From NCBI RefSeq assembly GCF_002900975.1, contig NZ_PJON01000001.1, positions 558,001-622,000 on the forward strand: DNA of 64,000 nucleotides, written 5' to 3'. The notes under the pieces are model-generated. The model was not told the origin of the DNA and ran no database searches. It saw only the letters and a program-made list of their open reading frames with translations. This DNA is from Tabrizicola aquatica. Lineage in GTDB: Bacteria; Pseudomonadota; Alphaproteobacteria; Rhodobacterales; Rhodobacteraceae. Shown in pieces: positions 1-64,000 of the stretch (position 1 is its first letter; every line of letters starts with the position of its first letter). Made by a program: the position numbers and the translations under genes.

Positions 1-1
1 G

Positions 2-379
2 CTGACGGGCGACCCGGTGGTGGTGCCGGGGGATGCGGACCAGCTGGTGCAGGTCTTCACGAACCTGATCGAGAACGCGCTGAAATACGGGGCGGCGGGG
101 CAGGTGGTGCGGGTCCGGCTTTCCCCGGAAAAGACGGTGCGGGGGCCGGCGGTGCGGGTGGAGGTCGCGGACGAGGGGGAGGGGATCGATCCGGTCCACC
201 TGCCGCGGCTGACGGAGCGGTTCTACCGGGTCGATTCCCACCGGTCCCGCGAGATGGGGGGGACGGGGCTGGGGCTGGCCATCGTGAAGCACATCGTGAG
301 CCGGCACCGGGGCTGGCTGCGGGTGGAGAGCGTGGTGGGCGAGGGGAGCCGGTTTTCGGTCGTCCTGCCGCTGGGGTGA
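2..379 (+). CDS. Sensor histidine kinase, C-terminal part (PhoR-like)
   Basis: This is the ATPase end of a two-component sensor kinase; the gene starts upstream of the window and the frame is open from base 2. The N box (NLIENALKYG), a G1 box (VADEGEGIDP) and a G2 box (GGTGLGLAIVKHIV) are all present, with an FYRVD segment between G1 and G2. The FYRVD-to-GTGLGLAIVKHI spacing resembles PhoR phosphate sensors, which autophosphorylate and signal to PhoB. The dimerisation and sensor domains cannot be seen, so the PhoR assignment rests only on similarity of this domain. No pst or phoB gene follows; an AT-rich insert does. Confidence 0.75.
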   Translation: MTGDPVVVPGDADQLVQVFTNLIENALKYGAAGQVVRVRLSPEKTVRGPAVRVEVADEGEGIDPVHLPRLTERFYRVDSHRSREMGGTGLGLAIVKHIVSRHRGWLRVESVVGEGSRFSVVLPLG

Positions 380-688
380 GGTGGGGGCCGCAAGGGCTCC
401 GGTTGTCCACGGTGGACATTTTCGGATTATGCTTTTGAATCAAGGGGTTAGTCGTGGGCGTTAGCGGTTTGTTAGGTAACTCCACACGCTCAACGTGAAG
501 ACATATCGCACTAGTCGGAACTGTTCACATGCAGTTGCGTTAGAACCGCTGTAACGAAAGGTTGAGAGACACAAACCACGTTCGGGGCATTAAGGCGTGG
601 CTAGGTACGCTCCCAACTATGGGTTGGAATCGCAGCAGAAATCTGCTAGCGCATGCAAATGAATCAATGACACCGCGTAGGAAAATCT
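380..688. other. Non-coding stretch at the left edge of an AT-rich insert
   Basis: I see no convincing gene here. Base composition drops sharply from about position 400 compared with the kinase gene before it. A perfect 7-bp inverted repeat with one central base (TGTCCACGGTGGACA) lies at 404-418, just after the kinase stop, and could be a protein-binding site or a weak hairpin. No integrase, tRNA or clear direct repeat marks a boundary. Confidence 0.5.
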
Positions 689-907
689 ATGAGAACGATG
701 GTTCGCGGCGAGGACTTGGCTGAAGTCGCCAAGGTTGTGGAGCGGCACTCGAACGGTGGCGTTAAGATTTCTGAGGTTGTGGAGGAAGTGGCAAGGACCC
801 GGCACCTGCCTGAGTCCTCTGCTCGATTTGTTGTGCGCGTTGCGATAGACAAAGGCAAAGTTTGCACAGATCGTAATTTCAGGTTGCACTTGGGAAAGAA
901 CCGCTAA
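689..907 (+). CDS. Small hypothetical protein, 72 aa
   Basis: This is a short, charged, mostly helical-looking protein with no signal peptide or membrane segment. The pattern of a helix (residues 7-19), a turn and further helices could fit a small winged-helix DNA-binding fold, but I do not recognise a family. The ATG at 689 has only a weak upstream purine stretch; an ATG at 698 is an alternative start. It lies 36 bp before the dGTPase-like gene on the same strand, inside the same AT-rich segment, so the two may be a pair. A 90-codon reading frame overlaps on the other strand, so the coding call is uncertain. Confidence 0.45.
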   Translation: MRTMVRGEDLAEVAKVVERHSNGGVKISEVVEEVARTRHLPESSARFVVRVAIDKGKVCTDRNFRLHLGKNR

Positions 908-943
908 TTACTGTTGCCGTGAAGGCACTCTAAGGTTCACGTC

Positions 944-2230
944 TTGCGTACAGATCGTTTCTCCGGCGCCTCTGAAGATGATCAGAGGCATCCGTTCCAG
1001 CGTGATCATGATAGGATACTTTACTCATCCTATTTTCATCGCCTAGCGGGCGTCACGCAAATTGTTCGAGCGGGGGAAGAGGATAGCTTCCATACAAGGC
1101 AACAGCATACTCACAAGGTTGCTCAAATTGGACGGCGGCTAGCGCAGAACCTTGTACGGAAGGCAACGAGCAATGGAATTGCATGTCCCAACATTGATCC
1201 CGAAGTTGTAGCTGCGGCAAGCCTTGCTCACGATCTAGGACACCCTCCATTTGGACACAAGGGAGAGTACACTCTCAACAGGATGCTCCAAGACCAAGGT
1301 GAAGAGGGTTACGAGGGGAATGCTCAGACATTCCGGATCATAACCAAACTGGCAGTGAGATTTGATGATCGGCCAGGCCTTGATCTTACAAGGGCTGTCT
1401 CCTGCGCGGTTCTAAAGTACCCGTGGCTGCGGGATGAAGGTAGTCGTGACAAGTCAAAGAAATGGTCGGCGTATAGGAGTGAAGCGCAGGAGTTCAATTG
1501 GGCTCGCGCGGGACAGCCTACGGACAGACAATCGCTCGAAGCCGAACTGATGGACTGGTCGGACGACATTGCCTATTCCGTGCACGACCTTGAGGACTTC
1601 CATCGTTGTAATCTTATTCCCTGGCATAAGGTACTTAACGACTCCGAAGAAAGAGAAAGAATCATTTCCCAAACTATTTCTAAGTGGCACGAAAAGCCCG
1701 AGAACGCCCCACAGTTGCTATCCGATGCATTTGAGAGTCTTAAGGAGCAGCTCGCTTTATACGGAGAGGTGCTTCAGGAAAGGTACGACGGCAGTTACGC
1801 CTTGCGGCTTGGTCTGCGTCAGATGACGTCGGCTCTAGTCGGCAACTTCATCTTACAAACTGATTTGCTCTCGCCACCAAAAATTTACGTTCCGCCTGAA
1901 ACGCGGCACTCCGTTCTGCTGCTCAAGACAATGGCACGCGACTACATAATTGCAAACCCAGCACTTGCTGCGCAGCAAAAAGGACAAGAGCGTATAATTC
2001 GCGAACTGTTCGGAATGATAATTGAAGATACGAGATGGGGAGTAGATGGCTCTCACAAGTTGCCAGATTACTTGCCGAAGCGAATGTCATATCTCACGGA
2101 TTTCAGCAAAACTGTACAACGCTTTGCAGCCGACTGCATTTCTTCGCTTACCGAAAGGGAGGCAACCCGACTTCACTCAAGGCTCGTTGGCTATGAGGGC
2201 GGTTCGGTTCTAGACCCAATCGTACGCTAA
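944..2230 (+). CDS. dGTPase-like HD-domain triphosphohydrolase
   Basis: The 428-aa product belongs to the dGTP triphosphohydrolase family, which cuts dNTPs to deoxynucleosides and triphosphate. Visible family motifs are DRILYSSYFHRLAGVTQ (about residues 23-39), H55, the HD motif with AHDLGHPPFGH (95-105) and the later metal-binding segment MDWSDDIAYSVHDLED (around 198-213). The start is a TTG at 944 preceded by AAGG. Its codons are far more AT-rich than those of the neighbours, which suggests horizontal acquisition. It could be a housekeeping dNTPase paralogue. Because dGTPases also act in anti-phage nucleotide depletion, a defence role is possible; that is inference only. Confidence 0.85.
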   Translation: MRTDRFSGASEDDQRHPFQRDHDRILYSSYFHRLAGVTQIVRAGEEDSFHTRQQHTHKVAQIGRRLAQNLVRKATSNGIACPNIDPEVVAAASLAHDLGHPPFGHKGEYTLNRMLQDQGEEGYEGNAQTFRIITKLAVRFDDRPGLDLTRAVSCAVLKYPWLRDEGSRDKSKKWSAYRSEAQEFNWARAGQPTDRQSLEAELMDWSDDIAYSVHDLEDFHRCNLIPWHKVLNDSEERERIISQTISKWHEKPENAPQLLSDAFESLKEQLALYGEVLQERYDGSYALRLGLRQMTSALVGNFILQTDLLSPPKIYVPPETRHSVLLLKTMARDYIIANPALAAQQKGQERIIRELFGMIIEDTRWGVDGSHKLPDYLPKRMSYLTDFSKTVQRFAADCISSLTEREATRLHSRLVGYEGGSVLDPIVR

Positions 2231-2261
2231 TTACGCCTAAGAATTTTCCGGCTACGACCCC

Positions 2262-3194
2262 TCACAACCTCCCCAACCGCTCCGTCAACAGCCGGTAGAA
2301 CCCGTCCCGGTCCACGCCGCCCATGAACATCGCGTTGGGCTCCCTACCGCTCACGCGCCACCAGTCGGCGACGGTCATGCCGAGGGTGAGCTCTGATCCC
2401 GTCTCGATCTCCACGTTGATGTGGCGGCCGGTGAAGAGGGCGGGCTCCAAGAGGTAGGCGATCACGCAGGGGTCGTGCAGGGGGGCGCCTTCGCTGCCGT
2501 ATTTGGCGGTGTCGAAGCGTTCGAAGAAATCGGTCCAGCTTGCGACGGCCTGGCCGACGGGGGTGCCGAGGGCGCGCATCTCCTCGACCCAGGCGCGGGA
2601 GGTCAGGGCCTTGTGGGTGACGTCGAGGGGCATCACCACCAGGGGCACGCCGGATTTGAACACGATATCAGCGGCTTCGGGGTCGACATAGATGTTGAAC
2701 TCGGCCGCGGGGGTGATGTTGCCGCCCTCAAAACAGCCGCCGCCCATCAGGACGATCTCGGCCACGCGGGGGATGATGTCGGGGGCGCGCTGGAAGGCAG
2801 TGGCGATGTTGGTGAGGGGGCCGAGGGGGCAGAGGGTGATGGTGCCTGCGGGATGGGCGCGCAGGGTGTCGATCAGGTAGTCAACGGCGTGCTGGTCCTG
2901 GAGGGGGTGGGTCGGATCGGGCAGCGGGATGCCGTCGAGACCGGTCTTGCCGTGGACGTATTCGGCGGTGACGAGGGTGCGTTTCAGGGGCGCGTCGCAG
3001 CCGGCGTAGACCGGGGTCTGGTGGCCGGCAAGCTGGACGATGGTGCGGGCGTTCTTCTGGGTGAGGGGGAGCGGCACGTTGCCCGCGACGGCGGTGAGGG
3101 CGAGGACCTCAAGTTCCGGCGAGGCGAGGGCGAGGAGGATGGCGACGGCGTCGTCCTGGCCGGGGTCGGTGTCGATGATGATCTTGCGGGGCAT
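2262..3194 (-). CDS. Nucleoside hydrolase (IunH/Rih family)
   Basis: The product (310 aa) cleaves the N-glycosidic bond of ribonucleosides, giving base and ribose. The calcium-binding signature DTDPGQDDA is at residues 8-16, and the family's later VMPLDVTHKAL and HDPCVIAYLL segments are present. Length matches the family (about 310 aa). The ATG at 3194 has a good AGGAG seven bases upstream. It follows the Fe3+-binding-protein gene on the same strand, with a hairpin between. Whether it prefers purine or pyrimidine nucleosides cannot be read from the sequence; released pyrimidines could feed the catabolic genes at 37767-47446. Confidence 0.9.
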   Translation of the reverse strand: MPRKIIIDTDPGQDDAVAILLALASPELEVLALTAVAGNVPLPLTQKNARTIVQLAGHQTPVYAGCDAPLKRTLVTAEYVHGKTGLDGIPLPDPTHPLQDQHAVDYLIDTLRAHPAGTITLCPLGPLTNIATAFQRAPDIIPRVAEIVLMGGGCFEGGNITPAAEFNIYVDPEAADIVFKSGVPLVVMPLDVTHKALTSRAWVEEMRALGTPVGQAVASWTDFFERFDTAKYGSEGAPLHDPCVIAYLLEPALFTGRHINVEIETGSELTLGMTVADWWRVSGREPNAMFMGGVDRDGFYRLLTERLGRL

Positions 3195-3249
3195 GGGCGA
3201 CTCCTTTTGGCGGAGGAGACCGGGGCGCGCGCGGATTGTCCAGAGGGTT

Positions 3250-3276
3250 CGCCCCCCTTCACGGGGAAGGGGGGCG
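3250..3276 (-). terminator. Hairpin after the Fe3+-binding-protein gene
   Basis: A perfect 10-bp GC stem (GCCCCCCTTC / GAAGGGGGGC, 3251-3260 and 3266-3275) with a 5-base loop lies just past the stop of the gene at 3284. It lacks a clear U tract on the minus strand, so termination may be incomplete and let the nucleoside hydrolase gene be read through. Confidence 0.5.
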
Positions 3277-3283
3277 GGAGGGG

Positions 3284-4282
3284 TCAGCCGTCGAAGTTCA
3301 CGGTTTCCATGATCTTCACCGCGGCGGGGCGCTGTGCGGCGATGTCGGCGAGGGGGGTGGTGTCGGCGGTGAACTCACCCCACGAGGCGACGAGGGCGGA
3401 GCGTTCGACGCCGGGTTTCACCGGGTATTCGTGGTTGGTCTCGGCGTAGATCTTCTGGGCGGCGTCCGAGGCGAGCCATTCCATGAATTTCAGCGCGTTT
3501 TCCTTGTTCGGGGCGGATTTGGTCATGGCGACGCCGGAGATGTTGAGGTGGGTGCCGCCGGCCTCGAACGTCGGGAAGAGGATGTTGACGGATTCGGCGG
3601 CGGGGACCTGTTCGGGGTCGGCGATCATCTGGCCCATGTAGTAGGTGTTGCCGATGGCGATGTCGCATTCGCCGGCCGCGATGGCCTTGACCTGGTCGCG
3701 GTCGCCGCCGTCGGGCTTCCTTGCGAGGTTGGCCTTCAGGCCCTCGGCCCAGGTGGTGGCATAGGCCTCGTCATGGTGGGTGATGATCGCGCCGAGGAGG
3801 GCGACGTTGTAGTCGTGCAGGCCCGAGCGCGAGCAGATGCGGCCGCGCCATTTTTCCGAGGCGAGGTCTTCGTAGGTAGTGATCTCGCCGGGCTGCACGC
3901 GGTCCTTGGCGGCATAGATGATGCGGGCGCGGGCGGTCAGGCCGAACCAGAGGTCATTCGGGTCGCGCAGTTCGGCGGGGATGTTGGTTTCCAGAACCTC
4001 GGACTGGACGGGCTGCAGGACATCGGCCTCGACGATCTGCAAGAGGCGCGCGATGTCGACGGTGAGGACCAGGTCGGCGGGGGAGCGGTCGCCCTCGGCC
4101 ACCAGACGCTCGGCCATGCCCTTGTCCACGAAGGCCACGTTGACCTTGACCCCCGTCTCGGCGGTGAAGGCATCGACGAGGGGCTGGATCAGTTCCGGCT
4201 GGCGGTGGGAGTAGACGTTGATTTCCTGGGCCAGGACCGGCGTGGTGCAGGCGAGAAGGGCGAGGGTCGAGAGGCGCAGCAT
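3284..4282 (-). CDS. fbpA: Fe3+ ABC transporter substrate-binding protein
   Basis: This is a 332-aa periplasmic ferric-iron-binding protein of the FbpA/FutA class. It has a Sec signal peptide (cleavage near TTPVLA-QE, residue 18), the typical start INVYSHRQPELIQPL, and the family segment GLTARARIIYAAKD. A tyrosine-rich region (NTYYMGQMI) fits the tyrosine ligands these proteins use for Fe3+. The ATG has AGGAG upstream. No permease or ATPase gene is adjacent; a matching FbpB-type permease lies at 60600-62261. Iron regulation is expected but I could not identify a Fur or Irr site. Confidence 0.88.
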   Translation of the reverse strand: MLRLSTLALLACTTPVLAQEINVYSHRQPELIQPLVDAFTAETGVKVNVAFVDKGMAERLVAEGDRSPADLVLTVDIARLLQIVEADVLQPVQSEVLETNIPAELRDPNDLWFGLTARARIIYAAKDRVQPGEITTYEDLASEKWRGRICSRSGLHDYNVALLGAIITHHDEAYATTWAEGLKANLARKPDGGDRDQVKAIAAGECDIAIGNTYYMGQMIADPEQVPAAESVNILFPTFEAGGTHLNISGVAMTKSAPNKENALKFMEWLASDAAQKIYAETNHEYPVKPGVERSALVASWGEFTADTTPLADIAAQRPAAVKIMETVNFDG

Positions 4283-4362
4283 TGCTGACTCCTTTGGTCG
4301 GGTTTACGGGGCGGGTTAAACCTGAGTCTTTTGCTTGGGTCAAGAGGCTGAGTGAAATGGTC

Positions 4363-4434
4363 GGATAATTTTGCGGCCGCTGCGCCTTGGGGCGGCGGGG
4401 GAGCCTCCGGCGGGGATATTTGGGCAAAGATGAA
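4363..4434 (+). repeat. Interspersed repeat, copy 1
   Basis: The core CCTCCGGCGGGGATATTTGG followed by GCAAAGATGAA recurs at 4515-4586, 8391-8445 and 48901-48945, always in the same orientation. In copies 1 and 2 the similarity extends upstream through a GCCGCTGCGCC segment. It lies in the 377-bp gap upstream of fbpA and contains no gene. Confidence 0.75.
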
Positions 4435-4514
4435 TGGGCGAGGTCAGGCGGTGTTGGCCTGGCGCGGGCTGGAAGGCGCGGGTTTGGCGGGGATGCTTGT
4501 CTGTGTGAAGGGGG

Positions 4515-4586
4515 CGGTAATCTTGCGCCGCTGCGCCACCGGGGGGCGGGGGAGCCTCCGGCGGGGATATTTGGGCCAGTATGAAA
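4515..4586 (+). repeat. Interspersed repeat, copy 2
   Basis: This is a second, near-tandem copy of the element at 4363-4434, about 150 bp away. It keeps CCTCCGGCGGGGATATTTGG and ends in a GCCAGTATGAAAG variant that is shared with copy 3. Confidence 0.75.
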
Positions 4587-4659
4587 GACCGAAGGCGCGC
4601 GTGGAGGTGGTCAGGCAACAGACCGGACCCTGGGCGACGGGGGGCGGGACTGGGCCGGA

Positions 4660-5472
4660 TCAGGGCCTGGTTTGGTCCTTTGCCTTGTCCTCGGCCTTGG
4701 CGCGGTTCCAGAGCGCGTCCATCTCGGCCAGGTCGCTGTCGGCGGGGGTGCGGCCGGTTTCGGCCAGCCAGTCCTCGATCCGGGCGAAGCGGCGCGTGAA
4801 CTTCTGGTTGGCGGCGCGCAGGGCGGCTTCGGGATCGACGTGCAGGTGGCGGGCGAGGTTGGCCATGACGAAGAGGAGGTCGCCGATTTCTTCGGTCAGG
4901 GCGGCGTGGGTGAGGGTGTCGCGGGCCTCGACGACCTCACGCGCTTCCTCGACCAGCTTGTCGAGGACTTCGCCGGTCGAGGGCCAGTCGAAGCCGACGC
5001 GGGCGGCGCGGTTTTGCAGTTTCAGGGCACGGGTCAGGGCGGGAAGCGACGGGGCGATGCCGTCGAGGGTTCGGGCGGGACCGCGTTCGCGGGCCTTCTG
5101 CGCCTCCCAGTCGCGGGTCTGCTGTTCGGGCGTCTTGTCGCGGCTTTCGCTGCCGAACACATGCGGGTGGCGGGCGATCATCTTGTCGCTGATGGCCGCG
5201 ACGACATCGGCGAAGGTGAAATGCCCAGCCTCGGCCGCCATTTGCGCGTGGTAGACGGTCTGGAACAGAAGGTCGCCAAGCTCGCCCTTGAGGTCGGGCC
5301 AGTCGGCGCGGTCGATGGCATCGGCAACCTCGAACGCCTCTTCCAGGGTGTAGGGCGCGATGGTGGCGAAGCTTTGCTCGATGTCCCAGGGGCAGCCGGT
5401 GGCGGGGTCGCGCAGGGCGGCCATGATGGCGAGCAGGCGGTCGATGCCGGAGGGGGGAAGGGTTTCGGTCAT
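4660..5472 (-). CDS. mazG: Nucleoside triphosphate pyrophosphohydrolase MazG
   Basis: MazG hydrolyses (d)NTPs to monophosphates and pyrophosphate and is a house-cleaning enzyme. The 270-aa protein has the expected two MazG domains. The N-terminal one (about residues 30-105) carries GCPWDIEQSF, LEEAFEVADAID and KGELGDLLFQ. The C-terminal one (about 165-235) carries LVEEAREVVEA and LTEEIGDLLFVMANLARH. The EExxE and ExxD acidic metal-binding residues are intact in both. Length agrees with E. coli MazG (263 aa). The gene stands alone between the outer-membrane protein gene and the repeat-containing gap. Confidence 0.93.
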   Translation of the reverse strand: MTETLPPSGIDRLLAIMAALRDPATGCPWDIEQSFATIAPYTLEEAFEVADAIDRADWPDLKGELGDLLFQTVYHAQMAAEAGHFTFADVVAAISDKMIARHPHVFGSESRDKTPEQQTRDWEAQKARERGPARTLDGIAPSLPALTRALKLQNRAARVGFDWPSTGEVLDKLVEEAREVVEARDTLTHAALTEEIGDLLFVMANLARHLHVDPEAALRAANQKFTRRFARIEDWLAETGRTPADSDLAEMDALWNRAKAEDKAKDQTRP

Positions 5473-5542
5473 GGGGTGCGCCCGATCTGGAAGGTTCGGG
5501 CACAGGATAGGGGATTGGTGGGCCGTGTCACGCCCGCCAGGC

Positions 5543-6166
5543 CTAGAAGGTCAGGCTGGCGCGCAGGCTGAGCGTGTCGAAGGTCGTGTCGGCCTTAAGG
5601 AAGGACAGGGACGAGGCCGTGCCGGAAACGTCGCGCGTCACGTATTCGGCGCCTACGGTCAGGCGTTCAGACAGGACCAGCTCTGCGCCAAGGCCGTAAC
5701 TTGTGCCCTGCATGTCGAAAGTGTTCGTAGGGTTGTCGTAGAGGAAAACCTTGGACCGGCCGACAAGGCCGTAGATCAGCATGTTGTTTGTCGCAAAGCC
5801 GATCCGGGCCTTTAGATCGAGAATCTTCTGGAATTCCGAAGTCGCAACACCCTCGATTCCGGCACTGTCAGCCGTTCCATAGGACAGCTCAGCACCAAAG
5901 ACCGCGCGGCCGCGTTGAAAGAGATAGCCCGCATGGAGCGCGGTGTAGGTCCCGCTGGTGACGTCGTAGACCCCTGGGATCGGGCTGGTTGTGAGGTCGC
6001 CCGAGACTGACCCGAGCGTCAGGCCGACATAGGCCCCAGACCAGTCGTGGCTGGCTGGCGCGGGCGTTGCCGACGGGGCGGGCTCGTCGCCGACCAACGT
6101 GGGTCCACCGGCATATGCCGGCGAGGACAGGGATAGAGCGAGGCTGACGGCTGCTGCTGATTTCAT
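5543..6166 (-). CDS. Outer-membrane beta-barrel protein
   Basis: The product (207 aa) has a signal peptide (cleavage near PAYA-GG, residue 20), a short Pro/Ala-rich linker (29-38), then DWSGAYVGLTLG. It continues in alternating strands ending with an aromatic C-terminus (LRASLTF), as outer-membrane barrels do. It resembles the Omp25/porin-like small barrels common in alphaproteobacteria; eight strands is a plausible count. AGGAGG lies seven bases before the ATG. The function is structural or unknown. The gene is somewhat less GC-rich than its neighbours. Confidence 0.8.
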   Translation of the reverse strand: MKSAAAVSLALSLSSPAYAGGPTLVGDEPAPSATPAPASHDWSGAYVGLTLGSVSGDLTTSPIPGVYDVTSGTYTALHAGYLFQRGRAVFGAELSYGTADSAGIEGVATSEFQKILDLKARIGFATNNMLIYGLVGRSKVFLYDNPTNTFDMQGTSYGLGAELVLSERLTVGAEYVTRDVSGTASSLSFLKADTTFDTLSLRASLTF

Positions 6167-6347
6167 GATGCGCCTCCTGTGGCTGTGTGCCGCCGTATCG
6201 CGACCCTTGGCATCTGGATAGGCCAGGGAGAGTGGAACCTTGGATAATCTGCGGCGCGATGCAGGCTGGCATCACTGGTGGGCGGTCGCGACACTTTCGC
6301 CGCGCAGGGTCTGGGCAAGATAGATTGCGGTCAGCGGCGAATTCCGA

Positions 6348-6357
6348 TTTGATCAAA
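6348..6357. promoter_or_regulatory. TTTGATCAAA palindrome before the amidohydrolase gene
   Basis: A perfect 10-bp palindrome lies 20 bp before the ATG of the M20 amidohydrolase gene. The same palindrome, extended to 12 bp, precedes the aminotransferase gene at 8556-8567. It may be a shared regulator site; the factor is unknown. Confidence 0.35.
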
Positions 6358-6377
6358 GGACACGCAAGGAGACTGTC

Positions 6378-7541
6378 ATGCCCGTTCTGAACCGTATCGC
6401 CTCATATGCCGACGAGATGAAGGGGTGGCGGCGGTATTTGCACCAGCATCCTGAACTGGCGTTCGACTGCCATCAGACCGCGGCCTGGATCGGCGAGCGG
6501 CTGCGCGAGATGGGGGTGGACGAGATCCATGAGGGGATCGCCAAGACCGGGATCGTGGCCGTGATCAAGGGGCGCGGGGAAGGGCCTGTCATCGGGCTGC
6601 GGGCCGATATGGACGCGCTGCCGATCGAAGAGCTGACCGGCGCGCCCTATGCCAGCATGGTGCCGGGCAAGATGCATGCCTGCGGCCATGACGGGCATGT
6701 GACGATGCTGCTGGGCGCGGCGAAGTATCTGGCCGAGACGCGGAATTTTGCAGGCTCGGTCGCGCTGTTGTTCCAGCCGGCGGAAGAGGACGGCGGCGGC
6801 GGGCAGGTGATGGTGCAGGAGGGGGTGATGGACCGGTTCGGGATCACCCAGGTCTACGGCATCCACAACGCTCCGAACGTGCCGTTTGGGCATTTCACGA
6901 CGACTCCGGGGCCGCTGATGGCGTCGGTGGATACCGCGTTTGTCTATATCACCGGCAAGGGCGGTCACGGCGCCACGCCGCATGAATGTGTGGACCCGGT
7001 GGTCGCGGTCGTGGGGATGGTCGGGGCGGTGCAGACGATCATCCCGCGCAACGTCTATGCCCTGGACGAGGCGGTGATCAGCGTGACGCAGATCCATACC
7101 GGGACCGCCAGCAACATCATCCCGGAAGAGGCGATGTTTTGCGCGACGATCCGTTGCTTCAAGCCGGACGTGCGGGCGCTGCTGAAGAAGCGGTTCTTCG
7201 AGATCGTCGAGGGGCATGCGGCGGCCTATGGCGTGACGGCGCGGATCGACTATGACTGGGGCTATCCCGCGACGATCAACCACGAGGACGAGACCGATTT
7301 CGCCGCCGAAGTGGCGCGCGAGGTGGTCGGGGCCGATGCGGTGGACGCGCGGGCCAACCGCGAGATGGGGTCGGAGGATTTCAGCTATATGCTGGAGGCG
7401 CGGCCGGGGGCCTATCTGTTCCTGGGGACCGGGCCGGGGGCGGGGCTGCACCATCCGGCTTATGACTTCAACGACGAGGTCGCGCCGGTGGGGGCAAGTT
7501 TCTTTGCCCGGCTGGTCGAGCGGGCTCAGCCGCTGGGCTGA
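6378..7541 (+). CDS. M20 family amidohydrolase (hippurate hydrolase-like)
   Basis: This 387-aa zinc metallohydrolase resembles HipO/N-acyl-amino-acid amidohydrolases, which release an amino acid from an acylated form. Visible features are YLHQHPELAF (20-29), GLRADMDALP (73-82), the metal ligands in HACGHDGH (100-107), EE at 136-137, and GLHHPAYDFND near the C-terminus. AAGGAG precedes the ATG. It overlaps the convergent membrane-protein gene by 16 bp at its 3' end. The natural substrate is not evident; other options are peptidase or auxin-conjugate hydrolase relatives of the same family. Confidence 0.85.
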   Translation: MPVLNRIASYADEMKGWRRYLHQHPELAFDCHQTAAWIGERLREMGVDEIHEGIAKTGIVAVIKGRGEGPVIGLRADMDALPIEELTGAPYASMVPGKMHACGHDGHVTMLLGAAKYLAETRNFAGSVALLFQPAEEDGGGGQVMVQEGVMDRFGITQVYGIHNAPNVPFGHFTTTPGPLMASVDTAFVYITGKGGHGATPHECVDPVVAVVGMVGAVQTIIPRNVYALDEAVISVTQIHTGTASNIIPEEAMFCATIRCFKPDVRALLKKRFFEIVEGHAAAYGVTARIDYDWGYPATINHEDETDFAAEVAREVVGADAVDARANREMGSEDFSYMLEARPGAYLFLGTGPGAGLHHPAYDFNDEVAPVGASFFARLVERAQPLG

Positions 7542-7912
7542 CGAAGGGCCGGGATCAGGGCAAAGCCGATCTGGCCGGCCAGGCCAAGGGCGCCTGCGGG
7601 GGTGGTCATCGCGACCAGGAACTGCGCGGGCGTCTGGCCGAAGGCGAGGGCGGTGAGACCCTCCAACAGCATCAGGAGCGCGAAGGCCAGGACGGCCAGG
7701 GCGGGGCGCTGCGCGGGCGGGAGTGGCCAGCGTTTGACGACGCGGCCAGCAACCAACCAGGAGAGGGCGAGGACCAGCGGCACCTCCAGCGCCACGGCCA
7801 GAAGGGGGCCGGTCGCGGGGGCGATCAGCGTGACGCGCAGCGCGCCAAGCGCGAAGGCCAGGGCAAAGACTGGCAACGTGTAGGCCAAGGCTGACTTGAC
7901 GAGGGCAGACAT
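7526..7912 (-). CDS. Small integral membrane protein, 128 aa
   Basis: This hydrophobic protein has about four predicted membrane spans (roughly residues 6-26, 35-52, 69-90 and 98-120). I do not recognise a named family. The ATG at 7912 (MSALVKSALAYTL) is preferred; an upstream ATG at 7960 would add 16 hydrophilic residues with no better context. It converges on the amidohydrolase gene with a 16-bp overlap and is divergent from the DUF6636 pseudogene. Confidence 0.65.
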   Translation of the reverse strand: MSALVKSALAYTLPVFALAFALGALRVTLIAPATGPLLAVALEVPLVLALSWLVAGRVVKRWPLPPAQRPALAVLAFALLMLLEGLTALAFGQTPAQFLVAMTTPAGALGLAGQIGFALIPALRQPSG

Positions 7913-7979
7913 CTGGGCGCCTTCTTCTGCTTCATTCCCGGGGGGCTTTGCCTTCCACATCGCATGGAAGGAGATCCCT

Positions 7980-8384
7980 TTGAAGCTGTCCGTTCTTGCC
8001 GCCCTGGTTCTGGCCGGCCCTGCGTTTGCTGATGACTATGTCAGCTTCCAGTCACCCACCGGCAATATCCATTGTGCGATCTTCCAGGACCGGGAGGGTG
8101 CCGTCGCGCGCTGCGACCTGCGGGAGTTGGTGCCAAGCTTTACCCGCGCCCCGGCGGATTGCGAGTTCGACTGGGGTTCCGCCTTCGGGGTGGAGGACCG
8201 GGGCAAGGGCTATCTGGCCTGTGTGTCCGATGCCGTGGCGGACCGGGGCAATCCGGTGCTGCCCTATGGCTAGGCGGTTTCGCTGGGTGGGATTTCCTGC
8301 GTCTCGGCCAAGACCGGGATGACCTGCACCAATGCGGAAGGGCATGGGTTCAGCGTGGCGAAGGCGAAGCAGCGGCCGTTCTAG
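7980..8384 (+). pseudogene. DUF6636-type secreted protein, broken by an in-frame TAG
   Basis: A TTG start at 7980 with AGGAG six bases upstream opens a 135-codon frame. It begins with a signal peptide (AALVLAGPAFA-DD) and continues VSFQSPTGNIHCAIFQD and DCEFDWGSAFGVEDRG. Codon 98 is TAG (8271-8273). Beyond it the same frame continues for 36 codons with GGISCVSAKTGMTCTNAEG and GHGF before a second TAG at 8382-8384. That tail is the expected C-terminal half of this cysteine-containing domain, so one base change (for example from CAG or TGG) explains the break. The alternatives are a sequencing error or stop-codon read-through. Confidence 0.75.
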
Positions 8385-8390
8385 GGCGGT

Positions 8391-8445
8391 GGCGCTGCGG
8401 GGCGGCGGTGGACGCTCCGCGGGGGATATTTGCGCCAGTATGAAA
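8391..8445 (+). repeat. Interspersed repeat, copy 3
   Basis: This is a diverged copy of the family at 4363, 4515 and 48901. It keeps GGCGGCGG, a CTCCGCGGGGGATATTTG core and the GCCAGTATGAAAG end. It starts seven bases after the terminal stop of the DUF6636 pseudogene. Confidence 0.7.
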
Positions 8446-8555
8446 GCGCGAATCGCGGGACTGCGGTTGCCTTGGTCCTGGTGGGGGCCGGATCAACCTT
8501 TGGACGCCATCGCAGGGTGACCCGCAACCTTTGGAACAAGGCGGGGCTGGCCGGG

Positions 8556-8567
8556 TTTTGATCAAAA
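8556..8567. promoter_or_regulatory. TTTTGATCAAAA palindrome before the aminotransferase gene
   Basis: A perfect 12-bp palindrome lies 54 bp before the aminotransferase ATG, in the right place for an operator. Its inner ten bases are identical to the palindrome at 6348-6357. Confidence 0.4.
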
Positions 8568-8621
8568 TGCTAGTCTGGTGCTGTTATCCAACTGCATCAT
8601 TCACCGCGAAGGAGACCCGAC

Positions 8622-10028
8622 ATGACCGCCCCGATGGCCCTGGCACGGCCCGGCCCCGATGCCCTTTGGGAGATGGACCGGCAGCACCTGTTGCACCCCT
8701 GGACGAACTTTGGCCCCTTTGAACGCGAGGGGTCCCTGGTGATGGTGCGGGGCGAGGGCTGTTACCTTTGGGATGCCGAGGGGCGGCGCTATCTGGATGC
8801 CGTGGGCGGCATGTGGTGTACCAATGTGGGCCTGGGCCGGCGCGAGATGGCGCAGGCGATTGCCGAGCAGGTGGAGCGGCTGGCGTTCTCGAACACCTTT
8901 GTCGATGTGACGAACGAGCCTTCGGCGAAGCTGGCGGCCAGACTGGCCGCGCTGGCGCCGGGCGATCTGAACCGGGTGCATTTCACCACCGGGGGGTCGA
9001 CGGCGGTGGATACGGCGGTGCGGATGGTCTGGTACTGGCAGACCTGCATGGGCCGGCCCGGCAAGACCGATATCGTGGCGCGGGATCACAGCTATCACGG
9101 GTCCACCTACCTGTCGCAGTCGGTGGGCAAGCGGCCGGGCGACCGGGTGGAGGAGTTCCGCTACAAGGAGACCGGCATCCACCACCTGAGCGCGCCAAAC
9201 CCCTACCGTCGCCCCGAGGGCATGAGCGAGGCAGAGTTCTGCGACGCGCTGGTGGCCGAGTTCGAGGCGCTGATCGCGCGCGTGGGTGCAGACCGGATCG
9301 GCGGCTTCATCGCGGAGCCGATCCAGGCCAGCGGCGGGGTGATCGTGCCGCCCGAAGGCTATTTGCGCCGGATGTGGCAGGTCTGCCAGCGCCACGACAT
9401 CCTGTTCATCGCCGACGAGGTGGTGACGGCCTTCGGGCGGCTGGGCCACTGGTTCGCCAGCGAGGCGGAGTTCGGGGTGGTGCCGGACTTGATCACCTGC
9501 GCCAAGGGCCTGACCTCGGGTTACTTGCCTTTGGGCGCGGTGATCTTCAGCGACCGGATCTGGGAGGCGATGGCGGCCAAGGGCGAGCGGTGGTTCACCA
9601 GCGGCTTCACCTATTCAGGCCATCCGGTCGCCTGTGCGGCAGGGCTGACGTCGATCGAGATCATCGAGCGCGAGGGTCTTTTGGAGCAGGCCGCGACGGT
9701 GGGGGATTATTTCATCGACCGGCTGAAAGGGCTGGAGGCGCTGCCGCTGGTGGGCCAGGTCCGGGGGCGGCGGCTGATGGTCTGCGTCGAGAACGTTGCG
9801 GACAAACTGACGAAGGAGCCGCTGCCGGACGGGGTGAACGAATCCAAGCGCATCTCGGATGCGGCCGAGGCGATGGGAATGATGGTGCGGCCGATGGGCC
9901 ATCTGAACGTGATGTCGCCGCCGCTGACGATCACGCGCGATCAGGTGGATTTCGTGACCGAGACACTGGAAAAGGCGATCCGGCAGGTGACGGACGAGTT
10001 GGTCCGCGAGGGCCACCGGATCGGCTGA
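8622..10028 (+). CDS. Class III aminotransferase (omega-amino acid/polyamine:pyruvate type)
   Basis: This PLP enzyme of 468 aa moves an amino group from an amine or omega-amino acid, typically to pyruvate. It has WTNFGPFEREGSLVM near the N-terminus, DAVGGMWCTNVGLG, the PLP-phosphate region FTTGGSTAVD, ADEVVTAFGRLG with the PLP-binding aspartate, and the Schiff-base lysine K295 in CAKGLTSGYLPLGA. AAGGAG precedes the ATG. The agmatinase-family gene follows 161 bp downstream, which points to polyamine or guanidino-compound breakdown (SpuC-like). Beta-alanine:pyruvate aminotransferase is another possibility and would suit the pyrimidine pathway genes further on. Confidence 0.85.
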   Translation: MTAPMALARPGPDALWEMDRQHLLHPWTNFGPFEREGSLVMVRGEGCYLWDAEGRRYLDAVGGMWCTNVGLGRREMAQAIAEQVERLAFSNTFVDVTNEPSAKLAARLAALAPGDLNRVHFTTGGSTAVDTAVRMVWYWQTCMGRPGKTDIVARDHSYHGSTYLSQSVGKRPGDRVEEFRYKETGIHHLSAPNPYRRPEGMSEAEFCDALVAEFEALIARVGADRIGGFIAEPIQASGGVIVPPEGYLRRMWQVCQRHDILFIADEVVTAFGRLGHWFASEAEFGVVPDLITCAKGLTSGYLPLGAVIFSDRIWEAMAAKGERWFTSGFTYSGHPVACAAGLTSIEIIEREGLLEQAATVGDYFIDRLKGLEALPLVGQVRGRRLMVCVENVADKLTKEPLPDGVNESKRISDAAEAMGMMVRPMGHLNVMSPPLTITRDQVDFVTETLEKAIRQVTDELVREGHRIG

Positions 10029-10189
10029 GCCGCGCCGGAATTCAGGACATTCCGGAACGATTTCCGAATGGAAATCCTGGCGCGGGTGGCAAGGGGACGG
10101 CTTGACTTCACCGGGGCGCGCGGGTTTCCTGCGGCCCCGGATCCGCGCGTCTCCGTTGAACGACTGCGCCGACAGACCCGAGACATCTC

Positions 10190-11155
10190 ATGGCACTTGA
10201 AGACGCGAAAACGCAGGTCGACACTGCGTTCACCAGGACCACGCAACGGGGCTATGCCTTTGAAAACGCCTTTGGCGGCGCGACAAGTTTCCTGCGGCGG
10301 ACCTATACCAAGGACCTGGCCGGGGTCGATCTGGCGATCACCGGGGTGCCCTTCGATCAGGCGGTGACCCACCGGGCCGGCACTCGGTTCGGGCCGCGCG
10401 CAATCCGCGAGGCCAGCACCTTGCAGGCCTATGACCCGCCATTCGGCTGGCCGACCAATCCCCTGGAAGAGATGACTGTCGTCGATTACGGCGATCTGGC
10501 GTTCGACTATGCCAAGGTGTCGGATTTTCCCGAAGCCCTGACCGCGCATATCCGGGGCATCCTGGCCGCCGGGACCGGGACGGTCACGCTGGGGGGCGAC
10601 CATTACATCACCTTCCCGATCCTGAAAGCCTATGCCGAAAAGTTCGGCCCCCTGGGCGTGATCCATTTTGACGCGCATTCCGACCTCTGGCCGGATGACG
10701 ATTTAAGCCGGATCGACCACGGCACGATGCTGTACAAGGCGGTGAAGCAGGGCTACGTCGACCCTGCGCGCAGCGTGCAGATCGGCATCCGCACGGTGAC
10801 CGAGGATTACCTGGGCGTGAACGTCATCACCGCGCGCGAGGCGCATGAATGGGGCGTGGAGCGGGTGGTCGACACCGTGAAGGGCATCGTCGGCGACCGG
10901 CCGACGTATCTGACCTTTGACATCGACGCGCTGGACCCGGCCTTTGCGCCGGGCACCGGGACCCCGGTCTGGGGCGGGCTTGCGTCCTGGCAGGCGGCTG
11001 CGATGCTGCGGGACCTGGCGGGGATCAACCTGGTCGGGGGCGATGTGGTCGAGGTCTCGCCGCCCTATGACACCACCGGGGCGACGGCGATTGCCGGGGC
11101 GCATGTGGCCTATGAACTGATCTGCCTTTACCATTGGGCGCGGACGCAAAGATGA
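10190..11155 (+). CDS. speB: Agmatinase/ureohydrolase family protein
   Basis: This is a manganese ureohydrolase (321 aa) that removes urea from agmatine or a related guanidino acid. The metal-binding motifs GGDH (near residue 135), HFDAHSDLW and FDIDALDPAF are all present, and length fits SpeB. The start ATG at 10190 has no strong ribosome site. Its stop overlaps the next gene's ATG (ATGA). With the aminotransferase upstream it suggests agmatine to putrescine to 4-aminobutanal. The substrate could also be guanidinobutyrate or guanidinopropionate. Confidence 0.85.
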   Translation: MALEDAKTQVDTAFTRTTQRGYAFENAFGGATSFLRRTYTKDLAGVDLAITGVPFDQAVTHRAGTRFGPRAIREASTLQAYDPPFGWPTNPLEEMTVVDYGDLAFDYAKVSDFPEALTAHIRGILAAGTGTVTLGGDHYITFPILKAYAEKFGPLGVIHFDAHSDLWPDDDLSRIDHGTMLYKAVKQGYVDPARSVQIGIRTVTEDYLGVNVITAREAHEWGVERVVDTVKGIVGDRPTYLTFDIDALDPAFAPGTGTPVWGGLASWQAAAMLRDLAGINLVGGDVVEVSPPYDTTGATAIAGAHVAYELICLYHWARTQR

Positions 11156-11634
11156 GGAGACGGGGCATGGTGGGCTATCTGGCAGTCGGGCTGGTTCTGG
11201 CCTTGGTCCTGTTCGGTGCCTATGTCCGCCTTGCCCCCTCTGACGCTGCGGTCTGGCATGTGGACCCTTCGGCCGGCTTGGCCGAGGGGCTGGCCCTGTC
11301 GCGCCTGGGCGAGGTGCCGCAGATTGCGACGACGCTGAACGCGGCCGCTGTGCGGGTCGAGGCGCAGGGGCCGGACCGCGTGGCGCTGGCGCGGCTGGAC
11401 AAGATCGCCCTGGCCAACCCCCGGACGACACGGTTGGCCGGCAGCCCCGAGGAGGGGCGGATCACCTGGGTCACGCGCTCGGCGCTGTGGGGGTTTCCCG
11501 ATTACACCACGGCGCAGGCGATGACGCTGGATGTGGCGACCAGCGAGGTCATGATCCTGGCCCGGTCCCGGTTCGGCAAGGGCGACATGGGGGTGAACGC
11601 GGCGCGGCTGCGCGATTGGCTGTCGCGGCTTTGA
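11152..11634 (+). CDS. DUF1499 domain membrane-anchored protein
   Basis: The product (160 aa) has one N-terminal membrane segment (about residues 6-24) followed by a periplasmic DUF1499 domain. Domain features are TRSALWGFPDYTTAQ and ARSRFGKGDMGVNAARLRDWL close to the C-terminus. The chosen ATG overlaps the agmatinase stop in an ATGA junction, implying translational coupling. An ATG at 11167 is a weaker alternative. Function is unknown for this domain. Confidence 0.8.
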   Translation: MRRRGMVGYLAVGLVLALVLFGAYVRLAPSDAAVWHVDPSAGLAEGLALSRLGEVPQIATTLNAAAVRVEAQGPDRVALARLDKIALANPRTTRLAGSPEEGRITWVTRSALWGFPDYTTAQAMTLDVATSEVMILARSRFGKGDMGVNAARLRDWLSRL

Positions 11635-11673
11635 GGCCTTGACCGCATGGGCGGAACGGGCGAAACCCCGGCC

Positions 11674-12729
11674 ATGGTTCCCATGGAAAAGCTTGCCCAG
11701 ATCACCGAGCGTTTCGAGTTTCTCGAAGCGCAGTTGAACGCGGGCGCCGCCCCGGCCGAAATCGCCCGGATCAGCCGCGAATATACCGAGTTGAAGCCGG
11801 TGGTCGAGGAAATCCGCGCCTATCGCCAGTCGCTGGACGACCTGGCCGAGGCCGAGGCGATGCTGGCCGACCCCGAGATGAAGGCCCTGGCCGAGGAGGA
11901 GATGCCCCGCCTTAAGGCGCGCATCCCGGAAATGGAGCAGGCCCTGCGGCTGGCGCTGTTGCCGAAGGACGCGGCCGACGCGCGCCCGGCGATCATCGAG
12001 ATCCGGCCGGGCACCGGGGGCGACGAGGCGGCGCTGTTCGCCGGCGACCTGGCGCGGATGTACCAGCGCTATGCCGAGCGGATGGGTTGGCGGTTCGAGA
12101 TCATCAGCGAGCAGGCCGGAGAGCTTGGCGGGCTGAAGGAATTCTCGGCACTGATCGAGGGCGAGGGCGTCTATGCCCGGATGAAGTACGAATCCGGCGT
12201 CCACCGCGTGCAGCGCGTACCGGAAACCGAGGCGCAGGGGCGGATCCACACCTCGGCGGCCACGGTCGCGGTCCTGCCCGAAGCGGATGAGGTCGAGATT
12301 TCCATTCCCGCCAGCGACATCCGCATCGACACGATGCGCTCCAGCGGGGCGGGCGGGCAGCATGTGAACACGACCGACTCGGCGGTGCGGATCACCCATA
12401 TCCCGTCCGGGATCGTGGTCACCAGTTCGGAAAAATCGCAGCACCGCAACAAGGAGATCGCGATGCAGGTGTTGCGGTCCAGGCTTTATGAGGCCGAGCG
12501 GGAACGTATCCATTCGGCGCGGGCGGCGGACCGGAAAAGCCAGATCGGATCGGGGGATCGCAGCGAGCGCATCCGCACCTACAACTTCCCGCAAGGCCGG
12601 ATGACCGACCACCGGATCAACCTGACGCTTTATGCGCTGAGCCAGATCATGGCGGGCGACCTGACCGAGGTGATTGACGCCCTTGTCTCGCACGATCAGG
12701 CCGAGCGGCTGGCGGAGATGGAGGGATGA
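11674..12729 (+). CDS. prfA: Peptide chain release factor 1
   Basis: RF1 recognises UAA and UAG and triggers peptide release on the ribosome. The GGQ catalytic motif lies in [17 protein letters not shown] (near residue 227), and the N-terminal coiled-coil region is intact. I chose the ATG at 11674 ([10 protein letters not shown]) because homologues begin close to this motif. ATGs at 11647 and 11683 are alternatives, and none has a strong ribosome site. The stop overlaps prmC in an ATGA junction, and PrmC methylates the GGQ glutamine, so the pair is functionally linked. Confidence 0.95.
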
Positions 12730-13583
12730 GGGCGCAGGAAGCGTTGCGCCGGGCGGTTCCGCTTCTGCGCGAGGCGGGGATCGAGGATGGCTCTCGCGAT
12801 GCGCGGGTGCTGCTGGCCCATGCGCTGGGGATCGGCCATGACCGGCTGACGCTGAAGCTGCAGGACGAGATGACGGGGCCGCAAGAGGCGCTGTATGACG
12901 CCGCCCTGCAGGCGCGGATCGCGCGGCAGCCGGTGGCGCAGATCACCGGGCGGCGGCTGTTCTGGGGGCTGTCGTTCCGCGTCACGCGCGACACGCTGGA
13001 CCCGCGCCCCGAGACCGAGACGCTGGTCGCCGAGGCGGTGTCGCAGCCCTTCGTCAAGATGCTGGACCTGGGCACGGGGACGGGGTGCATCCTTCTGTCC
13101 TGCCTGAAGGGGATGCCGATGGCGCGGGGCCTGGGCACGGATATTTCAGAGCCGGCCTTGCTGGTCGCGGTCGGCAACACGCGCGACCTTGGGCTGGAGG
13201 CGCGGGCGCGGTTCCGCCGGTCGGACTGGTTTGCAGATGTTGCCGGGTCCTATGACCTGATTGTGTCGAACCCGCCCTATATCGCCGCCGACGAGATGCC
13301 CGGCCTGGCCCCCGAAGTCCGCGAGTGGGAGCCGCATCTGGCGCTGACGCCGGGGGGCGACGGGTTGGAGCCTTACCGGATCATCGCGCGCGGCGCGGGG
13401 GCGCGGCTTTTGCCGGGCGGGCGGCTTCTGGTCGAGATCGGGCCGACGCAAGGCCCGGCGGTTGCCGACCTGTTCCGTGCGGCCGGGCTGGAGCAGATTC
13501 GCATCCTGCCCGACATGGACGGGCGCGACCGGGTTGTCGCGGCGGTGAAACCGGGCGCGGGGGAAGGGTGCGGCAGCGCCTGA
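12726..13583 (+). CDS. prmC: Release factor glutamine methyltransferase
   Basis: PrmC (HemK) methylates the glutamine of the GGQ motif in release factors. The 285-aa protein has an N-terminal helical domain, the PRPETETLV segment (about 97-105), the SAM-binding motif [14 protein letters not shown] and the catalytic NPPY motif (in [11 protein letters not shown]). It starts within the prfA stop codon, the conserved arrangement in bacteria. Confidence 0.95.
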
Positions 13584-13764
13584 TCCTTGCCGATTCCGGG
13601 ATAAGTCCGCAAAAATCCCTTGTCACACGCGAAAGCCTGTGGTTATTGACCCCTGTCGGGCGCGGGTTTTTACCTGCCCTGGCGAACTACCCAAGCCCTG
13701 CTGACCTTGATCTTGCGGCCCATGAGGGGCGGCGGTTGCAGGCCAAAGCCATCATAAGGACAAG

Positions 13765-14583
13765 ATGCGCTCTTCCAAGAAACGCTCGCGTTCCAGTCAG
13801 AACCGCCCGCGCACACTCGGCAACATCATCAACCGCGTCTTCGATTCCTCGGGTCCCGAGGGCAAGGTTCGCGGCACGCCGCAGCAGATCATCGAGAAGT
13901 ACCAGATGCTGGCGCGCGATGCCCAGTTGTCGAACGACCGCGTGGCGGCCGAGAACTTCCTGCAGCACGCCGAGCATTATACCCGGATGCTGGCCGAGGC
14001 GACCAAGGAAATGGCGGCCGAGCAGGAAGCCCGTCAGCAGCAGTACCAGCAGAACGGCGGCCAGAATGGCGGGCCGAACGGCGGTCAGAATGGCCAGCAG
14101 GGCGGGCAATACGCTGGCCAGCAGGGCGGTCCGCAGGGCCAGCCGCGTGGCGACCGGCCCGAACGGCAGGACCGGCCCGAGCGGCAGGATCGCCCGGACC
14201 GCGTTGAGCGGGGCGAGCGTCAGGATCGTGGCGACCGGCAGGACCGGGGCGGCGACCGGGGTGGTGACAGGCCGGACCGGGGCGAACGCCGCCAGGACTT
14301 TCAGCGCGACGTCCGCGACGAGCGTGAGACGGGCGAGCAGCCGATGGCGGGCGACGTGATCGACCTGGACAGCGGCGACGAGACCGGGCTGATCGAGACA
14401 CCCGAATCCCAGGCCCGCCCGCGCAACGACGCCCCGGCCGAGCCGGTGGCCGAAAAGCCCGCGAAGGCCGAGAAAGAGGACCGGGGCCCCGCCCGCCGCC
14501 CGCGCGGGCCGCGCAAGCCGAAGGTCGAAAGCAAGGATGGGCCGGGAGGCGACGACGCCCCGCCCAAGGAAGCCGCAGAATAG
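13765..14583 (+). CDS. DUF4167 domain protein with a low-complexity tail
   Basis: The first 90 or so residues form the conserved DUF4167 domain (RPRTLGNIINRVFDSSGPEG, then QQIIEKYQMLARDAQ). This is followed by a Gln/Gly/Asn-rich stretch (91-125) and a long Arg/Asp-rich repeat region built from DRPERQ- and DRGDRQ-like units (126-190). The tail is acidic and proline-rich and predicted disordered. This composition is typical of alphaproteobacterial RNA-associated or nucleoid-associated proteins, but the function is not established. AAGGA lies just before the ATG. It follows prmC after 180 bp and is closed by a strong terminator. Confidence 0.85.
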   Translation: MRSSKKRSRSSQNRPRTLGNIINRVFDSSGPEGKVRGTPQQIIEKYQMLARDAQLSNDRVAAENFLQHAEHYTRMLAEATKEMAAEQEARQQQYQQNGGQNGGPNGGQNGQQGGQYAGQQGGPQGQPRGDRPERQDRPERQDRPDRVERGERQDRGDRQDRGGDRGGDRPDRGERRQDFQRDVRDERETGEQPMAGDVIDLDSGDETGLIETPESQARPRNDAPAEPVAEKPAKAEKEDRGPARRPRGPRKPKVESKDGPGGDDAPPKEAAE

Positions 14584-14586
14584 CAG

Positions 14587-14613
14587 AAGGCCGCCCCCAG
14601 GGGCGGCCTTTGG
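14587..14613. terminator. Rho-independent terminator between convergent genes
   Basis: A perfect 11-bp stem (AAGGCCGCCCC / GGGGCGGCCTT) with a two-base centre lies directly after the DUF4167 stop and just before the stop of the convergent MocA-type gene. It can serve both strands. Confidence 0.85.
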
Positions 14614-14615
14614 TT

Positions 14616-15740
14616 TCAAAGCCCGTCGAGTGCCACCCTGCGCCCCTGTCGCGAGGAGAGGGCAATGGCGTGGATCGCCTTCTCGATCTCCAGCCCGGCG
14701 GTGAAGTCCAGCGCCGGCCGGCCGCCGTCGCGGATCGCCCGCAGGAAGCCCGCAAGCTCGATCACCTTGAGGTCGTTGAAGCCCAGTTGATGACCCGGCG
14801 CGGGGCAGAAGGCGCCATAGGGTGGATGGTCGGGCGAGGTCAGGATGGTGGTAAAGCCCTGGGTCGCGCGGTCGCCCCGGTTCTGGAAAAGCTGGAATTC
14901 GTTCATCCTCTCCTGGTCGAAGATCAGCATGCCTTCGGTGCCGTGAAGCTCGAATCCCAGGCGCGACTTGCGGCCCCAGGCGCTGCGCGAGGCGGCGAAG
15001 GTGCCCTTCACGCCGCTGGCAAAGGTCAGAAGCGCGGTGGCGGTGTCTTCGTTCTCGACGGCGGCCCGGCCCAGGCCGTCGGGCAGTGGGCGGGTCTGGT
15101 GGATCGTCGCGATCTCGCCCAGGACGCTGTCGAGGGGGCCGGCGAGAAGGGTCAGCAGCGAGATCAGGTGGCAGCCGATGTCGCCCAGTGCGCCAAGGCC
15201 CGCGTCGGCCAGCGTGGCGCGCCAGGTCCAGGGCAGGGCGGGGTCGGCCTGGTAATCCTCGTCCACCCAGCCGCGGACATGGACCAGGCGACCGATGGCG
15301 CCGTCGGCCAGCAGTCGCGCGGCATGGGTCACGGCAGGATTGGCGATGTAGTTGTAGCCAAGCTGGGTCTTGCCGGGCGCGGCGCGGGCGGCGGCCTCCA
15401 TCGCGCGGGCGTCGTCCAGCGTCAGGGCCATGGGCTTTTCGCACCAGACATGCTTGCCGGCCTGGAGGGCCGCCACCGCCATCTCGCGGTGCATCCCGTT
15501 CGGGGTGGTGATCGAGACCACGTCGATGGCAGGGTCGGCAAGCAGCCCGCGCCAGTCGTCGGTGGCGCGGGCAAAGCCGAACTGGTCGGCCATGGCGCGG
15601 GCCTTGTCGGCGGGGGTGTCCACCAGGACCTCCAGCCGGACCGCGGGAACGTCGCCCATCACCGCCCGCACAGTGCGCCAGGCCAGGGCATGGGCCTTGC
15701 CCATGAAGCCGGTGCCGATCAGGCCGACGCCCAGGGTCAT
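14616..15740 (-). CDS. Gfo/Idh/MocA family oxidoreductase
   Basis: This 374-aa NAD(P)-dependent dehydrogenase has the Rossmann motif GVGLIGTGFMGKAHA at the N-terminus. The sugar/cyclitol dehydrogenase motif WCEKPMAL is at about residue 120, and a GALGDIGCHLISLL segment at about 222 carries the family's catalytic Asp/His. It is the last gene of the minus-strand set mocD-mocE-panB-like-this gene, and its ATG overlaps the previous stop. MocA proteins act on cyclitols or inosamines in rhizopine breakdown, so a methylated or amino-inositol product is a reasonable substrate; a sugar dehydrogenase role cannot be excluded. Confidence 0.85.
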   Translation of the reverse strand: MTLGVGLIGTGFMGKAHALAWRTVRAVMGDVPAVRLEVLVDTPADKARAMADQFGFARATDDWRGLLADPAIDVVSITTPNGMHREMAVAALQAGKHVWCEKPMALTLDDARAMEAAARAAPGKTQLGYNYIANPAVTHAARLLADGAIGRLVHVRGWVDEDYQADPALPWTWRATLADAGLGALGDIGCHLISLLTLLAGPLDSVLGEIATIHQTRPLPDGLGRAAVENEDTATALLTFASGVKGTFAASRSAWGRKSRLGFELHGTEGMLIFDQERMNEFQLFQNRGDRATQGFTTILTSPDHPPYGAFCPAPGHQLGFNDLKVIELAGFLRAIRDGGRPALDFTAGLEIEKAIHAIALSSRQGRRVALDGL

Positions 15741-16534
15741 GCCACCTGCTCCAGCCAGTCGTGGAAGGCTTCGACCACGGCGGGGTCGCAGTCCACCAGA
15801 TGCTGCGGGGCAGGATAGTCGCCGTCGTGGACATCGGTGGCAAAGCGGCTCATGGCCTGGATGCGAAGCTGTTGCAGCCGGTCATATTCGGCGGCGAAAT
15901 CGGCATAGACCTTGGCGTGGCGCGGGATGCGGCCGCGGTTCTGGCCCAGCACATCGTCCGAGAACAGGTACTGCGCATGGCCGCCCGCGCCGGCGCCCAT
16001 CGAGATGAGGAACAGGTTGGTCCGTTCCGCGATCAGGCGGGTGATGGAATGGGGCACCACCTCGATTTCCACGGCGAAGGCCCCGGCGTCCTCCAGCGCC
16101 TTGCACTGGTTCCAGACGAGTTGCGCGGTTTCCAGCGTCTTGCCCACAGCCTTGAAGCCGCCGGTCCAGGTGCTCTTGGAAGGGATGAGGCCGACATGGC
16201 CGCAGACGGGCAGCGCGTGGTCCGCCAGCGCCCTGACGGTTGCCAGAGAGCCCGAGCAGTAAAAGCCGTCAGCCCCGTGTTTGTACAGCGGGAAGGCCCA
16301 GCGGAGGAAATCCTCGGTCCCGCCGATTTCATAGAAATTGTCGCCGGGAAAGGCAAAGCAGTCGGGCGCTGCGTCACGGAACCGGCCGTCCAGGATCATC
16401 GCGGGCGGGACGGAGAGAAGCTCTACCCCCGCTTTCGCGGCGGCCTCGGCCTCTTCCAGGGTTTCGACCCGCAGCATGGCGAATTGGTGCTTGCCACGGG
16501 CGTCCAGCAGGTCGCGGACGGTCAGGCGGGGCAT
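15737..16534 (-). CDS. PanB-like protein with an altered active site
   Basis: The product (265 aa) aligns with ketopantoate hydroxymethyltransferase. GHVGLIPSKSTWTGGFKAVG and ALEDAGAFAVEIEVVP match the PanB GHIGLTPQ and AFAIVLECVP regions, and MGAGAGGHAQYLFSDDVLG matches the late motif. The N-terminal metal and substrate residues are changed: the usual GDSLG is replaced by SVPPAM, and the VKLEGG lysine region by FYCSGS. It is therefore unlikely to be the biosynthetic PanB. The ATG at 16534 overlaps the ferredoxin stop (TGATG), and the next gene overlaps its own stop. Given a demethylating oxygenase upstream, it may handle a one-carbon unit; that is inference. Confidence 0.7.
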   Translation of the reverse strand: MPRLTVRDLLDARGKHQFAMLRVETLEEAEAAAKAGVELLSVPPAMILDGRFRDAAPDCFAFPGDNFYEIGGTEDFLRWAFPLYKHGADGFYCSGSLATVRALADHALPVCGHVGLIPSKSTWTGGFKAVGKTLETAQLVWNQCKALEDAGAFAVEIEVVPHSITRLIAERTNLFLISMGAGAGGHAQYLFSDDVLGQNRGRIPRHAKVYADFAAEYDRLQQLRIQAMSRFATDVHDGDYPAPQHLVDCDPAVVEAFHDWLEQVA

Positions 16535-16845
16535 CACGGCACCTCGACGTAGACCTGGCCAGCCTCGACCTTCACGGGGAAGGTGCGCAGGTTGACGCAG
16601 ACCGGGGCGCGCTTGGCTTCGCCCGTGCGATAGTCGAACTGGCCGTTGTGCTTGGGACATTCGATCAGGTGGCCCATGACCAAGCCGTCGCAGAGATGCA
16701 CGTCCTCATGCGTGCATCTGCCGGCGGTGGCGTAGAACTGGCCATCGGGCGAATGGTAGATCGCGAAGGTCTGGGCGCCGTGGTCCCAGCGGATCAGATC
16801 CTCGGCGTCGATGTCGTCGGTAGAGCAGGCGGAAATCCAGGGCAT
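16534..16845 (-). CDS. mocE: MocE-like Rieske [2Fe-2S] ferredoxin
   Basis: This is a 103-aa soluble Rieske ferredoxin. The two cluster-binding pairs are C44-x-H46 in CTHEDVHLCDG and C63-x2-H66 in CPKHNGQFD. It ends shortly after the domain, so it is an electron carrier rather than an oxygenase subunit. It begins seven bases after the oxygenase stop and presumably feeds electrons to it. In rhizobial rhizopine catabolism MocE is the ferredoxin partner of MocD. No ferredoxin reductase (MocF) gene is in the window, so the reductase must come from elsewhere. Confidence 0.85.
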   Translation of the reverse strand: MPWISACSTDDIDAEDLIRWDHGAQTFAIYHSPDGQFYATAGRCTHEDVHLCDGLVMGHLIECPKHNGQFDYRTGEAKRAPVCVNLRTFPVKVEAGQVYVEVP

Positions 16846-16852
16846 GTCGTCC

Positions 16853-17944
16853 TCATTCGGCTGCGGCGGGGCGCATCATGCCCGGCACGTATTGGTGGAA
16901 GTCCTCGCGGTAGGGTTTGGCGGTGGGCGGCAGGTCGCGTTTCAGGAAGTAATCCTCGTTCAGAAGCTGGCGCTTCAGCGCGGGCCACATCTCGCGGAAG
17001 GCTTCGGCGATGGAGCGATTGGGCGGCGGCAGGTCGGCCTTGATGACCTCATGCAGCCGGGGCAGGGCGTGGTAGGGCACCATCGGGAACATATGGTGTT
17101 CGACGTGGTAGTTCATGTTCCAGTAGATGAAGCGGCTGATCGGGTTCATCAGGACGGTGCGGCTGTTCAGCCGGTGGTCGATGACATTGTCGGCCAGGCC
17201 GCCGTGCTGCAAAAGCCCGGTCATCACATGGTGCCAGGCGCCATACAGACGGGGCAGGCCAATGACCATCAGCGGCAGGATCGAGCCCAGGGCGACGGCC
17301 AGGCCAAGGGTGGCCAGATAGATCGTCAGATGGATCAGGGCAACGCGCTGCACCTTGCCCCATTCGCTTTCGGGGACGAAGGTGCGCTCTTCCGCCGTGG
17401 GGCCGGATACCGCGTTGCGGATCAGGGTGGGGAAGAATTTCAGCACGTCGAGGATGCCGAAGAAGTTGAGGATCAGTTTGGCCAGTTCCGGCGGGCGCAT
17501 CACGGCGATTTCCGGGTCGCGGCCCACAAGGTAGGTCTCGGAATGGTGGCGCGCATGGCTCCAGCGCCAGGTGGCCGAGTTGCGCATGATCATGAAGCTG
17601 GCGATCTGGTAGACCCAGTTGTTCATCCAGGGCGTCTTGAAGGCGGTGCCGTGGCTGCATTCGTGCCAGCGCGAGTCGGAGGCCGAGCCGTAGAGGACGC
17701 CATACGCCAGCCAGAACGGTGCCGACCACCAGCTGGGCCAAAGCGCGATACCGATGCCCGCAAGCAGGATCATGCTGCCGTACAAGAGGATCGTGTCGCG
17801 GATCGCCGGGCCGTCGCTGCGGGCCATGAGATCCTTCATCACCTTGCGCGGCACCTCGGTATGATACCATTCGGCCGCCGTAAGTCCGCTGTCCACCGCG
17901 CGCTTTGCATCGGCGCCAAACGGGCTGTAGTCGCGTTTGCCCAT
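16853..17944 (-). CDS. mocD: MocD-like membrane di-iron oxygenase (fatty acid desaturase superfamily)
   Basis: This is a 363-aa integral membrane non-haem di-iron enzyme. Three histidine boxes are visible: HECSH (94-98), HARHH (130-134) and HVEHH (280-284), with an additional WHHVMTGLLQH segment at 238-248. Hydrophobic spans lie near residues 51-90, 105-122 and 200-232. The ATG at 17944 has GGGGAGG six bases upstream; an earlier in-frame ATG at 18052 would run into the LacI promoter region. It is first in a tight operon with a Rieske ferredoxin, as MocD is in rhizobia, where it takes part in O-demethylation of rhizopine. A plain lipid desaturase is the alternative. Confidence 0.8.
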   Translation of the reverse strand: MGKRDYSPFGADAKRAVDSGLTAAEWYHTEVPRKVMKDLMARSDGPAIRDTILLYGSMILLAGIGIALWPSWWSAPFWLAYGVLYGSASDSRWHECSHGTAFKTPWMNNWVYQIASFMIMRNSATWRWSHARHHSETYLVGRDPEIAVMRPPELAKLILNFFGILDVLKFFPTLIRNAVSGPTAEERTFVPESEWGKVQRVALIHLTIYLATLGLAVALGSILPLMVIGLPRLYGAWHHVMTGLLQHGGLADNVIDHRLNSRTVLMNPISRFIYWNMNYHVEHHMFPMVPYHALPRLHEVIKADLPPPNRSIAEAFREMWPALKRQLLNEDYFLKRDLPPTAKPYREDFHQYVPGMMRPAAAE

Positions 17945-18087
17945 GTTTGCCTCCCCATCCCAGGGCGCAGGTCGCGCCGCTGTTGACTGGATAGGGCGGG
18001 GGGTGGCCATTCTCCAAGAGAGGCGCTTGTGGGTTTCGTCAGACTGCATCATGCTTGCAGGGCAGTATGATGGGATTTCGGCAAGAC

Positions 18088-19119
18088 ATGGCCAATCGAC
18101 CGACGATCCATGATGTGGCCCGCGAGGCCGGGGTATCGACCGCGACAGTGGACCGTGTCCTGAACGGGCGTGAGCGGGTGCGCGAGGATACCGCGCGGCG
18201 GGTCTATGACGCTGCGCGTCTGATCGGCTATCACGCGGCCCCGCTGATCGGGCAGCGGGTGCAGGCCGAACTGCCGCGCCTGCGGCTGGGTCTGGTCCTG
18301 CACAAGGAGCGGCAGTCCTTCTACCAGGCCTTCAAGTCCGAGGCCGAGCGCGCGGTGGCGCGGGCGGTTGGGGTGCGCGTCTCGCTGCAGGTGGGGTTCG
18401 CCGCGTCGCAATCGCCCAAGGATTTCACCAGCCTGATGGAGGGGATGGCGGGCCGCGTCGATGCGATTGCCGCAACGGCGGTGACCCATCCCGAAGTGAC
18501 GGAAGCGGTGATGCGGCTGAACGCCAAGGGGGTGCCGTGCTTTTCGCTTCTGAACGACTTTGGTCAGGGGGTGCGGCAAAACTATCTGGGACTCAATAAC
18601 TTGAAGGTCGGGCGGATCGCGGCGCACATGATGGCGACAGCCTCGCACCAGGCCGGGAAGATCGCCGTCTTTGTTGGCGGCTACCGTTGGCACGGCCATG
18701 AACTGCGGGAAACCGGGGTGCGCAGCTATTTCCGCGAACATGCGCCGCAGTTCCAGATCCTGGATACGCTGATCAACCTGGAAACCCGGCAGTTGACCTA
18801 TGAGGCGACGCTGGATCTGTTGGGCCGCCATCCGGACCTGCGGGGAATCTACTGTGCTGGCGGCGGCATGGAGGGGGCAATCGCCGCCGTCCGCGAGGCG
18901 CGCGCGCCGGGGCAGGTGGCGCTGGTGGTCAACGAGTTGACGCCGGAAAGCCGCGCCGCCCTGATCAGCCGGCATGTGACAATGGTGATCGGCACGCCGC
19001 TGCAACGGCTGTGCGACGATCTGATCACCCTGGCGTCCGAGGCGGTCAACGGCGGGATGACGGCCGTGCAGGGCCAGCACTTCCTGCCGCCGGACCTTTA
19101 CCTGCCCGAGTCTGTTTGA
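18088..19119 (+). CDS. LacI family transcriptional regulator
   Basis: The 343-aa protein has the LacI helix-turn-helix and hinge at its N-terminus (PTIHDVAREAGVSTATVDRV, then LNGRERVRE) followed by a periplasmic-binding-protein-like effector domain. I start it at the ATG at 18088, which places the HTH at residue 5 as in the family; an ATG at 18067 is possible. It is divergent from the mocD-like operon, separated by about 140 bp, and lies directly upstream of the isomerase and importer genes. It probably controls both sides in response to the imported cyclitol. A fitting operator is at 20059-20074. Confidence 0.9.
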   Translation: MANRPTIHDVAREAGVSTATVDRVLNGRERVREDTARRVYDAARLIGYHAAPLIGQRVQAELPRLRLGLVLHKERQSFYQAFKSEAERAVARAVGVRVSLQVGFAASQSPKDFTSLMEGMAGRVDAIAATAVTHPEVTEAVMRLNAKGVPCFSLLNDFGQGVRQNYLGLNNLKVGRIAAHMMATASHQAGKIAVFVGGYRWHGHELRETGVRSYFREHAPQFQILDTLINLETRQLTYEATLDLLGRHPDLRGIYCAGGGMEGAIAAVREARAPGQVALVVNELTPESRAALISRHVTMVIGTPLQRLCDDLITLASEAVNGGMTAVQGQHFLPPDLYLPESV

Positions 19120-19245
19120 TGAAATAACATCAGACCGCTGACCATCATTTCGTCAGGGATGATGGGATTGGCCCGCGACGGATTGACGCGAACTTCCCGC
19201 CCGCCGATGGTCCGGCCACCAGGAATGCAGGGTGGGAGGCCCGGG

Positions 19246-20052
19246 ATGATCCAGTTCGCATTGAACCACATGACGGTGGCACGGCTGTCGTTCCGCGAGC
19301 TTGTCGCGCTGTCGAAGCAACTGGGCTGCATCGGGGTCGAGCTGCGCAACGACCTGCCCCAGCCCTTGTTCGACGGAACGGACCCGGCCGAGGCGGGGGC
19401 TTTCCTGCGCTCGCAGGGGCTGCGGCTGCTGGCGGTGGCCGAGGTGAAGCGGTTCAACGACTGGTCCGCGGACAAGGAAGCCGAGGCGCTGGCCCTGATG
19501 AAGATCGCCCAGGCCGCCGGGGCCGAGGCGGTCAGCCTGATCCCGCGCAACGACAACCTGGGGATGGGCAACGGCGAGCGGCAGGCGAACCTGCGGGTGG
19601 CGCTGAAGGCGCTGAAGCCGATGCTGGAGGACCACAGTCTGGTCGGCATGGTCGAGCCGCTGGGCTTTGAGGTCTGCGCGCTGCGCTACAAGGCCGAGGC
19701 CGTCGAGGGCATCGAGGCCGTCGGCGGCAAGGGCCGGTTCAAGCTGGTGCATGACACGTTCCACCACACGCTGGCCCACGGCGGGCCGCTGTTCCCCGAG
19801 CATACCGGGATCGTCCATGTCTCGGGCGTGGTCGACCAGGAGGTCGGGATCAACGACATGCGCGACCCGCACCGGGTGCTGGTGACGCCGGGCGACCGGC
19901 TGGGCAACCTGGAGCAGATCGCGGCACTGCAGGCGGCGGGCTGGAACGGGCCGGTAAGCTTTGAGGCGTTCTCGCCCGAGGTCCACGCCCTGTCGGACCC
20001 GGCCAGCGCCCTGCGGGCCAGCATGGATTACATGGCGAAGGTGCCGGCGTGA
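19246..20052 (+). CDS. Sugar phosphate isomerase/epimerase family TIM barrel (inosose isomerase-like)
   Basis: This 268-aa AP-endonuclease-2-type TIM barrel begins MIQFALNHMTVARLSFREL. Typical metal-site segments are visible, including MVEPLGFE, KLVHDTFHHTL, VHVSGVVD and VSFEAFSPEVH. This pattern fits cyclitol enzymes of the IolI/MocC kind, which isomerise inososes. The ATG at 19246 has GGGAGG upstream. It follows the LacI gene and precedes the inositol-type importer, so it probably acts on the imported cyclitol after oxidation. Assignment to inosose rather than a ketose substrate is inference. Confidence 0.75.
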   Translation: MIQFALNHMTVARLSFRELVALSKQLGCIGVELRNDLPQPLFDGTDPAEAGAFLRSQGLRLLAVAEVKRFNDWSADKEAEALALMKIAQAAGAEAVSLIPRNDNLGMGNGERQANLRVALKALKPMLEDHSLVGMVEPLGFEVCALRYKAEAVEGIEAVGGKGRFKLVHDTFHHTLAHGGPLFPEHTGIVHVSGVVDQEVGINDMRDPHRVLVTPGDRLGNLEQIAALQAAGWNGPVSFEAFSPEVHALSDPASALRASMDYMAKVPA

Positions 20053-20058
20053 CCTTGT

Positions 20059-20074
20059 TTGCAACCGGTTGCAA
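20059..20074. promoter_or_regulatory. LacI-type operator palindrome
   Basis: TTGCAACCGGTTGCAA is a perfect 16-bp palindrome with a central CG, the form bound by LacI family repressors. It lies seven bases after the isomerase stop and 134 bp before the binding-protein ATG, upstream of a plausible promoter. The nearby LacI protein is the obvious candidate to bind it. Confidence 0.65.
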
Positions 20075-20161
20075 GAATCGGTTGACCGGGGGGAGTCGGC
20101 GGCTCAGTCTGGACTGACGAAGGGCCGCGGCGCGCAGGGAGGCGGGTTGCGGCATGCAGAA

Positions 20162-20191
20162 TTGAACCGCTGTAGTGGACGGCGGACAATA
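20162..20191 (+). promoter_or_regulatory. Putative sigma-70-type promoter for the importer operon
   Basis: TTGAAC (20162-20167) and ACAATA (20186-20191) are separated by 18 bp and lie just ahead of a strong GGGAGGA ribosome site and the ATG at 20208. The fit to consensus is reasonable but unproven. Confidence 0.4.
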
Positions 20192-20207
20192 ACGGGAGGA
20201 GTGACCC

Positions 20208-21149
20208 ATGAAGAAAACCCTTATCGCCGCAGGCTTTGCCTCGCTGCTTGGGACCACCGCGATGGCGGAAGGTATCGGCGTTTCGATGGCGCTGTTCGAC
20301 GACAACTTCCTGACCGTCCTGCGCAACGGCATTCAGGAGCAGGCCGATGCGGCCGGTCTGTCGGTGCAGATCGAAGATGCGCAGAACGACGTTGCCAAGC
20401 AGCTGGACCAGATCAACAACTTCATCGCGAGCGGAGTTGACGCGATCATCGTGAACCCGGTCGACACCTCGGCCACCCAGGCGATGTCGGACGCCGCTGC
20501 CGCCGCTGGTGTGCCGCTGGTATACGTGAACCGCCAGCCGATCAACGTCGACACGCTGCCCGACAACCAGGCGTTCGTCGCGTCGAACGAAAGCGAGTCC
20601 TCGCGTCAGGGTTTCATCGAGCAGTGCAACCAGTGGAAAGCCGCCGGCAAGGAAGAAGTCAGCGTCTACGTCATGCAGGGCGAGTTGTCGAACCAGGCCG
20701 CCGTGCAGCGCACGCAGAACTACTATGACGTGATGGAAGCCGGCGAATGCGCGGTGAAGGTCACCGTGATCGACCAGCAGACCGCCAACTGGAGCCGTGA
20801 CCAGGCCCAGTCGCTGATGACCAACTGGCTTTCGACCGGCGCGGCCTTCGACGGCGTGCTGGCCAACAACGACGAGATGGCCCTGGGCGCGATCCAGGCG
20901 ATCAAGGCGGCCGGCATCGGCATGGACGCGGTCATCGTGTCGGGCGTCGATGCGACCCAGGACGCTCTGGCCTCGATGCAGGCCGGGGAACTCGACATCA
21001 CCGTGTTCCAGAACGCGGCGGCCCAGGGCGGCGGCGCGCTGGATGCGGCCGTCAAGCTGGCCGCAGGCGAGGCGGTTGACCAGAAGGTCTATGTCCCGTT
21101 CGAACTGGTGACCCCGGCGAACATCGACGGCTACCTGTCGAAGAACTAA
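20208..21149 (+). CDS. ABC transporter substrate-binding protein, inositol/ribose type (IbpA/MocB-like)
   Basis: This 313-aa periplasmic binding protein has a signal peptide (cleavage near TTAMA-EG, residue 21). The CUT2-type motifs are visible: MALFDDNFLTVLRNGI, VDAIIVNPVDTSATQAM, PLVYVNRQP, ANNDEMALGAIQAIK and IVSGVDATQDAL. The NPVDTSA segment and the adjacent iolG gene favour myo-inositol or a derivative as the ligand, as in Caulobacter IbpA and rhizobial MocB. It heads the importer operon and is followed by a hairpin that would leave it more abundant than the permease. Confidence 0.85.
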   Translation: MKKTLIAAGFASLLGTTAMAEGIGVSMALFDDNFLTVLRNGIQEQADAAGLSVQIEDAQNDVAKQLDQINNFIASGVDAIIVNPVDTSATQAMSDAAAAAGVPLVYVNRQPINVDTLPDNQAFVASNESESSRQGFIEQCNQWKAAGKEEVSVYVMQGELSNQAAVQRTQNYYDVMEAGECAVKVTVIDQQTANWSRDQAQSLMTNWLSTGAAFDGVLANNDEMALGAIQAIKAAGIGMDAVIVSGVDATQDALASMQAGELDITVFQNAAAQGGGALDAAVKLAAGEAVDQKVYVPFELVTPANIDGYLSKN

Positions 21150-21168
21150 GCCCCTTCCGGGCACCTGT

Positions 21169-21198
21169 GGGGCGGCTGGCAACGGTCGCCCCGTTTTT
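21169..21198 (+). terminator. Attenuating terminator after the binding-protein gene
   Basis: A GGGGCG...CGCCCC stem followed by five T residues lies 20-50 bp after the binding-protein stop and before the permease start. Partial termination here is common in ABC operons and raises the ratio of binding protein to permease. Confidence 0.65.
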
Positions 21199-21257
21199 GC
21201 TGGTGCGGGCAAGGCACCGGGCAGGCTGAAAATCGCATATTTGGGAGGGAAGGCGAC

Positions 21258-22370
21258 GTGGCAGAAGCAACGCATGGCCTTGGCGGCTTGAAATACGATC
21301 CGGCAAAGCGGACCCGAGCGCCGGAGTGGAACGTGTTCGGTGCCTTGGTCCTGATCGTCGTGATCTTCGAGATCCTGAACCGGATGCAGGGCGGATCGTT
21401 CCTCTTCAACATGCGCGACAATGTCGACGCGATCTTCAACCAGCAGCGGCTGGACATCATGATCCTGCAGGTGGCGATCATAGGGATCATCGCGCTGGGG
21501 GTGACGCAGGTCATCATCATCGGCGGGATCGACCTGTCGTCGGGGTCCGTCGTGGGTGCTACGGCGATGGTGACGATGAGCTTTGCCCAGACGGCGATGG
21601 TCAACGGCAACCCGAACCCGAAGGCGATCTTCGGCGACTGGGCGATGGACCTGCCGGTGATCGTGCCCATTGCGATTGGCCTGGCCTGCGGGCTTTTGGC
21701 CGGACTTATCAACGGCGTGCTGGTGGCTTACACCAAGATCCCGCCCTTCATCGCCACGCTGGGCGTGATGGTCAGCGCACGCGGCGTGGCGCGCTGGTGG
21801 TCCAACGGTCAGCCGGTCAGCTTTCCGACCGAAACCTATGGGACGCTGGCGAACGGTGATCTGCTGGGCGGGATGACATTCGGCCTTCTGTCCTGGCCGG
21901 GCCAGAACCCGGCCGTGGTCTTTGTCCTGCTGGCGATCCTGTTCCACGTCATCATGACCTACACGCTGTATGGCAAGCGCAGCTATGCCATCGGGTCCAA
22001 CGAGGCGGCGGCCCGGATGTCGGGGATCAACGTCGACCGTCACAAGGTGCTGGTCTATGCGATGGCGGGCCTGCTTGCGGCTGTCGCGGCGGTGCTGCTG
22101 ACCTCGAAGAACCTGACGGCGCAAGCCGGGATGGGGGTGATGTACGAACTGGACGCCATCGCGATGGCGGTGATCGGGGGCGTCTCATTGGCCGGGGGTC
22201 GGGGGTCGATCCTTGGGACGGTCTTGGGCGCGGCGATCTTTTCGGTGATCATCTCGGGCTTCACCTCGATCAAGCTGGACGCCTATTACCAGGAGATGGT
22301 CAAGGGCGCGATCATTGTCGGTGCGGTGGTCTTGGACCAGTGGCGTCAACGCAAACGGACCCGGGGGTAA
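21258..22370 (+). CDS. ABC transporter permease (inositol/ribose CUT2 type)
   Basis: The product (370 aa) is a polytopic inner-membrane permease of the RbsC/IatP family with about ten spans. A long N-terminal cytosolic segment (1-30) precedes the first. The signature GGIDLSSGSVVGATAM (about residues 91-106) and GRGSILGTVLGAAIFSV near the C-terminus are typical. The start is a GTG at 21258 with GGAGGGA seven bases upstream. It is followed closely by the ATPase gene. Confidence 0.9.
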   Translation: MAEATHGLGGLKYDPAKRTRAPEWNVFGALVLIVVIFEILNRMQGGSFLFNMRDNVDAIFNQQRLDIMILQVAIIGIIALGVTQVIIIGGIDLSSGSVVGATAMVTMSFAQTAMVNGNPNPKAIFGDWAMDLPVIVPIAIGLACGLLAGLINGVLVAYTKIPPFIATLGVMVSARGVARWWSNGQPVSFPTETYGTLANGDLLGGMTFGLLSWPGQNPAVVFVLLAILFHVIMTYTLYGKRSYAIGSNEAAARMSGINVDRHKVLVYAMAGLLAAVAAVLLTSKNLTAQAGMGVMYELDAIAMAVIGGVSLAGGRGSILGTVLGAAIFSVIISGFTSIKLDAYYQEMVKGAIIVGAVVLDQWRQRKRTRG

Positions 22371-22375
22371 GGGCA

Positions 22376-23140
22376 ATGAGCAAGATCATTCTGGAAACCC
22401 GTGGCCTGACCAAGCACTACGGCGGCGTGCATGCGCTGGACGATGCGAACTTCATCCTGCACGAGGGCGAGCATGTCGCCGTCGTGGGCGACAACGGGGC
22501 GGGGAAATCGACCTTTGTCCGTCAGGTGACGGCGGTCGAGCAGCGCACCAGCGGCGAGGTAATTTTTGACGGCCAGCCGGTGCAGTTCGCCGGCCCGCTG
22601 GAGGCGCGGCAGGCCGGGATCGAGACGGTGTTCCAGACGCTGGCGCTGGCTGACGACCTGGACGTGCCGTCGAACCTCTTCCTGGGGCGCGAGCTGTTCA
22701 AGTTCAGGCTGGGGCCGTTTTCCTGGCTGGACCGCAAGACGATGCGCGAGCGGACGATGGAAGCCTTGGCGACCACGGCGGTCAAGATCCCCAACGTCGA
22801 CAACCCGATCCGCAACATGTCAGGCGGGCAGCGGCAGTGTGTGTCCATTGCGCGGACGGCGGCCTTTGCCTCGAAGCTGGTGATCATGGACGAACCCACG
22901 GCGGCGCTGGGGGTGCAGGAGACGGCTCAGGTCGAGAACATCATCCGGGGCCTGAAGGAGCGGGGCATCCCGATGATCCTGATTTCCCACAACCTGCGGC
23001 AGGTGTTCGATCTGGTGGACCGGATCGTGGTCTTTCGTCGCGGGCGGATCGTCGCCAGCTTGCGCAAGGACGAGACGGACGGCAATGACATCGTAAGCTA
23101 CATCACCGGCGTCAAAGGGGGCGCGGATGTCTATGTCTGA
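22376..23140 (+). CDS. Sugar ABC transporter ATP-binding protein (single-domain CUT2 type)
   Basis: This 254-aa ATPase energises the importer. Walker A is GDNGAGKST (39-47), the signature is NMSGGQRQCVSIART, Walker B is KLVIMDEPTAAL, and the H-loop is LISHNLRQVF. It has one nucleotide-binding domain instead of the two found in RbsA-type proteins, as in the fructose system FrcA, so it would work as a dimer. The ATG at 22376 sits six bases after the permease stop. Its 3' end overlaps the SDR gene by 14 bp. Confidence 0.9.
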   Translation: MSKIILETRGLTKHYGGVHALDDANFILHEGEHVAVVGDNGAGKSTFVRQVTAVEQRTSGEVIFDGQPVQFAGPLEARQAGIETVFQTLALADDLDVPSNLFLGRELFKFRLGPFSWLDRKTMRERTMEALATTAVKIPNVDNPIRNMSGGQRQCVSIARTAAFASKLVIMDEPTAALGVQETAQVENIIRGLKERGIPMILISHNLRQVFDLVDRIVVFRRGRIVASLRKDETDGNDIVSYITGVKGGADVYV

Positions 23141-23915
23141 CCATCGTGAGACCGTGGCCGTGATTGCCGGCGGCACCCAGGGCCTGGGCCTGGCAATCGC
23201 CGAGGCGCTGGTGGCCGATGGCTGCCGGCGGCTGGTGGTGGCCGGGCGGCGCCTGGCCGAGGGCGAGGCGGCGGTGCAGCGGCTGCGCGGCCTGGGGGCC
23301 GAGGCGCATTTCCGCCGCACCGACATGGCCGAGGTCTCGGACGCGGTGGCGCTGGTGGACGAGGGTGCGGCGCGCTTTGGTCGGGTGACCGCGCTGGTCA
23401 ATGCGGCAGCGACGACGGAACGCGGCTCGATCCTGGATTGCTCGCCCGCGGATTTCGACCGGCATATCGCGGTGAATACGCGCGGGCCGTTCTTCGCGCT
23501 GCAACGCTTTGCGCAACTGGCGGTGGAGAAGGGGCATCCGGCCGCAGCGGTGAACATCCTGTCGATGGTGGTGCATTGCGGGCAAAGCTACCTCGCGCCC
23601 TATTCCGCGTCGAAGGCGGCGCTGGCGAACATCACCAAGAATGCGGCGCAGGCGCTGCGCGGGCACCGGATCCGAGTCAACGGGATCAATTGCGGCTGGA
23701 TGGACACCCCCGGCGAGGATGAGACCCAGCGCCGCTTTCATGGCGCGCAGGATGGCTGGCTGGAGGCCGCCGAGGCGCGCCAGCCGATGGGGATGCTGGT
23801 GAAGCCGGGCCATGTCGCGGGGCTGGCCAGCTACTTGCTTTCCGATGCGTCCGGCGTGATGACCGGCGCATTGGTGGATTTCGATCAGAATGTCGCCGGG
23901 GCCTACCCGGAGTAA
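23127..23915 (+). CDS. SDR family oxidoreductase
   Basis: The product (262 aa) is a short-chain dehydrogenase. The dinucleotide motif is GGTQGLG near the N-terminus, NAAAT follows at about residue 90, and the catalytic site is the later S with YSASKAA (Y about 153, K about 157). The start overlaps the ATPase gene, either at ATG 23127 or six bases later at 23133. In this operon it probably oxidises or reduces a cyclitol or inosose intermediate. The exact substrate is not readable from sequence. Confidence 0.85.
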   Translation: MSMSDHRETVAVIAGGTQGLGLAIAEALVADGCRRLVVAGRRLAEGEAAVQRLRGLGAEAHFRRTDMAEVSDAVALVDEGAARFGRVTALVNAAATTERGSILDCSPADFDRHIAVNTRGPFFALQRFAQLAVEKGHPAAAVNILSMVVHCGQSYLAPYSASKAALANITKNAAQALRGHRIRVNGINCGWMDTPGEDETQRRFHGAQDGWLEAAEARQPMGMLVKPGHVAGLASYLLSDASGVMTGALVDFDQNVAGAYPE

Positions 23916-23924
23916 GGAGAGAAG

Positions 23925-24926
23925 ATGACGATCAGGTTCGGGCTTCTGGGTGCAGGGCGCATCGGGAAGGTTCATGCGAAGGCGGTGACGGGCAACCCGG
24001 CCGCAAAGCTGGTGGCAGTGTCCGATGCGATGCCGGCCGCGGCCCAGGCGATTGCGGATCAGTATGGCTGCGACGTCCGGACCATCGACGCCATCTGCGC
24101 GGCCAAGGATATTGACGCGGTGGTGATCTGCACGCCGACCGACACCCACGCCGACCTGATCGAGCAGTTCGTTAAGGCCGGCAAGGCGGTGTTCTGCGAA
24201 AAGCCCATCGACCTGTCGCTGGCCCGCGTGAAGCAGTGCCTGGAGGTCGTCCGCGCCCACAAGGGCACGCTGATGGTCGGCTTCAACCGCCGCTTCGACC
24301 CGCATTTCCAGGCGGTCCGGGGCGAGATCGACAAGGGGACCATCGGCGACGTGGAAATGGTGGTCATCACCAGCCGCGACCCGGGCGCGCCGCCGGTCGA
24401 CTATATCAAGCGGTCGGGGGGGATCTTCCGCGACATGACGATCCATGACTTCGACATGGCCCGGTATCTTCTGGGCGAGGAAGTCGCGGAAGTCTCGGCC
24501 ATGGCTTCGGTGCTGGTGGACCCGGCGATCGGTGCGGCAGGCGACAGCGACAGTGTGCAGGTGATGCTGCGCACGGCCACCGGCAAGATGGCGGTGATCT
24601 CGAACAGCCGCCGGGCGACATATGGCTATGACCAGCGGATTGAGGTGCATGGCTCCAAGGGGGCGGCGAGCGCCGAGAACCAGCGCCCGGTCAGCATCGA
24701 GGTTGCAACGGGCGCGGGCTATACCCGGCCGCCGCTGCATGACTTCTTCATGACCCGCTACACCGAGGCCTATGCCGCCGAAATCGCCGCTTTCATCGAC
24801 GCGATGGCGGGCAAGGCTGCGGCCAGCCCTTCCGGCGAGGATGGGCTGCTGGCGCTGGCGCTGGCCGAAGCGGCGCTGAAGTCGGTCGCCGAAGGCCGTT
24901 CCGTGAAGATGACCGAGGTTCTCTGA
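23925..24926 (+). CDS. iolG: Inositol 2-dehydrogenase
   Basis: IolG oxidises myo-inositol to 2-keto-myo-inositol using NAD+. The 333-aa protein has the Rossmann motif [17 protein letters not shown], the FCEKPIDL motif at about residue 92, and [18 protein letters not shown] with the catalytic Asp and His. This combination is characteristic of inositol dehydrogenases within the Gfo/Idh/MocA family. A ribosome site (AAGGAGAG) lies in the nine-base gap after the SDR gene. It is the last gene of the operon and the strongest single clue to the substrate class. iolB, iolC, iolD and iolE are not in the window. Confidence 0.88.
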
Positions 24927-24935
24927 CGCAGGGCA

Positions 24936-24960
24936 GGGGTGGGCGGATCGCCCACCCTAC
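24936..24960. repeat. Hairpin repeat GGTGGGCGGATCGCCCACC, copy 1
   Basis: This near-perfect palindrome, followed by CTACG, lies ten bases after the iolG stop. Related copies are at 39704-39725 and 62388-62412. Each is directly downstream of a gene, so they may act as two-way terminators. Confidence 0.7.
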
Positions 24961-25137
24961 GCCCGTGCCAAGCATGGCCGGCGCGGCATCTGCCGGGCCG
25001 GCCCAACTGCTCCATGGGGACAGGGTCGCACCAGGCGACCGCCATCCCGGCCGGACGCGCGCTGCCGGCCCTGGCCACGCTTGTCCTTCCCATGCCGGCA
25101 TGAAACGCTTGGCCCCCAGACCAAGCCGAGGCATGCC

Positions 25138-26319
25138 ATGATCGACCCGTCCCGTTTTCTGTCTGATCTTCACCAGTTGCGCCGCTTTGGGGCCGAAGGC
25201 CGTGGTGTGGTCCGACCGGCCTTCTCGGCCCCCGATCTGGCGGCGCGCGACTGGCTTGCCGGGCGCATGGCCGCAGCGGGGCTGGAGGTCCGGGTGGATG
25301 CGATGGGCAATGTCTTTGGCCTTGCGCCGGGGCGGTCGCTGCTGCTCGGGTCGCATTCCGACACGCAGCCGACCGGGGGCTGGCTGGACGGGGCGCTTGG
25401 CGTGATCGCGGGCCTGGAGGTCGCGCGCGCGGCGCGTGAGGCGAGGGGGCCGGCGATCTCGGTCGTGTCGTTTCAGGATGAAGAGGGGCGTTTCGGCGGC
25501 ACGACCGGATCGGCGGTCTGGTCGGGGGCGCTGTCGCTGGCCGAGGCGGATGGAGTCGAGGATCTGGACGGGATCACCCTGCGCGCGGCGCGACAGGCGC
25601 TTGGTGACCGGGTCACCGGCGAGGTCGATCCGGCGCGGTTCACCGGCTATCTTGAGTTGCACATCGAACAGGGGCCGATTCTGGATGCTGCGGCCGAGCA
25701 GATCGGGGTGGTCACCGATATCGTGGGCTATCGCGAGGTCATGGTCACCTTGTCCGGCCAGCAGAATCATGCGGGCACGACCCCGATGGCCCTGCGGCGG
25801 GATGCGTTTCAGGGGTTGGCTGCCTTCGCGGCGCAACTGAACGACAATCTGCGCAACGTGGTGACGCCGCAGTCGGTCTGGACCATCGGCCACGTCACGC
25901 TAAGCCCCAACGCCGCGTCGATCGTTCCGGGGCAGGCGCAGTTTTCGATGCAGTGGCGCGATGGAGATGAGGCGCGGCTGGAGCGGATGCAGGCTGTCAT
26001 CGAAACCACCCTGCGCGAGGTCGCGCGGGCGACCGGTCTGGATCTGTTTGTCGGGCCAGTGCTGGGCCTTGCGCCGGTGGCGATGGATGCGGCCCTGCGC
26101 GCGCGTCTTGAAGTGGCAGCCGAAGCGGTGGCCCCGGGCCGTTGGCGCCGGATGCCATCGGGCGCCCTGCACGACGCCACCAACGTGGCGTGCCTGATGC
26201 CGGTGGCGATGCTGTTCGTGCCGTCGATCGGCGGGATCAGCCACGCGTTTGAAGAGGACACGGCGGAGGCGGATCTGGTGGCGGGCCTGCGGACCCTGGC
26301 GGCTGCGGCGGGGGTCTGA
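25138..26319 (+). CDS. Zn-dependent hydrolase, hydantoinase/carbamoylase family (M20)
   Basis: This 393-aa enzyme resembles N-carbamoyl-L-amino-acid hydrolases and allantoate amidohydrolases. Metal-ligand motifs are [18 protein letters not shown] (about 70-87), QDEEGRFGG with the catalytic Glu, LELHIEQGP with a metal His, and [10 protein letters not shown] near the end. The ATG at 25138 sets a normal N-terminus ([18 protein letters not shown]). It stands alone between the inositol cluster and tRNA-Asn. A paralogue of the same family is at 44236, so the two probably have different carbamoyl or ureido substrates. Confidence 0.85.
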
Positions 26320-26348
26320 GGTCCCTGCCGCCCGCGGTCCCAAAGAAG

Positions 26349-26380
26349 AAAAGCCCCGCAATGACGCGGGGCTTTTTCTT
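26349..26380 (+). terminator. Rho-independent terminator
   Basis: An AAAGCCCCGC / GCGGGGCTTT stem with a five-base loop is followed by a T-rich run, 30 bp after the hydrolase stop. The A-rich left flank would also give a U tract on the minus strand, so it may terminate the tRNA-Asn transcript as well. Confidence 0.9.
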
Positions 26381-26406
26381 TTGTCTGCAAGCCTTTGGGG
26401 CTTAAC

Positions 26407-26481
26407 TGGCTCCGGCGGTAGGGATCGAACCTACGACCAATTGATTAACAGTCAACTGCTCTACCGCTGAGCTACGCCGGA
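26407..26481 (-). tRNA. tRNA-Asn (GTT)
   Basis: The 75-nt minus-strand sequence folds as a cloverleaf: acceptor TCCGGCG/CGCCGGA, D arm GCTC/GAGC, anticodon stem GTTGA/TCAAT with loop CTGTTAA (anticodon GTT), and T arm GTAGG/CCTAC with TTCGATC. The CCA end is encoded. Confidence 0.97.
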
Positions 26482-26549
26482 ACACGGGGCGCGTATAGCA
26501 AGGCGGTTGGGGGGCGGCAAGGGGCAAAAGTGCGAAAAGTTGTGGCGCG

Positions 26550-27416
26550 TCAGATGCGGTGGAAATGCGGGTCGGCAGAGGCGGCGGGATCGGCGGCGAC
26601 CAGGCTTCTTGCGGCAAGATCAATGAGATGCGCCAGCACGTTCTGGCGGGCGGCGGGCCAGAGGTGGCGCGGGGTGTCCTGGTAGATCCGGGCGGTCAAC
26701 TCGGTCGGGGTGGCGGGGCCGTCGGTCAGGGCGGAGAGGACGGCAGCCTCACGCTCCTGCCGGTGGCGGATCAGGGCGGCAAGGCGGGCGGGCGGGTCCT
26801 CGACCGGATCGCCGTGACCGGGCAGAAGCTGGCGCCAGCGGGTCGCGGCCAGACGGTGGAGGGCAGCCATATAGTCGGTCATGTCGCCATCGGGCGGGGC
26901 CACGATGCTGCTGGACCAGCCCATCACATGGTCGCCGGAGAAGAGCAGCTCCCCCAGCGCCAGGCAGATGTGGCTGCCCAGGTGGCCGGGGGTGTGGAGG
27001 ACCGAAATCTCCCAGTCGGGGCCGGTCAGGCGGTCGCCGTCGGCCAGGCGGCGGTCGGGGGTGAAGGCGGGGTCCAGGCCTTCGGCCGCGGGGGGCAGGC
27101 GGTCGGCCCAGGCGGCCATGCGGGGGCTGCGCCCCTCGGTCGCGGTGCCGAAGGCCAGAACCTCGGCCCCCGTCGCGGCGGCAAGGCGCGGGGCCAAGGC
27201 GGAATGGTCGCGGTGGGCGTGGGTGACGATGATGCGGGCAACCGGACGGCCGGCGGCGGCGGCCAGGATCGCGGTCAGGTGGTCGTCTAGGTCGGGGCCG
27301 GGGTCGATCACGGCAAGCTCTGCCCCGCCGACAAGGTAGGTGTTGGTCCCGGGTCCGGTAAGGGGCGAGGGGTTCGGCGCCAGAAGCCGCAGCACCGGGG
27401 GATCAGAGCGCGACAT
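26550..27416 (-). CDS. MBL-fold metallo-hydrolase (LACTB2-like)
   Basis: The product (288 aa) has the metallo-beta-lactamase fold. The metal-binding motif THAHRDHSALAPRL follows an initial GPGTNTYLVGG and an IDPGPD strand; further metal ligands are in HTPGHLGSHI and FSGDHVMGW. The C-terminal region resembles the winged-helix extension of LACTB2-type proteins, which act as hydrolases or nucleases. The ATG at 27416 is preferred over one at 27467. It is divergent from the histidine kinase gene, with 44 bp between starts. The substrate is unknown. Confidence 0.85.
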   Translation of the reverse strand: MSRSDPPVLRLLAPNPSPLTGPGTNTYLVGGAELAVIDPGPDLDDHLTAILAAAAGRPVARIIVTHAHRDHSALAPRLAAATGAEVLAFGTATEGRSPRMAAWADRLPPAAEGLDPAFTPDRRLADGDRLTGPDWEISVLHTPGHLGSHICLALGELLFSGDHVMGWSSSIVAPPDGDMTDYMAALHRLAATRWRQLLPGHGDPVEDPPARLAALIRHRQEREAAVLSALTDGPATPTELTARIYQDTPRHLWPAARQNVLAHLIDLAARSLVAADPAASADPHFHRI

Positions 27417-27460
27417 GCCGGCCTTTCCAAGCGGGGCGGGGGCGGCTAGGCTGGCGGGTG

Positions 27461-28768
27461 ATGGCAAGTCTCAAGCGGTTCCTTCCCCGGGGTCTTTACT
27501 GGCGCGCGGCGCTGATCCTGATCGTGCCCATCGTCACGATCCAGCTTGTGGTGTCCACCGAATTCATCCGCCGGCATTACGAGCGGGTGACCCAGCAGTT
27601 GACCGAGGGCGTGGCGCTGGAACTGGTGCTGTTGCAGCAGGAGATCGCGGCGGCGGGGTCGGTGGAGGCGGCGCGGGCGGTGGTGGTGCCCCTGGCGCAG
27701 TCGTTGGAGATCATGCTGACCCTGCCGGCAGGGCCGGATGCGCCGGTCGAGGACCGGGTCGGGTTCCTGGACCTGTCCGGCCGGGCCATTGTCGATACGC
27801 TGCGGGCCGAGGTGCCGGGGCTGGTGGCGGTGGATGTGACGGATGAGGAGCGGGTGGTGAACCTGCGCCTTGATACGGCGGTCGGGCCAGTGCAGGCGCA
27901 GATCGTGCGCCGGCGGATGGCAGCGACCAATCCGCACCAGCTTTTGGTGCTGATGATCTTCACCTCGCTGCTGATGACGGCGGTTGCGTTTGTGTTTCTG
28001 CGCAACCAGTTGCGGCCGATTACCAAGCTGGCCAAGGCGGCCGAGGATTTCGGCAAGGGTCGCACGGTGCCCTACCGGCCGCGCGGCGCCTTGGAGGTGC
28101 GGGCGGCTGGCCGGGCGTTCCTGGACATGCGCGAGCGGATCGAGCGGCAGATCGAGCAGCGGACGCTGATGCTGTCGGGGGTCAGCCACGACCTGCGCAC
28201 GCCGCTGACGCGGTTGCGTCTGGGCCTGGCGATGCTGCCCGAGGACGAAGAGGTGGCCGATCTGCAGGCGGATGTCGCGCAGATGGAGCGGATGGTGGAC
28301 GAGTTCCTGGCCTTTGTCCGCGGCGACGCCATGGAGGGGACCGAGCCCACTGATGCGGTGGCATTGGTCCAGGGGATTGCCGAGCGGGCAGGCGCAGTGC
28401 TTGCCGAAGTGCGCGGCACGCCGGCGCTGGTGCAGATGCGGCCGCAGGCGGTGACGCGGGCGGTGGAGAACCTGGTCTCGAACGCCCGTCGCTTTGGCCG
28501 GCGGGTCGAGATCGGCCTGTGGTTCCGCGAGGGCAGCCTGTGGATCACGGTCGAGGATGACGGCCCCGGCATCCCCCCCGAAAAGCGCGACGAGGCGCTG
28601 CGGCCGTTCACGCGGCTGGATGCCTCACGCGATCCGAACCAGGGCGGCGGGGTGGGGCTGGGGTTGTCGATCGCCTCGGACATCGCACTCAGCCACGGGG
28701 GCGCATTGCGGCTGGGGCAAAGCGCGCGGCTGGGCGGGCTGAAGGCCGAGTTGACCCTGGCGCGGTGA
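27461..28768 (+). CDS. Sensor histidine kinase, EnvZ-like
   Basis: This is a 435-aa membrane kinase. It has a first membrane span (about 15-33), a periplasmic sensor region (34-165), a second span (about 166-186) and a HAMP domain. The HisKA domain has the phosphorylated H243 in GVSHDLRTPLTRLRL, and the HATPase domain has ENLVSNARRFG, VEDDGPGIPP and GGVGLGLSIASDI. The architecture matches EnvZ-type osmosensing kinases. The start is the ATG at 27461, next to an in-frame GTG at 27458. No response regulator gene is adjacent, so the partner must be encoded elsewhere. Confidence 0.9.
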   Translation: MASLKRFLPRGLYWRAALILIVPIVTIQLVVSTEFIRRHYERVTQQLTEGVALELVLLQQEIAAAGSVEAARAVVVPLAQSLEIMLTLPAGPDAPVEDRVGFLDLSGRAIVDTLRAEVPGLVAVDVTDEERVVNLRLDTAVGPVQAQIVRRRMAATNPHQLLVLMIFTSLLMTAVAFVFLRNQLRPITKLAKAAEDFGKGRTVPYRPRGALEVRAAGRAFLDMRERIERQIEQRTLMLSGVSHDLRTPLTRLRLGLAMLPEDEEVADLQADVAQMERMVDEFLAFVRGDAMEGTEPTDAVALVQGIAERAGAVLAEVRGTPALVQMRPQAVTRAVENLVSNARRFGRRVEIGLWFREGSLWITVEDDGPGIPPEKRDEALRPFTRLDASRDPNQGGGVGLGLSIASDIALSHGGALRLGQSARLGGLKAELTLAR

Positions 28769-29011
28769 AGGTGGGCGGGGTAGGGCCTATGGCCGGAGGT
28801 GTCCGGTGGAAAACGGGGGGCATTGCCCACGCCATGGGCCGAACTGGCCGCCGATGTGTTCGCGCGGTTCTACCCGGATCAGAGCGCAGGTCGGCTCGTG
28901 GGGTTCTTGGCCATGCGATGCGCCAAGAAAGTCGGCTAGGGGGCGCACCCCCGCCGGGGACCCAGAGGCCGGCCCGACAGGGGCGTTCGTGGGGGCCGGG
29001 CCGCGCCGAGG

Positions 29012-29497
29012 TTACTTCGACGCGCCGAAGTTGATGACCCAATGCAGCTTGTTGTCTGGCGCGTCGGAGAGGGCGATGCCGATCCCGACCTCGCGCACCT
29101 TGCCAAGCAGGATGTTGCTGCGGTGCTTGGGCGAGTTCATCCACCACTCCACCGCCCGGGCCCCGGTGCCGAAGCCGCGTCCGGTGTTTTCAGCCGCGGC
29201 GCGGAACTTGTAGCCCGCTTTGCGCAGCCGGGTCTTGAGCGTGCCACCATCCGAGGAATCATGGCTGATCGACCGGCGGCGCGCATTGTCGCAGGCATGT
29301 CCCTGTGCGGCCTTGTCCAGCTTGGTGGACAGCTTGAACGCCGGCAGGCCATGCGCCTTGCGTTCGGCGTTGAGGTGGCTCAGCACCTCTTGCTGCAGCG
29401 CGTCGGCATTGGATGGCAGGATGCAGCCGGCCAGGGCAGGCGCGGATGACAGAAGGACCGCAGCCACAAGGGCCGCAAAGGTGGACTGGAAGGACAT
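29012..29497 (-). CDS. Secreted CAP (SCP/PR-1) domain protein
   Basis: This 161-aa secreted protein has a signal peptide (cleavage near APALA-GC, residue 23). The CAP fold features are HLNAERKAHGLPAF, DKAAQGHACDNARR, a GYKFRAAAENTGRG segment and VEWWMNSPKHRSNIL near the C-terminus, where the family's His and Glu residues occur. The ATG at 29497 is chosen because the signal peptide starts there. CAP proteins are found in many secreted contexts, and no activity can be assigned. Confidence 0.85.
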   Translation of the reverse strand: MSFQSTFAALVAAVLLSSAPALAGCILPSNADALQQEVLSHLNAERKAHGLPAFKLSTKLDKAAQGHACDNARRRSISHDSSDGGTLKTRLRKAGYKFRAAAENTGRGFGTGARAVEWWMNSPKHRSNILLGKVREVGIGIALSDAPDNKLHWVINFGASK

Positions 29498-29698
29498 GGG
29501 CAAATTCCCCGTAACTTGCTGGCATCCGTTCTGACGGGTCACTGCGGCTGCAATCGGGCGGATTGTGGCGGAACCGTGGAATTCGCGGGAAACTGTTCGG
29601 GCCATGGCAATTCACGGTTGCATGGCCGGGCCAGCGAAAACGTGACAATCATTGCAGCGGCTTTGTGCCATATCTGTCACGTTCCACAGGGGTAAGCC

Positions 29699-30307
29699 AT
29701 GCTTGACGGGATGATGCGCGGGGTGATCGATGCGCCGCTGAACCGGGGCGGGCGTTGGCTGGCGGCGCGGGGGGCCTCGGCCGATCTGGTGACGGTGGTC
29801 GGCCTTGTGCTGGGGCTGGCTGCGGCGGGGCTGGTGGCGATCGGCTGCTCGGGGCTGGAGGTGGCGGCGCTGGTGCTGGCCAGCCGCCTGGCCGATGGGC
29901 TGGATGGCGCGGTGGCGCGGGCGCGGGGCAAGTCGGATTTCGGCGGCTATCTGGATATCGTCTGCGATTTCGCCTTTTACGGCGCGATCCCGCTGGCCTT
30001 CGTCCTGGCCGACCCGGCGCTGAACGGCGCGGCGGGGGCTTTTCTGCTGGCCAGTTTCTATGTGAACGGGGCGACGTTCCTGGGCTATGCCGTGCTGGCG
30101 GCCAAGCGCGGGATGGAGACGCGCAGCCGGGGGGAGAAGTCGCTGTATTTCACCGCGGGCCTGTTGGAGGGGACCGAGACGATCCTGTTCTTCCTGCTGA
30201 TCGCCATGGTGCCGGCGCTGTTCGTGCCCGCGGCCTGGATCTTTGGCGCGCTGTGCCTGGTGACGGCCCTGGCGCGAGTCCTGCTGGCCGCGCGAAGTTT
30301 CCGCTAG
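29699..30307 (+). CDS. CDP-alcohol phosphatidyltransferase family protein
   Basis: The 202-aa inner-membrane enzyme carries the family signature: LADGLDGAVARARG (about 61-74), a spacer, then GGYLDIVCDFAFYG with the paired aspartates. This site transfers a phosphatidyl group from CDP-diacylglycerol to an alcohol. About five to six membrane spans are visible. The acceptor (glycerol phosphate, inositol, serine or other) cannot be told from the motif. Its last four bases overlap the end of the convergent photolyase-like gene. Confidence 0.85.
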   Translation: MLDGMMRGVIDAPLNRGGRWLAARGASADLVTVVGLVLGLAAAGLVAIGCSGLEVAALVLASRLADGLDGAVARARGKSDFGGYLDIVCDFAFYGAIPLAFVLADPALNGAAGAFLLASFYVNGATFLGYAVLAAKRGMETRSRGEKSLYFTAGLLEGTETILFFLLIAMVPALFVPAAWIFGALCLVTALARVLLAARSFR

Positions 30308-31467
30308 CCCATCACCGCCTCGCGAAAGCGGAAGAAGCCGTGGGTCGCATGGGGCCAGGCGTCGCGGTCGTGGTCGCGCAGGACGCGGGCCACCGTGATG
30401 CCCTGGGGACGGGCAAGGCGGGTCAGTTCGGCAAGACGCGACGCAATCGGCCCGGTCGGGGCGTAGGGGGTGACGATCTGCGCCGCGCCCTGGGCCTGGG
30501 CCTGGGCCAGAACCTCGGCCGTGCTTGTCAGGATCGGCGCATCGGGGGCCTGAAGCCGGGCAAGGGCATCGGCGATGGCGCCTTGGGTGAAGCGGTGGAC
30601 GGGGCCAGCCACGGCACGGGGCGAACGGCCGGCCACATCGGTCAGCACCGCCATGGCGCGGGGGCGCAGGCCCTGGGCCAGAATGAACTCGGGGCTGAGA
30701 TCCTCTTCCGTGACCAGGAGGAGGCTGGGCAGCGTCGGGTCCCAGGCTTCGCCTTGCGGGGCGGGGCCGGGGGCGGGCAAGGGTTGCATGGGCAGGGGTG
30801 GGGCCGAGGGGGCGAGCCCCTCGGGCGAAAAAAGGCCCTGGGTGTTTTGGCGGATATTGTCCGCGGTGGCGAGGTAGGTCTTGCCGGGCGTGTGCAGCCC
30901 CGCCACCCAGCGCCAGGACAGGGTGTTCGAGGCCGGGTCGCCGTCGATCAGATGGCGCAGGAAGAAGTCGGCCCCCAACTCCCACGGAAGGCGCAGGGTG
31001 AAGATCCAGATCGAGGCGAACCACATCCGGGCGTGATTGTGCAGATAGCCGGTGGCGGCCAGTTCTTGCGCCCAGTGGTCGAAGCCGTCGATCCCGGTCT
31101 CGCCCAGCATGGCCGCCTCGGCCCGTGCGGCAAGGCCCGGCTCCGCCGCCAGCCGGTTCAGCGCCGCCTGCACCCCTTGCCGGTAAGCGGTCCAAAGGCC
31201 GGGCCGCAACTCCAGCCAGCCCTTCCAGTAGGTGCGCCACCAGACTTCGGCCAGGAATTTCTCGGCGCCTTGGGGATGGGCGCGGAGGGTGGCCTCGATC
31301 ACCTCGGCTTCGGTTACCAGGCGGTGCCGCAGCCAGGGCGAGAGGCCGGAGACATGCGGGTGGCCGGGCAGGTCAAGGTTGCGCAGGCTGGCATAGTCGC
31401 GCCCCGCCTGGGGCAGGAAGCGGACAAGCCGGGCAAGCCCTTCGGTGCGGGTCGGGTTCAGGTCCAT
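30304..31467 (-). CDS. Photolyase/cryptochrome-like protein with reversed domain order
   Basis: Residues 1-217 match the helical FAD-binding half of photolyases: FLAEVWWRTYWKGWLE (71-86), ATGYLHNHARMWFASIWIF (138-156), GDPASNTLSWRWVAGLHTPG (176-195) and YLATADNIRQNTQGLF. In photolyases this half normally follows an alpha/beta domain, but here it comes first. After a Pro/Ala-rich linker (218-243) a 140-residue alpha/beta region follows, ending DAWPHATHGFFRFREAV, which resembles the end of the usual N-terminal domain. The protein therefore looks circularly permuted. DNA repair or blue-light sensing is possible; catalytic ability is unknown. Confidence 0.75.
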   Translation of the reverse strand: MDLNPTRTEGLARLVRFLPQAGRDYASLRNLDLPGHPHVSGLSPWLRHRLVTEAEVIEATLRAHPQGAEKFLAEVWWRTYWKGWLELRPGLWTAYRQGVQAALNRLAAEPGLAARAEAAMLGETGIDGFDHWAQELAATGYLHNHARMWFASIWIFTLRLPWELGADFFLRHLIDGDPASNTLSWRWVAGLHTPGKTYLATADNIRQNTQGLFSPEGLAPSAPPLPMQPLPAPGPAPQGEAWDPTLPSLLLVTEEDLSPEFILAQGLRPRAMAVLTDVAGRSPRAVAGPVHRFTQGAIADALARLQAPDAPILTSTAEVLAQAQAQGAAQIVTPYAPTGPIASRLAELTRLARPQGITVARVLRDHDRDAWPHATHGFFRFREAVMG

Positions 31468-31633
31468 GTCCGGGGTCTAGGCTGGCGCGGCGCAATTTCA
31501 ATCCGGCAGGACGGCAGGTCGCAGGGGGCCGGGAAATCGGCGGGGCTGCCCTTGCAGGCCCCGTGCCACCCCACTAAGACTCTGGCAATACATTTGGCGA
31601 TATTCCTGGCGAGACACGAAGAGGCAGGCCCCG

Positions 31634-32266
31634 ATGCGCGATCCCGTTGACCACTACATGAACACGCTCGTCCCCATGGTCGTCGAACAGACCAGCCGGG
31701 GGGAACGCGCCTACGACATCTTCAGCCGCATGCTGAAAGAGCGGATCATCTTTCTGGGCGGCCCGGTCCATGACGGGATGTCCAGCCTGATCTGCGCCCA
31801 GCTGCTGTTCCTGGAATCGGAGAACCCGACCAAGGAAATCAGCATGTACATCAACAGCCCCGGCGGCGTGGTGACCTCGGGCCTGTCGATCTATGACACG
31901 ATGCAGTACATCCGGCCCAAGGTCTCGACCCTGGTGATCGGGCAGGCGGCGTCGATGGGGTCGCTGTTGCTGACGGCGGGCGAAAAGGGGATGCGCTTCT
32001 CGCTGCCGAACAGCCGCGTGATGGTGCACCAGCCGAGCGGGGGCTATCAGGGCCAGGCGACGGATATCATGATCCACGCGCGGGAAACCGAAAAGCTGAA
32101 GCGCCGGTTGAACGAGATCTACGTGCGTCACACCGGCAACGACTACGACACGGTCGAAGCCGCGCTGGAGCGGGACAACTTCATGTCGGCCGAAGATGCC
32201 AAGGCCTGGGGTCTGATCGACCAGATCCTGGAAAGCCGCGGCAAGGCCGACGATACGTCGAAGTGA
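31634..32266 (+). CDS. clpP: ATP-dependent Clp protease proteolytic subunit
   Basis: ClpP forms the barrel-shaped serine protease that works with ClpX. The 210-aa protein has the catalytic Ser107 in [10 protein letters not shown], His132 in MVHQPSGG and Asp181 in ERDNFM, together with [16 protein letters not shown]. The length and the position before clpX are standard. A terminator-like hairpin separates the two genes, so clpX may also be expressed on its own. Confidence 0.98.
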
Positions 32267-32272
32267 TCGGAT

Positions 32273-32304
32273 CCCCCCGGAGGTTGAACCTGCGGGGGGT
32301 TTTT
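32273..32304 (+). terminator. Rho-independent terminator between clpP and clpX
   Basis: CCCCCC and GGGGGG arms enclose an inner AGGTT/AACCT pair and are followed by five T residues, seven bases after the clpP stop. Confidence 0.85.
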
Positions 32305-32383
32305 CGGATTGTGGTGGCCGGGGGCTTGTCCTAGACTTTGCCCGTAAGCCCGTGACAACGGACTGGTGTCCAGAGGACTTTGG

Positions 32384-33643
<1,260 letters not shown>

Positions 33644-33660
33644 CCCGCCGCACCAGTGAA

Positions 33661-33684
33661 AGGCGGGCCCCGGCCCGCCTTTTT
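33661..33684 (+). terminator. Rho-independent terminator after clpX
   Basis: A perfect 9-bp stem AGGCGGGCC / GGCCCGCCT with a two-base centre is followed by T residues, 18 bp after the clpX stop. Confidence 0.92.
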
Positions 33685-33774
33685 CCTTGGCGAAGCACGG
33701 CTTGCCGTCCGGCTAGGCCCTAGACCTTCGCCCCGCTTTCCGCCATATCAGGGCCAAAGATCCGGAGGCCGCCC

Positions 33775-34149
33775 ATGTATTTCCTGAAACGCCTGCTGAC
33801 CTGGTGGAACAGCCAGACCATCGGCACTCAGCTTTTCACCGCACGCAAGGGTGTTCGGGTCGGGGAAGATGAGGCGGGGAACATCTTTTACCAGACCCGC
33901 GATGGCGTGCGGCGCTGGGTGATCTTCAACGGCGACATGGAAGCCTCGCGCGTGTCGCCGGACTGGCACGGCTGGCTGCACCACACCTGGGACGAGCCGC
34001 CGACCAAGGCTCCGCTCAAGCACAAGTCCTGGCAGAAGCCGCATCAGGAGAACCTGACCGGCACCGAGGCGGCCTATGCGCCCCCCGGCTCGATCCGCCG
34101 GACCGAACCGGTGGCGCGTCGCGACTATGAGGCGTGGCAGCCCGAGTGA
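33775..34149 (+). CDS. NADH:ubiquinone oxidoreductase subunit, NDUFA12 family
   Basis: This 124-aa accessory subunit of respiratory complex I is shared by alphaproteobacteria and mitochondria (B17.2/NDUFA12). Recognisable segments are [35 protein letters not shown] and [14 protein letters not shown]. It is encoded away from the main nuo operon, the usual alphaproteobacterial arrangement, and its stop overlaps the mlaD start (TGATG). It probably works in assembly or stability of the peripheral arm. Confidence 0.92.
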
Positions 34150-34622
34150 TGGCCTACGAGAAGGCAGAGATTGTCACCGGTGCCGCGGTTCTGGCCGTGG
34201 CGCTTGGCTTTGCGGTTTACGCCGCACAAGGCGCGGGGCTGGGGCGGCAACCCGACAGCTATCCGCTGACCGCAAGCTTCCGCTCGGTCGAGGGGATCGC
34301 GGTCGGATCGGACGTGCGGCTGGCCGGGGTCAAGGTCGGCACGATCACCAGCCTAGAGCTGAACCCCGAGACCTTCTTCGCCGATGCCACGATCAGTTTG
34401 CGCAATGACGTGCTGCTGCCGACCGATTCCACCATCCTGATCTCGTCCGAGGGTCTGCTTGGCGGCAATTTCGTCGAGCTTCTGCCCGGCGGCGCGCTGG
34501 AGACCCTGGCTGCGGGCGAGGAGATCGAGGATACGCAGGGCGCGGTTGGGTTGATTTCGCTTTTGATGAAATTCGTCGGCGGTGAGGGCGAAGCCGCCCC
34601 CGCCGATCCGGTCGCCCCATGA
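34149..34622 (+). CDS. mlaD: Outer-membrane lipid asymmetry protein MlaD
   Basis: MlaD is the membrane-anchored lipid-binding subunit of the MlaFEDB retrograde phospholipid transporter. The 157-aa protein has one N-terminal span (about 8-26) and an MCE domain: YPLTASFRSVEGIAVGSDVR, LAGVKVGTITSLEL and SSEGLLGGNFVELLPGG. A hydrophobic LISLLMKFVGG segment near the end fits the central-pore helix. It overlaps both neighbours, so the three genes are translationally coupled. No mlaF or mlaE is next to it. Confidence 0.9.
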   Translation: MAYEKAEIVTGAAVLAVALGFAVYAAQGAGLGRQPDSYPLTASFRSVEGIAVGSDVRLAGVKVGTITSLELNPETFFADATISLRNDVLLPTDSTILISSEGLLGGNFVELLPGGALETLAAGEEIEDTQGAVGLISLLMKFVGGEGEAAPADPVAP

Positions 34623-35002
34623 GGGCGCTGGCCCTTCTATTGGCGCTGGCCACCCCGGTCGCCGCCCAGGAAGTTGCCGATTCCCCCGGGGCATCGCTGC
34701 GCTTTCTGGACAAGCTGACCAGCGAGACCGGCGATGTGACGCTGAGTGTCGGCCAAGCGGCCAAGTTCGGGCGACTGGTCGTGCGGCTGGATAGCTGCCG
34801 CTATCCGGTGGCCAACCCCGCCTCGGACAGCGAGGCGCATGTGACGATCATCGAGGAGACGACGCAAAGCCAGCTTTTCGCGGGCTGGATGCTGGCGTCA
34901 TCCCCGGCGCTGTCGGCGCTGGACCATCCGCGCTATGACGTCTGGGTGCTGTCCTGCGTGCTGCCGGATGCGCCGGCGGAAGAAGCGGCGCCAGAAGAAT
35001 AA
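34619..35002 (+). CDS. DUF2155 domain secreted protein
   Basis: The 127-aa product has a signal peptide (cleavage near TPVAA-QE, residue 17) and a DUF2155 domain: RFLDKLTSETGDVTLSVGQ, then LVVRLDSCRYPV and LFAGWMLASSPALSALDHP, closing with VWVLSC. The two cysteines may pair in the periplasm. It starts inside the mlaD stop. Its last 70 bp overlap the 3' end of the convergent aat gene. Function is unknown. Confidence 0.85.
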   Translation: MRALALLLALATPVAAQEVADSPGASLRFLDKLTSETGDVTLSVGQAAKFGRLVVRLDSCRYPVANPASDSEAHVTIIEETTQSQLFAGWMLASSPALSALDHPRYDVWVLSCVLPDAPAEEAAPEE

Positions 35003-35601
35003 TCCGCCGGATCGAAGCGCGCGTTGCCCTCCAGCGCCTCGGCCAGACGCTTGTGATAGTCCGCGCGGGGGATTTCGATCCCGCCTAGGCTGGCAAGGTG
35101 CGGGGTCAGGAACTGGGTGTCGAACAGCCGGAAGCCGCCCGCGGTCAACCCCCGGACCGCATGGGCCAGCGCGATCTTCGAGGCATCCGTCACGCGGCTG
35201 AACATGCTTTCCCCGAAGAAAGCCGCGCCCAGCGTCACGCCATAGACCCCGCCGACCAGGCGGTCGCCGGCCCAGACCTCGATAGAATGGGCCCGGCCAA
35301 GGGCGTGAAGCTGTTCGTACAGCGCCTGGATGCGGTGGCTGATCCAGGTTTCGTCCCGCTCGGCGCAGGCCGCGACCACCTGGGAAAAGGCGCGGTCGGC
35401 GGTGACCTGGAACGCGCCAGACCGCAGCCGGCGCGCGAGCGAGCGCGAGATGTGAAAGCCGTCCAAGGGCAGGATGCCGCGGCGGCGCGGGTCGATCCAG
35501 TGGATTTCACTGTCATGGCGGCCTTCGGCCATGGGAAAGATGCCCATGGCATAGGCGCGCAGCAGGATCTGCGGGGTGATATCCTCGACCGGGTTCGGCA
35601 T
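34933..35601 (-). CDS. aat: Leucyl/phenylalanyl-tRNA-protein transferase
   Basis: Aat adds Leu or Phe to N-terminal Arg or Lys of proteins and marks them for ClpAP degradation (N-degron pathway). The 222-aa protein has LLRAYAMGIFPMAEG, IHWIDPRRRGILPLDGFHIS, GVYGVTLGAAFFGESMFSR and TDASKIALAHAVRGL. The ATG at 35601 has AAAGGA seven bases upstream. That ribosome site lies inside the right arm of a perfect hairpin, so translation may be controlled by RNA structure. The last 20 or so residues (Ser/Gly/Ala-rich) are encoded opposite the DUF2155 gene and look like a non-conserved extension. Confidence 0.92.
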   Translation of the reverse strand: MPNPVEDITPQILLRAYAMGIFPMAEGRHDSEIHWIDPRRRGILPLDGFHISRSLARRLRSGAFQVTADRAFSQVVAACAERDETWISHRIQALYEQLHALGRAHSIEVWAGDRLVGGVYGVTLGAAFFGESMFSRVTDASKIALAHAVRGLTAGGFRLFDTQFLTPHLASLGGIEIPRADYHKRLAEALEGNARFDPADYSSGAASSAGASGSTQDSTQTS

Positions 35602-35602
35602 C

Positions 35603-35674
35603 GCAAAATCCTTTGAAGGATTTTGCAAAAGTTTTCAAAACTTTTGCGCGAAGGGCGCCGCGCGGGCGCCCTTC
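35603..35674 (-). promoter_or_regulatory. Three consecutive perfect hairpins before aat
   Basis: Between the accC stop and the aat start lie three adjoining palindromes. They are GAAGGGCGCC/GGCGCCCTTC (35650-35674, five-base loop), GCAAAAGTTTT/AAAACTTTTGC (35625-35647, one-base centre) and GCAAAATCCTT/AAGGATTTTGC (35603-35626, two-base centre). The first could terminate accC transcripts. The last covers the aat ribosome site and ends one base before the ATG. Confidence 0.75.
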
Positions 35675-35677
35675 AGA

Positions 35678-37024
35678 TCAGGCGAAATGCTCGGCCAGCC
35701 ACTTTTCCAGCCAGTGAATGTTGTATTCCCCGTTCTGGATGTCGGGTTCGGCCAGCAGCATGTGGAACAGCGGCACCGAAGATTCCACACCGTCGATGAT
35801 CAACTCGCCCAGGGCGCGTTTCAGGCGGGCCAGCGCCTCGGGCCGGTCGCGGCCGTGGACGATCAGCTTGCCGATCAGGCTGTCGTAATAGGGCGGAATG
35901 GAATAGCCGCCGTACAGCGCCGAATCCATCCGCACGCCAAGGCCGCCGGGCGCATGGAAGGTGCGGACCTTGCCGGGGCAGGGCGCGAAGTTCGGCAGTT
36001 TCTCGGCGTTGATCCGAACCTCGATCGAGTGGCCGTTGATCTCCAACTCGTCCTGGGTGAAGGACATCGGCAGGCCGGCCGCGACGCGGATCTGTTCACG
36101 CACAAGGTCGACGCCGAAAATGTATTCCGTGACCGGATGTTCCACCTGCAGCCGGGTGTTCATCTCGATGAAATAGAAGTTCCCGTCTTCATACAGGAAT
36201 TCGATCGTGCCCGCGCCGATGTAGTTGATCTTGGCCACGGCATTGGCGCAGATCGCGCCGATCTCGGCGCGCATCTTCGGGGTGATCGCGGGGCCGGGGG
36301 CCTCTTCGAAGACTTTCTGGTGGCGGCGCTGCAGCGAGCAGTCGCGTTCGCCAAGATGTACCGCCTTGCCCTTGCCGTCGCCAAAGACCTGAATCTCGAT
36401 GTGGCGCGGCTTCTGGAGGTATTTCTCCATATAGACTTCGTCGTTGCCGAAGGCGTTCTTCGCCTCGGACCGCGCGGTGCGGAAGGCGATTTCCAGCTCT
36501 TCAGCGTTCTTGGCGACCTTCATCCCGCGCCCGCCGCCGCCGGCGGTGGCCTTGATGATGACCGGAAAGCCGATGCTTTCGGCCACCTTGATCGCCGTCT
36601 CGAAATCCGGCACGCCGCCGTCCGAGCCGGGGACGACGGGAATCCCGAGGTCCTTGGCCGTGACCTTGGCGGTGATCTTGTCGCCCATGATGCGGATATG
36701 TTCCGCGTTCGGGCCGATGAAGGTCAGCCCGTGATCCTGCAGCGCCTGGGCGAAGGCAGCGTTCTCCGACAGGAAGCCGTAACCGGGATGCACGGCCTGC
36801 GCGCCGGTGATCTCGCAGGCCGAGATGATCGCGGCCTTGTTCAGATAGCTTTCGGAACTGGGCGCCGGTCCGATGCAGACGGATTCGTCGGCCATGCGGA
36901 CATGCATTGCATCGGCATCGGCGGTCGAATGCACCGCGACCGACTTGATCCCCATTTCCCGGCAGGCGCGGATCACGCGCAGCGCGATCTCACCACGGTT
37001 GGCGATCAGGATTTTCTCGAACAT
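35678..37024 (-). CDS. accC: Acetyl-CoA carboxylase, biotin carboxylase subunit
   Basis: AccC carboxylates the biotin on AccB using ATP and bicarbonate, the first step of fatty acid synthesis. The 448-aa protein has [19 protein letters not shown] at the start, the ATP-grasp glycine loop [25 protein letters not shown], and [20 protein letters not shown] with the metal-binding acidic residues. It begins 12 bases after accB. A hairpin follows its stop, so some read-through into aat is likely. Confidence 0.98.
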
Positions 37025-37036
37025 GCGGGCCTGCCC

Positions 37037-37525
37037 TTACTCGATGATCATCAGGGGGGCGCCGTATTCGACCGGGTGGCCATCCTCGACCAGGATGCGC
37101 TTGACCGTGCCGGCCTTGGGGGCGGGGATGTGGTTCATGGTCTTCATCGCCTCGATGATGAGGACGGTCTGCCCTTCGCTGACCTGGGCGCCCACAGCGA
37201 CGAAAGGCGCGGAACCGGGTTCGGCGGCAAGGTAGACGGTGCCCACCATGGGCGAGGTCACGGCGCCGGGGTGCTGGGCCGGGTCCTCGGGCGCGGCAGG
37301 GGCTGCGGTCGGGGCGGCCGCAGCCGGGGCGGCGTATTGCATCATCGGGGCAGGTGCTGTGGCCTGGACGGTCACGACATTGGCCTGCTTGACCACGCGG
37401 ACTTCAAGGCTGTCGTCCTCGCCATATTCGCGCTTCACCGACAGCTCGGTCAGGTCGTTCTTGTTCAGAAGCTCGGCCAGTGCCGAAATGAAGGCCACAT
37501 CGGTGTCGGTCGTCTGCTTGCTCAT
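37037..37525 (-). CDS. accB: Acetyl-CoA carboxylase biotin carboxyl carrier protein
   Basis: The 162-aa carrier has an N-terminal domain, an Ala/Pro-rich linker (55-88) and the biotinyl domain with the modified Lys128 in EAMKTMN. The ATG at 37525 has AGAGGA upstream and gives the normal length. It is first in the accB-accC unit. The 240-bp gap to the divergent preT gene holds the promoters of both; I see no clear operator there. Confidence 0.97.
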   Translation of the reverse strand: MSKQTTDTDVAFISALAELLNKNDLTELSVKREYGEDDSLEVRVVKQANVVTVQATAPAPMMQYAAPAAAAPTAAPAAPEDPAQHPGAVTSPMVGTVYLAAEPGSAPFVAVGAQVSEGQTVLIIEAMKTMNHIPAPKAGTVKRILVEDGHPVEYGAPLMIIE

Positions 37526-37766
37526 GCCGTCCTCTGATTGGTTGGCTACGCGCCTGGTTCCCCTGCGGGGTCCAGCGGCCCCGTCTGTTGTCCGGCGCTT
37601 ATACGCCACGCGATCAGGGGTGAAAAGCCGCGAAACCGTTGCCCAGGGATTAGGCAGTCGCGGCGGGTCGGGCAAAATCCTGTGGGCGCGGAAAATTTAC
37701 CGTTTGATAAAAAATATGACCTGTGCCAGCGTGACAAAAAACATAAGCCAGGGAGGCCCCCAGCCC

Positions 37767-39086
37767 ATGTCGAACAGCCCGCTTACGCCAGGAATCGTTG
37801 CCGGCCGTCTGCCGCCCGAGGCCTATGCCCACAACTTCGGGGACCACGAGCCGCCCTTCGACCGGCACGAGGCCAGGGTCGCGGCGGATCGCTGCTATTT
37901 CTGCCATGATGCGCCCTGCATCACGGCTTGCCCGACCTCGATCGACATTCCCCTGTTCATCCGCCAGATCGCAACGGGCACGCCGGAAGCGGCCGCCACG
38001 ACGATCTGGAGCCAGAACATCCTGGGCGGCATCTGCGCCCGGGTCTGCCCGACCGAGACGCTGTGCGAAGAGGCCTGCGTTCGCGAGGCGGCCGAGGGCA
38101 AGCCGGTGGAGATTGGGCGGTTGCAGCGCTATGCGACCGATGTGGCGATGGGCAAGGGGATGCATCCCTTCACCCGTGCGGCCGCGACCGGCAAGCGGGT
38201 GGTGGTGGTGGGGGCTGGCCCGGCAGGTTTGGCCTGCGCGCACCGGCTGGCGATGCACGGCCATGACGTGGTGGTGCTTGAGCGGCGGGCCAAGGCCGGG
38301 GGCCTGAACGAATACGGGATCGCCAGCTACAAGGCGACGGGCGGCTTTGCGCAACGCGAGGTCGACTGGCTGCTGCAGATCGGCGGGATCGAGATCCGCA
38401 ACGGGGTAGAGCTTGGCCGTGACGTGACGCTGGCCGCGCTGGAGGCGGAGTATGACGCGGTCTTCCTTGGCATCGGCCTGGCGGGTATGAACGCGCTGCG
38501 GGCGGTTGGCGAGGATCTGGCCGGGGTGCGCGACGCGGTCGATTTCATCGCCGAACTGCGCCAAACCGAGGATCTGTCGCGTCTGGCCGTCGGCCGTGAC
38601 GTGGTGGTGATCGGCGGCGGCATGACGGCGGTCGATGCGGCGGTGCAGGCCAAACTGCTGGGCGCCGAGAACGTCACCATCGTCTACCGCCGCGGGCAGG
38701 AGAAGATGTCGGCCTCGGGCTATGAGCAGGACCATGCGGCGCAGGCCGGGGTGCGGATCATCCATAACGCGGCGCCGGTGCGCGTCCTTGGCAATGGCAG
38801 CGCCGAAGCGGTGGAGTTCGCCTATACCTCGGACGGGCCGAACGGGCTGGTCCTGTCGTCCGAGACCTTTACGCTGAAGGCCGACCAGGTGTTCAAGGCG
38901 ATCGGCCAGACGCTGACCGGCGCGCCCGAAGGGTTGGCGGTTGCGGGCGGCAAGCTGGCGGGGCCGTCGGGCAAGGTCTGGGTCGGCGGCGACTGCGCGG
39001 CGGGGGGCGAGGACCTGACCGTCACCGCCGTGGCCGAGGGGCGCGATGCCGCCGAGGCGATCCACACTATACTTTTGGCCGGCTGA
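37767..39086 (+). CDS. preT: Dihydropyrimidine dehydrogenase, NAD(P)H/FAD subunit PreT
   Basis: PreT passes electrons from NAD(P)H through FAD and iron-sulfur clusters to PreA, which reduces uracil and thymine. The 439-aa protein starts with a cysteine-rich ferredoxin-like domain (CYFCHDAPCITACP, about 43-56, and GGICARVCPTETLCEEAC, about 90-107). It continues with the FAD motif VVVVGAGPAGLACAH and the NADPH motif VVVIGGGMTAVDAAV, then GGDCAAGGED. The ATG at 37767 follows a GGGAGG site. A DedA gene separates it from preA. Confidence 0.92.
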   Translation: MSNSPLTPGIVAGRLPPEAYAHNFGDHEPPFDRHEARVAADRCYFCHDAPCITACPTSIDIPLFIRQIATGTPEAAATTIWSQNILGGICARVCPTETLCEEACVREAAEGKPVEIGRLQRYATDVAMGKGMHPFTRAAATGKRVVVVGAGPAGLACAHRLAMHGHDVVVLERRAKAGGLNEYGIASYKATGGFAQREVDWLLQIGGIEIRNGVELGRDVTLAALEAEYDAVFLGIGLAGMNALRAVGEDLAGVRDAVDFIAELRQTEDLSRLAVGRDVVVIGGGMTAVDAAVQAKLLGAENVTIVYRRGQEKMSASGYEQDHAAQAGVRIIHNAAPVRVLGNGSAEAVEFAYTSDGPNGLVLSSETFTLKADQVFKAIGQTLTGAPEGLAVAGGKLAGPSGKVWVGGDCAAGGEDLTVTAVAEGRDAAEAIHTILLAG

Positions 39087-39152
39087 TGCGCGCCGATTTT
39101 CCTTGTCAGGCCGGGACTTCCCCGCCACTTAGGGGCGGGGCAGGGAACTTGC

Positions 39153-39683
39153 ATGGACGGCTGGACCGACACTTTCATCGCGTTTATCGAGCGCAACCGC
39201 GAGTGGTTGCCGCTGATCATGGTCGTCTTTGCCGCAGCCGAAACCACGGCCTTCCTGTCGATCCTGATCCCCTCGACCGCCGTGCTTGTGGCGGTGGGCG
39301 CGCTGGCCGCGACCGGGGCCGTGCCATTCTGGCCGCTTTGGGCCGGGGCGACGGTTGGCGCGCTGATCGGGTCGTGCTTCAGCTACTGGCTGGGGTGGCG
39401 CTATGGCAGCACGGTGCTGCGGATGCGGCCCCTGAAGGACCATCCCGAGATGGTGGAAAAGGCGCAATCCGCCTTCGACCGCTATGGGCCGGTGACCATT
39501 CTGGTCGGGCATTTCACCACGGTCTTTCGGCCGGTGGTGTTCCTGATGGCCGGGATGAGCGGCATGACCCTGCCGCGCTTTCTGGTCTGGAACGTTCTGG
39601 GCTGCGTCGCCTGGGCCTTTCTGATCCCGAAACTGGGCCAGTTCGGCGGCGATCTGATCGGCTGGATCTGGTCGCTGTTCTGA
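39153..39683 (+). CDS. DedA/SNARE-associated family membrane protein
   Basis: This 176-aa inner-membrane protein of the DedA family has ETTAFLSILIPSTAVLVAVG (about 30-49), a glycine-rich GATVGALIGSCFSYWLGWRYG segment, and HFTTVFRPVVFLMAGMSGM, the conserved family signature. About four to five spans are predicted. DedA proteins take part in lipid flipping and membrane homeostasis. It sits between preT and preA with no obvious link to pyrimidine breakdown. Confidence 0.88.
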   Translation: MDGWTDTFIAFIERNREWLPLIMVVFAAAETTAFLSILIPSTAVLVAVGALAATGAVPFWPLWAGATVGALIGSCFSYWLGWRYGSTVLRMRPLKDHPEMVEKAQSAFDRYGPVTILVGHFTTVFRPVVFLMAGMSGMTLPRFLVWNVLGCVAWAFLIPKLGQFGGDLIGWIWSLF

Positions 39684-39703
39684 CCACCCCTTCCTGGTCG
39701 GAC

Positions 39704-39725
39704 GGTGGGCGGATCGCCCACCTTA
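39704..39725. repeat. Hairpin repeat GGTGGGCGGATCGCCCACC, copy 2
   Basis: This is an exact palindrome of the family at 24936 and 62388, followed by TTAC. It lies 20 bp after the DedA stop and 43 bp before the preA ATG, and may terminate the DedA transcript. Confidence 0.7.
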
Positions 39726-39767
39726 CATCCCCCCATCCACTCCCAGCGTGCCGCAAGGAGGCGTCCC

Positions 39768-41066
39768 ATGGCTGACCTCAGCTCGAATTTCATTGGCATC
39801 AAGTCGCCGAACCCGTTCTGGCTGGCTTCGGCCCCGCCCACGGACAAGAAATACAACGTCGAGCGCGCGTTCGAGGCGGGCTGGGGTGGTGTGGTGTGGA
39901 AAACCCTGGGCGCGGAAGGCCCGCCGATCGTCAACGTCAACGGCCCGCGCTATGGCGCGATCTGGGGGGCCGACCGCCGCCTTCTGGGGCTGAACAACAT
40001 CGAACTGATCACCGACCGCCCGCTGGAGGTGAACCTGCAGGAGATCAAGGAGGTCAAGCGCAAGTGGAAGGACCGTGCGCTGGTGATTTCCCTGATGGTC
40101 CCTTGTGACGAGGAATCTTGGAAGGACATCCTGAAGCGGATCGAGGATACCGAGGCGGACGGGGTGGAACTCAACTTCGGCTGCCCGCACGGCATGGCCG
40201 AACGCGGCATGGGCAGCGCCGTGGGGCAGGTGCCGGAATACATCGAGATGGTGACCCGCTGGGTCAAGCAATACAGCCGCATGCCCTGCATCGTGAAGCT
40301 GACGCCCAACGTCACCTCGATCCTGCCGCCCGCGCTGGCGGCGAACCGTGGCGGGGCGGATGCGGTTTCCCTGATCAACACCATCAAGTCGATCACAAAT
40401 GTCGATCTGGACGCCTTCTCGCCCTTCCCGATGATCGACGGCAAGGGCTCGCACGGCGGGTATTGCGGCCCGGCGGTCAAGCCCATCGCGCTGAACATGG
40501 TGGCCGAGATCGCCCGGCACGAGGAAACCCGCGGCCTGCCGATCAGCGGCATCGGCGGGGTGACCACCTGGCGCGATGCGGCCGAGTTCATGGCGCTTGG
40601 CGCGGGCAATGTGCAGGTCTGCACGGCGGCGATGACCTATGGCTTCAAGATCGTGCAAGAGATGATCTCGGGCCTGTCGCAATACCTGGACGAAAAGCAG
40701 ATGTCGCTGAACGACCTGATCGGTCGCGCGGTGCCGAACTTTGTCGAATGGCAGCACCTGAACCTGAACTACGTCACCAAGGCGCAGATCGACCAGGACC
40801 TGTGTATCTCGTGCGGGCGCTGCTATGCGGCGTGCGAGGATACCAGCCACCAGGCCATCGCCATGTCGCCGGATCGCGTGTTCACGGTGAAGGACGACGA
40901 ATGCGTGGCCTGCAACCTGTGCGTCGATGTTTGTCCGGTGGACAACTGCATCACCATGCGCGAACTGCCGAAGGGCAGCGTTGACCTGCGCACCGGCAAG
41001 GTGGTGGGCGACTATGCCAACTGGACCACGCATCCGAACAACCCGATGGCCCGCGCGGCCGAGTGA
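39768..41066 (+). CDS. preA: Dihydropyrimidine dehydrogenase, catalytic subunit PreA
   Basis: PreA reduces uracil and thymine to 5,6-dihydro forms. The 432-aa protein has an FMN-binding TIM barrel like dihydroorotate dehydrogenase (SPNPFWLASAPPTDKKYNVE, VELNFGCPHGMAERGMG with the catalytic Cys region). Two C-terminal [4Fe-4S] clusters follow (CISCGRCYAAC and CVACNLCVDVCPV, about 345-395). AAGGAGG precedes the ATG at 39768. The next gene starts at a GTG within its stop. Confidence 0.95.
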   Translation: MADLSSNFIGIKSPNPFWLASAPPTDKKYNVERAFEAGWGGVVWKTLGAEGPPIVNVNGPRYGAIWGADRRLLGLNNIELITDRPLEVNLQEIKEVKRKWKDRALVISLMVPCDEESWKDILKRIEDTEADGVELNFGCPHGMAERGMGSAVGQVPEYIEMVTRWVKQYSRMPCIVKLTPNVTSILPPALAANRGGADAVSLINTIKSITNVDLDAFSPFPMIDGKGSHGGYCGPAVKPIALNMVAEIARHEETRGLPISGIGGVTTWRDAAEFMALGAGNVQVCTAAMTYGFKIVQEMISGLSQYLDEKQMSLNDLIGRAVPNFVEWQHLNLNYVTKAQIDQDLCISCGRCYAACEDTSHQAIAMSPDRVFTVKDDECVACNLCVDVCPVDNCITMRELPKGSVDLRTGKVVGDYANWTTHPNNPMARAAE

Positions 41067-41647
41067 GCGGGAACGCTCTGGCGCGAGCGGCGGGGCTGGT
41101 CGCGTCGTCCTTGGATAGGGCAGTTGGTCCGGTCGTCGTGGCGGTGGACGGGCGCAGCGGGGTCGGCAAGTCGACCCTGGCTGCTCAGCTTGCCGAGCAA
41201 TTCGGCGGCCTGGTGATCGAGGGCGATGACTTCTATGCCGGGGGGACCGGGATCCTGGGCGATCCCCCGGCCAGCCGTGCAGCGCGCTGCATCGACTGGC
41301 AGGACCAGCGCCGGGTGCTTGGCCTGCTGAAACGGGGGCAGGCGGCCGCCTGGCACGCCTTTGACTGGGATGCTTTCGACGGCAGCCGGTCCGCGCAGGC
41401 GACCAGAGTCGCGCCAGCCCGGCTGGTGATCCTGGAGGGCACCTATTCGGCGCGGCCGGAACTGGCCGATCTGACCGACCTGCGCCTGTTGCTGCGCGTG
41501 CCGGATGCCGTGCGTCTTGTGCGCCTTCTGGCGCGCGAAGGTGAGATCGGGCCGTGGGAAACCCAGTGGCACGAGGCTGAGGACTGGTATTTTGCCCATG
41601 CCGCCCCCGCCGACCAGTTCGACCTGGTGCTGGACGGTGAAGGCTGA
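41063..41647 (+). CDS. Uridine kinase-like P-loop protein
   Basis: The product (194 aa) is a small P-loop kinase with Walker A DGRSGVGKST (29-38), an EGDDFYAGG segment after strand 2 as in the uridine kinase/phosphoribulokinase group, and a VILEGTYSARPEL segment. The start is a GTG overlapping the preA stop (GTGA), so it is coupled to preA. It may phosphorylate a nucleoside or related compound. Which one is not clear, and it is shorter than E. coli Udk. Confidence 0.75.
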   Translation: MSGNALARAAGLVASSLDRAVGPVVVAVDGRSGVGKSTLAAQLAEQFGGLVIEGDDFYAGGTGILGDPPASRAARCIDWQDQRRVLGLLKRGQAAAWHAFDWDAFDGSRSAQATRVAPARLVILEGTYSARPELADLTDLRLLLRVPDAVRLVRLLAREGEIGPWETQWHEAEDWYFAHAAPADQFDLVLDGEG

Positions 41648-41653
41648 CCCAAG

Positions 41654-41953
41654 TTACGGCAGCGGCAATGGATTGACCCCGGCGGCGATGCTGGCGCGGA
41701 TATAGGCGTCGCGTGCGGCTTCGGCCGCCACGCGGGCAGCGACCACGGGCTCCTTGCCTTCATCCACGGCGGCGAGCTGAACGCCAACCGCACCCGAGGT
41801 TGTCTCGGGCTGCCGGACAGCCTGTGGCCGGTCCGGTTGCGATACCGCCGAAATCGACTGTGCCGCCGGCGCGCGTTCGCTGGCTGGGCTGGCAGGCGGT
41901 GGTGGCAAAGCCGGCACCGGCACCTGCGACCGGACGGCAGACATGATACCCAT
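41654..41953 (-). CDS. Small hypothetical protein, 99 aa
   Basis: This is a Pro/Ala/Ser-rich, probably disordered N-terminal half followed by a more ordered helical end (AVDEGKEPVVAARVAAEAAR, then DAYIRASIAAG). It has no signal peptide or membrane span. The even codon use and the structured tail suggest a real gene, but I do not recognise a family. An ATG at 41944 is an alternative start. It is convergent with the uridine kinase-like gene. Confidence 0.55.
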   Translation of the reverse strand: MGIMSAVRSQVPVPALPPPPASPASERAPAAQSISAVSQPDRPQAVRQPETTSGAVGVQLAAVDEGKEPVVAARVAAEAARDAYIRASIAAGVNPLPLP

Positions 41954-42044
41954 TTTGCGTCCCCCAAAGATCAGACGCCCCCATCCGCGACACTAGCCGA
42001 AATCGGGCGGCCTGGCCTGCGGGAAATGCCGAAAATTCGACTCT

Positions 42045-42674
42045 TCAGCCAGGGGCCTGACCGGTGGCCAAGAGGCGCGCGAAAAGCGTTTCCAGGAAAC
42101 TGCCTGCTTCGGCAAAGGGATCGTGGCCCGGGCCCAGCACCGCTCGGACCTGCACGTCGAAATCGGCGTAATGCTGCGTCAGCGCCCAGATCGAGAAGAT
42201 CAGATGCACCGGATCTACGCGGGCAATGCGGCCTTCCTCCATCCAGCGGCGCAGAGTGCGGGCCTTTTCGTCCACCAGATCGCGCAGGTCGCCCTCGATC
42301 GCCTCGCGCATCCGGGGGGCACCCTGCAGGATCTCGCCCGCGAACAGGCGGCTTTCCCGGGGGTAGTCGCGGGCAAGGTCCAGCTTGCGCCGGACGTAGG
42401 CCATGATCTCGGCCAGGGGTTCCCCGCCGGGGTTCATCGCGCGCAAAGGATCAAGCCAGGTATCCAGAAGCCCGGTCAAGAGCGCCTTGTGTACGGCTTC
42501 CTTGGACGGAAAATAATACAGCAGGTTGGGCTTCGACAGGCCGGCCACCTCGGCGATCTGGTCCAGGGTCGCACCCCGAAATCCGTGCTGCGAGAAAACC
42601 TCAAGCGCGGCGTCCAGGATGACCTCACGGTTCCTTTGCTGGATGCGGGAGCGGGGGCGGGCACTTGGCGGCAT
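42045..42674 (-). CDS. rutR: TetR family regulator, RutR-like
   Basis: The 209-aa protein closely follows E. coli RutR, the uracil- and thymine-responsive regulator. Similar segments are REVILDAALEVFSQHGFRG, ATLDQIAEVAGLSKPNLLYY, the adjoining FPSKEA, RDYPRESRLFAGEILQGAP and IFSIWALTQHYADF. The N-terminal HTH binds DNA and the C-terminal YcdC-type domain binds the pyrimidine. RutR-like boxes occur at 44130 and 44164. It lies between the pyrimidine-reduction genes and a second TetR gene of the same subfamily. Confidence 0.85.
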   Translation of the reverse strand: MPPSARPRSRIQQRNREVILDAALEVFSQHGFRGATLDQIAEVAGLSKPNLLYYFPSKEAVHKALLTGLLDTWLDPLRAMNPGGEPLAEIMAYVRRKLDLARDYPRESRLFAGEILQGAPRMREAIEGDLRDLVDEKARTLRRWMEEGRIARVDPVHLIFSIWALTQHYADFDVQVRAVLGPGHDPFAEAGSFLETLFARLLATGQAPG

Positions 42675-42841
42675 TGGGAACCTTGGACGGACGGACCCCT
42701 TGGATAGCGCGGGGGCAAGTGCAAGGTCAAACGCTTCGCCTGATGTGCCCGGCCTTGCGGCAGCCCACAGGGCGGATCGGCCGGGCAGGGGGGCGGCGAC
42801 ACCCGAACCTTCGGGGGCGTAGGCGCGGGCCTTGGGTCCGC

Positions 42842-42928
42842 TTACTGGACCAGTTGCATCATGCCCCAGGGCAGCACCGTCAGTATGGCGACGATGATCA
42901 GCAGCGAACGCTTGAGGCCGGTGAACAT
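42842..42928 (-). CDS. 28-aa single-span membrane peptide
   Basis: A short reading frame with a strong ribosome site (AAGGGAGA, about six bases before the ATG) encodes a basic N-terminus (MFTGLKR), a hydrophobic span (SLLIIVAILTVLPWGMM) and a short LVQ tail. The features fit a real small membrane protein. It stands alone between the two TetR-regulator genes, and its function is unknown. Confidence 0.6.
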   Translation of the reverse strand: MFTGLKRSLLIIVAILTVLPWGMMQLVQ

Positions 42929-43000
42929 GTTGATCTCCCTTGTTGTTCCCGCAGCGCAGATAGGTGCGGGACGGGCCTCTGCAAGGGGATGCGGTGCGTT

Positions 43001-43453
43001 TCAGCCCGTCATCAAGGCCTTCAGGCCGCGCACCACCAGCTTGTGATCCTCGACCTGCGGCAGGCCCGAGACGGTGGCAACAGCGACCACGCCCAAGCCC
43101 TTGACCCGGACCGGCACCGCGCCGCCATTGTCGGCATAGTCGGCCGGGTCCAGGCCATGACGCACCAGCGTCTCGCCCCTGGCCTTGTTGCGCCGGCCCA
43201 CCAGCAGCGTCGGCAAGAGGAACAGGAGCGCAGTGTTCGACTTGCGCCGGGCCCAAAGATCGTTCAACGGGGCCGAGCCGGGCAGGGCCGCATGAAACAG
43301 GGTCCGGTCGGCGGTGCGGATGTTGATGACCACGGGCAGATCGTCGGCCAGCGCCAGGTCGATCAGCACCTCGCCCAGCCGCAGCGCCAGCGTTTCATCG
43401 AACTTCGGCAGTTCCAGCGCGGCGAATTCCGCCTCGATTTCGGAAATCTCCAT
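43001..43453 (-). CDS. Heme-degrading/HbpS-like domain protein (UPF0303 type)
   Basis: The product (150 aa) belongs to the GlcG/HbpS-like fold: LGEVLIDLALADDLPVVINI, then FHAALPGSAPLNDLWARRK and a final GLGVVAVATVSGLPQVEDHK. Such proteins are annotated as heme-binding or heme-degrading, but many lack shown activity. The ATG at 43453 is preferred over one at 43483. It follows the second TetR gene by ten bases and is probably co-transcribed with it. Its link to pyrimidine breakdown is unclear. Confidence 0.8.
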   Translation of the reverse strand: MEISEIEAEFAALELPKFDETLALRLGEVLIDLALADDLPVVINIRTADRTLFHAALPGSAPLNDLWARRKSNTALLFLLPTLLVGRRNKARGETLVRHGLDPADYADNGGAVPVRVKGLGVVAVATVSGLPQVEDHKLVVRGLKALMTG

Positions 43454-43463
43454 GCCCGTCCCC

Positions 43464-44111
43464 CTAGATTGCGCCGATGCCACGCAGGACCATGTCCTTC
43501 ACGCTGGCCTTCGCCTCGCGCCACTGTTTGTCGGTCAGGGGCTTCCCGTCGTTCAAAGTCTGGATCTGGTGGCCGAAGTCGGCATAGTGCTGCGTCGTGG
43601 CCCAAAGCATGTACAGTAGGTGCCGCGGGTTGATCGGCTGCATCTTCCCTTCGTTTATCCAGCGCTGGATCACCGCGATCCGCCCCTCGGTCCAGTCACG
43701 CAGCGTGGTTTCCAGATAGTCCTGGATCACGGGCGCGCCGTGCATCACCTCGGACGCCCAGACCTTGGAGCCATGCGGATGGGTGCGGCTGATGTCCATC
43801 TTGGCGTCGATATAGGCGCCGATCCCTTCCACCGGCCCCGGCGCATTGTCGAAGCTTGACGCCGCATCCAGCCAGATCTCGAAGATCTGCTGCACCACGC
43901 GGCGGTAAAGGTCCTCCTTGGTGGCGAAGTAGTAGTGCAGGTTCGCCTTCGGCAGCCCCGCCATGTCGGCGATCAGCTGCATGGTCGCACCGCCGAACCC
44001 GGCCTCGGCAAAGACCTTCTCGGCGGCCTCCAGGATGGCCCGCTCATTCTCGCGCCGGATATCTGTGCGGCGGCCCGGTTTCAGGCGCGAAATCTGGGCA
44101 TCAACGCTCAT
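43464..44111 (-). CDS. TetR family regulator, RutR-related paralogue
   Basis: The 215-aa protein has the TetR HTH (AEAGFGGATMQLIADMAGL, then PKANLHYYFATKEDLY) and a RutR/YcdC-type C-terminal domain (LLYMLWATTQHYADFGHQI). It is divergent from the hydrolase gene at 44236, and the 124-bp gap holds two RutR-like boxes. It probably controls the hydrolase-hydantoinase operon and itself. It and the protein at 42045 may recognise the same or similar sites. Confidence 0.85.
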   Translation of the reverse strand: MSVDAQISRLKPGRRTDIRRENERAILEAAEKVFAEAGFGGATMQLIADMAGLPKANLHYYFATKEDLYRRVVQQIFEIWLDAASSFDNAPGPVEGIGAYIDAKMDISRTHPHGSKVWASEVMHGAPVIQDYLETTLRDWTEGRIAVIQRWINEGKMQPINPRHLLYMLWATTQHYADFGHQIQTLNDGKPLTDKQWREAKASVKDMVLRGIGAI

Positions 44112-44129
44112 CCAGGTCCCATATTCTTG

Positions 44130-44145
44130 TTGACCGGTTGGTCAG
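44130..44145. promoter_or_regulatory. RutR-like operator box 1
   Basis: TTGACCGGTTGGTCAG fits the E. coli RutR consensus TTGACCAnnTGGTCAA with two mismatches and keeps both half-sites. It lies between the divergent TetR and hydrolase genes, 34 bp (about three helical turns) from box 2. Confidence 0.65.
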
Positions 44146-44163
44146 GTTGTGTTGCGCTTCACC

Positions 44164-44179
44164 TTGACCATACGGTCAG
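44164..44179. promoter_or_regulatory. RutR-like operator box 2
   Basis: TTGACCATACGGTCAG fits TTGACCAnnTGGTCAA with two mismatches. It lies 57 bp before the hydrolase ATG, so binding could block its promoter. Confidence 0.6.
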
Positions 44180-44235
44180 GAAACGAGTCGCGGCAAGGGG
44201 CAGCATGGCCCCGGCGCGAACAGGGAGCTACGCTG

Positions 44236-45486
44236 ATGCCAGCCACCGGGGACAACCTGCGGATCGATCCTGCACGTCTGTGGGATTCGCTTGAAGAGAT
44301 GGCCAAGATCGGCCCCGGAATTGCGGGGGGCTGCAACCGGCAGACCCTGACCGATGCGGATTCTGAGGGCCGCCACCTTTTCCAGCGCTGGTGTCAGGCG
44401 GCGGGCATGTCGATGGGCGTCGACACGATGGGCAACATGTTCGCCACGCGGGCGGGGACTGACCCTGACGCGCTGCCGGTCTACATGGGGTCGCATCTGG
44501 ACACCCAGCCGACGGGCGGGAAGTATGACGGCGTCCTCGGCGTCCTTGGCGCGCTGGAGGTGGTTCGCACGCTGAACGACATGGGCGTGAAGACCAAGCA
44601 CCCGATCGTGGTGACGAACTGGACCAACGAGGAAGGCGCACGGTTTGCCCCCGCCATGCTGGCCTCGGGTGTCTTTGCTGGCATCCATACCGAGGAATAT
44701 GCCAAGTCGCGCCGCGATCTGGATGGCAAGATCTTTGGTGAGGAGTTGGCCCGTATCGGCTGGGTCGGCGACGAGAAGGTCGGTGCCCGCAAGATGCACG
44801 CGATGCTGGAACTGCACATCGAGCAGGGGCCTATTCTTGAGGCCGAGGGGAAAGAGATCGGCGTCGTGACCCATGGGCAGGGCCTCTGGTGGCTGGAGAT
44901 CACGCTGACCGGCAAGGACGCCCATACCGGATCGACCCCCATGAACCTGCGCGTGAACGCGGGGCTTGGCATGGCGCGTATCACCGAACGCGTCCACCAG
45001 ATCGCGATGAGCCACCAGCCGAACGCCGTGGGCGCGGTGGGGCAGGTGAAGGTTTTTCCCAATAGCCGCAACGTGATACCGGGAAAAGTTGTGTTCACGG
45101 TCGACATCCGCTCGCCCGAACAGGCGAAGCTGGATGCGATGAAGGCCGAGGTCATCCGCGCCGCCCATGCGGTGGCGAAGGAGCTGGGGCTGGGCTGTGA
45201 GATCGAGGACGTGGGCCACTTCGACCCCGTCACCTTTGACCCCGGCCTTGTGAAGATCGTCCGCCAGAGCGCTGAAAAGCTGGGCTATTCCCACATGGAC
45301 ATCGTCTCGGGCGCCGGTCACGACGCCTGCTGGATCAACCGCGTCGCCCCCACGGTGATGGTGATGTGCCCGTGTGTGGACGGGCTTTCCCATAACGAGG
45401 CCGAAAGCATCTCGCCCGAATGGGCCGCGGCAGGGACGGATGTGCTGCTGCACGCGGTGCTTGAGGTGGCGGAGGTGGTGGGGTGA
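44236..45486 (+). CDS. Zn-dependent amidohydrolase, beta-ureidopropionase/N-carbamoylase (HyuC-like)
   Basis: This 416-aa M20-type enzyme is expected to cleave N-carbamoyl-beta-alanine (from uracil) or N-carbamoyl-beta-aminoisobutyrate (from thymine), the last step of reductive pyrimidine degradation. Metal ligands are in [37 protein letters not shown] and a C-terminal GLSHNEAE. AGGGAG precedes the ATG at 44236. Hydantoinase is the next catabolic gene, which fits the pathway order; a GIY-YIG element lies between. L-carbamoylase activity on amino acid derivatives is the main alternative. Confidence 0.88.
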   Translation: MPATGDNLRIDPARLWDSLEEMAKIGPGIAGGCNRQTLTDADSEGRHLFQRWCQAAGMSMGVDTMGNMFATRAGTDPDALPVYMGSHLDTQPTGGKYDGVLGVLGALEVVRTLNDMGVKTKHPIVVTNWTNEEGARFAPAMLASGVFAGIHTEEYAKSRRDLDGKIFGEELARIGWVGDEKVGARKMHAMLELHIEQGPILEAEGKEIGVVTHGQGLWWLEITLTGKDAHTGSTPMNLRVNAGLGMARITERVHQIAMSHQPNAVGAVGQVKVFPNSRNVIPGKVVFTVDIRSPEQAKLDAMKAEVIRAAHAVAKELGLGCEIEDVGHFDPVTFDPGLVKIVRQSAEKLGYSHMDIVSGAGHDACWINRVAPTVMVMCPCVDGLSHNEAESISPEWAAAGTDVLLHAVLEVAEVVG

Positions 45487-45500
45487 GGGATCAAAGGACT

Positions 45501-45528
45501 CCCGTCCCGGGCTTGACCCGGGACCTCG
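45501..45528 (+). repeat. REP-like palindromic repeat, left copy
   Basis: A palindrome with core TCCCGGGCTTGACCCGGGA, flanked by CCCG and CCTC, lies 15 bases after the hydrolase stop. Inverted copies occur at 45558-45585 and 45941-45967, the latter beyond the GIY-YIG gene. Confidence 0.8.
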
Positions 45529-45557
45529 ATTTCCAACATGCGGTGCCGCTTGCCGAT

Positions 45558-45585
45558 GGAGGCCCCGGATCAAGTCCGGGGCGGG
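45558..45585 (-). repeat. REP-like palindromic repeat, inner inverted copy
   Basis: This is the same design in reverse orientation (GAGG, core CCCCGGATCAAGTCCGGGG, CGGG), 30 bp from the left copy and facing it. The head-to-head pair resembles a REPIN-type arrangement. It lies 40 bp before the GIY-YIG start. Confidence 0.75.
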
Positions 45586-45624
45586 GTTTACCTTTGGTTA
45601 ACCGAGGCGCAGCAATCTGCGTTC

Positions 45625-45909
45625 ATGGCGCATTTCGTCTACATCATGGCCTCTCGACCAGGCGGAGCGATCTACATTGGTCGCACGGGCAACCTCGCCG
45701 CTCGGGTCGAAGCGCATCGCGCCGGGGCGTCCGTTCATACGGCAAAGTACAAGATCCGCACACTGGTCTGGTTCGAATGCCACGAGGACTTCAACACAAG
45801 TCTGCAACGCGAACGCGCCATGAAGCGCTGGCCGCGGGCGTGGAAGAATGCGCTGATTGCCGAGCGCAACCCGAACTGGCAGGACGTCACTTCGCATATT
45901 CCGGTCTAA
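45625..45909 (+). CDS. GIY-YIG nuclease family protein
   Basis: This 94-aa single-domain endonuclease has the GIY-YIG core VYIMASRPGGAIYIGRTGNL (5-24), the catalytic Arg and His in LAARVEAHRAG, a TAKYKIRTLVWFE strand and the RERAMKRWPRAWKNALI helix near the end. All catalytic positions look intact. The ATG at 45625 matches the usual start. It splits an otherwise continuous hydrolase-hydantoinase gene pair and is bracketed by inverted palindromic repeats, so it looks like a small mobile or selfish unit. Confidence 0.88.
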   Translation: MAHFVYIMASRPGGAIYIGRTGNLAARVEAHRAGASVHTAKYKIRTLVWFECHEDFNTSLQRERAMKRWPRAWKNALIAERNPNWQDVTSHIPV

Positions 45910-45940
45910 TACCGGCGACTGTCTGTATTCGGATAAACCG

Positions 45941-45967
45941 GAGGTCCCGGGTCAGGCCCGGGACGGG
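45941..45967 (-). repeat. REP-like palindromic repeat, right inverted copy
   Basis: GAGGTCCCGGGTCAGGCCCG and the following GGACGGG form the inverse complement of the left copy at 45501-45528 with one internal change. The two copies bracket a 467-bp unit containing the GIY-YIG gene. Confidence 0.8.
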
Positions 45968-45994
45968 CATCCCCATTTCCTTAAGGAGCCGCAC

Positions 45995-47446
45995 ATGACC
46001 ACCATCATCAAGAACGGCACCGTCGTTACCGCCGACCTCACCTACAAGGCCGATGTGCGGGTGGAGAACGGGGTGATCACCGAGATCGGGCCGGGCCTCA
46101 AGGGCGGGACAGAGCTGGATGCGACCGGCTGCTATGTGATGCCCGGCGGGATCGACCCGCATACGCACCTGGAGATGCCCTTCATGGGCACCTACTCGGC
46201 GGATGACTTTGAAAGCGGCACGCGGGCGGCGCTGAGTGGCGGGACCACGATGGTCGTCGACTTCATCCTGCCCGGCCAGGGCCAGGACCTGATGGACGCG
46301 GCCAAGGTCTGGTCGAACAAGTCCACCCGCGCGACCTGCGATTATTCCTACCACATGGCCGTCACCTGGTGGGGCGAGAAGGTCTGGCAGGGGATCGAGG
46401 ACAGCGCCAAGGCGGGGATCACCAGCTTCAAGCACTTCATGGCCTACAAGGGCGCGTTGATGGTGAACGACGACGAGTTGTTCAACTCTTTCCGCCGGGT
46501 CGGTGACGTTGGCGGCCTTGCCATGGTCCATGCCGAGAATGGCGATGTGGTGGCGGAACTGACGGCGAAGCTGCTGAAGGAAGGCAACACGGGGCCGGAG
46601 GGTCACGCCTATTCCCGCCCGCCGCAGGTGGAGGGCGAGGCGACCAACCGCGCGATCATGATTGCCGATATGGCCGGGGTGCCGCTGTATGTCGTCCACG
46701 TCTCTTGCGAGGACGCACATGAGGCGATCCGCCGGGCGCGCCAGCAGGGGAAACGCGTTTGGGGCGAACCGCTGATCCAGCACCTGACGCTGGACGAAAG
46801 CGAATATTTCCACCCCGACTGGGACCACGCCGCCCGCCGGGTGATGTCGCCGCCCTTCCGCAACAAGCAGCATCAGGACAGCCTGTGGGCCGGGCTGATG
46901 AGCGGGTCGCTTTCGGTGGTGGCGACCGACCATTGCAGCTTTACGACCGAACAGAAGCGGTTCGGGGTCGGCGACTTCTCCAAGATTCCGAACGGGACCG
47001 GAGGCTTGGAGGATCGGATGCCGATGCTCTGGACCCATGGGGTTGGCACGGGCCGGCTGACGCCAAATGAATTTGTCGCTGTAACCTCAACCAATATCGC
47101 GAAAATCCTGAACTGCTACCCGAAGAAGGGTGCCGTTCTGGTGGGGGCGGATGCGGACCTTGTGGTCTGGGATCCGGAGAGGGAAAAGACCATCGGCGCA
47201 GGCAGCCAGCAGTCGAAGATCGACTACAACGTGTTCGAGGGCCAGAAGGTCAAGGGCCTGCCACGGTTCACCCTGACCCGCGGCCACGTCGCGATCCACG
47301 ATGGTGAGGTGCGCACTCAGGAAGGCCATGGCAAGTTCGTTGCGCGGGAGGCCCGCCCCGCGGTCAACCGCGCTCTGACCCAGTGGAAGGATCTTACCGC
47401 CCCCCGGCCGGTGGAGCGGGCGGGTATTCCGGCGACGGGGGTGTGA
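45995..47446 (+). CDS. hydA: Dihydropyrimidinase (hydantoinase)
   Basis: The enzyme opens the ring of dihydrouracil or dihydrothymine to the N-carbamoyl amino acid. The 483-aa cyclic amidohydrolase has GGIDPHTHLEMPFMG with the first metal histidines, the carboxylated lysine in FKHFMAYKGAL (about residue 154), MVHAENGD, YVVHVSCEDAH and ATDHCSF with the catalytic Asp. AAGGAG precedes the ATG. It sits between PreTA and the carbamoylase in pathway order. Confidence 0.95.
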   Translation: MTTIIKNGTVVTADLTYKADVRVENGVITEIGPGLKGGTELDATGCYVMPGGIDPHTHLEMPFMGTYSADDFESGTRAALSGGTTMVVDFILPGQGQDLMDAAKVWSNKSTRATCDYSYHMAVTWWGEKVWQGIEDSAKAGITSFKHFMAYKGALMVNDDELFNSFRRVGDVGGLAMVHAENGDVVAELTAKLLKEGNTGPEGHAYSRPPQVEGEATNRAIMIADMAGVPLYVVHVSCEDAHEAIRRARQQGKRVWGEPLIQHLTLDESEYFHPDWDHAARRVMSPPFRNKQHQDSLWAGLMSGSLSVVATDHCSFTTEQKRFGVGDFSKIPNGTGGLEDRMPMLWTHGVGTGRLTPNEFVAVTSTNIAKILNCYPKKGAVLVGADADLVVWDPEREKTIGAGSQQSKIDYNVFEGQKVKGLPRFTLTRGHVAIHDGEVRTQEGHGKFVAREARPAVNRALTQWKDLTAPRPVERAGIPATGV

Positions 47447-47469
47447 TGGCGACAGAAACCCCGCCTGTT

Positions 47470-47610
47470 CTACGGCTCCCCTTGTTCGCTTTCCTCGTCG
47501 TCGGCGGGATGCGGTGCGAAAGCGATCACCGGGGTGTCGAAATGGACGTCGTCCAGATCCTCGGGCGCGGGGGCAAAGGCGAGGGTCGTCTGCAAGGCGT
47601 TGTAAAGCAT
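47470..47610 (-). CDS. 46-aa acidic hypothetical protein
   Basis: A short minus-strand frame starts at ATG 47610 with a perfect AGGAGG seven bases upstream. It begins MLYNALQTTLAFAPAPEDL and ends acidic (ADDEESEQGEP). No signal peptide or membrane span is visible and I do not recognise it. It is antisense to the gap between hydA and the ABC ATPase gene, so transcription from it would oppose the operon. Confidence 0.5.
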   Translation of the reverse strand: MLYNALQTTLAFAPAPEDLDDVHFDTPVIAFAPHPADDEESEQGEP

Positions 47611-47687
47611 GGCGGTCCTCCTGTGCCGACCAAGGTGGTGGCGCGCGTCAAGGATCGCATCTGCGGGCAACGGGAATGTGAAGGGAT

Positions 47688-48491
47688 GTGGGCGTGAAGG
47701 ATACGGCAAGCCTGAGCCAGCCGGTGATCGAGGCCAAGGGGGTCGACCTGGTGTTCCAGACCGCCGACGGGCCGGTGCAGGCGTTGAAGGATGTCAACCT
47801 GGTGATCAACCGGGGCGACTTTGTCAGCTTCATCGGGCCAAGTGGGTGCGGGAAGACGACCTTCCTGCGGGCCATCGCGGCTTTGGAGCATCCGACCAGT
47901 GGCACGCTGACGGTCAATGGAATGTCGCCGGACGAGGCGCGGCGGAAGCGGGCCTATGGCTATGTCTTTCAGGCGGCGGGGCTGTATCCCTGGCGGACGA
48001 TTGCCGGGAATATCCGGCTTCCCCTTGAGATCATGGGATTTTCCAAGGCCGAGCAGGAAGAGCGGACCGAACGGGTGTTGGAGTTGGTGGAGCTGAAGGG
48101 CTTTGGCAAGAAGTTCCCCTGGCAGCTTTCGGGCGGGATGCAGCAGCGCGCCAGCATCGCACGGGCCCTGGCCTTTGACGCGGATATCCTCCTCATGGAC
48201 GAACCCTTTGGCGCGCTGGACGAAATCGTGCGGGACCGCCTGAACGAGGAAGTGCTGAAGCTTTGGGCGCGCACGGGGAAAACCATTGGGTTCGTCACCC
48301 ATTCCATCCCCGAGGCGGTCTATCTGTCGACCAAGATCGTCGTCATGTCGCCGCGTCCGGGGCGGATCACCGATGTGATCGACAGTCCCCTGCCGAAGGA
48401 ACGGCCGCTGGATATCCGCGATAGCCGCGAGTTCATCGAGATCGCCCACCGGGTGCGGGAGGGGCTGCGGGCCGGGCATCATGAGGACTAG
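47688..48491 (+). CDS. ABC transporter ATP-binding protein (nitrate/taurine/NMT1 type)
   Basis: This 267-aa ATPase has Walker A GPSGCGKTT, signature QLSGGMQQRASIARAL, Walker B ILLMDEPFGALD and the switch histidine in GFVTHSIPEAVYL. It belongs with the two permeases and the binding protein that follow. Starts at GTG 47688 or GTG 47694 are both possible. The position directly after hydA suggests import of a pyrimidine-related substrate. Confidence 0.88.
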   Translation: MGVKDTASLSQPVIEAKGVDLVFQTADGPVQALKDVNLVINRGDFVSFIGPSGCGKTTFLRAIAALEHPTSGTLTVNGMSPDEARRKRAYGYVFQAAGLYPWRTIAGNIRLPLEIMGFSKAEQEERTERVLELVELKGFGKKFPWQLSGGMQQRASIARALAFDADILLMDEPFGALDEIVRDRLNEEVLKLWARTGKTIGFVTHSIPEAVYLSTKIVVMSPRPGRITDVIDSPLPKERPLDIRDSREFIEIAHRVREGLRAGHHED

Positions 48492-48551
48492 GTCAAGCCT
48501 CGGGCATCTGTCTGGCACCCGTCTGGCTTTCGTGCAGACAAAGGTGCGCCG

Positions 48552-48887
48552 ATGACCGCGCTGAGCTTTCTGTGGCTGGGGGCGGCGACGGCGGTGTTCG
48601 TAGCCGCCAATGGGGTGTTGAAGGTCTATGCGACCAAGGGGCAGGTTCCGGTGCTGGTCGGCGCGCTCGCGCTGTTCTGCCTGGGCAACTGGCTGATGGT
48701 CCAGGTGATGAAGGCGAACGGTCTGGGGTTGGCCATCGCGCTGTCGGCGATCTTTCAACTGGTGGCGATCAGCGTCATGGCGATCTTTGTCTTTGGCGAG
48801 CGGCCGACCGGCTTGCAGCTGGCCGGCATGGCGCTGGGGATTGTCGCCGTTGCGATGATCGCCTGGCCGACGGGGGCGAAGGGATGA
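48552..48887 (+). CDS. Small EamA/SMR-like multidrug or metabolite transporter
   Basis: This 111-aa integral membrane protein has four predicted spans (about residues 4-22, 34-52, 59-82 and 88-105), the layout of small multidrug resistance or half-size EamA proteins. Such proteins work as dimers. It lies within the ABC transporter operon between the ATPase and the first permease, which is unusual. The substrate is unknown. Confidence 0.7.
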   Translation: MTALSFLWLGAATAVFVAANGVLKVYATKGQVPVLVGALALFCLGNWLMVQVMKANGLGLAIALSAIFQLVAISVMAIFVFGERPTGLQLAGMALGIVAVAMIAWPTGAKG

Positions 48888-48900
48888 GCGTGGCGCAGGG

Positions 48901-48945
48901 TTCAGGGGCAGATGCCTCCGGCGGGGATATTTGGGCAAAGATGAA
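48901..48945 (+). repeat. Interspersed repeat, copy 4
   Basis: This keeps the CCTCCGGCGGGGATATTTGG core and the GCAAAGATGAAA end of copy 1 (4363-4434). It sits inside an apparent operon, 13 bp before the permease ATG, so it is likely to be transcribed. Confidence 0.75.
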
Positions 48946-48957
48946 ATCGGGGGCTGC

Positions 48958-49833
48958 ATGAACGCGCGCGCAACGGTGCTGCCGGTTCTGACGGTGCTGG
49001 GGATGATCCTTGCCCTGTGGTACGCGGCCGCCGTCTGGATGAACGCGACCTGGGTCTTTGACCAGGCCGAGCGGGCGGGGGCCACTGTGACCTGGGCCGA
49101 GGTAATTCCGCAGACCATGAGCCAGGACCGCCCCCTGCTGCCGCCGCCGCATCAGGTCGCGGCAGAGCTGTGGCAGGGCCTGTTCGGGCAGGCCATCACC
49201 TCGAAGCGCAGCCTGGTCTACCACGCCTACGTCACCTTCAAGGGCACGATGATGGGCTTTGGGCTGGGGATTGCCTTTGGCGTACTACTGGCGATGGCGA
49301 TTATCCGGTTCCGGGTGATGGACATGTCGGTCATGCCCTGGGCGATCATCAGCCAGACGATTCCCATCGTGGCGCTGGCGCCGATGATCATCACCTTGTC
49401 CAGCCAGCTTGGGTTGCAGGGGCGCGATCTGCCGAAGGCGATCATTGCGGCCTATCTGTCGTTCTTCCCGGTGCTGGTCAGCATGGTGAAGGGGTTGCGC
49501 AGCCCCGACCAGATGCAGCTTGACCTGCTTCGCACCTATGGCGCGGGCGAGGCGGCGACCTTCCTGAAGCTGCGGCTGCCAGCCTCGATGCCGTATTTCT
49601 TCGCCTCGCTGAAGGTGGCGGTCGCGGCAAGCCTGGTGGGCACCATCGTGGGCGAGTTGCCGACCGGGGCCATCGAGGGGCTGGGGGCGCGGATGCTGAT
49701 CGGCTCGCAGTTCGGGGAGCCGTTGATCATGTGGGCCAGCCTGTTCGCGGCGGCGATCCTGGCGGGGCTGCTGATCCTGGTGGTGGGCTTCCTGGAACGG
49801 GCAGCCCGCAAGCGGATGGGGGTGCCGGCATGA
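48958..49833 (+). CDS. ABC transporter permease 1 (nitrate/taurine type)
   Basis: The 291-aa inner-membrane permease has about six spans and the EAA-loop segment LRTYGAGEAATFLKLRLPAS before its last spans. A periplasmic N-terminal loop (about 25-65) follows the first span. The ATG at 48958 (MNARATVLPVL) is chosen; an earlier frame opening inside the repeat is unlikely. Its stop overlaps the second permease start (ATGA). Confidence 0.85.
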   Translation: MNARATVLPVLTVLGMILALWYAAAVWMNATWVFDQAERAGATVTWAEVIPQTMSQDRPLLPPPHQVAAELWQGLFGQAITSKRSLVYHAYVTFKGTMMGFGLGIAFGVLLAMAIIRFRVMDMSVMPWAIISQTIPIVALAPMIITLSSQLGLQGRDLPKAIIAAYLSFFPVLVSMVKGLRSPDQMQLDLLRTYGAGEAATFLKLRLPASMPYFFASLKVAVAASLVGTIVGELPTGAIEGLGARMLIGSQFGEPLIMWASLFAAAILAGLLILVVGFLERAARKRMGVPA

Positions 49834-50675
49834 CCGCGCTTTGGCTTGCAGTGGGGGTCTGGCTGGCGGCCTGGGCGCTGAACGTCTGGCTGGCGGGAAG
49901 CCGGGTGTCAACGACTGGCCTGGGCCGCGCCCTGGTGCCGCTGATTTTCGGGGCCACCGTGCTGGTCCTGTGGGAGGGGTTGGTGCGCGGCCTGGGCGTC
50001 TCACCGGTGATCCTGCCCGCCCCCAGCGTCATCGCGGCAAAGATCGCGGTGGAACTGCCAGTGCTGTGGCAGGATTTCGCGCAGACGATCCTGAAGGGGG
50101 CCATTCCCGGTTTCCTGATCGGGGCCGGGGCGGCGTTCCTGGTGGCGATTGCCATCGACCGTTCCCCCTTTCTGCAACGCGGCCTTCTACCCATCGGCAA
50201 CTTTGTCGCGGCGCTGCCGATCGTCGGCCTTGCCCCGATTCTGGTGATGTGGTTCGGCTTTGACTGGCAGTCCAAGGCGGCGGTCGTTGTGGTGATGGTG
50301 TTCTTCCCGATGCTGGTGAACATCGTCGCGGGCCTGCAGGCATCCGAGCGGATGCAGCGCGATCTGATGGCGACCTGGGGGGCGAGTTATGGGCAAAGTC
50401 TGCTGAAACTGCGGCTGCCTGCGGCCATGCCTTTCATCTTCAACGGGCTTAAAATTGCATCGACACTGGCCCTGATCGGCGCGATTGTTGCCGAGTTTTT
50501 CGGCAGTCCGATTTATGGCATGGGCTTCCGCATCTCGACCGAGGTGGGGCGGCTTGGCCTTGACATGGTTTGGGCCACGATTGCGGTCGCGGCCCTGGCG
50601 GGGTCGGTCTTTTACGGGCTGATCACGCTGATCGAACGTTGGGTGACCTTCTGGCACCCGTCGCAACGGCATTAA
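49830..50675 (+). CDS. ABC transporter permease 2 (nitrate/taurine type)
   Basis: The 281-aa permease has about six spans and the EAA-type loop MATWGASYGQSLLKLRLPAA (about 186-205). It would pair with permease 1 as a heterodimer. The binding-protein gene follows 39 bp downstream. Its N-terminal region (VILPAPSVIAAKIAVELP) is typical of SsuC/TauC-like proteins. Confidence 0.88.
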   Translation: MTALWLAVGVWLAAWALNVWLAGSRVSTTGLGRALVPLIFGATVLVLWEGLVRGLGVSPVILPAPSVIAAKIAVELPVLWQDFAQTILKGAIPGFLIGAGAAFLVAIAIDRSPFLQRGLLPIGNFVAALPIVGLAPILVMWFGFDWQSKAAVVVVMVFFPMLVNIVAGLQASERMQRDLMATWGASYGQSLLKLRLPAAMPFIFNGLKIASTLALIGAIVAEFFGSPIYGMGFRISTEVGRLGLDMVWATIAVAALAGSVFYGLITLIERWVTFWHPSQRH

Positions 50676-50714
50676 CAAAGGCCCCGAGAGCGGGCTCAAC
50701 ACGGGAGAACGAAG

Positions 50715-51695
50715 ATGAAGAAACTGATGACGGCGGCCTTCGTGGCGGCGATGGCCACCAGCGCCAGCGCCGAGGATGTGAAGCTGCAGCTGAAATGGGT
50801 CACCCAGGCGCAGTTCGCGGGCTATTACGTCGCCCAAGCCAAGGGGTTCTATGAGGAAGAGGGCCTGAACGTCACCATCCTGCCCGGCGGGCCGGACATC
50901 GCGCCGACCCAGGTGATCGCGGGTGGCGGGGCGGATGTGATGGTGGACTGGATGCCGGCCGCCCTTGCCGCGCGCGAGAAGGGCCTGCCGCTGGTGAATA
51001 TCGCCCAGCCCTTCGCCTCCTCTGGCATGATGCTGACCTGCCTCAAGGAAACCGGGATCACCTCGCCCGCCGATTTCGCGGACAAGACGCTGGGTGTCTG
51101 GTTCTTCGGGAACGAATATCCGTTCCTGTCGTGGATGTCGCAGCTTGGGCTGGCGACCGATGGATCGCCGGGCGGGGTAACCGTGCTGAAGCAGGGCTTC
51201 AACGTCGATCCCTTGCTGCAGAAGCAGGCGGCCTGCATCTCGACCATGACCTACAACGAATACTGGCAGGTCATCGATGCCGGGATCACCGAGGATCAGC
51301 TGATGACCTTCAAGTATGAAGAGCAAGGCGTGGCAACGCTGGAGGACGGGCTGTACGTGCTTGAGGATCGCCTGGCCGACCCGGCCTTCCAGGAGACGAT
51401 GGTCAAATTCGTCCGTGCGAGCATGAAGGGCTGGAAATACGCCGAGGCGAACCCGGACGAAGCGGCGATGATCGTGCTGGAGAACGACCAGACCGGCGCA
51501 CAGACCGAGACCCACCAGAAACGGATGATGGGCGAGGTCGCCAAGCTGACCGCTGGTTCGACCGGCGCGCTGGACGTGGCGGCGGCGGAACGCACTGTGG
51601 CGTCGCTGCTGTCGGGCGGGTCGGACCCGGTGATCACCAAGGCACCGGAAGGGGCCTGGACCAGCGTCATCACCGACGCCGCACTGGCGCAGTAA
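50715..51695 (+). CDS. ABC transporter substrate-binding protein, NMT1/THI5-like
   Basis: This 326-aa periplasmic protein has a signal peptide (cleavage near TSASA-ED, residue 19), then VKLQLKWVTQAQFAGYYVAQ and AKGFYEEEGLNVTIL, the NMT1/THI5 start. Relatives bind pyrimidine-type ligands such as the thiamine precursor HMP. With pyrimidine catabolic genes upstream, uracil, thymine, hydantoin or a related ring is a sensible ligand. It ends the operon and is closed by a terminator. Confidence 0.82.
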   Translation: MKKLMTAAFVAAMATSASAEDVKLQLKWVTQAQFAGYYVAQAKGFYEEEGLNVTILPGGPDIAPTQVIAGGGADVMVDWMPAALAAREKGLPLVNIAQPFASSGMMLTCLKETGITSPADFADKTLGVWFFGNEYPFLSWMSQLGLATDGSPGGVTVLKQGFNVDPLLQKQAACISTMTYNEYWQVIDAGITEDQLMTFKYEEQGVATLEDGLYVLEDRLADPAFQETMVKFVRASMKGWKYAEANPDEAAMIVLENDQTGAQTETHQKRMMGEVAKLTAGSTGALDVAAAERTVASLLSGGSDPVITKAPEGAWTSVITDAALAQ

Positions 51696-51717
51696 TCGCT
51701 AGACTTGTCTGAAATCT

Positions 51718-51752
51718 GCGGATGCGGCCCCGGGGTCGCATCCGCCTTTTCT
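51718..51752 (+). terminator. Rho-independent terminator after the ABC operon
   Basis: GCGGATGCG and CGCATCCGC form a perfect stem around a GC-rich loop and are followed by a T-rich run, 23 bp after the binding-protein stop. Confidence 0.88.
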
Positions 51753-51795
51753 TTACCATTTGCGGCTTTCCTGGTCCTGGAGAGGTGGGATCGGG

Positions 51796-52179
51796 ATGCA
51801 GGGGATTGTAATCGGTCTGGTGGCGACGGCGGTGGGACTGATGGCGACCGTCTGGTGGCAGGGCTTCGCCGCGCCGCCGGGATTGCTGTATGGCTCTGAC
51901 ACGACAGAGGGCGAGGCGGCCTATTGCCTGGCGGTCGCCGAACGGATTTCCGAAATCACCGGCGGTCGGGGCGAAGCGCGGCTTGAGGCGCATCTGGACG
52001 AGCAGGTGGCCTTCTGGCGCTCACGGGCGGGGCCGCGTCCTGGCCTGGGTCGCGCGGCGCTGGGGCATGACACCTCGGCCCCCGGGGTGAACGAGGGGGC
52101 CTATCTGCATCTGGCGGTCCAGGACTGCGCCATACGGGCGGTCAGCTTCTATGGCCATCGCTTTCCCAGTTTCGAGTAA
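51796..52179 (+). CDS. Hypothetical protein with N-terminal membrane anchor, 127 aa
   Basis: One hydrophobic segment (about residues 3-22) is followed by a soluble region with a GEAAYCLAVAERISEITGGR helix and a late HLAVQDCAIRAV segment; the two cysteines may pair. The ATG at 51796 puts the hydrophobic segment at the start. I do not recognise a family. It stands between the ABC operon terminator and the ScfR-like gene. Confidence 0.6.
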   Translation: MQGIVIGLVATAVGLMATVWWQGFAAPPGLLYGSDTTEGEAAYCLAVAERISEITGGRGEARLEAHLDEQVAFWRSRAGPRPGLGRAALGHDTSAPGVNEGAYLHLAVQDCAIRAVSFYGHRFPSFE

Positions 52180-52230
52180 ACTGGTTGTAAAGCTTCACGC
52201 AGCTTGTAAAGCTGACGGGCGGAGGATCCC

Positions 52231-53523
52231 ATGCCGCTATCCGCCCTGACCGGAACCAGACTGCGTGAACGCCGGTTGGCGGCCGGATTGCGCCAAGCGG
52301 ATGTCGCCGGGGCGGCGGGAATTTCGGCCAGCTACCTGAACCTGATCGAGCACAACCGCCGCAAGGTCACGCCCCAGGTCTTGGACCGTCTGGCCGGGGC
52401 GCTGGGACTGGACCGGGCGGCGCTGGAGGGCGGGCAGAATCCGGCCCTGCTGGAGGACCTGCGCGCCGCGGCGGCGCGCGGCGGTCTGACCCCGGCCGAG
52501 CTGGAGCGGCTGGAGGAGTTCGCCGACCGTTTCCCCGGTTGGGCTGCGCTTCTGGTCCGCCTGGGATCGCAGGCCCAGACGCTGGAACGCGCGGTCGAGG
52601 CGCTGAACGACAGGATGACGCATGACCCACATCTGAGCCAGGCCCTGCACGAGCTTTTGTCCTCGCTGACCTCGGTCCGGGCGACGGCGGCGATCCTGGC
52701 CGATACCGTGGATCTGGAGCCGGACTGGGCCGCCCGATTTCACCGCAACCTGCGCCACGACAGTGAACGTCTGGCCGCAGGGGCCGAGGCGTTGGTGGCG
52801 TATCTGAACAGCGGGGGCGAGCAGGCGGGGCAGGGTATCGCCTCGCCCCAGGAAGAGGTGGAGGACTGGCTGAGCGCCCGCCGCTGGCGGCTGGAGGATG
52901 CCGAACTGGCCGAGGGGCTGGAGGGCGAGATTGCCGAACTGCAGGGTCCGGCAGCGCGGGCGCTGGCGCGGGGCCATGTGGCGCGGGCCGCAGCCGACGC
53001 CCAGGCCCTGCCGGAACCGGCGCTGCGCGAGGCCTTGGTTGCGCTTGGCCCCGATCCCCTGGCGATTGCCGAGCGGTTTCAGGTCGCGCCCCTGGTGGCA
53101 ATGCGGCGGATCGCCAGCCTGCCGGATCTTGGTGCGGGGCTGGTGGTGTGCGACGCCTCGGGGACGCTGACATTCCGCAAGCCCGCGGCCGGTTTTCCCC
53201 TGCCGCGCTTTGGGGCGGCCTGTCCGCTGTGGCCGCTGTACGCAGCACTGGCCCGGCAGCAACTGCCGATCGAGACCGCGGTCGAGATTGCCGGCCAGTC
53301 GGGGCGGCGGCACCGGGTGGTCGCGGTCTCGGCCCTGCGCCATCCGCTGGGGCTGCGGGGCCCCGAACTGCGCGAGGCCGGGATGCTGATCCTGCCGGAC
53401 AGCGGCGGGACCGGGCCGGTCTTGCCGATCGGCTCCAGTTGCCGCGTCTGTCCGCGCCCGGGCTGCGTGGCGCGGCGCGAACCCTCGATCCTGACGGCAG
53501 AGGCGGAAGCAAGTCGGTTTTGA
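52231..53523 (+). CDS. XRE-type short-chain fatty acyl regulator (ScfR/DUF2083-like)
   Basis: The 430-aa protein has an N-terminal Cro/C1-type helix-turn-helix (LRERRLAAGLRQADVAGAAG, then ISASYLNLIEHNRRKVTP, about 10-50). A long helical middle follows, then a C-terminal domain ending with the conserved CRVCPRPGCVARREPS cysteine motif. Relatives control acetate or propionate metabolism and bind acyl-CoA-type effectors. It lies upstream of a REC protein and a symporter-kinase that could report on short organic acids. Confidence 0.82.
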   Translation: MPLSALTGTRLRERRLAAGLRQADVAGAAGISASYLNLIEHNRRKVTPQVLDRLAGALGLDRAALEGGQNPALLEDLRAAAARGGLTPAELERLEEFADRFPGWAALLVRLGSQAQTLERAVEALNDRMTHDPHLSQALHELLSSLTSVRATAAILADTVDLEPDWAARFHRNLRHDSERLAAGAEALVAYLNSGGEQAGQGIASPQEEVEDWLSARRWRLEDAELAEGLEGEIAELQGPAARALARGHVARAAADAQALPEPALREALVALGPDPLAIAERFQVAPLVAMRRIASLPDLGAGLVVCDASGTLTFRKPAAGFPLPRFGAACPLWPLYAALARQQLPIETAVEIAGQSGRRHRVVAVSALRHPLGLRGPELREAGMLILPDSGGTGPVLPIGSSCRVCPRPGCVARREPSILTAEAEASRF

Positions 53524-53585
53524 CATGGCCGCCCGATCCGCCGATAGTGGCCGCAGGGCAGCGCAAGCCTGCCGGGGGGAGATTT

Positions 53586-53948
53586 GTGGAACGGCACGTG
53601 CTTCTGGTGGAGGACGAAGCGAACATCGCCGAGGCGATCCGCTTCATCCTGTCGCGCGACGGCTGGCGGGTATCGCACATGGCCGACGGGGCCGAGGCCC
53701 TGGCACAGGTACGACAGTCACCGCCCGATCTGCTGATCCTGGACCACATGCTGCCGGGCATGTCGGGGCTGGAGGTGTTGGCCGCGCTGCGCGCCGATCC
53801 CCGGACACGGGCCCTGCCGGTGATGATGCTGACCGCGCGCGGGCGTGACCGCGAGGCGGCCGAACAGGCCGGGGCGGATCGTTTCATGTCCAAACCCTTC
53901 TCCAATGCCGAGATCCTGGCCGAGGTCCGGGCGATGATGGGCGGCTGA
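53586..53948 (+). CDS. Single-domain response regulator
   Basis: The 120-aa REC domain has no output domain. Acid pocket residues are in VEDE (8-11), the phospho-acceptor is D53 in LILDHMLPGMSG, with T83 and K103 (SKPF) in place. The start is a GTG at 53586 after GGGGGAG. Its stop overlaps the next ATG (TGATG). It is probably the partner of the kinase at 54210, acting by protein-protein contact or phosphate relay. Confidence 0.88.
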   Translation: MERHVLLVEDEANIAEAIRFILSRDGWRVSHMADGAEALAQVRQSPPDLLILDHMLPGMSGLEVLAALRADPRTRALPVMMLTARGRDREAAEQAGADRFMSKPFSNAEILAEVRAMMGG

Positions 53949-54208
53949 TGCGCCGCCCGCGCCGCCCGATGTTTCTGGCCCGCGCGCCCTATCGGCGGCG
54001 CCGGCTGCGTGATGCGGCGCGGCTGCTGCCGGTGGTTGGGATGCTGCTCTTGCTGCTGCCGCTGCTTTGGGCGCCCGAGGCCAAGGTCTCGCTGCGGTCG
54101 GCGGATGTCGTGTATTTCTTCCTGGTCTGGGGCGTGTTGATCGCCGTGGCCGCCGTCTTTGCCCCCGGCCTGCGCGCCGGCGAGGGCAGCGACGAGGAGG
54201 AGGACTGA
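53948..54208 (+). CDS. Small two-span membrane protein, 86 aa
   Basis: The product has a basic N-terminus (about ten Arg in the first 25 residues), two hydrophobic spans (about 27-42 and 53-72) and an acidic tail (EGSDEEED). Small two-span proteins are common partners of sodium/solute symporters, and the next gene encodes a symporter-type protein, so a partner role is plausible. I do not recognise a named family. It overlaps the REC gene and ends one base before the kinase start. Confidence 0.7.
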   Translation: MRRPRRPMFLARAPYRRRRLRDAARLLPVVGMLLLLLPLLWAPEAKVSLRSADVVYFFLVWGVLIAVAAVFAPGLRAGEGSDEEED

Positions 54209-54209
54209 G

Positions 54210-56897
54210 GTGCAGTTCAACCTTCTGGTCGCGGCCTGCCTTCTGTATGTGATCTTCCTGTTCACCGTCGCCTTCATGGTGGAACGTCGGGCGCAAAGCG
54301 GGCGGCTGGTCTGGCTGCGCTCGCCCCTGGTCTATACGCTGTCCTTGTCGATCTACTGCACCGCCTGGACCTTCTATGGCGCGGTCGGCTATGCGGCGCG
54401 GTCGGGGCTGGAGTTCCTGACGATCTACTTTGGCCCGACGCTGGTCTTTATTGGCTGGTGGTGGCTGCTGCGCAAGCTGGTGCGGATCGGGCGGCAGTAT
54501 CGGGTGACCTCGATCGCCGACCTGATCTCGTCGCGCTATGGCAAGTCGAACACGCTGGGTGTGATCGTGACACTGATCGCGGTCATCGCCTCGACACCCT
54601 ATATCGCGCTGCAACTGCAATCGGTGGTGCTGTCCTTTGGCGTCTTTGCCACGCGGTCGCCGGATGGGGTGACCCCGCCCGATGCGGCAAGCACGGCGAT
54701 CTGGGTGGCGGCAGGGTTGGCGGTGTTCACCATCCTGTTCGGCACGCGCAACCTTGACGCCAAGGAGCAGCACCACGGCATCGTCACGGCCATCGCAGTC
54801 GAGGCGGTGGTGAAGCTGGTCGCGCTGGTCGCCGTGGGGGCCTTTGTCGTCTGGGGCATCGCTGGTGGCGTGGGCGAGGTCATGGAGCGGATCGACGCGG
54901 CCGAACTGTCGGCCTGGCAGGTCCAGCCCGGCCGCTGGGCCGGGTTGATCTTCCTGTCGGCGGTGGCAGTCATCACCCTGCCGCGCATGTTCCAGGTCAT
55001 GGTGGTCGAGAACGATGACGAAGGGCATCTGGCCCGTGCCAGCTGGGCCTTCCCGGCCTATCTGATGCTGATGAGCCTGTTCATCGTGCCCATCGCCGTC
55101 ATCGGGCTGGAGCGGATGCCGGAAGGCGCGAACCCCGACATGTTCGTCCTGACCCTGCCCCTGTCCGAGGGGCAGGGCGGGCTGGCGATGCTGGCTTTCC
55201 TGGGCGGTTTTTCCTCGGCCACGTCGATGGTGATCGTCGAATCGATCGCGCTGGCCACGATGATCTCGAACCACATCGTCATCCCGCTGTGGCTGCGGTT
55301 CCGGCCGGCTGCGGCGGGGCAGGGCGACGACCTGCGGGGCGTGGTCCTGATGGCGCGGCGGCTGGCCATTGGGGCCGTCCTGGCGCTGGGATATGGTTAC
55401 TATCACGTCTCGGGTGGGTCGGCGGCGCTGGCCGCCATCGGGCTGATCGCCTTCCTGGGCATGGCGCAGGTGCTGCCCGCGCTGATCGGGGGCCTCTTCT
55501 GGCGCGGCTCGACCCGGGTGGGGGCGATGCTGGGGCTGGTGACCGGCTTTACGGTCTGGGCCTTCACCTCGTTCCTGCCCTCGTTCGGGCCGGGGGCGGC
55601 GCTGTCGCAGGCGGTCTTCGATCAGGGGCTGTTCGGTCTGGCCTGGCTGCGGCCCTACAGCCTGTTCGGGACCGAGGCGATGGACCCCCTGACCCATGCG
55701 CTGTTCTGGTCGTTGGTGCTGAATGCGCTGGCCTTTTGCATCGGCTCGCTGCTGACCTTCCCCGGCCCGGTGGAACGGTTGCAGGGCGCGGCCTTCGTCA
55801 ACGTGTTCGAAGGTGCGGTCGGGCCGCAACGCTGGGCCCGTGGTCAGGCAGAGCCCGAGGCCCTGCTGACCATGGCGCAGCGCATCCTGGGCGAGGAGGT
55901 CGCGCTGTCGCTGTTTCAGACGGCGGCGCGCGAACAGGGCAAGGAGGGCTATCTGCCCGATCCCACCCCCGCTTTCCTGGACACGCTGGAGGCGCGGCTG
56001 TCGGGGTCTGTGGGCGCGGCGACGGCCCATGCGATGATCAGCCAGCTGGTCGGCCGCGCCACGGTCACGGTCGAGGACCTGATGGCCGTGGCCAGCGAAT
56101 CCGCCCATATCATGGAGTATTCTGCCCAGCTTGAAGCGCGCGAGGCCGAGCTGACCCGCACTGCCGGCGCCTTGCGCGAGGCGAACGAGAAGTTGACTCA
56201 GCTCTCGATCCAGAAGGACGCCTTCCTGTCCCAGATCAGCCATGAGTTGCGCACGCCGATGACCTCGATCCGCGCCTTTTCCGAGATCCTGACCGAGGGC
56301 GACCTGCCGCCCGAGCAGGTGGCGAAATACGGCCGGATCATCCATGATGAAGCCAAGCGGTTGACCCGGCTGCTGGACGACCTCTTGGATCTGAGCGTGC
56401 TGGAAAACGGCACGGTGCAGTTGAACCTGGGGCTGGCCAGCCTGCAACAGATGCTGGACACCGCGCTGACTGCGGCCCGTCAGACGCGGCCCGAGCGGTC
56501 TTTCACCGTCCACCGTGACCTGCCGTCCGAAGCGTTTTACGTCAAGACCGATGCCGACCGGCTGACGCAGGTCTTCATCAACCTGATCTCGAACGCGCGG
56601 AAATACTGCGATGCCGCGCGGCCGGAGTTGCGCATCACCGTGCGCCAGCGTGGCGGGCGGGCGATGGTGGATTTCGTCGACAACGGCAAGGGGATTCCCA
56701 AGGAAAGCCAGGCGCTGATCTTCGAGAAATTCGCCCGCCTGACCGATGCAAACCGGGCGGGCGGCGCTGGTCTGGGGCTGGCGATCTGCCGCGAGATCAT
56801 GGCGAACCTGGGCGGCTCGGTGGTTTATCTGCCGGGGCAGGGCGGGGCCGGGTTTCGCGTGACCGTGCCCCTGCGGCTGGAGAAGCCGGCAACCTGA
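54210..56897 (+). CDS. Sodium/solute symporter-histidine kinase fusion (CbrA/CrbS-like)
   Basis: This 895-aa sensor kinase has a transporter-like N-terminal half of about twelve to thirteen spans (residues 1-530) of the SSS/PutP type. A linker with PAS-like or coiled character (about 560-665) follows. The HisKA domain has H678 in LSQISHELRTPMTSIRAF, and the HATPase domain has NLISNARKY, VDFVDNGKGIP and GAGLGLAICREI. The start is a GTG at 54210 after GGAGGAGG. CbrA and CrbS proteins sense nutrient or acetate flux; with ScfR upstream, organic acid sensing is likely but inferred. Confidence 0.9.
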   Translation: MQFNLLVAACLLYVIFLFTVAFMVERRAQSGRLVWLRSPLVYTLSLSIYCTAWTFYGAVGYAARSGLEFLTIYFGPTLVFIGWWWLLRKLVRIGRQYRVTSIADLISSRYGKSNTLGVIVTLIAVIASTPYIALQLQSVVLSFGVFATRSPDGVTPPDAASTAIWVAAGLAVFTILFGTRNLDAKEQHHGIVTAIAVEAVVKLVALVAVGAFVVWGIAGGVGEVMERIDAAELSAWQVQPGRWAGLIFLSAVAVITLPRMFQVMVVENDDEGHLARASWAFPAYLMLMSLFIVPIAVIGLERMPEGANPDMFVLTLPLSEGQGGLAMLAFLGGFSSATSMVIVESIALATMISNHIVIPLWLRFRPAAAGQGDDLRGVVLMARRLAIGAVLALGYGYYHVSGGSAALAAIGLIAFLGMAQVLPALIGGLFWRGSTRVGAMLGLVTGFTVWAFTSFLPSFGPGAALSQAVFDQGLFGLAWLRPYSLFGTEAMDPLTHALFWSLVLNALAFCIGSLLTFPGPVERLQGAAFVNVFEGAVGPQRWARGQAEPEALLTMAQRILGEEVALSLFQTAAREQGKEGYLPDPTPAFLDTLEARLSGSVGAATAHAMISQLVGRATVTVEDLMAVASESAHIMEYSAQLEAREAELTRTAGALREANEKLTQLSIQKDAFLSQISHELRTPMTSIRAFSEILTEGDLPPEQVAKYGRIIHDEAKRLTRLLDDLLDLSVLENGTVQLNLGLASLQQMLDTALTAARQTRPERSFTVHRDLPSEAFYVKTDADRLTQVFINLISNARKYCDAARPELRITVRQRGGRAMVDFVDNGKGIPKESQALIFEKFARLTDANRAGGAGLGLAICREIMANLGGSVVYLPGQGGAGFRVTVPLRLEKPAT

Positions 56898-56968
56898 TCC
56901 CAGGGGGCGATTAACCCTTTGTGAAGGCTTCCTGTCCTAGGGTGGCCGGGACTGGACGGGACGCCTGC

Positions 56969-57937
56969 ATGACCGACGTGATCCGCCGCAAGATCGACCG
57001 CGCCCGCCCGGCGCAAGCCGAAGGTGCGCCCGGCGCCGATCGGGGCTGGCGCTTGGCCCTGGCCCGCACCGCGCGCGATGCCATGGGGCTGGAGCTTGAC
57101 TTCACCCGCATGACCATCACCCGGCGCAGCCTGGCCGACCTGCTGGAGCTTGCCCCCGAACGGGCCCTGATCGCGCTGCTGGACGGACCGCGCGGTGCCT
57201 TGGGCGTGCTGATGCTGGCCCCCGAAGTGACCGGCACCCTGATCGAGATGCAGACGCTGGGCCGGCTGACCGCCGCGGCCCCCACGCCGCGCCGGCCCAC
57301 CCGGATCGACGCGGCCATGGTCGCGGGGCTGGTCGACCGCGCCCTTGCCGGCCTGGATGAAGCCTTGGCCGAGGAGGCCGACCTCGCCTGGGCCGGGGGC
57401 TTTCGCTATGCCAGTTTTCTGGAAGAGGTGCGCCCTCTGGGCCTGATGCTTGAGGATGAGCCCTACCGTGTCCTCTCGGCCGAGGTGGCGATGGGCGGCG
57501 GCAAACGGTCGGGGCAGGTGCTGCTGATCCTGCCGGCGCAAGGCCGGGGCGAACGGCCCGCAACGCTGGCCAGTCTGGGCGAGGGCGAGGCGCCGCAGTT
57601 CACCGCCGCCCTGTCGGCTCAAGTGATGCAGGCCGATTGCCGGCTGGACGGGGTGATTGGGCGGATCACGTTGCCCTTGAAGCAGGTCATGGGCCTTTTG
57701 CCCGGCGATGTGTTGCCGCTGGGGCAGGCCTCGGTCGAAGGGGTGGCACTGGAAACGATGGAGGGGCGGAAGATCGCCACCGGCCGCCTGGGCCAGCATC
57801 GCGGCATGCGGGCGCTGAAGCTGACCGAAAATGCGGAAATGGCCCCGACCGACTCTCCCTCGATGCGACCCGTCCTGTCGATGATGCTGGACCCCGGTCT
57901 TCTGGACGAAGGGGACGGTTTGCGCGCGGCCGGATAG
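56969..57937 (+). CDS. FliM/FliN-type motor switch C-terminal domain protein
   Basis: The 322-aa protein ends with a SpoA-type domain (GRITLPLKQVMGLLPGDVLP, then the adjoining LGQASV, and KIATGRLGQHRGMRALKL) as in FliM and FliN. The middle resembles FliM. No other flagellar gene is near, so it is an orphan; it could be a motility component encoded apart or a paralogue with another job. The ATG at 56969 is chosen over one at 56921. Confidence 0.75.
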   Translation: MTDVIRRKIDRARPAQAEGAPGADRGWRLALARTARDAMGLELDFTRMTITRRSLADLLELAPERALIALLDGPRGALGVLMLAPEVTGTLIEMQTLGRLTAAAPTPRRPTRIDAAMVAGLVDRALAGLDEALAEEADLAWAGGFRYASFLEEVRPLGLMLEDEPYRVLSAEVAMGGGKRSGQVLLILPAQGRGERPATLASLGEGEAPQFTAALSAQVMQADCRLDGVIGRITLPLKQVMGLLPGDVLPLGQASVEGVALETMEGRKIATGRLGQHRGMRALKLTENAEMAPTDSPSMRPVLSMMLDPGLLDEGDGLRAAG

Positions 57938-57939
57938 CG

Positions 57940-58368
57940 TTAGCCCTGGCGGGCCAGGGCCTCAATCTGCGGGCGCAGATGGTCAAGCTGATAGCCGAAT
58001 CGGGCGGGGATGCCGACCAGTTCGTCCACCGGGCGTTTGCCGGCATGGGCCAGGGCCCAGACCACCGACGACCGGTTGCCCGAGGCGCAATAGGCCAGCA
58101 CCGGCCCCGTGGCCGCCGCGATGGCCGCAGCCTGGGCGGTCACGTTGTCCATGGTCAGCGCGCCGCCGATCACCGGATTTGCGACAAAGGTCAGCCCCAG
58201 CGCCTCGGCAGCGTGGCGCATCGCGTCCGTGTGCAGATGCGGCGGAATCTCGCCATCGGGGCGGTTGTCGATGACCGTGGTATAACCGGCCGCCTTGATC
58301 GCCGGCAGGTCGCCTGGCTCGATCTGGGGCGAGACGGCATAGTCGGGCGTCAGGGCACGGATATCCAT
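57940..58368 (-). CDS. TIGR01244 family sulfur transferase/phosphatase-like protein
   Basis: The 142-aa product has the dual-specificity phosphatase-like fold with the active-site loop YCASGNRSS (C94) preceded by VIDNRPDGE. Proteins of this family are annotated as sulfurtransferases and relate to the phosphatase-like domain of Blh. It is convergent with the FliM-like gene, with two bases between stops. The substrate is unknown. Confidence 0.85.
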   Translation of the reverse strand: MDIRALTPDYAVSPQIEPGDLPAIKAAGYTTVIDNRPDGEIPPHLHTDAMRHAAEALGLTFVANPVIGGALTMDNVTAQAAAIAAATGPVLAYCASGNRSSVVWALAHAGKRPVDELVGIPARFGYQLDHLRPQIEALARQG

Positions 58369-58497
58369 CGGGCTGTCCTTTCAATCTGCGGCTGCGACCA
58401 TACCGGGGCGCGGCGAAAAGCAAAAGCGCAAGCTTGACGTGGGTCAAGGCGCGGGCGCCAGGCGCATGGCAAAAGGGGCTCATCGAAGGAGAACCGC

Positions 58498-58824
58498 ATG
58501 CAGGCCAAGACGCAGATTTCCACGCGCAAGGCGCAACTCGAACGCCGCCTCGTCGAACTTGGCGCCCGGCTGGAGGCGATTGAGGAAGAACTTGAGTCGC
58601 ACAACGATCCTGATTGGTCCGAGCTTGCCGTCGAGCGCGAGGGCGATGAGGTGCTGGAAGCGACAGGTGAGGCGGGCCAGATCGAAATCCGCCAGATCCG
58701 CAACGCGCTGCAGCGGATCGAGGTCGGCGATTACGGCACCTGCGTCCGCTGCGGCGAGGACATCGCCGAGGCGCGGCTGGATGCGATCCCATGGACCCCC
58801 CTGTGCAGGAGCTGTGCAAAATGA
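58498..58824 (+). CDS. TraR/DksA family zinc-finger protein
   Basis: This 108-aa DksA-like protein has an N-terminal coiled coil (about 10-40), an acidic turn, and a C4 zinc finger (C82, C85, C103, C106; CVRCGEDI and LCRSC). It is shorter than E. coli DksA (151 aa). It may bind the RNA polymerase secondary channel in the stringent response. The next gene overlaps its stop (ATGA). Confidence 0.88.
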   Translation: MQAKTQISTRKAQLERRLVELGARLEAIEEELESHNDPDWSELAVEREGDEVLEATGEAGQIEIRQIRNALQRIEVGDYGTCVRCGEDIAEARLDAIPWTPLCRSCAK

Positions 58825-59033
58825 CCAAGACGCCGATGGACAAGCTGGTGGAAACCGAGACCGAACTGGTCGCGACCACAGTGGCGCTGCAGGAACAGGG
58901 GCTGGAACTTCTGCTGGCCGAAATGCATGCGCTGAAGGGGATGATGACCGGCGCCGCCCCCCGCGCGACCCCGGCGACCGAGGCCGAGATCGAGGCCGAA
59001 ACCGAAGCCGGTTTCGACAACATGCCGATCTAG
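58821..59033 (+). CDS. Small hypothetical protein, 70 aa
   Basis: Two parts are visible: a helical N-terminus (KLVETETELVATTVALQEQG, then LELLLAEMHALKGMM) and a disordered Ala/Glu-rich tail with TEAEIEAETEA. It starts in the DksA-like stop codon and is coupled to it. I do not recognise a family. Confidence 0.6.
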   Translation: MTKTPMDKLVETETELVATTVALQEQGLELLLAEMHALKGMMTGAAPRATPATEAEIEAETEAGFDNMPI

Positions 59034-59037
59034 GGGC

Positions 59038-59253
59038 TTAGCCCAGGACGATCCCCAGGACGACCAGCATCAGCCCCAAGGCCGACACGCCCAGGGCGCC
59101 CAGGTTGATCGTCACGATCCGCTGCAGTTCAGCGCGCAACACCTCGTCCGGCAGGCCGGCGTTTCGCGCCTTGAGTGTGCGCACCACGCAATAGCCAAGG
59201 CCCGCCACGCCCAGCAGCGTCAGTGCCGCGCCGCCCCAGATCAGTGCCTGCAT
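59038..59253 (-). CDS. Small two-span membrane protein, 71 aa
   Basis: Two hydrophobic spans (about residues 2-22 and 48-70) flank a charged loop (RTLKARNAGLPDEVLRAELQ). The ATG at 59253 is preferred; the longer frame to 59397 would run over the gapR start. The function is unknown. Confidence 0.7.
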   Translation of the reverse strand: MQALIWGGAALTLLGVAGLGYCVVRTLKARNAGLPDEVLRAELQRIVTINLGALGVSALGLMLVVLGIVLG

Positions 59254-59384
59254 CCGCGTGTCCCCCGGAAAGTCTGCCGTCTCGCTATCCCGCCCGCCAC
59301 TGCCGCGCAAGGCCCGGGCTTCCCGCTTGAACCCGGGGGCCGGGCCGGGGTAGGAACCCCCCACCATTTCCCCCGGAGGACGCC

Positions 59385-59639
59385 ATGGCCGACGCAACCG
59401 ACCCCTATGCCGTGACCGCCGATGAGCTGCGCCAGTTCATCGAACGGTACGAACAGCTTGAGGCCGAGAAGAAGGACGTCACCGAGCAGCAGAAAGAATT
59501 GATGGCCGAAGCCAAGGGCCGCGGCTATGACACCAAGGTCATGCGCAAGGTGATCGCCATGCGCAAGCGCAAGCCGGACGAACTGGCCGAAGAAGAGGCC
59601 GTGCTTGAGCTTTACAAGACCGCGCTGGGAATGAGCTAA
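59385..59639 (+). CDS. gapR: DUF2312 protein GapR (nucleoid-associated)
   Basis: The 84-aa protein has the GapR signature: ELRQFIERYEQLEAEKKDVT, then KELMAEAKGRGYDTKVMRKV and IAMRKRKPDELAEEEAVLEL. In Caulobacter, GapR wraps overtwisted DNA ahead of replication and transcription as a coiled-coil tetramer. The ribosome site GGAGGA precedes the ATG. It overlaps the end of the convergent gene at 59636 by four bases. Confidence 0.95.
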   Translation: MADATDPYAVTADELRQFIERYEQLEAEKKDVTEQQKELMAEAKGRGYDTKVMRKVIAMRKRKPDELAEEEAVLELYKTALGMS

Positions 59640-60508
59640 GGGTCGATGAAGCGGACCCGGGGCATCTGACGAATGCGCGCGATATCCTGGTGGTATCGCG
59701 CGGTCAGCTCGTCCACGTAGTCCTGGGTCCAGCCTGCCATCTCGACCGGGACCTCGATCTCTTGCGGGCGGGCGAATTTCTCGAGAAAGGCCGTTATGAC
59801 CCGGCGGCGGTGGCTAACCGAGGCGGGCGGATGCTGGACGCAATAGGCCTTCAGCCGGGAAAGCCCGGTCTCGGTCAGGACCAGGGCCAAGACGTCGTCG
59901 CAGTCCTGCAAGCGGGTGGTCGTCGCATGGCCAGAAACGGCCTGCAGCACCTCGGGCCAGATCAGGGGCGTATCCTCATCGCACCAGACCGTCAGCGGCA
60001 CGCCGGGGTTGAAGTGCAGGATCTGGCGGATTGCGTCAGACCACGAGATCGACATCGGATCAGCCTCGACCAGGTTGGGGTCCTGCCCGCGTTCGGCGAT
60101 CTTGGCCTTGAGGGCGGGCAGATAGGTCGCAGGGTTGCGGATCGCAAGGTGGAACTCGGGCTCGGTGTCGGGAAAGACATTGGTGAAGGCGCGGATCCGC
60201 TCGCCGGTGAATTCGTAGAACGCGCCCCGGACTGCCCAGGCCGGAAAGGCCATGAAGCTTTCCCAGCTTAACACCATCCGGTCGGCCGAGGGGGCGTCAA
60301 GGATCTGTTCCAGGATCATCGCCTGCGTTTCGGCCGAGGCGGGCGCGCCCTTCAGCTGCACCGCCGTATTGCGCAGAAGCTTGCGATAGCGGGTGGGCGA
60401 GGGGATGGCGATCCCCTCTTCAGCCAGGACCGCGCGGTTCTTAAGAAGGCATCGGATCAGCCGATCCTCGTCCGTGCAATGGGCGCCAAGGTGATAGACG
60501 ATGCGCAT
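59636..60508 (-). CDS. Hypothetical protein, sulfotransferase-like
   Basis: The 290-aa protein begins MRIVYHLGAHCTDEDRLIRC, where the HLGAHCT segment takes the place of a nucleotide-binding loop in sulfotransferase-like proteins. It continues with SWESFMAFP and an AIRNPATYLPALKAK segment as in the 3'-phosphate-binding region. It is a tentative member of the PAPS-dependent sulfotransferase superfamily. The ATG at 60508 is chosen. It is divergent from the iron permease gene. Confidence 0.55.
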   Translation of the reverse strand: MRIVYHLGAHCTDEDRLIRCLLKNRAVLAEEGIAIPSPTRYRKLLRNTAVQLKGAPASAETQAMILEQILDAPSADRMVLSWESFMAFPAWAVRGAFYEFTGERIRAFTNVFPDTEPEFHLAIRNPATYLPALKAKIAERGQDPNLVEADPMSISWSDAIRQILHFNPGVPLTVWCDEDTPLIWPEVLQAVSGHATTTRLQDCDDVLALVLTETGLSRLKAYCVQHPPASVSHRRRVITAFLEKFARPQEIEVPVEMAGWTQDYVDELTARYHQDIARIRQMPRVRFIDP

Positions 60509-60599
60509 CGGGCCTGATTCACTATGGCCCTGGGGCCGGCTTAGAGGCGGACTATACGGGCTTTTCTGGACAGTCAAACCGCTTTCCTTTAAGCCCCGG

Positions 60600-62261
60600 A
60601 TGATGACCGAGCGTTTCAGTCAACTTGATCCGGCGCGCCGCAACCTGCGCCCTGACCTCTGGACCCCGGGGGCGGTTCTGATTGCCGTGGTGGTGCTGGC
60701 GCCGGTGGTGGCGATTCTCTGGATCGCGTTGACCCCGACCGAAAATATCTGGCCGCATCTGATGGCCACGGTGCTGCCGCGCTATCTGGCGACGACGCTG
60801 GGGCTGATGCTGGGCGTGGCGGCGCTGACGGCGCTGATGGGGACGGGGGCGGCCTGGCTGGTCAGCCAGTATCGCTTTCCGGGGCGGGACTGGCTGAAAC
60901 ATGCGCTGCTGTTTCCCCTGGCGATCCCGGCCTATGTCGGCGCCTATGCGCTGGTCGATTTCCTGGACTATGCCGGCCCGCTGCAATCGGCACTGCGGGC
61001 CGCCTTCGGCTGGACCACTGCGCGCGACTACTGGTTCCCCGAGACGCGTTCGCTGACCATGGCGATCCTGGTGCTGTCCTTCGCGCTTTATCCTTACGTC
61101 TACCTTCTGGCCCGCGCGGCCTGGCGTGAGCAGTCGGGCCGCAGCTATGAGGTGGCCCGCGCCCTGGGCTGCGGGCCCTGGGGGCTGTTCCTGCGCGTGG
61201 GCCTGCCTCTGGCGCGCCCGGCAGTTGCGGCGGGCGTGGCGCTGGCGCTGATGGAGACGGTGGCCGATTACGGCACGGTCCAGCATTTCGGGGTGCAGAC
61301 GCTGACGACGGGCATCTTCTCGACCTGGCTGAACGGCGGCAATGCCGGGGGCGCGGCGCAGATCGCGCTGGTGATCCTGGCGCTGATCCTGCTTCTGGTC
61401 GGGCTGGAGCGGGCAGGGCGCGGCGGCGCAAAGTTCCACCGCCTGGGCCGCGGCGCGCGCGAGGTCGAGCCGCAGCCCCTGGACGGCGTCGCGGGCTGGA
61501 TGGCGACCGCGCTGTGCCTTTTGCCGGTGGCGGGTGGGTTCCTGTTGCCGGTCGGCGTGATGCTGGCGCAAAGCCTGTCGGCGCCCGAGGGGTGGTTGGC
61601 CCCCGGCCTGGTCGAGGCCTTCGTGAACACGCTGGTCGTGGCGGGCGGCGCGGCGGTGGCGACAGTGGCCGCGGCGCTGTACCTGGTCTATGCGCTGCGG
61701 ATGGCGGGCAGCCGGGTCGCGGGCCTGGTGCTGCCGGTGACCCTGATCGGCTATGCCGCGCCGGGGGCGGTGCTGGCGCTGGGGCTGCTGATCCCGCTGG
61801 CGGCGCTGGACCATTGGTTGGCCGATACGGTGCTGGCCGCCACGGGCTGGGACCCGGGCCTTCTGATCACCGGCACTGCATTCGCGCTGGGTCTTGCCTA
61901 TCTGGTGCGCTTTTTCGGCATCGCCCAGGGCGCGCTGGATGCGGCCTATGGCCGGGTCGCGCCCAGCCTGCCGATGGCGGCCCGCTCGCTGGGCCGGACG
62001 CCGGGGGGCACGCTGTCGGCGGTCTATCTGCCGCTGATGCGCGGGTCGGTCCTGACGGCGCTTTTGGTGGTGTTCGTCGATTGCGTGAAGGAACTGCCTG
62101 CGACGCTGCTCTTGCGTCCCTTCAACTACAACACCCTGGCAACGCGGGTCTATGAGCTGGCGAGCCTGGAGCGTCTGTCCGAAGCGGCCCCGGCGGCGCT
62201 GGTGGTGATGGCCGTCGGCATGGTCGCGGTGGTGCTTCTGGCGCGCGAACAGCGGGACTGA
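60600..62261 (+). CDS. fbpB: Fe3+ ABC transporter permease, two fused modules (FbpB-like)
   Basis: The 553-aa inner-membrane permease has two fused permease domains, about twelve spans. EAA-type loops are YEVARALGCGPWGLFLRVGL, then PLARP, in the first half and AARSLGRTPGGTLSAVYLPL in the second, with KELPATLLLRPFNYNTLATR after it as in iron permeases. It should pair with a ferric-binding protein such as the one at 3284-4282, about 56 kb away. No ATPase is adjacent. Starts at ATG 60600 or 60603 are equivalent. Confidence 0.87.
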   Translation: MMTERFSQLDPARRNLRPDLWTPGAVLIAVVVLAPVVAILWIALTPTENIWPHLMATVLPRYLATTLGLMLGVAALTALMGTGAAWLVSQYRFPGRDWLKHALLFPLAIPAYVGAYALVDFLDYAGPLQSALRAAFGWTTARDYWFPETRSLTMAILVLSFALYPYVYLLARAAWREQSGRSYEVARALGCGPWGLFLRVGLPLARPAVAAGVALALMETVADYGTVQHFGVQTLTTGIFSTWLNGGNAGGAAQIALVILALILLLVGLERAGRGGAKFHRLGRGAREVEPQPLDGVAGWMATALCLLPVAGGFLLPVGVMLAQSLSAPEGWLAPGLVEAFVNTLVVAGGAAVATVAAALYLVYALRMAGSRVAGLVLPVTLIGYAAPGAVLALGLLIPLAALDHWLADTVLAATGWDPGLLITGTAFALGLAYLVRFFGIAQGALDAAYGRVAPSLPMAARSLGRTPGGTLSAVYLPLMRGSVLTALLVVFVDCVKELPATLLLRPFNYNTLATRVYELASLERLSEAAPAALVVMAVGMVAVVLLAREQRD

Positions 62262-62304
62262 CCCTTGCGCGGGGCCCCTGTCGAGGGTATCTGACGGAGA
62301 GGTG

Positions 62305-62380
62305 GCCCCTATAGCTCAGCTGGTAGAGCATCTGATTTGTAATCAGAGGGTCGGGAGTTCGAGTCTCTCTGGGGGCACCA
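62305..62380 (+). tRNA. tRNA-Thr (TGT)
   Basis: The 76-nt sequence folds as a cloverleaf: acceptor GCCCCTA and TGGGGGC, D arm GCTC/GAGC, anticodon stem TCTGA/TCAGA with loop TTTGTAA (anticodon TGT), T arm with TTCGAGT, and an encoded CCA. Confidence 0.97.
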
Positions 62381-62387
62381 TCCCGAA

Positions 62388-62412
62388 GGTGGGCAGATTG
62401 CCCACCCTACGC
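62388..62412. repeat. Hairpin repeat GGTGGGCAGATTGCCCACC, copy 3
   Basis: A variant of the copies at 24936 and 39704, again followed by CTACG. It lies seven bases after tRNA-Thr and covers the stop of the convergent TfoX gene, so it may terminate both. Confidence 0.7.
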
Positions 62413-62745
62413 CCGTTCCACGACACCAAGGTAGCTGAGCATCGCCTCCATATCGGCGCGCAGCTTGACGTCCGAGCGGTTGAACCCGGCGCAGAGTGCG
62501 TCGAAGCGTTTGCGCAGCGCCTTCTTTTCCTCGCCCTTGCAGTCGTTCCAGGGCCGGCCCTGCAGGCCCATCACCAGGACATAATAGCCGATGAAATGTG
62601 GGCGCGTGCCGGCGGCGAGGAGGCGGCGGTAGGACTCATCCGGGCCAAGGGCGTGGATTTCCTCGGCCGTGGTGATGCCGGCGCGGGCAAACGCCTCTTC
62701 GGAGGCGGGGCCGAGGTTCGGGATCGAAGAGACGGGCGCGGGCAT
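62407..62745 (-). CDS. TfoX/Sxy C-terminal domain protein
   Basis: The 112-aa protein is the C-terminal DNA-associated domain of TfoX with a helix-hairpin-like start: SSIPNLGPASEEAFARAGIT and then TAEEIHALG. No N-terminal TfoX domain is present. It may bind DNA or a partner; a competence role is not implied. The ATG at 62745 is preferred over one at 62793. Confidence 0.8.
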   Translation of the reverse strand: MPAPVSSIPNLGPASEEAFARAGITTAEEIHALGPDESYRRLLAAGTRPHFIGYYVLVMGLQGRPWNDCKGEEKKALRKRFDALCAGFNRSDVKLRADMEAMLSYLGVVERA

Positions 62746-62762
62746 GGGTATCCCCGGACATG

Positions 62763-62787
62763 GAAAAGGCCAGCCTTGCGGCTGGCC
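62763..62787 (-). terminator. Minus-strand terminator
   Basis: GGCCAGCC and GGCTGGCC form a perfect 8-bp stem around a four-base loop. The AAAA on the plus strand at its left gives a U tract on the minus strand. It lies after the 47-aa gene and before the TfoX-C gene. Confidence 0.75.
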
Positions 62788-62813
62788 CGGCATCTGTCAA
62801 CGGCTGGTCGGGA

Positions 62814-62957
62814 TCAGATCGCCGCCCAGTCGCGGAAGATCGGTTTCCCGGTGTGCTGGCCGGCCTGTTGCGGGGCGCTGGATCCCTGCTGCTGTTGCTG
62901 GGTGGACGAACCGGAACCGCCGGCTTGTTGCTGCGGGGTTGCGGAAGTGGTGGCCAT
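62814..62957 (-). CDS. 47-aa Gln/Ser/Gly-rich hypothetical protein
   Basis: A short frame with a GGAG eight bases before the ATG encodes a low-complexity protein (five Gln in a row, several Ser/Gly) that ends in an ordered-looking KPIFRDWAAI. It is probably disordered. A terminator follows its stop. I do not recognise a family. Confidence 0.55.
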   Translation of the reverse strand: MATTSATPQQQAGGSGSSTQQQQQGSSAPQQAGQHTGKPIFRDWAAI

Positions 62958-63116
62958 CTGACTGCTCCGTTTGCTGGCTCTTGTCGCCTTTTACCGATAT
63001 TGCGTCGCATAGGGGCGCAGGCAAGCCGGGTCGATGGCGAATTTGCGACGATTTGTCAGAATCGTGCACATTCGGCAACAGATTTCCGCCAGAAGGTCGG
63101 GTTTTCCAACAGGGCC

Positions 63117-64000
63117 TCAGCCCGTACGGAACTGCTTGGCCAGTTTCAGGCCCTGGCCTTGGTAATTCGAGGAAATCCCGGCGCCATAAAGTGTTTGCGG
63201 GCGTTCCTTCATGTGCTCATAGACCAGGCGGCCGACGACCTGGCCATGTTCCAGCACAAAGGGTGCCTCGTGGCAGCGCACCTCCAGCACCCCGCGCGAG
63301 CCTGCGCCCCCTGCGGCAGCATGGCCAAAGCCGGGGTCGAAGAAACCGGCGTAATGCACCCGGAACTCGCCCACCATGGCCAGATAGGGGGCCATCTCGG
63401 CGGCATAGTCGGGGGGAATCGTCACCGCCTCGCGGCTGACAAGGATGTAGAACGCGCCGGGGTCCAGGATGATGCGGCCGTCACGCGAGTGCAGTTCCTC
63501 CCAGAAGTCGGCGACGGGATAGTGGCCGATGCGGTCCAGGTCGATCACACCGGCATGCGGCTTGGCGCGGTAGCCGACCAGCGTGCCCTGCGCCGGTTTC
63601 AGGTCAACCGAAAAGCCCAGCCCTTCTGAGATGACGGCCTCGCCCGAGACCAGCGGCTCGCGTGCATGGAGGGTGTGCAACTCGGCGTCGGACAGGACCG
63701 CCTGGCCCTGGCGGAAGCGGATCTGGTTCAGCCGCTGCCCTTCGCGCACCAGAACCGAGAAGCTGCGCGGGCAGACCTCGGCGTAAAGCGGGCCGTGATA
63801 ACCTTCGGGGATGCGGTCGAATTCGGTGCCGCCATCGGTGATGGTGCGGGTCAGAAGGTCCAGACGCCCCGAGGAACTTTTGGCATTGGCGACGGCGGTC
63901 ACGCCCTGGGGCAGGGCCAGACGCTCGGCCAGGGGAATCACGTAGACGCAGTTCTTTTCCAGCACCGCGCCTTCGGCAAGGTTCACCTTGTGCATGGTGA
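63117..64000 (-). CDS. dCTP deaminase family protein, partial (N-terminus outside window)
   Basis: The visible 294 residues belong to the dCTP deaminase/dUTPase fold. A first module has ANAKSSSGRLDLLTRTITDG and RIPEGYHGPLYAEV, and a second has GVIDLDRIGHYPVADFWEEL and HYAGFFDPGFGHAAAG. Deaminases of this kind make dUTP from dCTP for thymidylate synthesis. An ATG at 63995 is a possible start, but alphaproteobacterial relatives are longer and the frame runs open past the window end, so I treat it as truncated here. Confidence 0.82.
   Translation of the reverse strand, partial: TMHKVNLAEGAVLEKNCVYVIPLAERLALPQGVTAVANAKSSSGRLDLLTRTITDGGTEFDRIPEGYHGPLYAEVCPRSFSVLVREGQRLNQIRFRQGQAVLSDAELHTLHAREPLVSGEAVISEGLGFSVDLKPAQGTLVGYRAKPHAGVIDLDRIGHYPVADFWEELHSRDGRIILDPGAFYILVSREAVTIPPDYAAEMAPYLAMVGEFRVHYAGFFDPGFGHAAAGGAGSRGVLEVRCHEAPFVLEHGQVVGRLVYEHMKERPQTLYGAGISSNYQGQGLKLAKQFRTG

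Follow-up and report, generated by a model that had tools for sequence, protein, structure and literature searches.

The PanB-like protein encoded in a divergent gene cluster of Tabrizicola aquatica is, judged from its residues, a member of a separate family that has the PanB fold and is not a ketopantoate synthase. The cluster lies in the window, by which we mean the whole stretch of 64,000 nucleotides that was analysed. We think it rather likely that the cluster is a LacI regulon that imports an O-methylated inositol, in which MocD and MocE would demethylate the substrate, the PanB-like protein would take the one-carbon unit and the iol route would finish the degradation. The substrate, the demethylation, the transfer of one carbon to tetrahydrofolate and the order of the steps are what we infer.

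Gene content, conservation and substrate

The cluster consists of genuine open reading frames, with the named genes where an earlier note on this DNA had placed them, and profile matches to the window's open reading frames bore out nearly every name it had given. Four genes lie on the minus strand. The MocD-like membrane diiron oxygenase (16853..17944; FA_desaturase PF00487, 131.5 bits) had its start moved from 18052 to 17944 (MGKRDYS...), a start that is kept in most aligned relatives and has GGGGAGG upstream, which leaves a divergent promoter region at 17945..18087 between the conserved starts. It is followed by the MocE Rieske-type 2Fe-2S ferredoxin (16534..16845; TIGR02377, 169.1 bits, cut-off 136.15), the PanB-like protein (15737..16534; PF02548, 115.2 bits), whose start at 16534 has one base in common with the MocE stop codon, and, last in the oxygenase operon, a Gfo/Idh/MocA dehydrogenase, probably of the scyllo-inositol dehydrogenase type (14616..15740; PF01408/PF22725). 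On the plus strand, a LacI/GalR-family regulator (18088..19119; PF00356, PF13407) precedes a xylose-isomerase-like TIM barrel (19246..20052; AP_endonuc_2, PF01261), a periplasmic sugar/cyclitol-binding protein (20208..21149; Peripla_BP_4, PF13407), an ABC permease (21258..22370; BPD_transp_2, PF02653), an ABC ATPase (22376..23140; PF00005), an SDR dehydrogenase (23127..23915; NF004847, PRK06198, 342.5 bits, cut-off 240) and an IolG inositol 2-dehydrogenase (23925..24926; TIGR04380, 426.4 bits, cut-off 355).

The gene order is conserved far beyond chance. Neighbourhoods were counted in the best 80 of 568 MocD relatives (L045-L124), and are hence biased to close ones; 20 of the 80 loci end within 4.5 kb downstream. 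MocE lies near MocD in 79 of these best 80 loci and LacI in 75. Many alphaproteobacterial loci follow a common plan in which LacI, divergent to MocD and MocE (plus MocF in rhizobia), heads an import and oxidation operon, and in Marivivens the same gene set continues into iolG, iolC, iolD and iolE. Grouped by taxon names, 41 of the best 80 are Rhodobacteraceae-type, one of them named only as Pseudomonadota, and 39 are rhizobial-type; a cluster outside the rhizobia is therefore no oddity.

The oxygenase is 68-72% identical to four rhizobial MocD homologues, one of which comes from a MocR-type cluster. Residues H130, H134, H166, H169, H170, H316, H319 and H320 (numbered from the ORF start at 18052) are invariant in eight homologues and supply the His boxes that a diiron oxygenase of the FA_desaturase superfamily requires; no solved relative was found by sequence at E 0.01. 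The members of this superfamily are membrane proteins, and membership would suit an enzyme that acts on membrane lipids and is a chance neighbour of the sugar operon. We find this very improbable: the match to the desaturase equivalog is not close (35.7 bits, cut-off 500), the same neighbours recur in most of the best 80 loci, homologues occur in MocR-type clusters, and a palindrome described below is common to oxygenase and importer. This last point counts against a lipid oxygenase with no link to the importer, the case that the earlier note had set against its own reading, and a lipid desaturase was ruled out on the conserved linkage and the shared palindrome.

MocF is not present in the window's cluster. 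The expectation that it would lie outside the window was borne out by a genome search, which places all MocF-like matches elsewhere, the best (47% identity, 270 bits) on contig 9; among the best 80 loci, MocF stands near MocD in 2 of the 41 Rhodobacteraceae-type and 38 of the 39 rhizobial-type. The missing iol genes were likewise found where predicted, with three IolB-family matches in the genome, all outside the window, and iolC, iolD and iolE adjoining the best of them on contig 6. Two of the three dehydrogenases have inositol dehydrogenases as their nearest solved relatives: the 14616 product matches 5ya8, a scyllo-inositol dehydrogenase with L-glucose dehydrogenase activity, over nearly its whole length (436.6 bits), and IolG matches 4hkt, a solved inositol 2-dehydrogenase (540.4 bits). 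The gene described as an IolI/MocC-like TIM barrel does encode a TIM barrel, with 4hgx and 2q02 as nearest solved relatives (84.8 and 84.7 bits), but the likeness to MocC/IolE fell away, there being no match to the MocC/IolE-type TIGR04379 at E 1e-5; we propose that it is an inosose isomerase. The importer, called inositol-type, belongs to the sugar-type ABC systems, and the searches single out no ligand for it, nor does the regulator identify the substrate; the best solved relative of the importer's binding protein is 4yo7.

The suggestion that a methylated inositol or inosamine is imported survives in part. The 68% identity to a MocD, the inositol dehydrogenases and the shared palindrome make an O-methylated cyclitol the likely substrate. 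Catabolism of rhizopine proper (3-O-methyl-scyllo-inosamine) would fit MocD and MocE, which are close homologues of those in the MocR-type cluster L041, whose MocD is the one with 68% identity and whose regulator is a rhizopine-MocR (NF052281, 751.3 bits, cut-off 650). However, the window's regulator is LacI and not MocR, and the cluster is without a MocC/IolE-like gene. The binding protein scores 40.9 bits against the rhizopine-type NF052284, below a cut-off of 420 that neither binding protein of L041 reaches either (138 and 39.8). MocR lies near MocD in one of the best 80 loci, and on the MocD tree the window falls within a Rhodobacteraceae clade, apart from the two MocR-type MocDs, which form a branch inside a LacI-linked clade. 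Rhizopine is thus an improbable substrate, and rhizopine catabolism proper was ruled out on the regulator, the binding protein and the missing MocC.

The LacI regulator and its predicted operators

A LacI-type palindrome, TGAYGN6CRTCA, is present in both gaps beside the window's regulator. The predicted operator at 18068..18083, TGATGGGATTTCGGCA, is one base off the palindrome, and that at 19117..19132, TGATGAAATAACATCA, is an exact palindrome ahead of the import operon. Across the loci, the palindrome was seen in 26 of 81 LacI/MocD gaps (0.18 expected from mononucleotide shuffles) and in 31 of 71 LacI/TIM gaps (0.15 expected); nine of the LacI/TIM gaps are on the plus strand, eight of them beside a second LacI gene, and five of these have a site. 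The window's kin, the Rhodobacteraceae-type loci, have it in 24 of 43 LacI/MocD and 20 of 38 LacI/TIM gaps; in rhizobial LacI/MocD gaps it is rare (2/38). Since the window and about half of its Rhodobacteraceae relatives have the palindrome in the two gaps, the oxygenase operon and the import operon probably form one LacI regulon.

Genome-wide, the strict palindrome has five exact sites, one of them the window's own at 19117-19132, against one for the control; another, at C1:537187, lies between Hint-type and RTX-type genes (families judged by eye). A looser operator pattern was found at three places in the genome versus two for its reversed control, and no strict palindrome occurs at the genome's MocF-like locus. 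Of six plasmid loci of rhizobia where LacI adjoins MocD, one (L038) has the strict palindrome; L034, L037, L040, L043 and L044 have none, nor do the surroundings of two further LacI genes, on plasmids L229 and L230. According to the available text of PMC3538637, the LacI genes that adjoin mocD in rhizobia are FixV homologues, and FixV, itself a rhizobial homologue of the regulators considered here, activates nifA2 in Mesorhizobium loti. The predicted operator gives the LacI regulators in such loci a site that can be tested, although the palindrome is uncommon in the rhizobial ones.

The PanB-like protein and the methyl carbon

The PanB-like protein has the PanB fold and scores 87 bits against TIGR00222, below the cut-off of 207.55. 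In an alignment of 58 rows, 54 of them PanB-like (the window counted twice), Asp45, Ser46, Asp84, Lys112 and Glu114, which we take to be the Mg/ketoacid residues of E. coli PanB, are all present in 4/4 true PanB rows and in 0/54 PanB-like rows, where positions 45-46 are gaps. In a smaller alignment these two positions pair with varied residues, with Asp at 45 in 1 of 19 PanB-like rows (L036). Glu181 and His136, presumably catalytic in PanB, are found in 54/54 PanB-like rows. Database records name the gene 3-methyl-2-oxobutanoate hydroxymethyltransferase, as would suit a spare pantothenate gene, but with the five residues gone and a separate PanB on contig 5 of the same genome that keeps them, this is scarcely credible, and a pantothenate enzyme was ruled out on these two grounds. 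The earlier note had assigned the protein no role; it is the most informative part of the cluster.

The PanB-like gene is present in 62 of the best 80 MocD loci (two by weak matches, 47 and 79 bits); of the 60 with at least 4.5 kb downstream, 46 have it and 14, as well as an Acidiphilium plasmid locus, are without it. No stand-in C1 gene was seen among the translated starts in 9 of the 14 well-covered loci that are without the gene; two proteins searched from such loci were an FMN reductase after MocF (L094) and an aldose epimerase (L088). In a phylum sample, 24 of 26 matches were read, leaving aside the window's own and a fragmentary one in G353; L228, with a score under 100, was not scored. 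Of the 23 scored copies, 18 have a gene for a membrane diiron oxygenase no more than 4 kb away, and the misses include L225, at a contig end, as well as L226 and L143. In a family sample, L127, L128, L138, L141 and L143 were the misses for oxygenase or MocE; the FA_hydroxylase gene of L128 is more than 4 kb away. The count of 19/398 may be low, as at most six first-look candidates per genome were scored. Two clusters of the MocR (rhizopine) type, L041 and L108, likewise have the gene after mocDEF.

In rhizobia, the PanB-like gene is often followed by purU and folD. PurU or FolD lies near MocD in 13 of the best 80 loci, and in 11 of these 13 PurU is encoded on the strand of the PanB-like gene, at most 200 bp from it; by type, PurU stands beside MocD/PanB-like in 12 of 39 rhizobial-type versus 1 of 41 Rhodobacteraceae-type loci of the best 80, and in the phylum sample in 1 of 23 scored copies. 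On a MocD tree from which six long-branch rows were left out, the PurU/FolD state changes at least 12 times, a count possibly inflated by scoring loci ended by a contig edge as without PurU. We propose that the PanB-like protein passes the methyl-derived carbon to tetrahydrofolate. Tentatively, and with slightly more doubt than conviction, we suggest that it represents an unrecognised family that joins membrane diiron O-demethylases to folate, stripping the hydroxymethyl group or trapping formaldehyde onto tetrahydrofolate; the cell would keep the methyl carbon and avoid free formaldehyde, and the same step may serve in rhizopine catabolism and, on other substrates, with FA_hydroxylase-type oxygenases. 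It is unlikely, though well short of far-fetched, that the O-demethylation is right and the PanB-like protein works without folate, hastening hemiacetal breakdown or acting as an aldolase/lyase on a ring or keto intermediate, with formaldehyde entering a glutathione route. The lost Mg/ketoacid pocket leaves the choice of substrate open, and at lower Z the fold is also similar to that of PEP mutase/isocitrate lyase enzymes. In the genome to which the window belongs, no PurU passes the cut-off and parts of a glutathione-type formaldehyde dehydrogenase are present, and the scarcity of PurU in Rhodobacteraceae-type loci points the same way. Against this stand the recurrence of PurU and FolD beside the gene in rhizobial loci and the nearest family, which is folate dependent in the available text of PMC4814558.

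With folate as acceptor, an O-methylated inositol such as pinitol, ononitol or O-methyl-scyllo-inositol would enter via the ABC importer, and MocD, with electrons from MocE and an unlinked ferredoxin reductase, would turn the O-methyl group into a hemiacetal. The hydroxymethyl or formaldehyde carbon would go to the PanB-like protein, most likely onto tetrahydrofolate, from which FolD and PurU could yield formate in some rhizobial relatives. IolG, the scyllo-inositol-type dehydrogenase, the SDR and the TIM-barrel isomerase would convert the bare inositol to scyllo-inosose, to be degraded via the distant iolEDBC genes. In the available text of PMC5789663, mocDEF homologues, an ABC operon and inositol genes of R. 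mesoamericanum are up in Mimosa root exudate, of which pinitol is the most concentrated component; its authors put the induction down to rhizopine. A search of the open-licence PMC literature found no pathway paper for methyl sugars or pinitol and nothing relevant on a PanB-like/moc link, which does not prove absence in print; one paper from the latter search concerns, in its available text, serine hydroxymethyltransferase instead.

If our reading is true, it accounts for what becomes of the methyl carbon when bacteria break down methylated cyclitols, pinitol among them, and the described rhizopine pathway has a missing step. It would also provide a function for a family that at present bears the name of a pantothenate enzyme, an annotation that misleads vitamin-pathway predictions, and suggest that the use of rhizopine arose from a broader system for methyl-inositols.

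Relation to known systems

Among known systems, the rhizopine mocDEF genes of S. meliloti L5-30 and R. leguminosarum, as given in the available text of PMC10107442 and PMC5789663, share MocD and MocE homologues and their order with the window, and also have Gfo/Idh/MocA dehydrogenases and an ABC importer nearby. The window has LacI in place of MocR, is without MocF, MocB and MocC, and probably serves an uncharged methyl-inositol. The rhizopine model in the available text places mocDEF beside mocR, mocBA and mocC only; the MocR-type clusters L041 (recognised by NCBIfam) and L108 (by phmmer to L041 proteins) contain the PanB-like gene, PurU and FolD. In the rhizobial fixV/msi119-mocDEF loci, as in the window, LacI stands divergent to mocD and is followed by a TIM-barrel gene. 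For the inducer the authors suggest a derivative of inositol; the available text of PMC3538637 mentions neither a PanB-like gene nor an operator. In S. meliloti 1021, SM_b20817-20820 are LacI, mocD, mocE and mocF according to the available text of PMC11387232. The window also has the importer, SDR and IolG downstream of the TIM barrel and is without MocF. The 14616 product is a near whole-length match to 5ya8, but its gene belongs to an oxygenase operon and its activity is predicted from sequence. Compared with PanB (1m3u, 1o68, 3vav), the PanB-like protein is without the Mg/ketoacid residues and about 19 alignment columns, and has a longer C-terminal end and a linkage to oxygenases.

Gene content and distribution of the cluster

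Every gene that the earlier note had named was found in the window. With corrected starts, the minus-strand MocD gene (16853-17944, start 17944) and the plus-strand LacI gene (18088-19119, start 18088) are divergent across a 143-bp gap, and the PanB-like gene (15737-16534) now starts at 16534, overlapping the stop of MocE (16534-16845) by one base. The dehydrogenase at 14616-15740 scored 436.6 bits against 5ya8, a scyllo-inositol dehydrogenase with L-glucose dehydrogenase activity, and IolG (23925-24926) scored 540.4 bits against 4hkt, a solved inositol 2-dehydrogenase. The best solved relative of the binding protein was 4yo7, presumably a myo-inositol complex, and the nearest to the TIM barrel (19246-20052) were 2q02 and 4hgx, which we take to be Salmonella protein STM4435, IolI2. 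To the right of the cluster lie an amidase/carbamoylase-like gene (25081-26319, family assigned by eye) and a tRNA-Asn gene (26407-26481).

The prediction that later steps are encoded elsewhere holds, because iolB, iolE, iolD and iolC lie in a row on contig 6 of this 3.87-Mb genome. Also seen on contig 6 (152000-170000) was a second inositol-like set, in which IolD-, IolC- and IolB-like genes face Gfo/Idh/MocA and IolE-like genes, with a LacI-type regulator adjoining (by eye). A ferredoxin reductase with 47% identity to MocF is encoded on contig 9, among genes that by eye seem unrelated, and we can only guess that it works with MocE.

Scanning an alignment of MocD against genome contigs gave at least 568 relatives, and we retrieved the best 80 of them for neighbor counts (20 of these loci end less than 4.5 kb downstream). 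The closest among the matches listed were Rhodobacteraceae-type, many of them lake or pond bins, together with Gemmobacter, Rhodobacter and Tabrizicola strains. Near MocD in these best 80 loci were genes for MocE (79), LacI (75), the TIM barrel (63), the PanB-like protein (62, two being weak matches), an ABC ATPase (45), MocF (40) and an IolG- or MocA-type dehydrogenase (26). Sorting the same 80 by record title gave 41 Rhodobacteraceae-type and 39 rhizobial-type loci. In these two groups, respectively, MocF was found in 2 versus 38, the PanB-like gene in 36 versus 26, and PurU in 1 versus 12. In Marivivens, iolG, iolC, iolD and iolE directly continue the same gene set. Passages of Sullivan and colleagues (PMC3538637) already record the pairing of LacI and TIM barrel with mocDEF in rhizobia, and propose an inositol derivative as the signal for the regulator FixV.

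A predicted operator shared by both operons

The earlier note left open how the oxygenase operon is connected to the importer, and a predicted LacI operator would tie the two together. In counting the palindrome TGAYGN6CRTCA we allowed one fixed relaxation at either end. Of the 81 LacI/MocD gaps 26 contain it, as do 31 of the 71 LacI/TIM gaps, where single-base shuffles predict 0.18 and 0.15 loci. Per kb, there are about 1.7 and 1.9 sites in the respective gaps versus 0.07 in whole loci. Eight of the LacI/TIM gaps counted adjoin a second LacI gene, and five of these eight have the palindrome. The window has three sites in 64 kb, two of which fall in the LacI/MocD (18068-18083) and LacI/TIM (19117-19132) gaps. 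The strict form has five sites in the whole genome and one for the reversed control; a looser form matched three places and its control two.

The counts differ by group: 24 of 43 Rhodobacteraceae-type versus 2 of 38 rhizobial-type LacI/MocD gaps, and 20 of 38 versus 11 of 33 LacI/TIM gaps. Judged from these motif counts, therefore, support for the predicted shared operator is good among the Rhodobacteraceae-type kin of the window and weak in rhizobia. In Sinorhizobium chiapasense (pSchITTGS70c), a LacI gene whose product is 61.8% identical to the MocD-adjacent LacI of Mesorhizobium huakuii has a nodD2 gene on either side and a nodA-family gene nearby.

The PanB-like partner and a proposed one-carbon transfer

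At E 1e-35 or better, PanB-like proteins were found in 19 of the 398 genomes of a phylum search, all from the family or class of the window. Of the 26 matches from that search, we examined 24 in their genomic neighborhood and scored 23. A membrane diiron oxygenase of the MocD or FA_hydroxylase type is encoded no more than 4 kb away from 18 of these 23, and 20 have either an oxygenase or MocE nearby. Among 20 hand-picked divergent family members, the two figures were 14 and 15. These neighborhoods suggest that the PanB-like protein also accompanies a second kind of oxygenase, the FA_hydroxylase superfamily. Such enzymes, not MocD, adjoin it in six loci: PF04116 was confirmed in L134, L135 and L144 of the hand-picked set and in L155 outside it, and the neighbors in L218 and L221 were assigned only by phmmer to the proteins of those four loci. 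The PanB-like gene is missing from 14 of the 60 well-covered MocD loci within the best 80 of at least 568.

Other arrangements were also seen. Two loci (L125 and L149) have a second small cluster of IolG-like, PanB-like, TIM barrel (PF01261 in L125) and MocE genes beside an ABC importer, with no recognizable MocD for it; in L045 only the IolG-like and PanB-like genes of such a cluster were seen. In L138 and L141, divergent PanB-like genes accompany an ABC importer and an IolC-like kinase (PfkB-type by eye), and no oxygenase was detected within 4 kb of them.

Oxidation of an O-methyl ether yields a hemiacetal, which gives the alcohol and formaldehyde. PanB itself transfers a hydroxymethyl group between 5,10-methylene-THF and a ketoacid, a reaction described as folate-dependent in part of PMC4814558. 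We infer that the PanB-like protein is well placed to load the methyl-derived carbon onto THF, since it lacks the ketoacid site, would act after the oxygenase step and, in rhizobia, would precede PurU/FolD; FolD and PurU would then release formate and free THF. PurU or FolD lies near MocD in 13 of the best 80 of at least 568 loci, and in 11 of those 13, all rhizobial-type, the PurU gene and the PanB-like gene share a strand and are at most 200 bp apart. The main rival is that the PanB-like protein breaks the hemiacetal without folate, a role for which the window's own clade leaves more room than rhizobia do. Counting against the THF reading, PurU or FolD is within 4 kb of just one of the 23 scored phylum copies, PurU is present in one of the 41 Rhodobacteraceae-type loci, no PurU scored over the cut-off in the window's genome, and some well-covered MocD loci lack the PanB-like gene, as noted above. 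Because the PurU/FolD trait (18 rows) shows at least 12 changes on a 110-row MocD tree, a number that contig ends may inflate, this neighbor was probably gained or lost many times. In the window's genome, pieces of a possibly intact glutathione-dependent formaldehyde dehydrogenase gene appear at the ends of contigs 1, 5, 6 and 9.

Substrate and relation to the rhizopine system

Sections of PMC5789663 report that mocDEF homologues, an ABC operon and inositol genes of R. mesoamericanum rise in Mimosa exudate, the most concentrated component of which is pinitol; the authors suggest rhizopine for this response. Candidate substrates of the window cluster are pinitol, ononitol and O-methyl-scyllo-inositol, and the scyllo-inositol-type dehydrogenase at 14616 would favor a scyllo or chiro product entering via an inosose isomerase. 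The cluster itself is confirmed, and the earlier reading of it, as one for uptake and oxidative demethylation of a methylated inositol or inosamine, is partly supported.

Unlike the moc rhizopine system, the window cluster is without MocR, a rhizopine-type binding protein and a MocC-like gene. The MocR-type cluster on plasmid pRLa11 of R. leguminosarum A1 (L041), whose regulator scored 751.3 against a rhizopine-MocR cut-off of 650, also has mocDEF, Gfo/Idh/MocA genes and an IolE-like gene, and its MocD is 68% identical to that of the window. In a 116-row MocD tree, made by a quick method with SH-aLRT support only, L041 pairs with a second MocR-type locus, L108 (support 99), and both carry the PurU/FolD trait. 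The pair is nested in a 38-row clade (support 94) that is otherwise LacI-linked, and the window MocD belongs to a different, almost wholly Rhodobacteraceae-type clade of 52 rows (support 87). We found no description of a link between PanB-like proteins and moc genes in the open-licence PMC literature. In our view, what is new is the PanB-like partner and the operator, not the similarity to moc as such. Rhizopine use is likely to be a specialized offshoot of a broader system for methyl-cyclitols.
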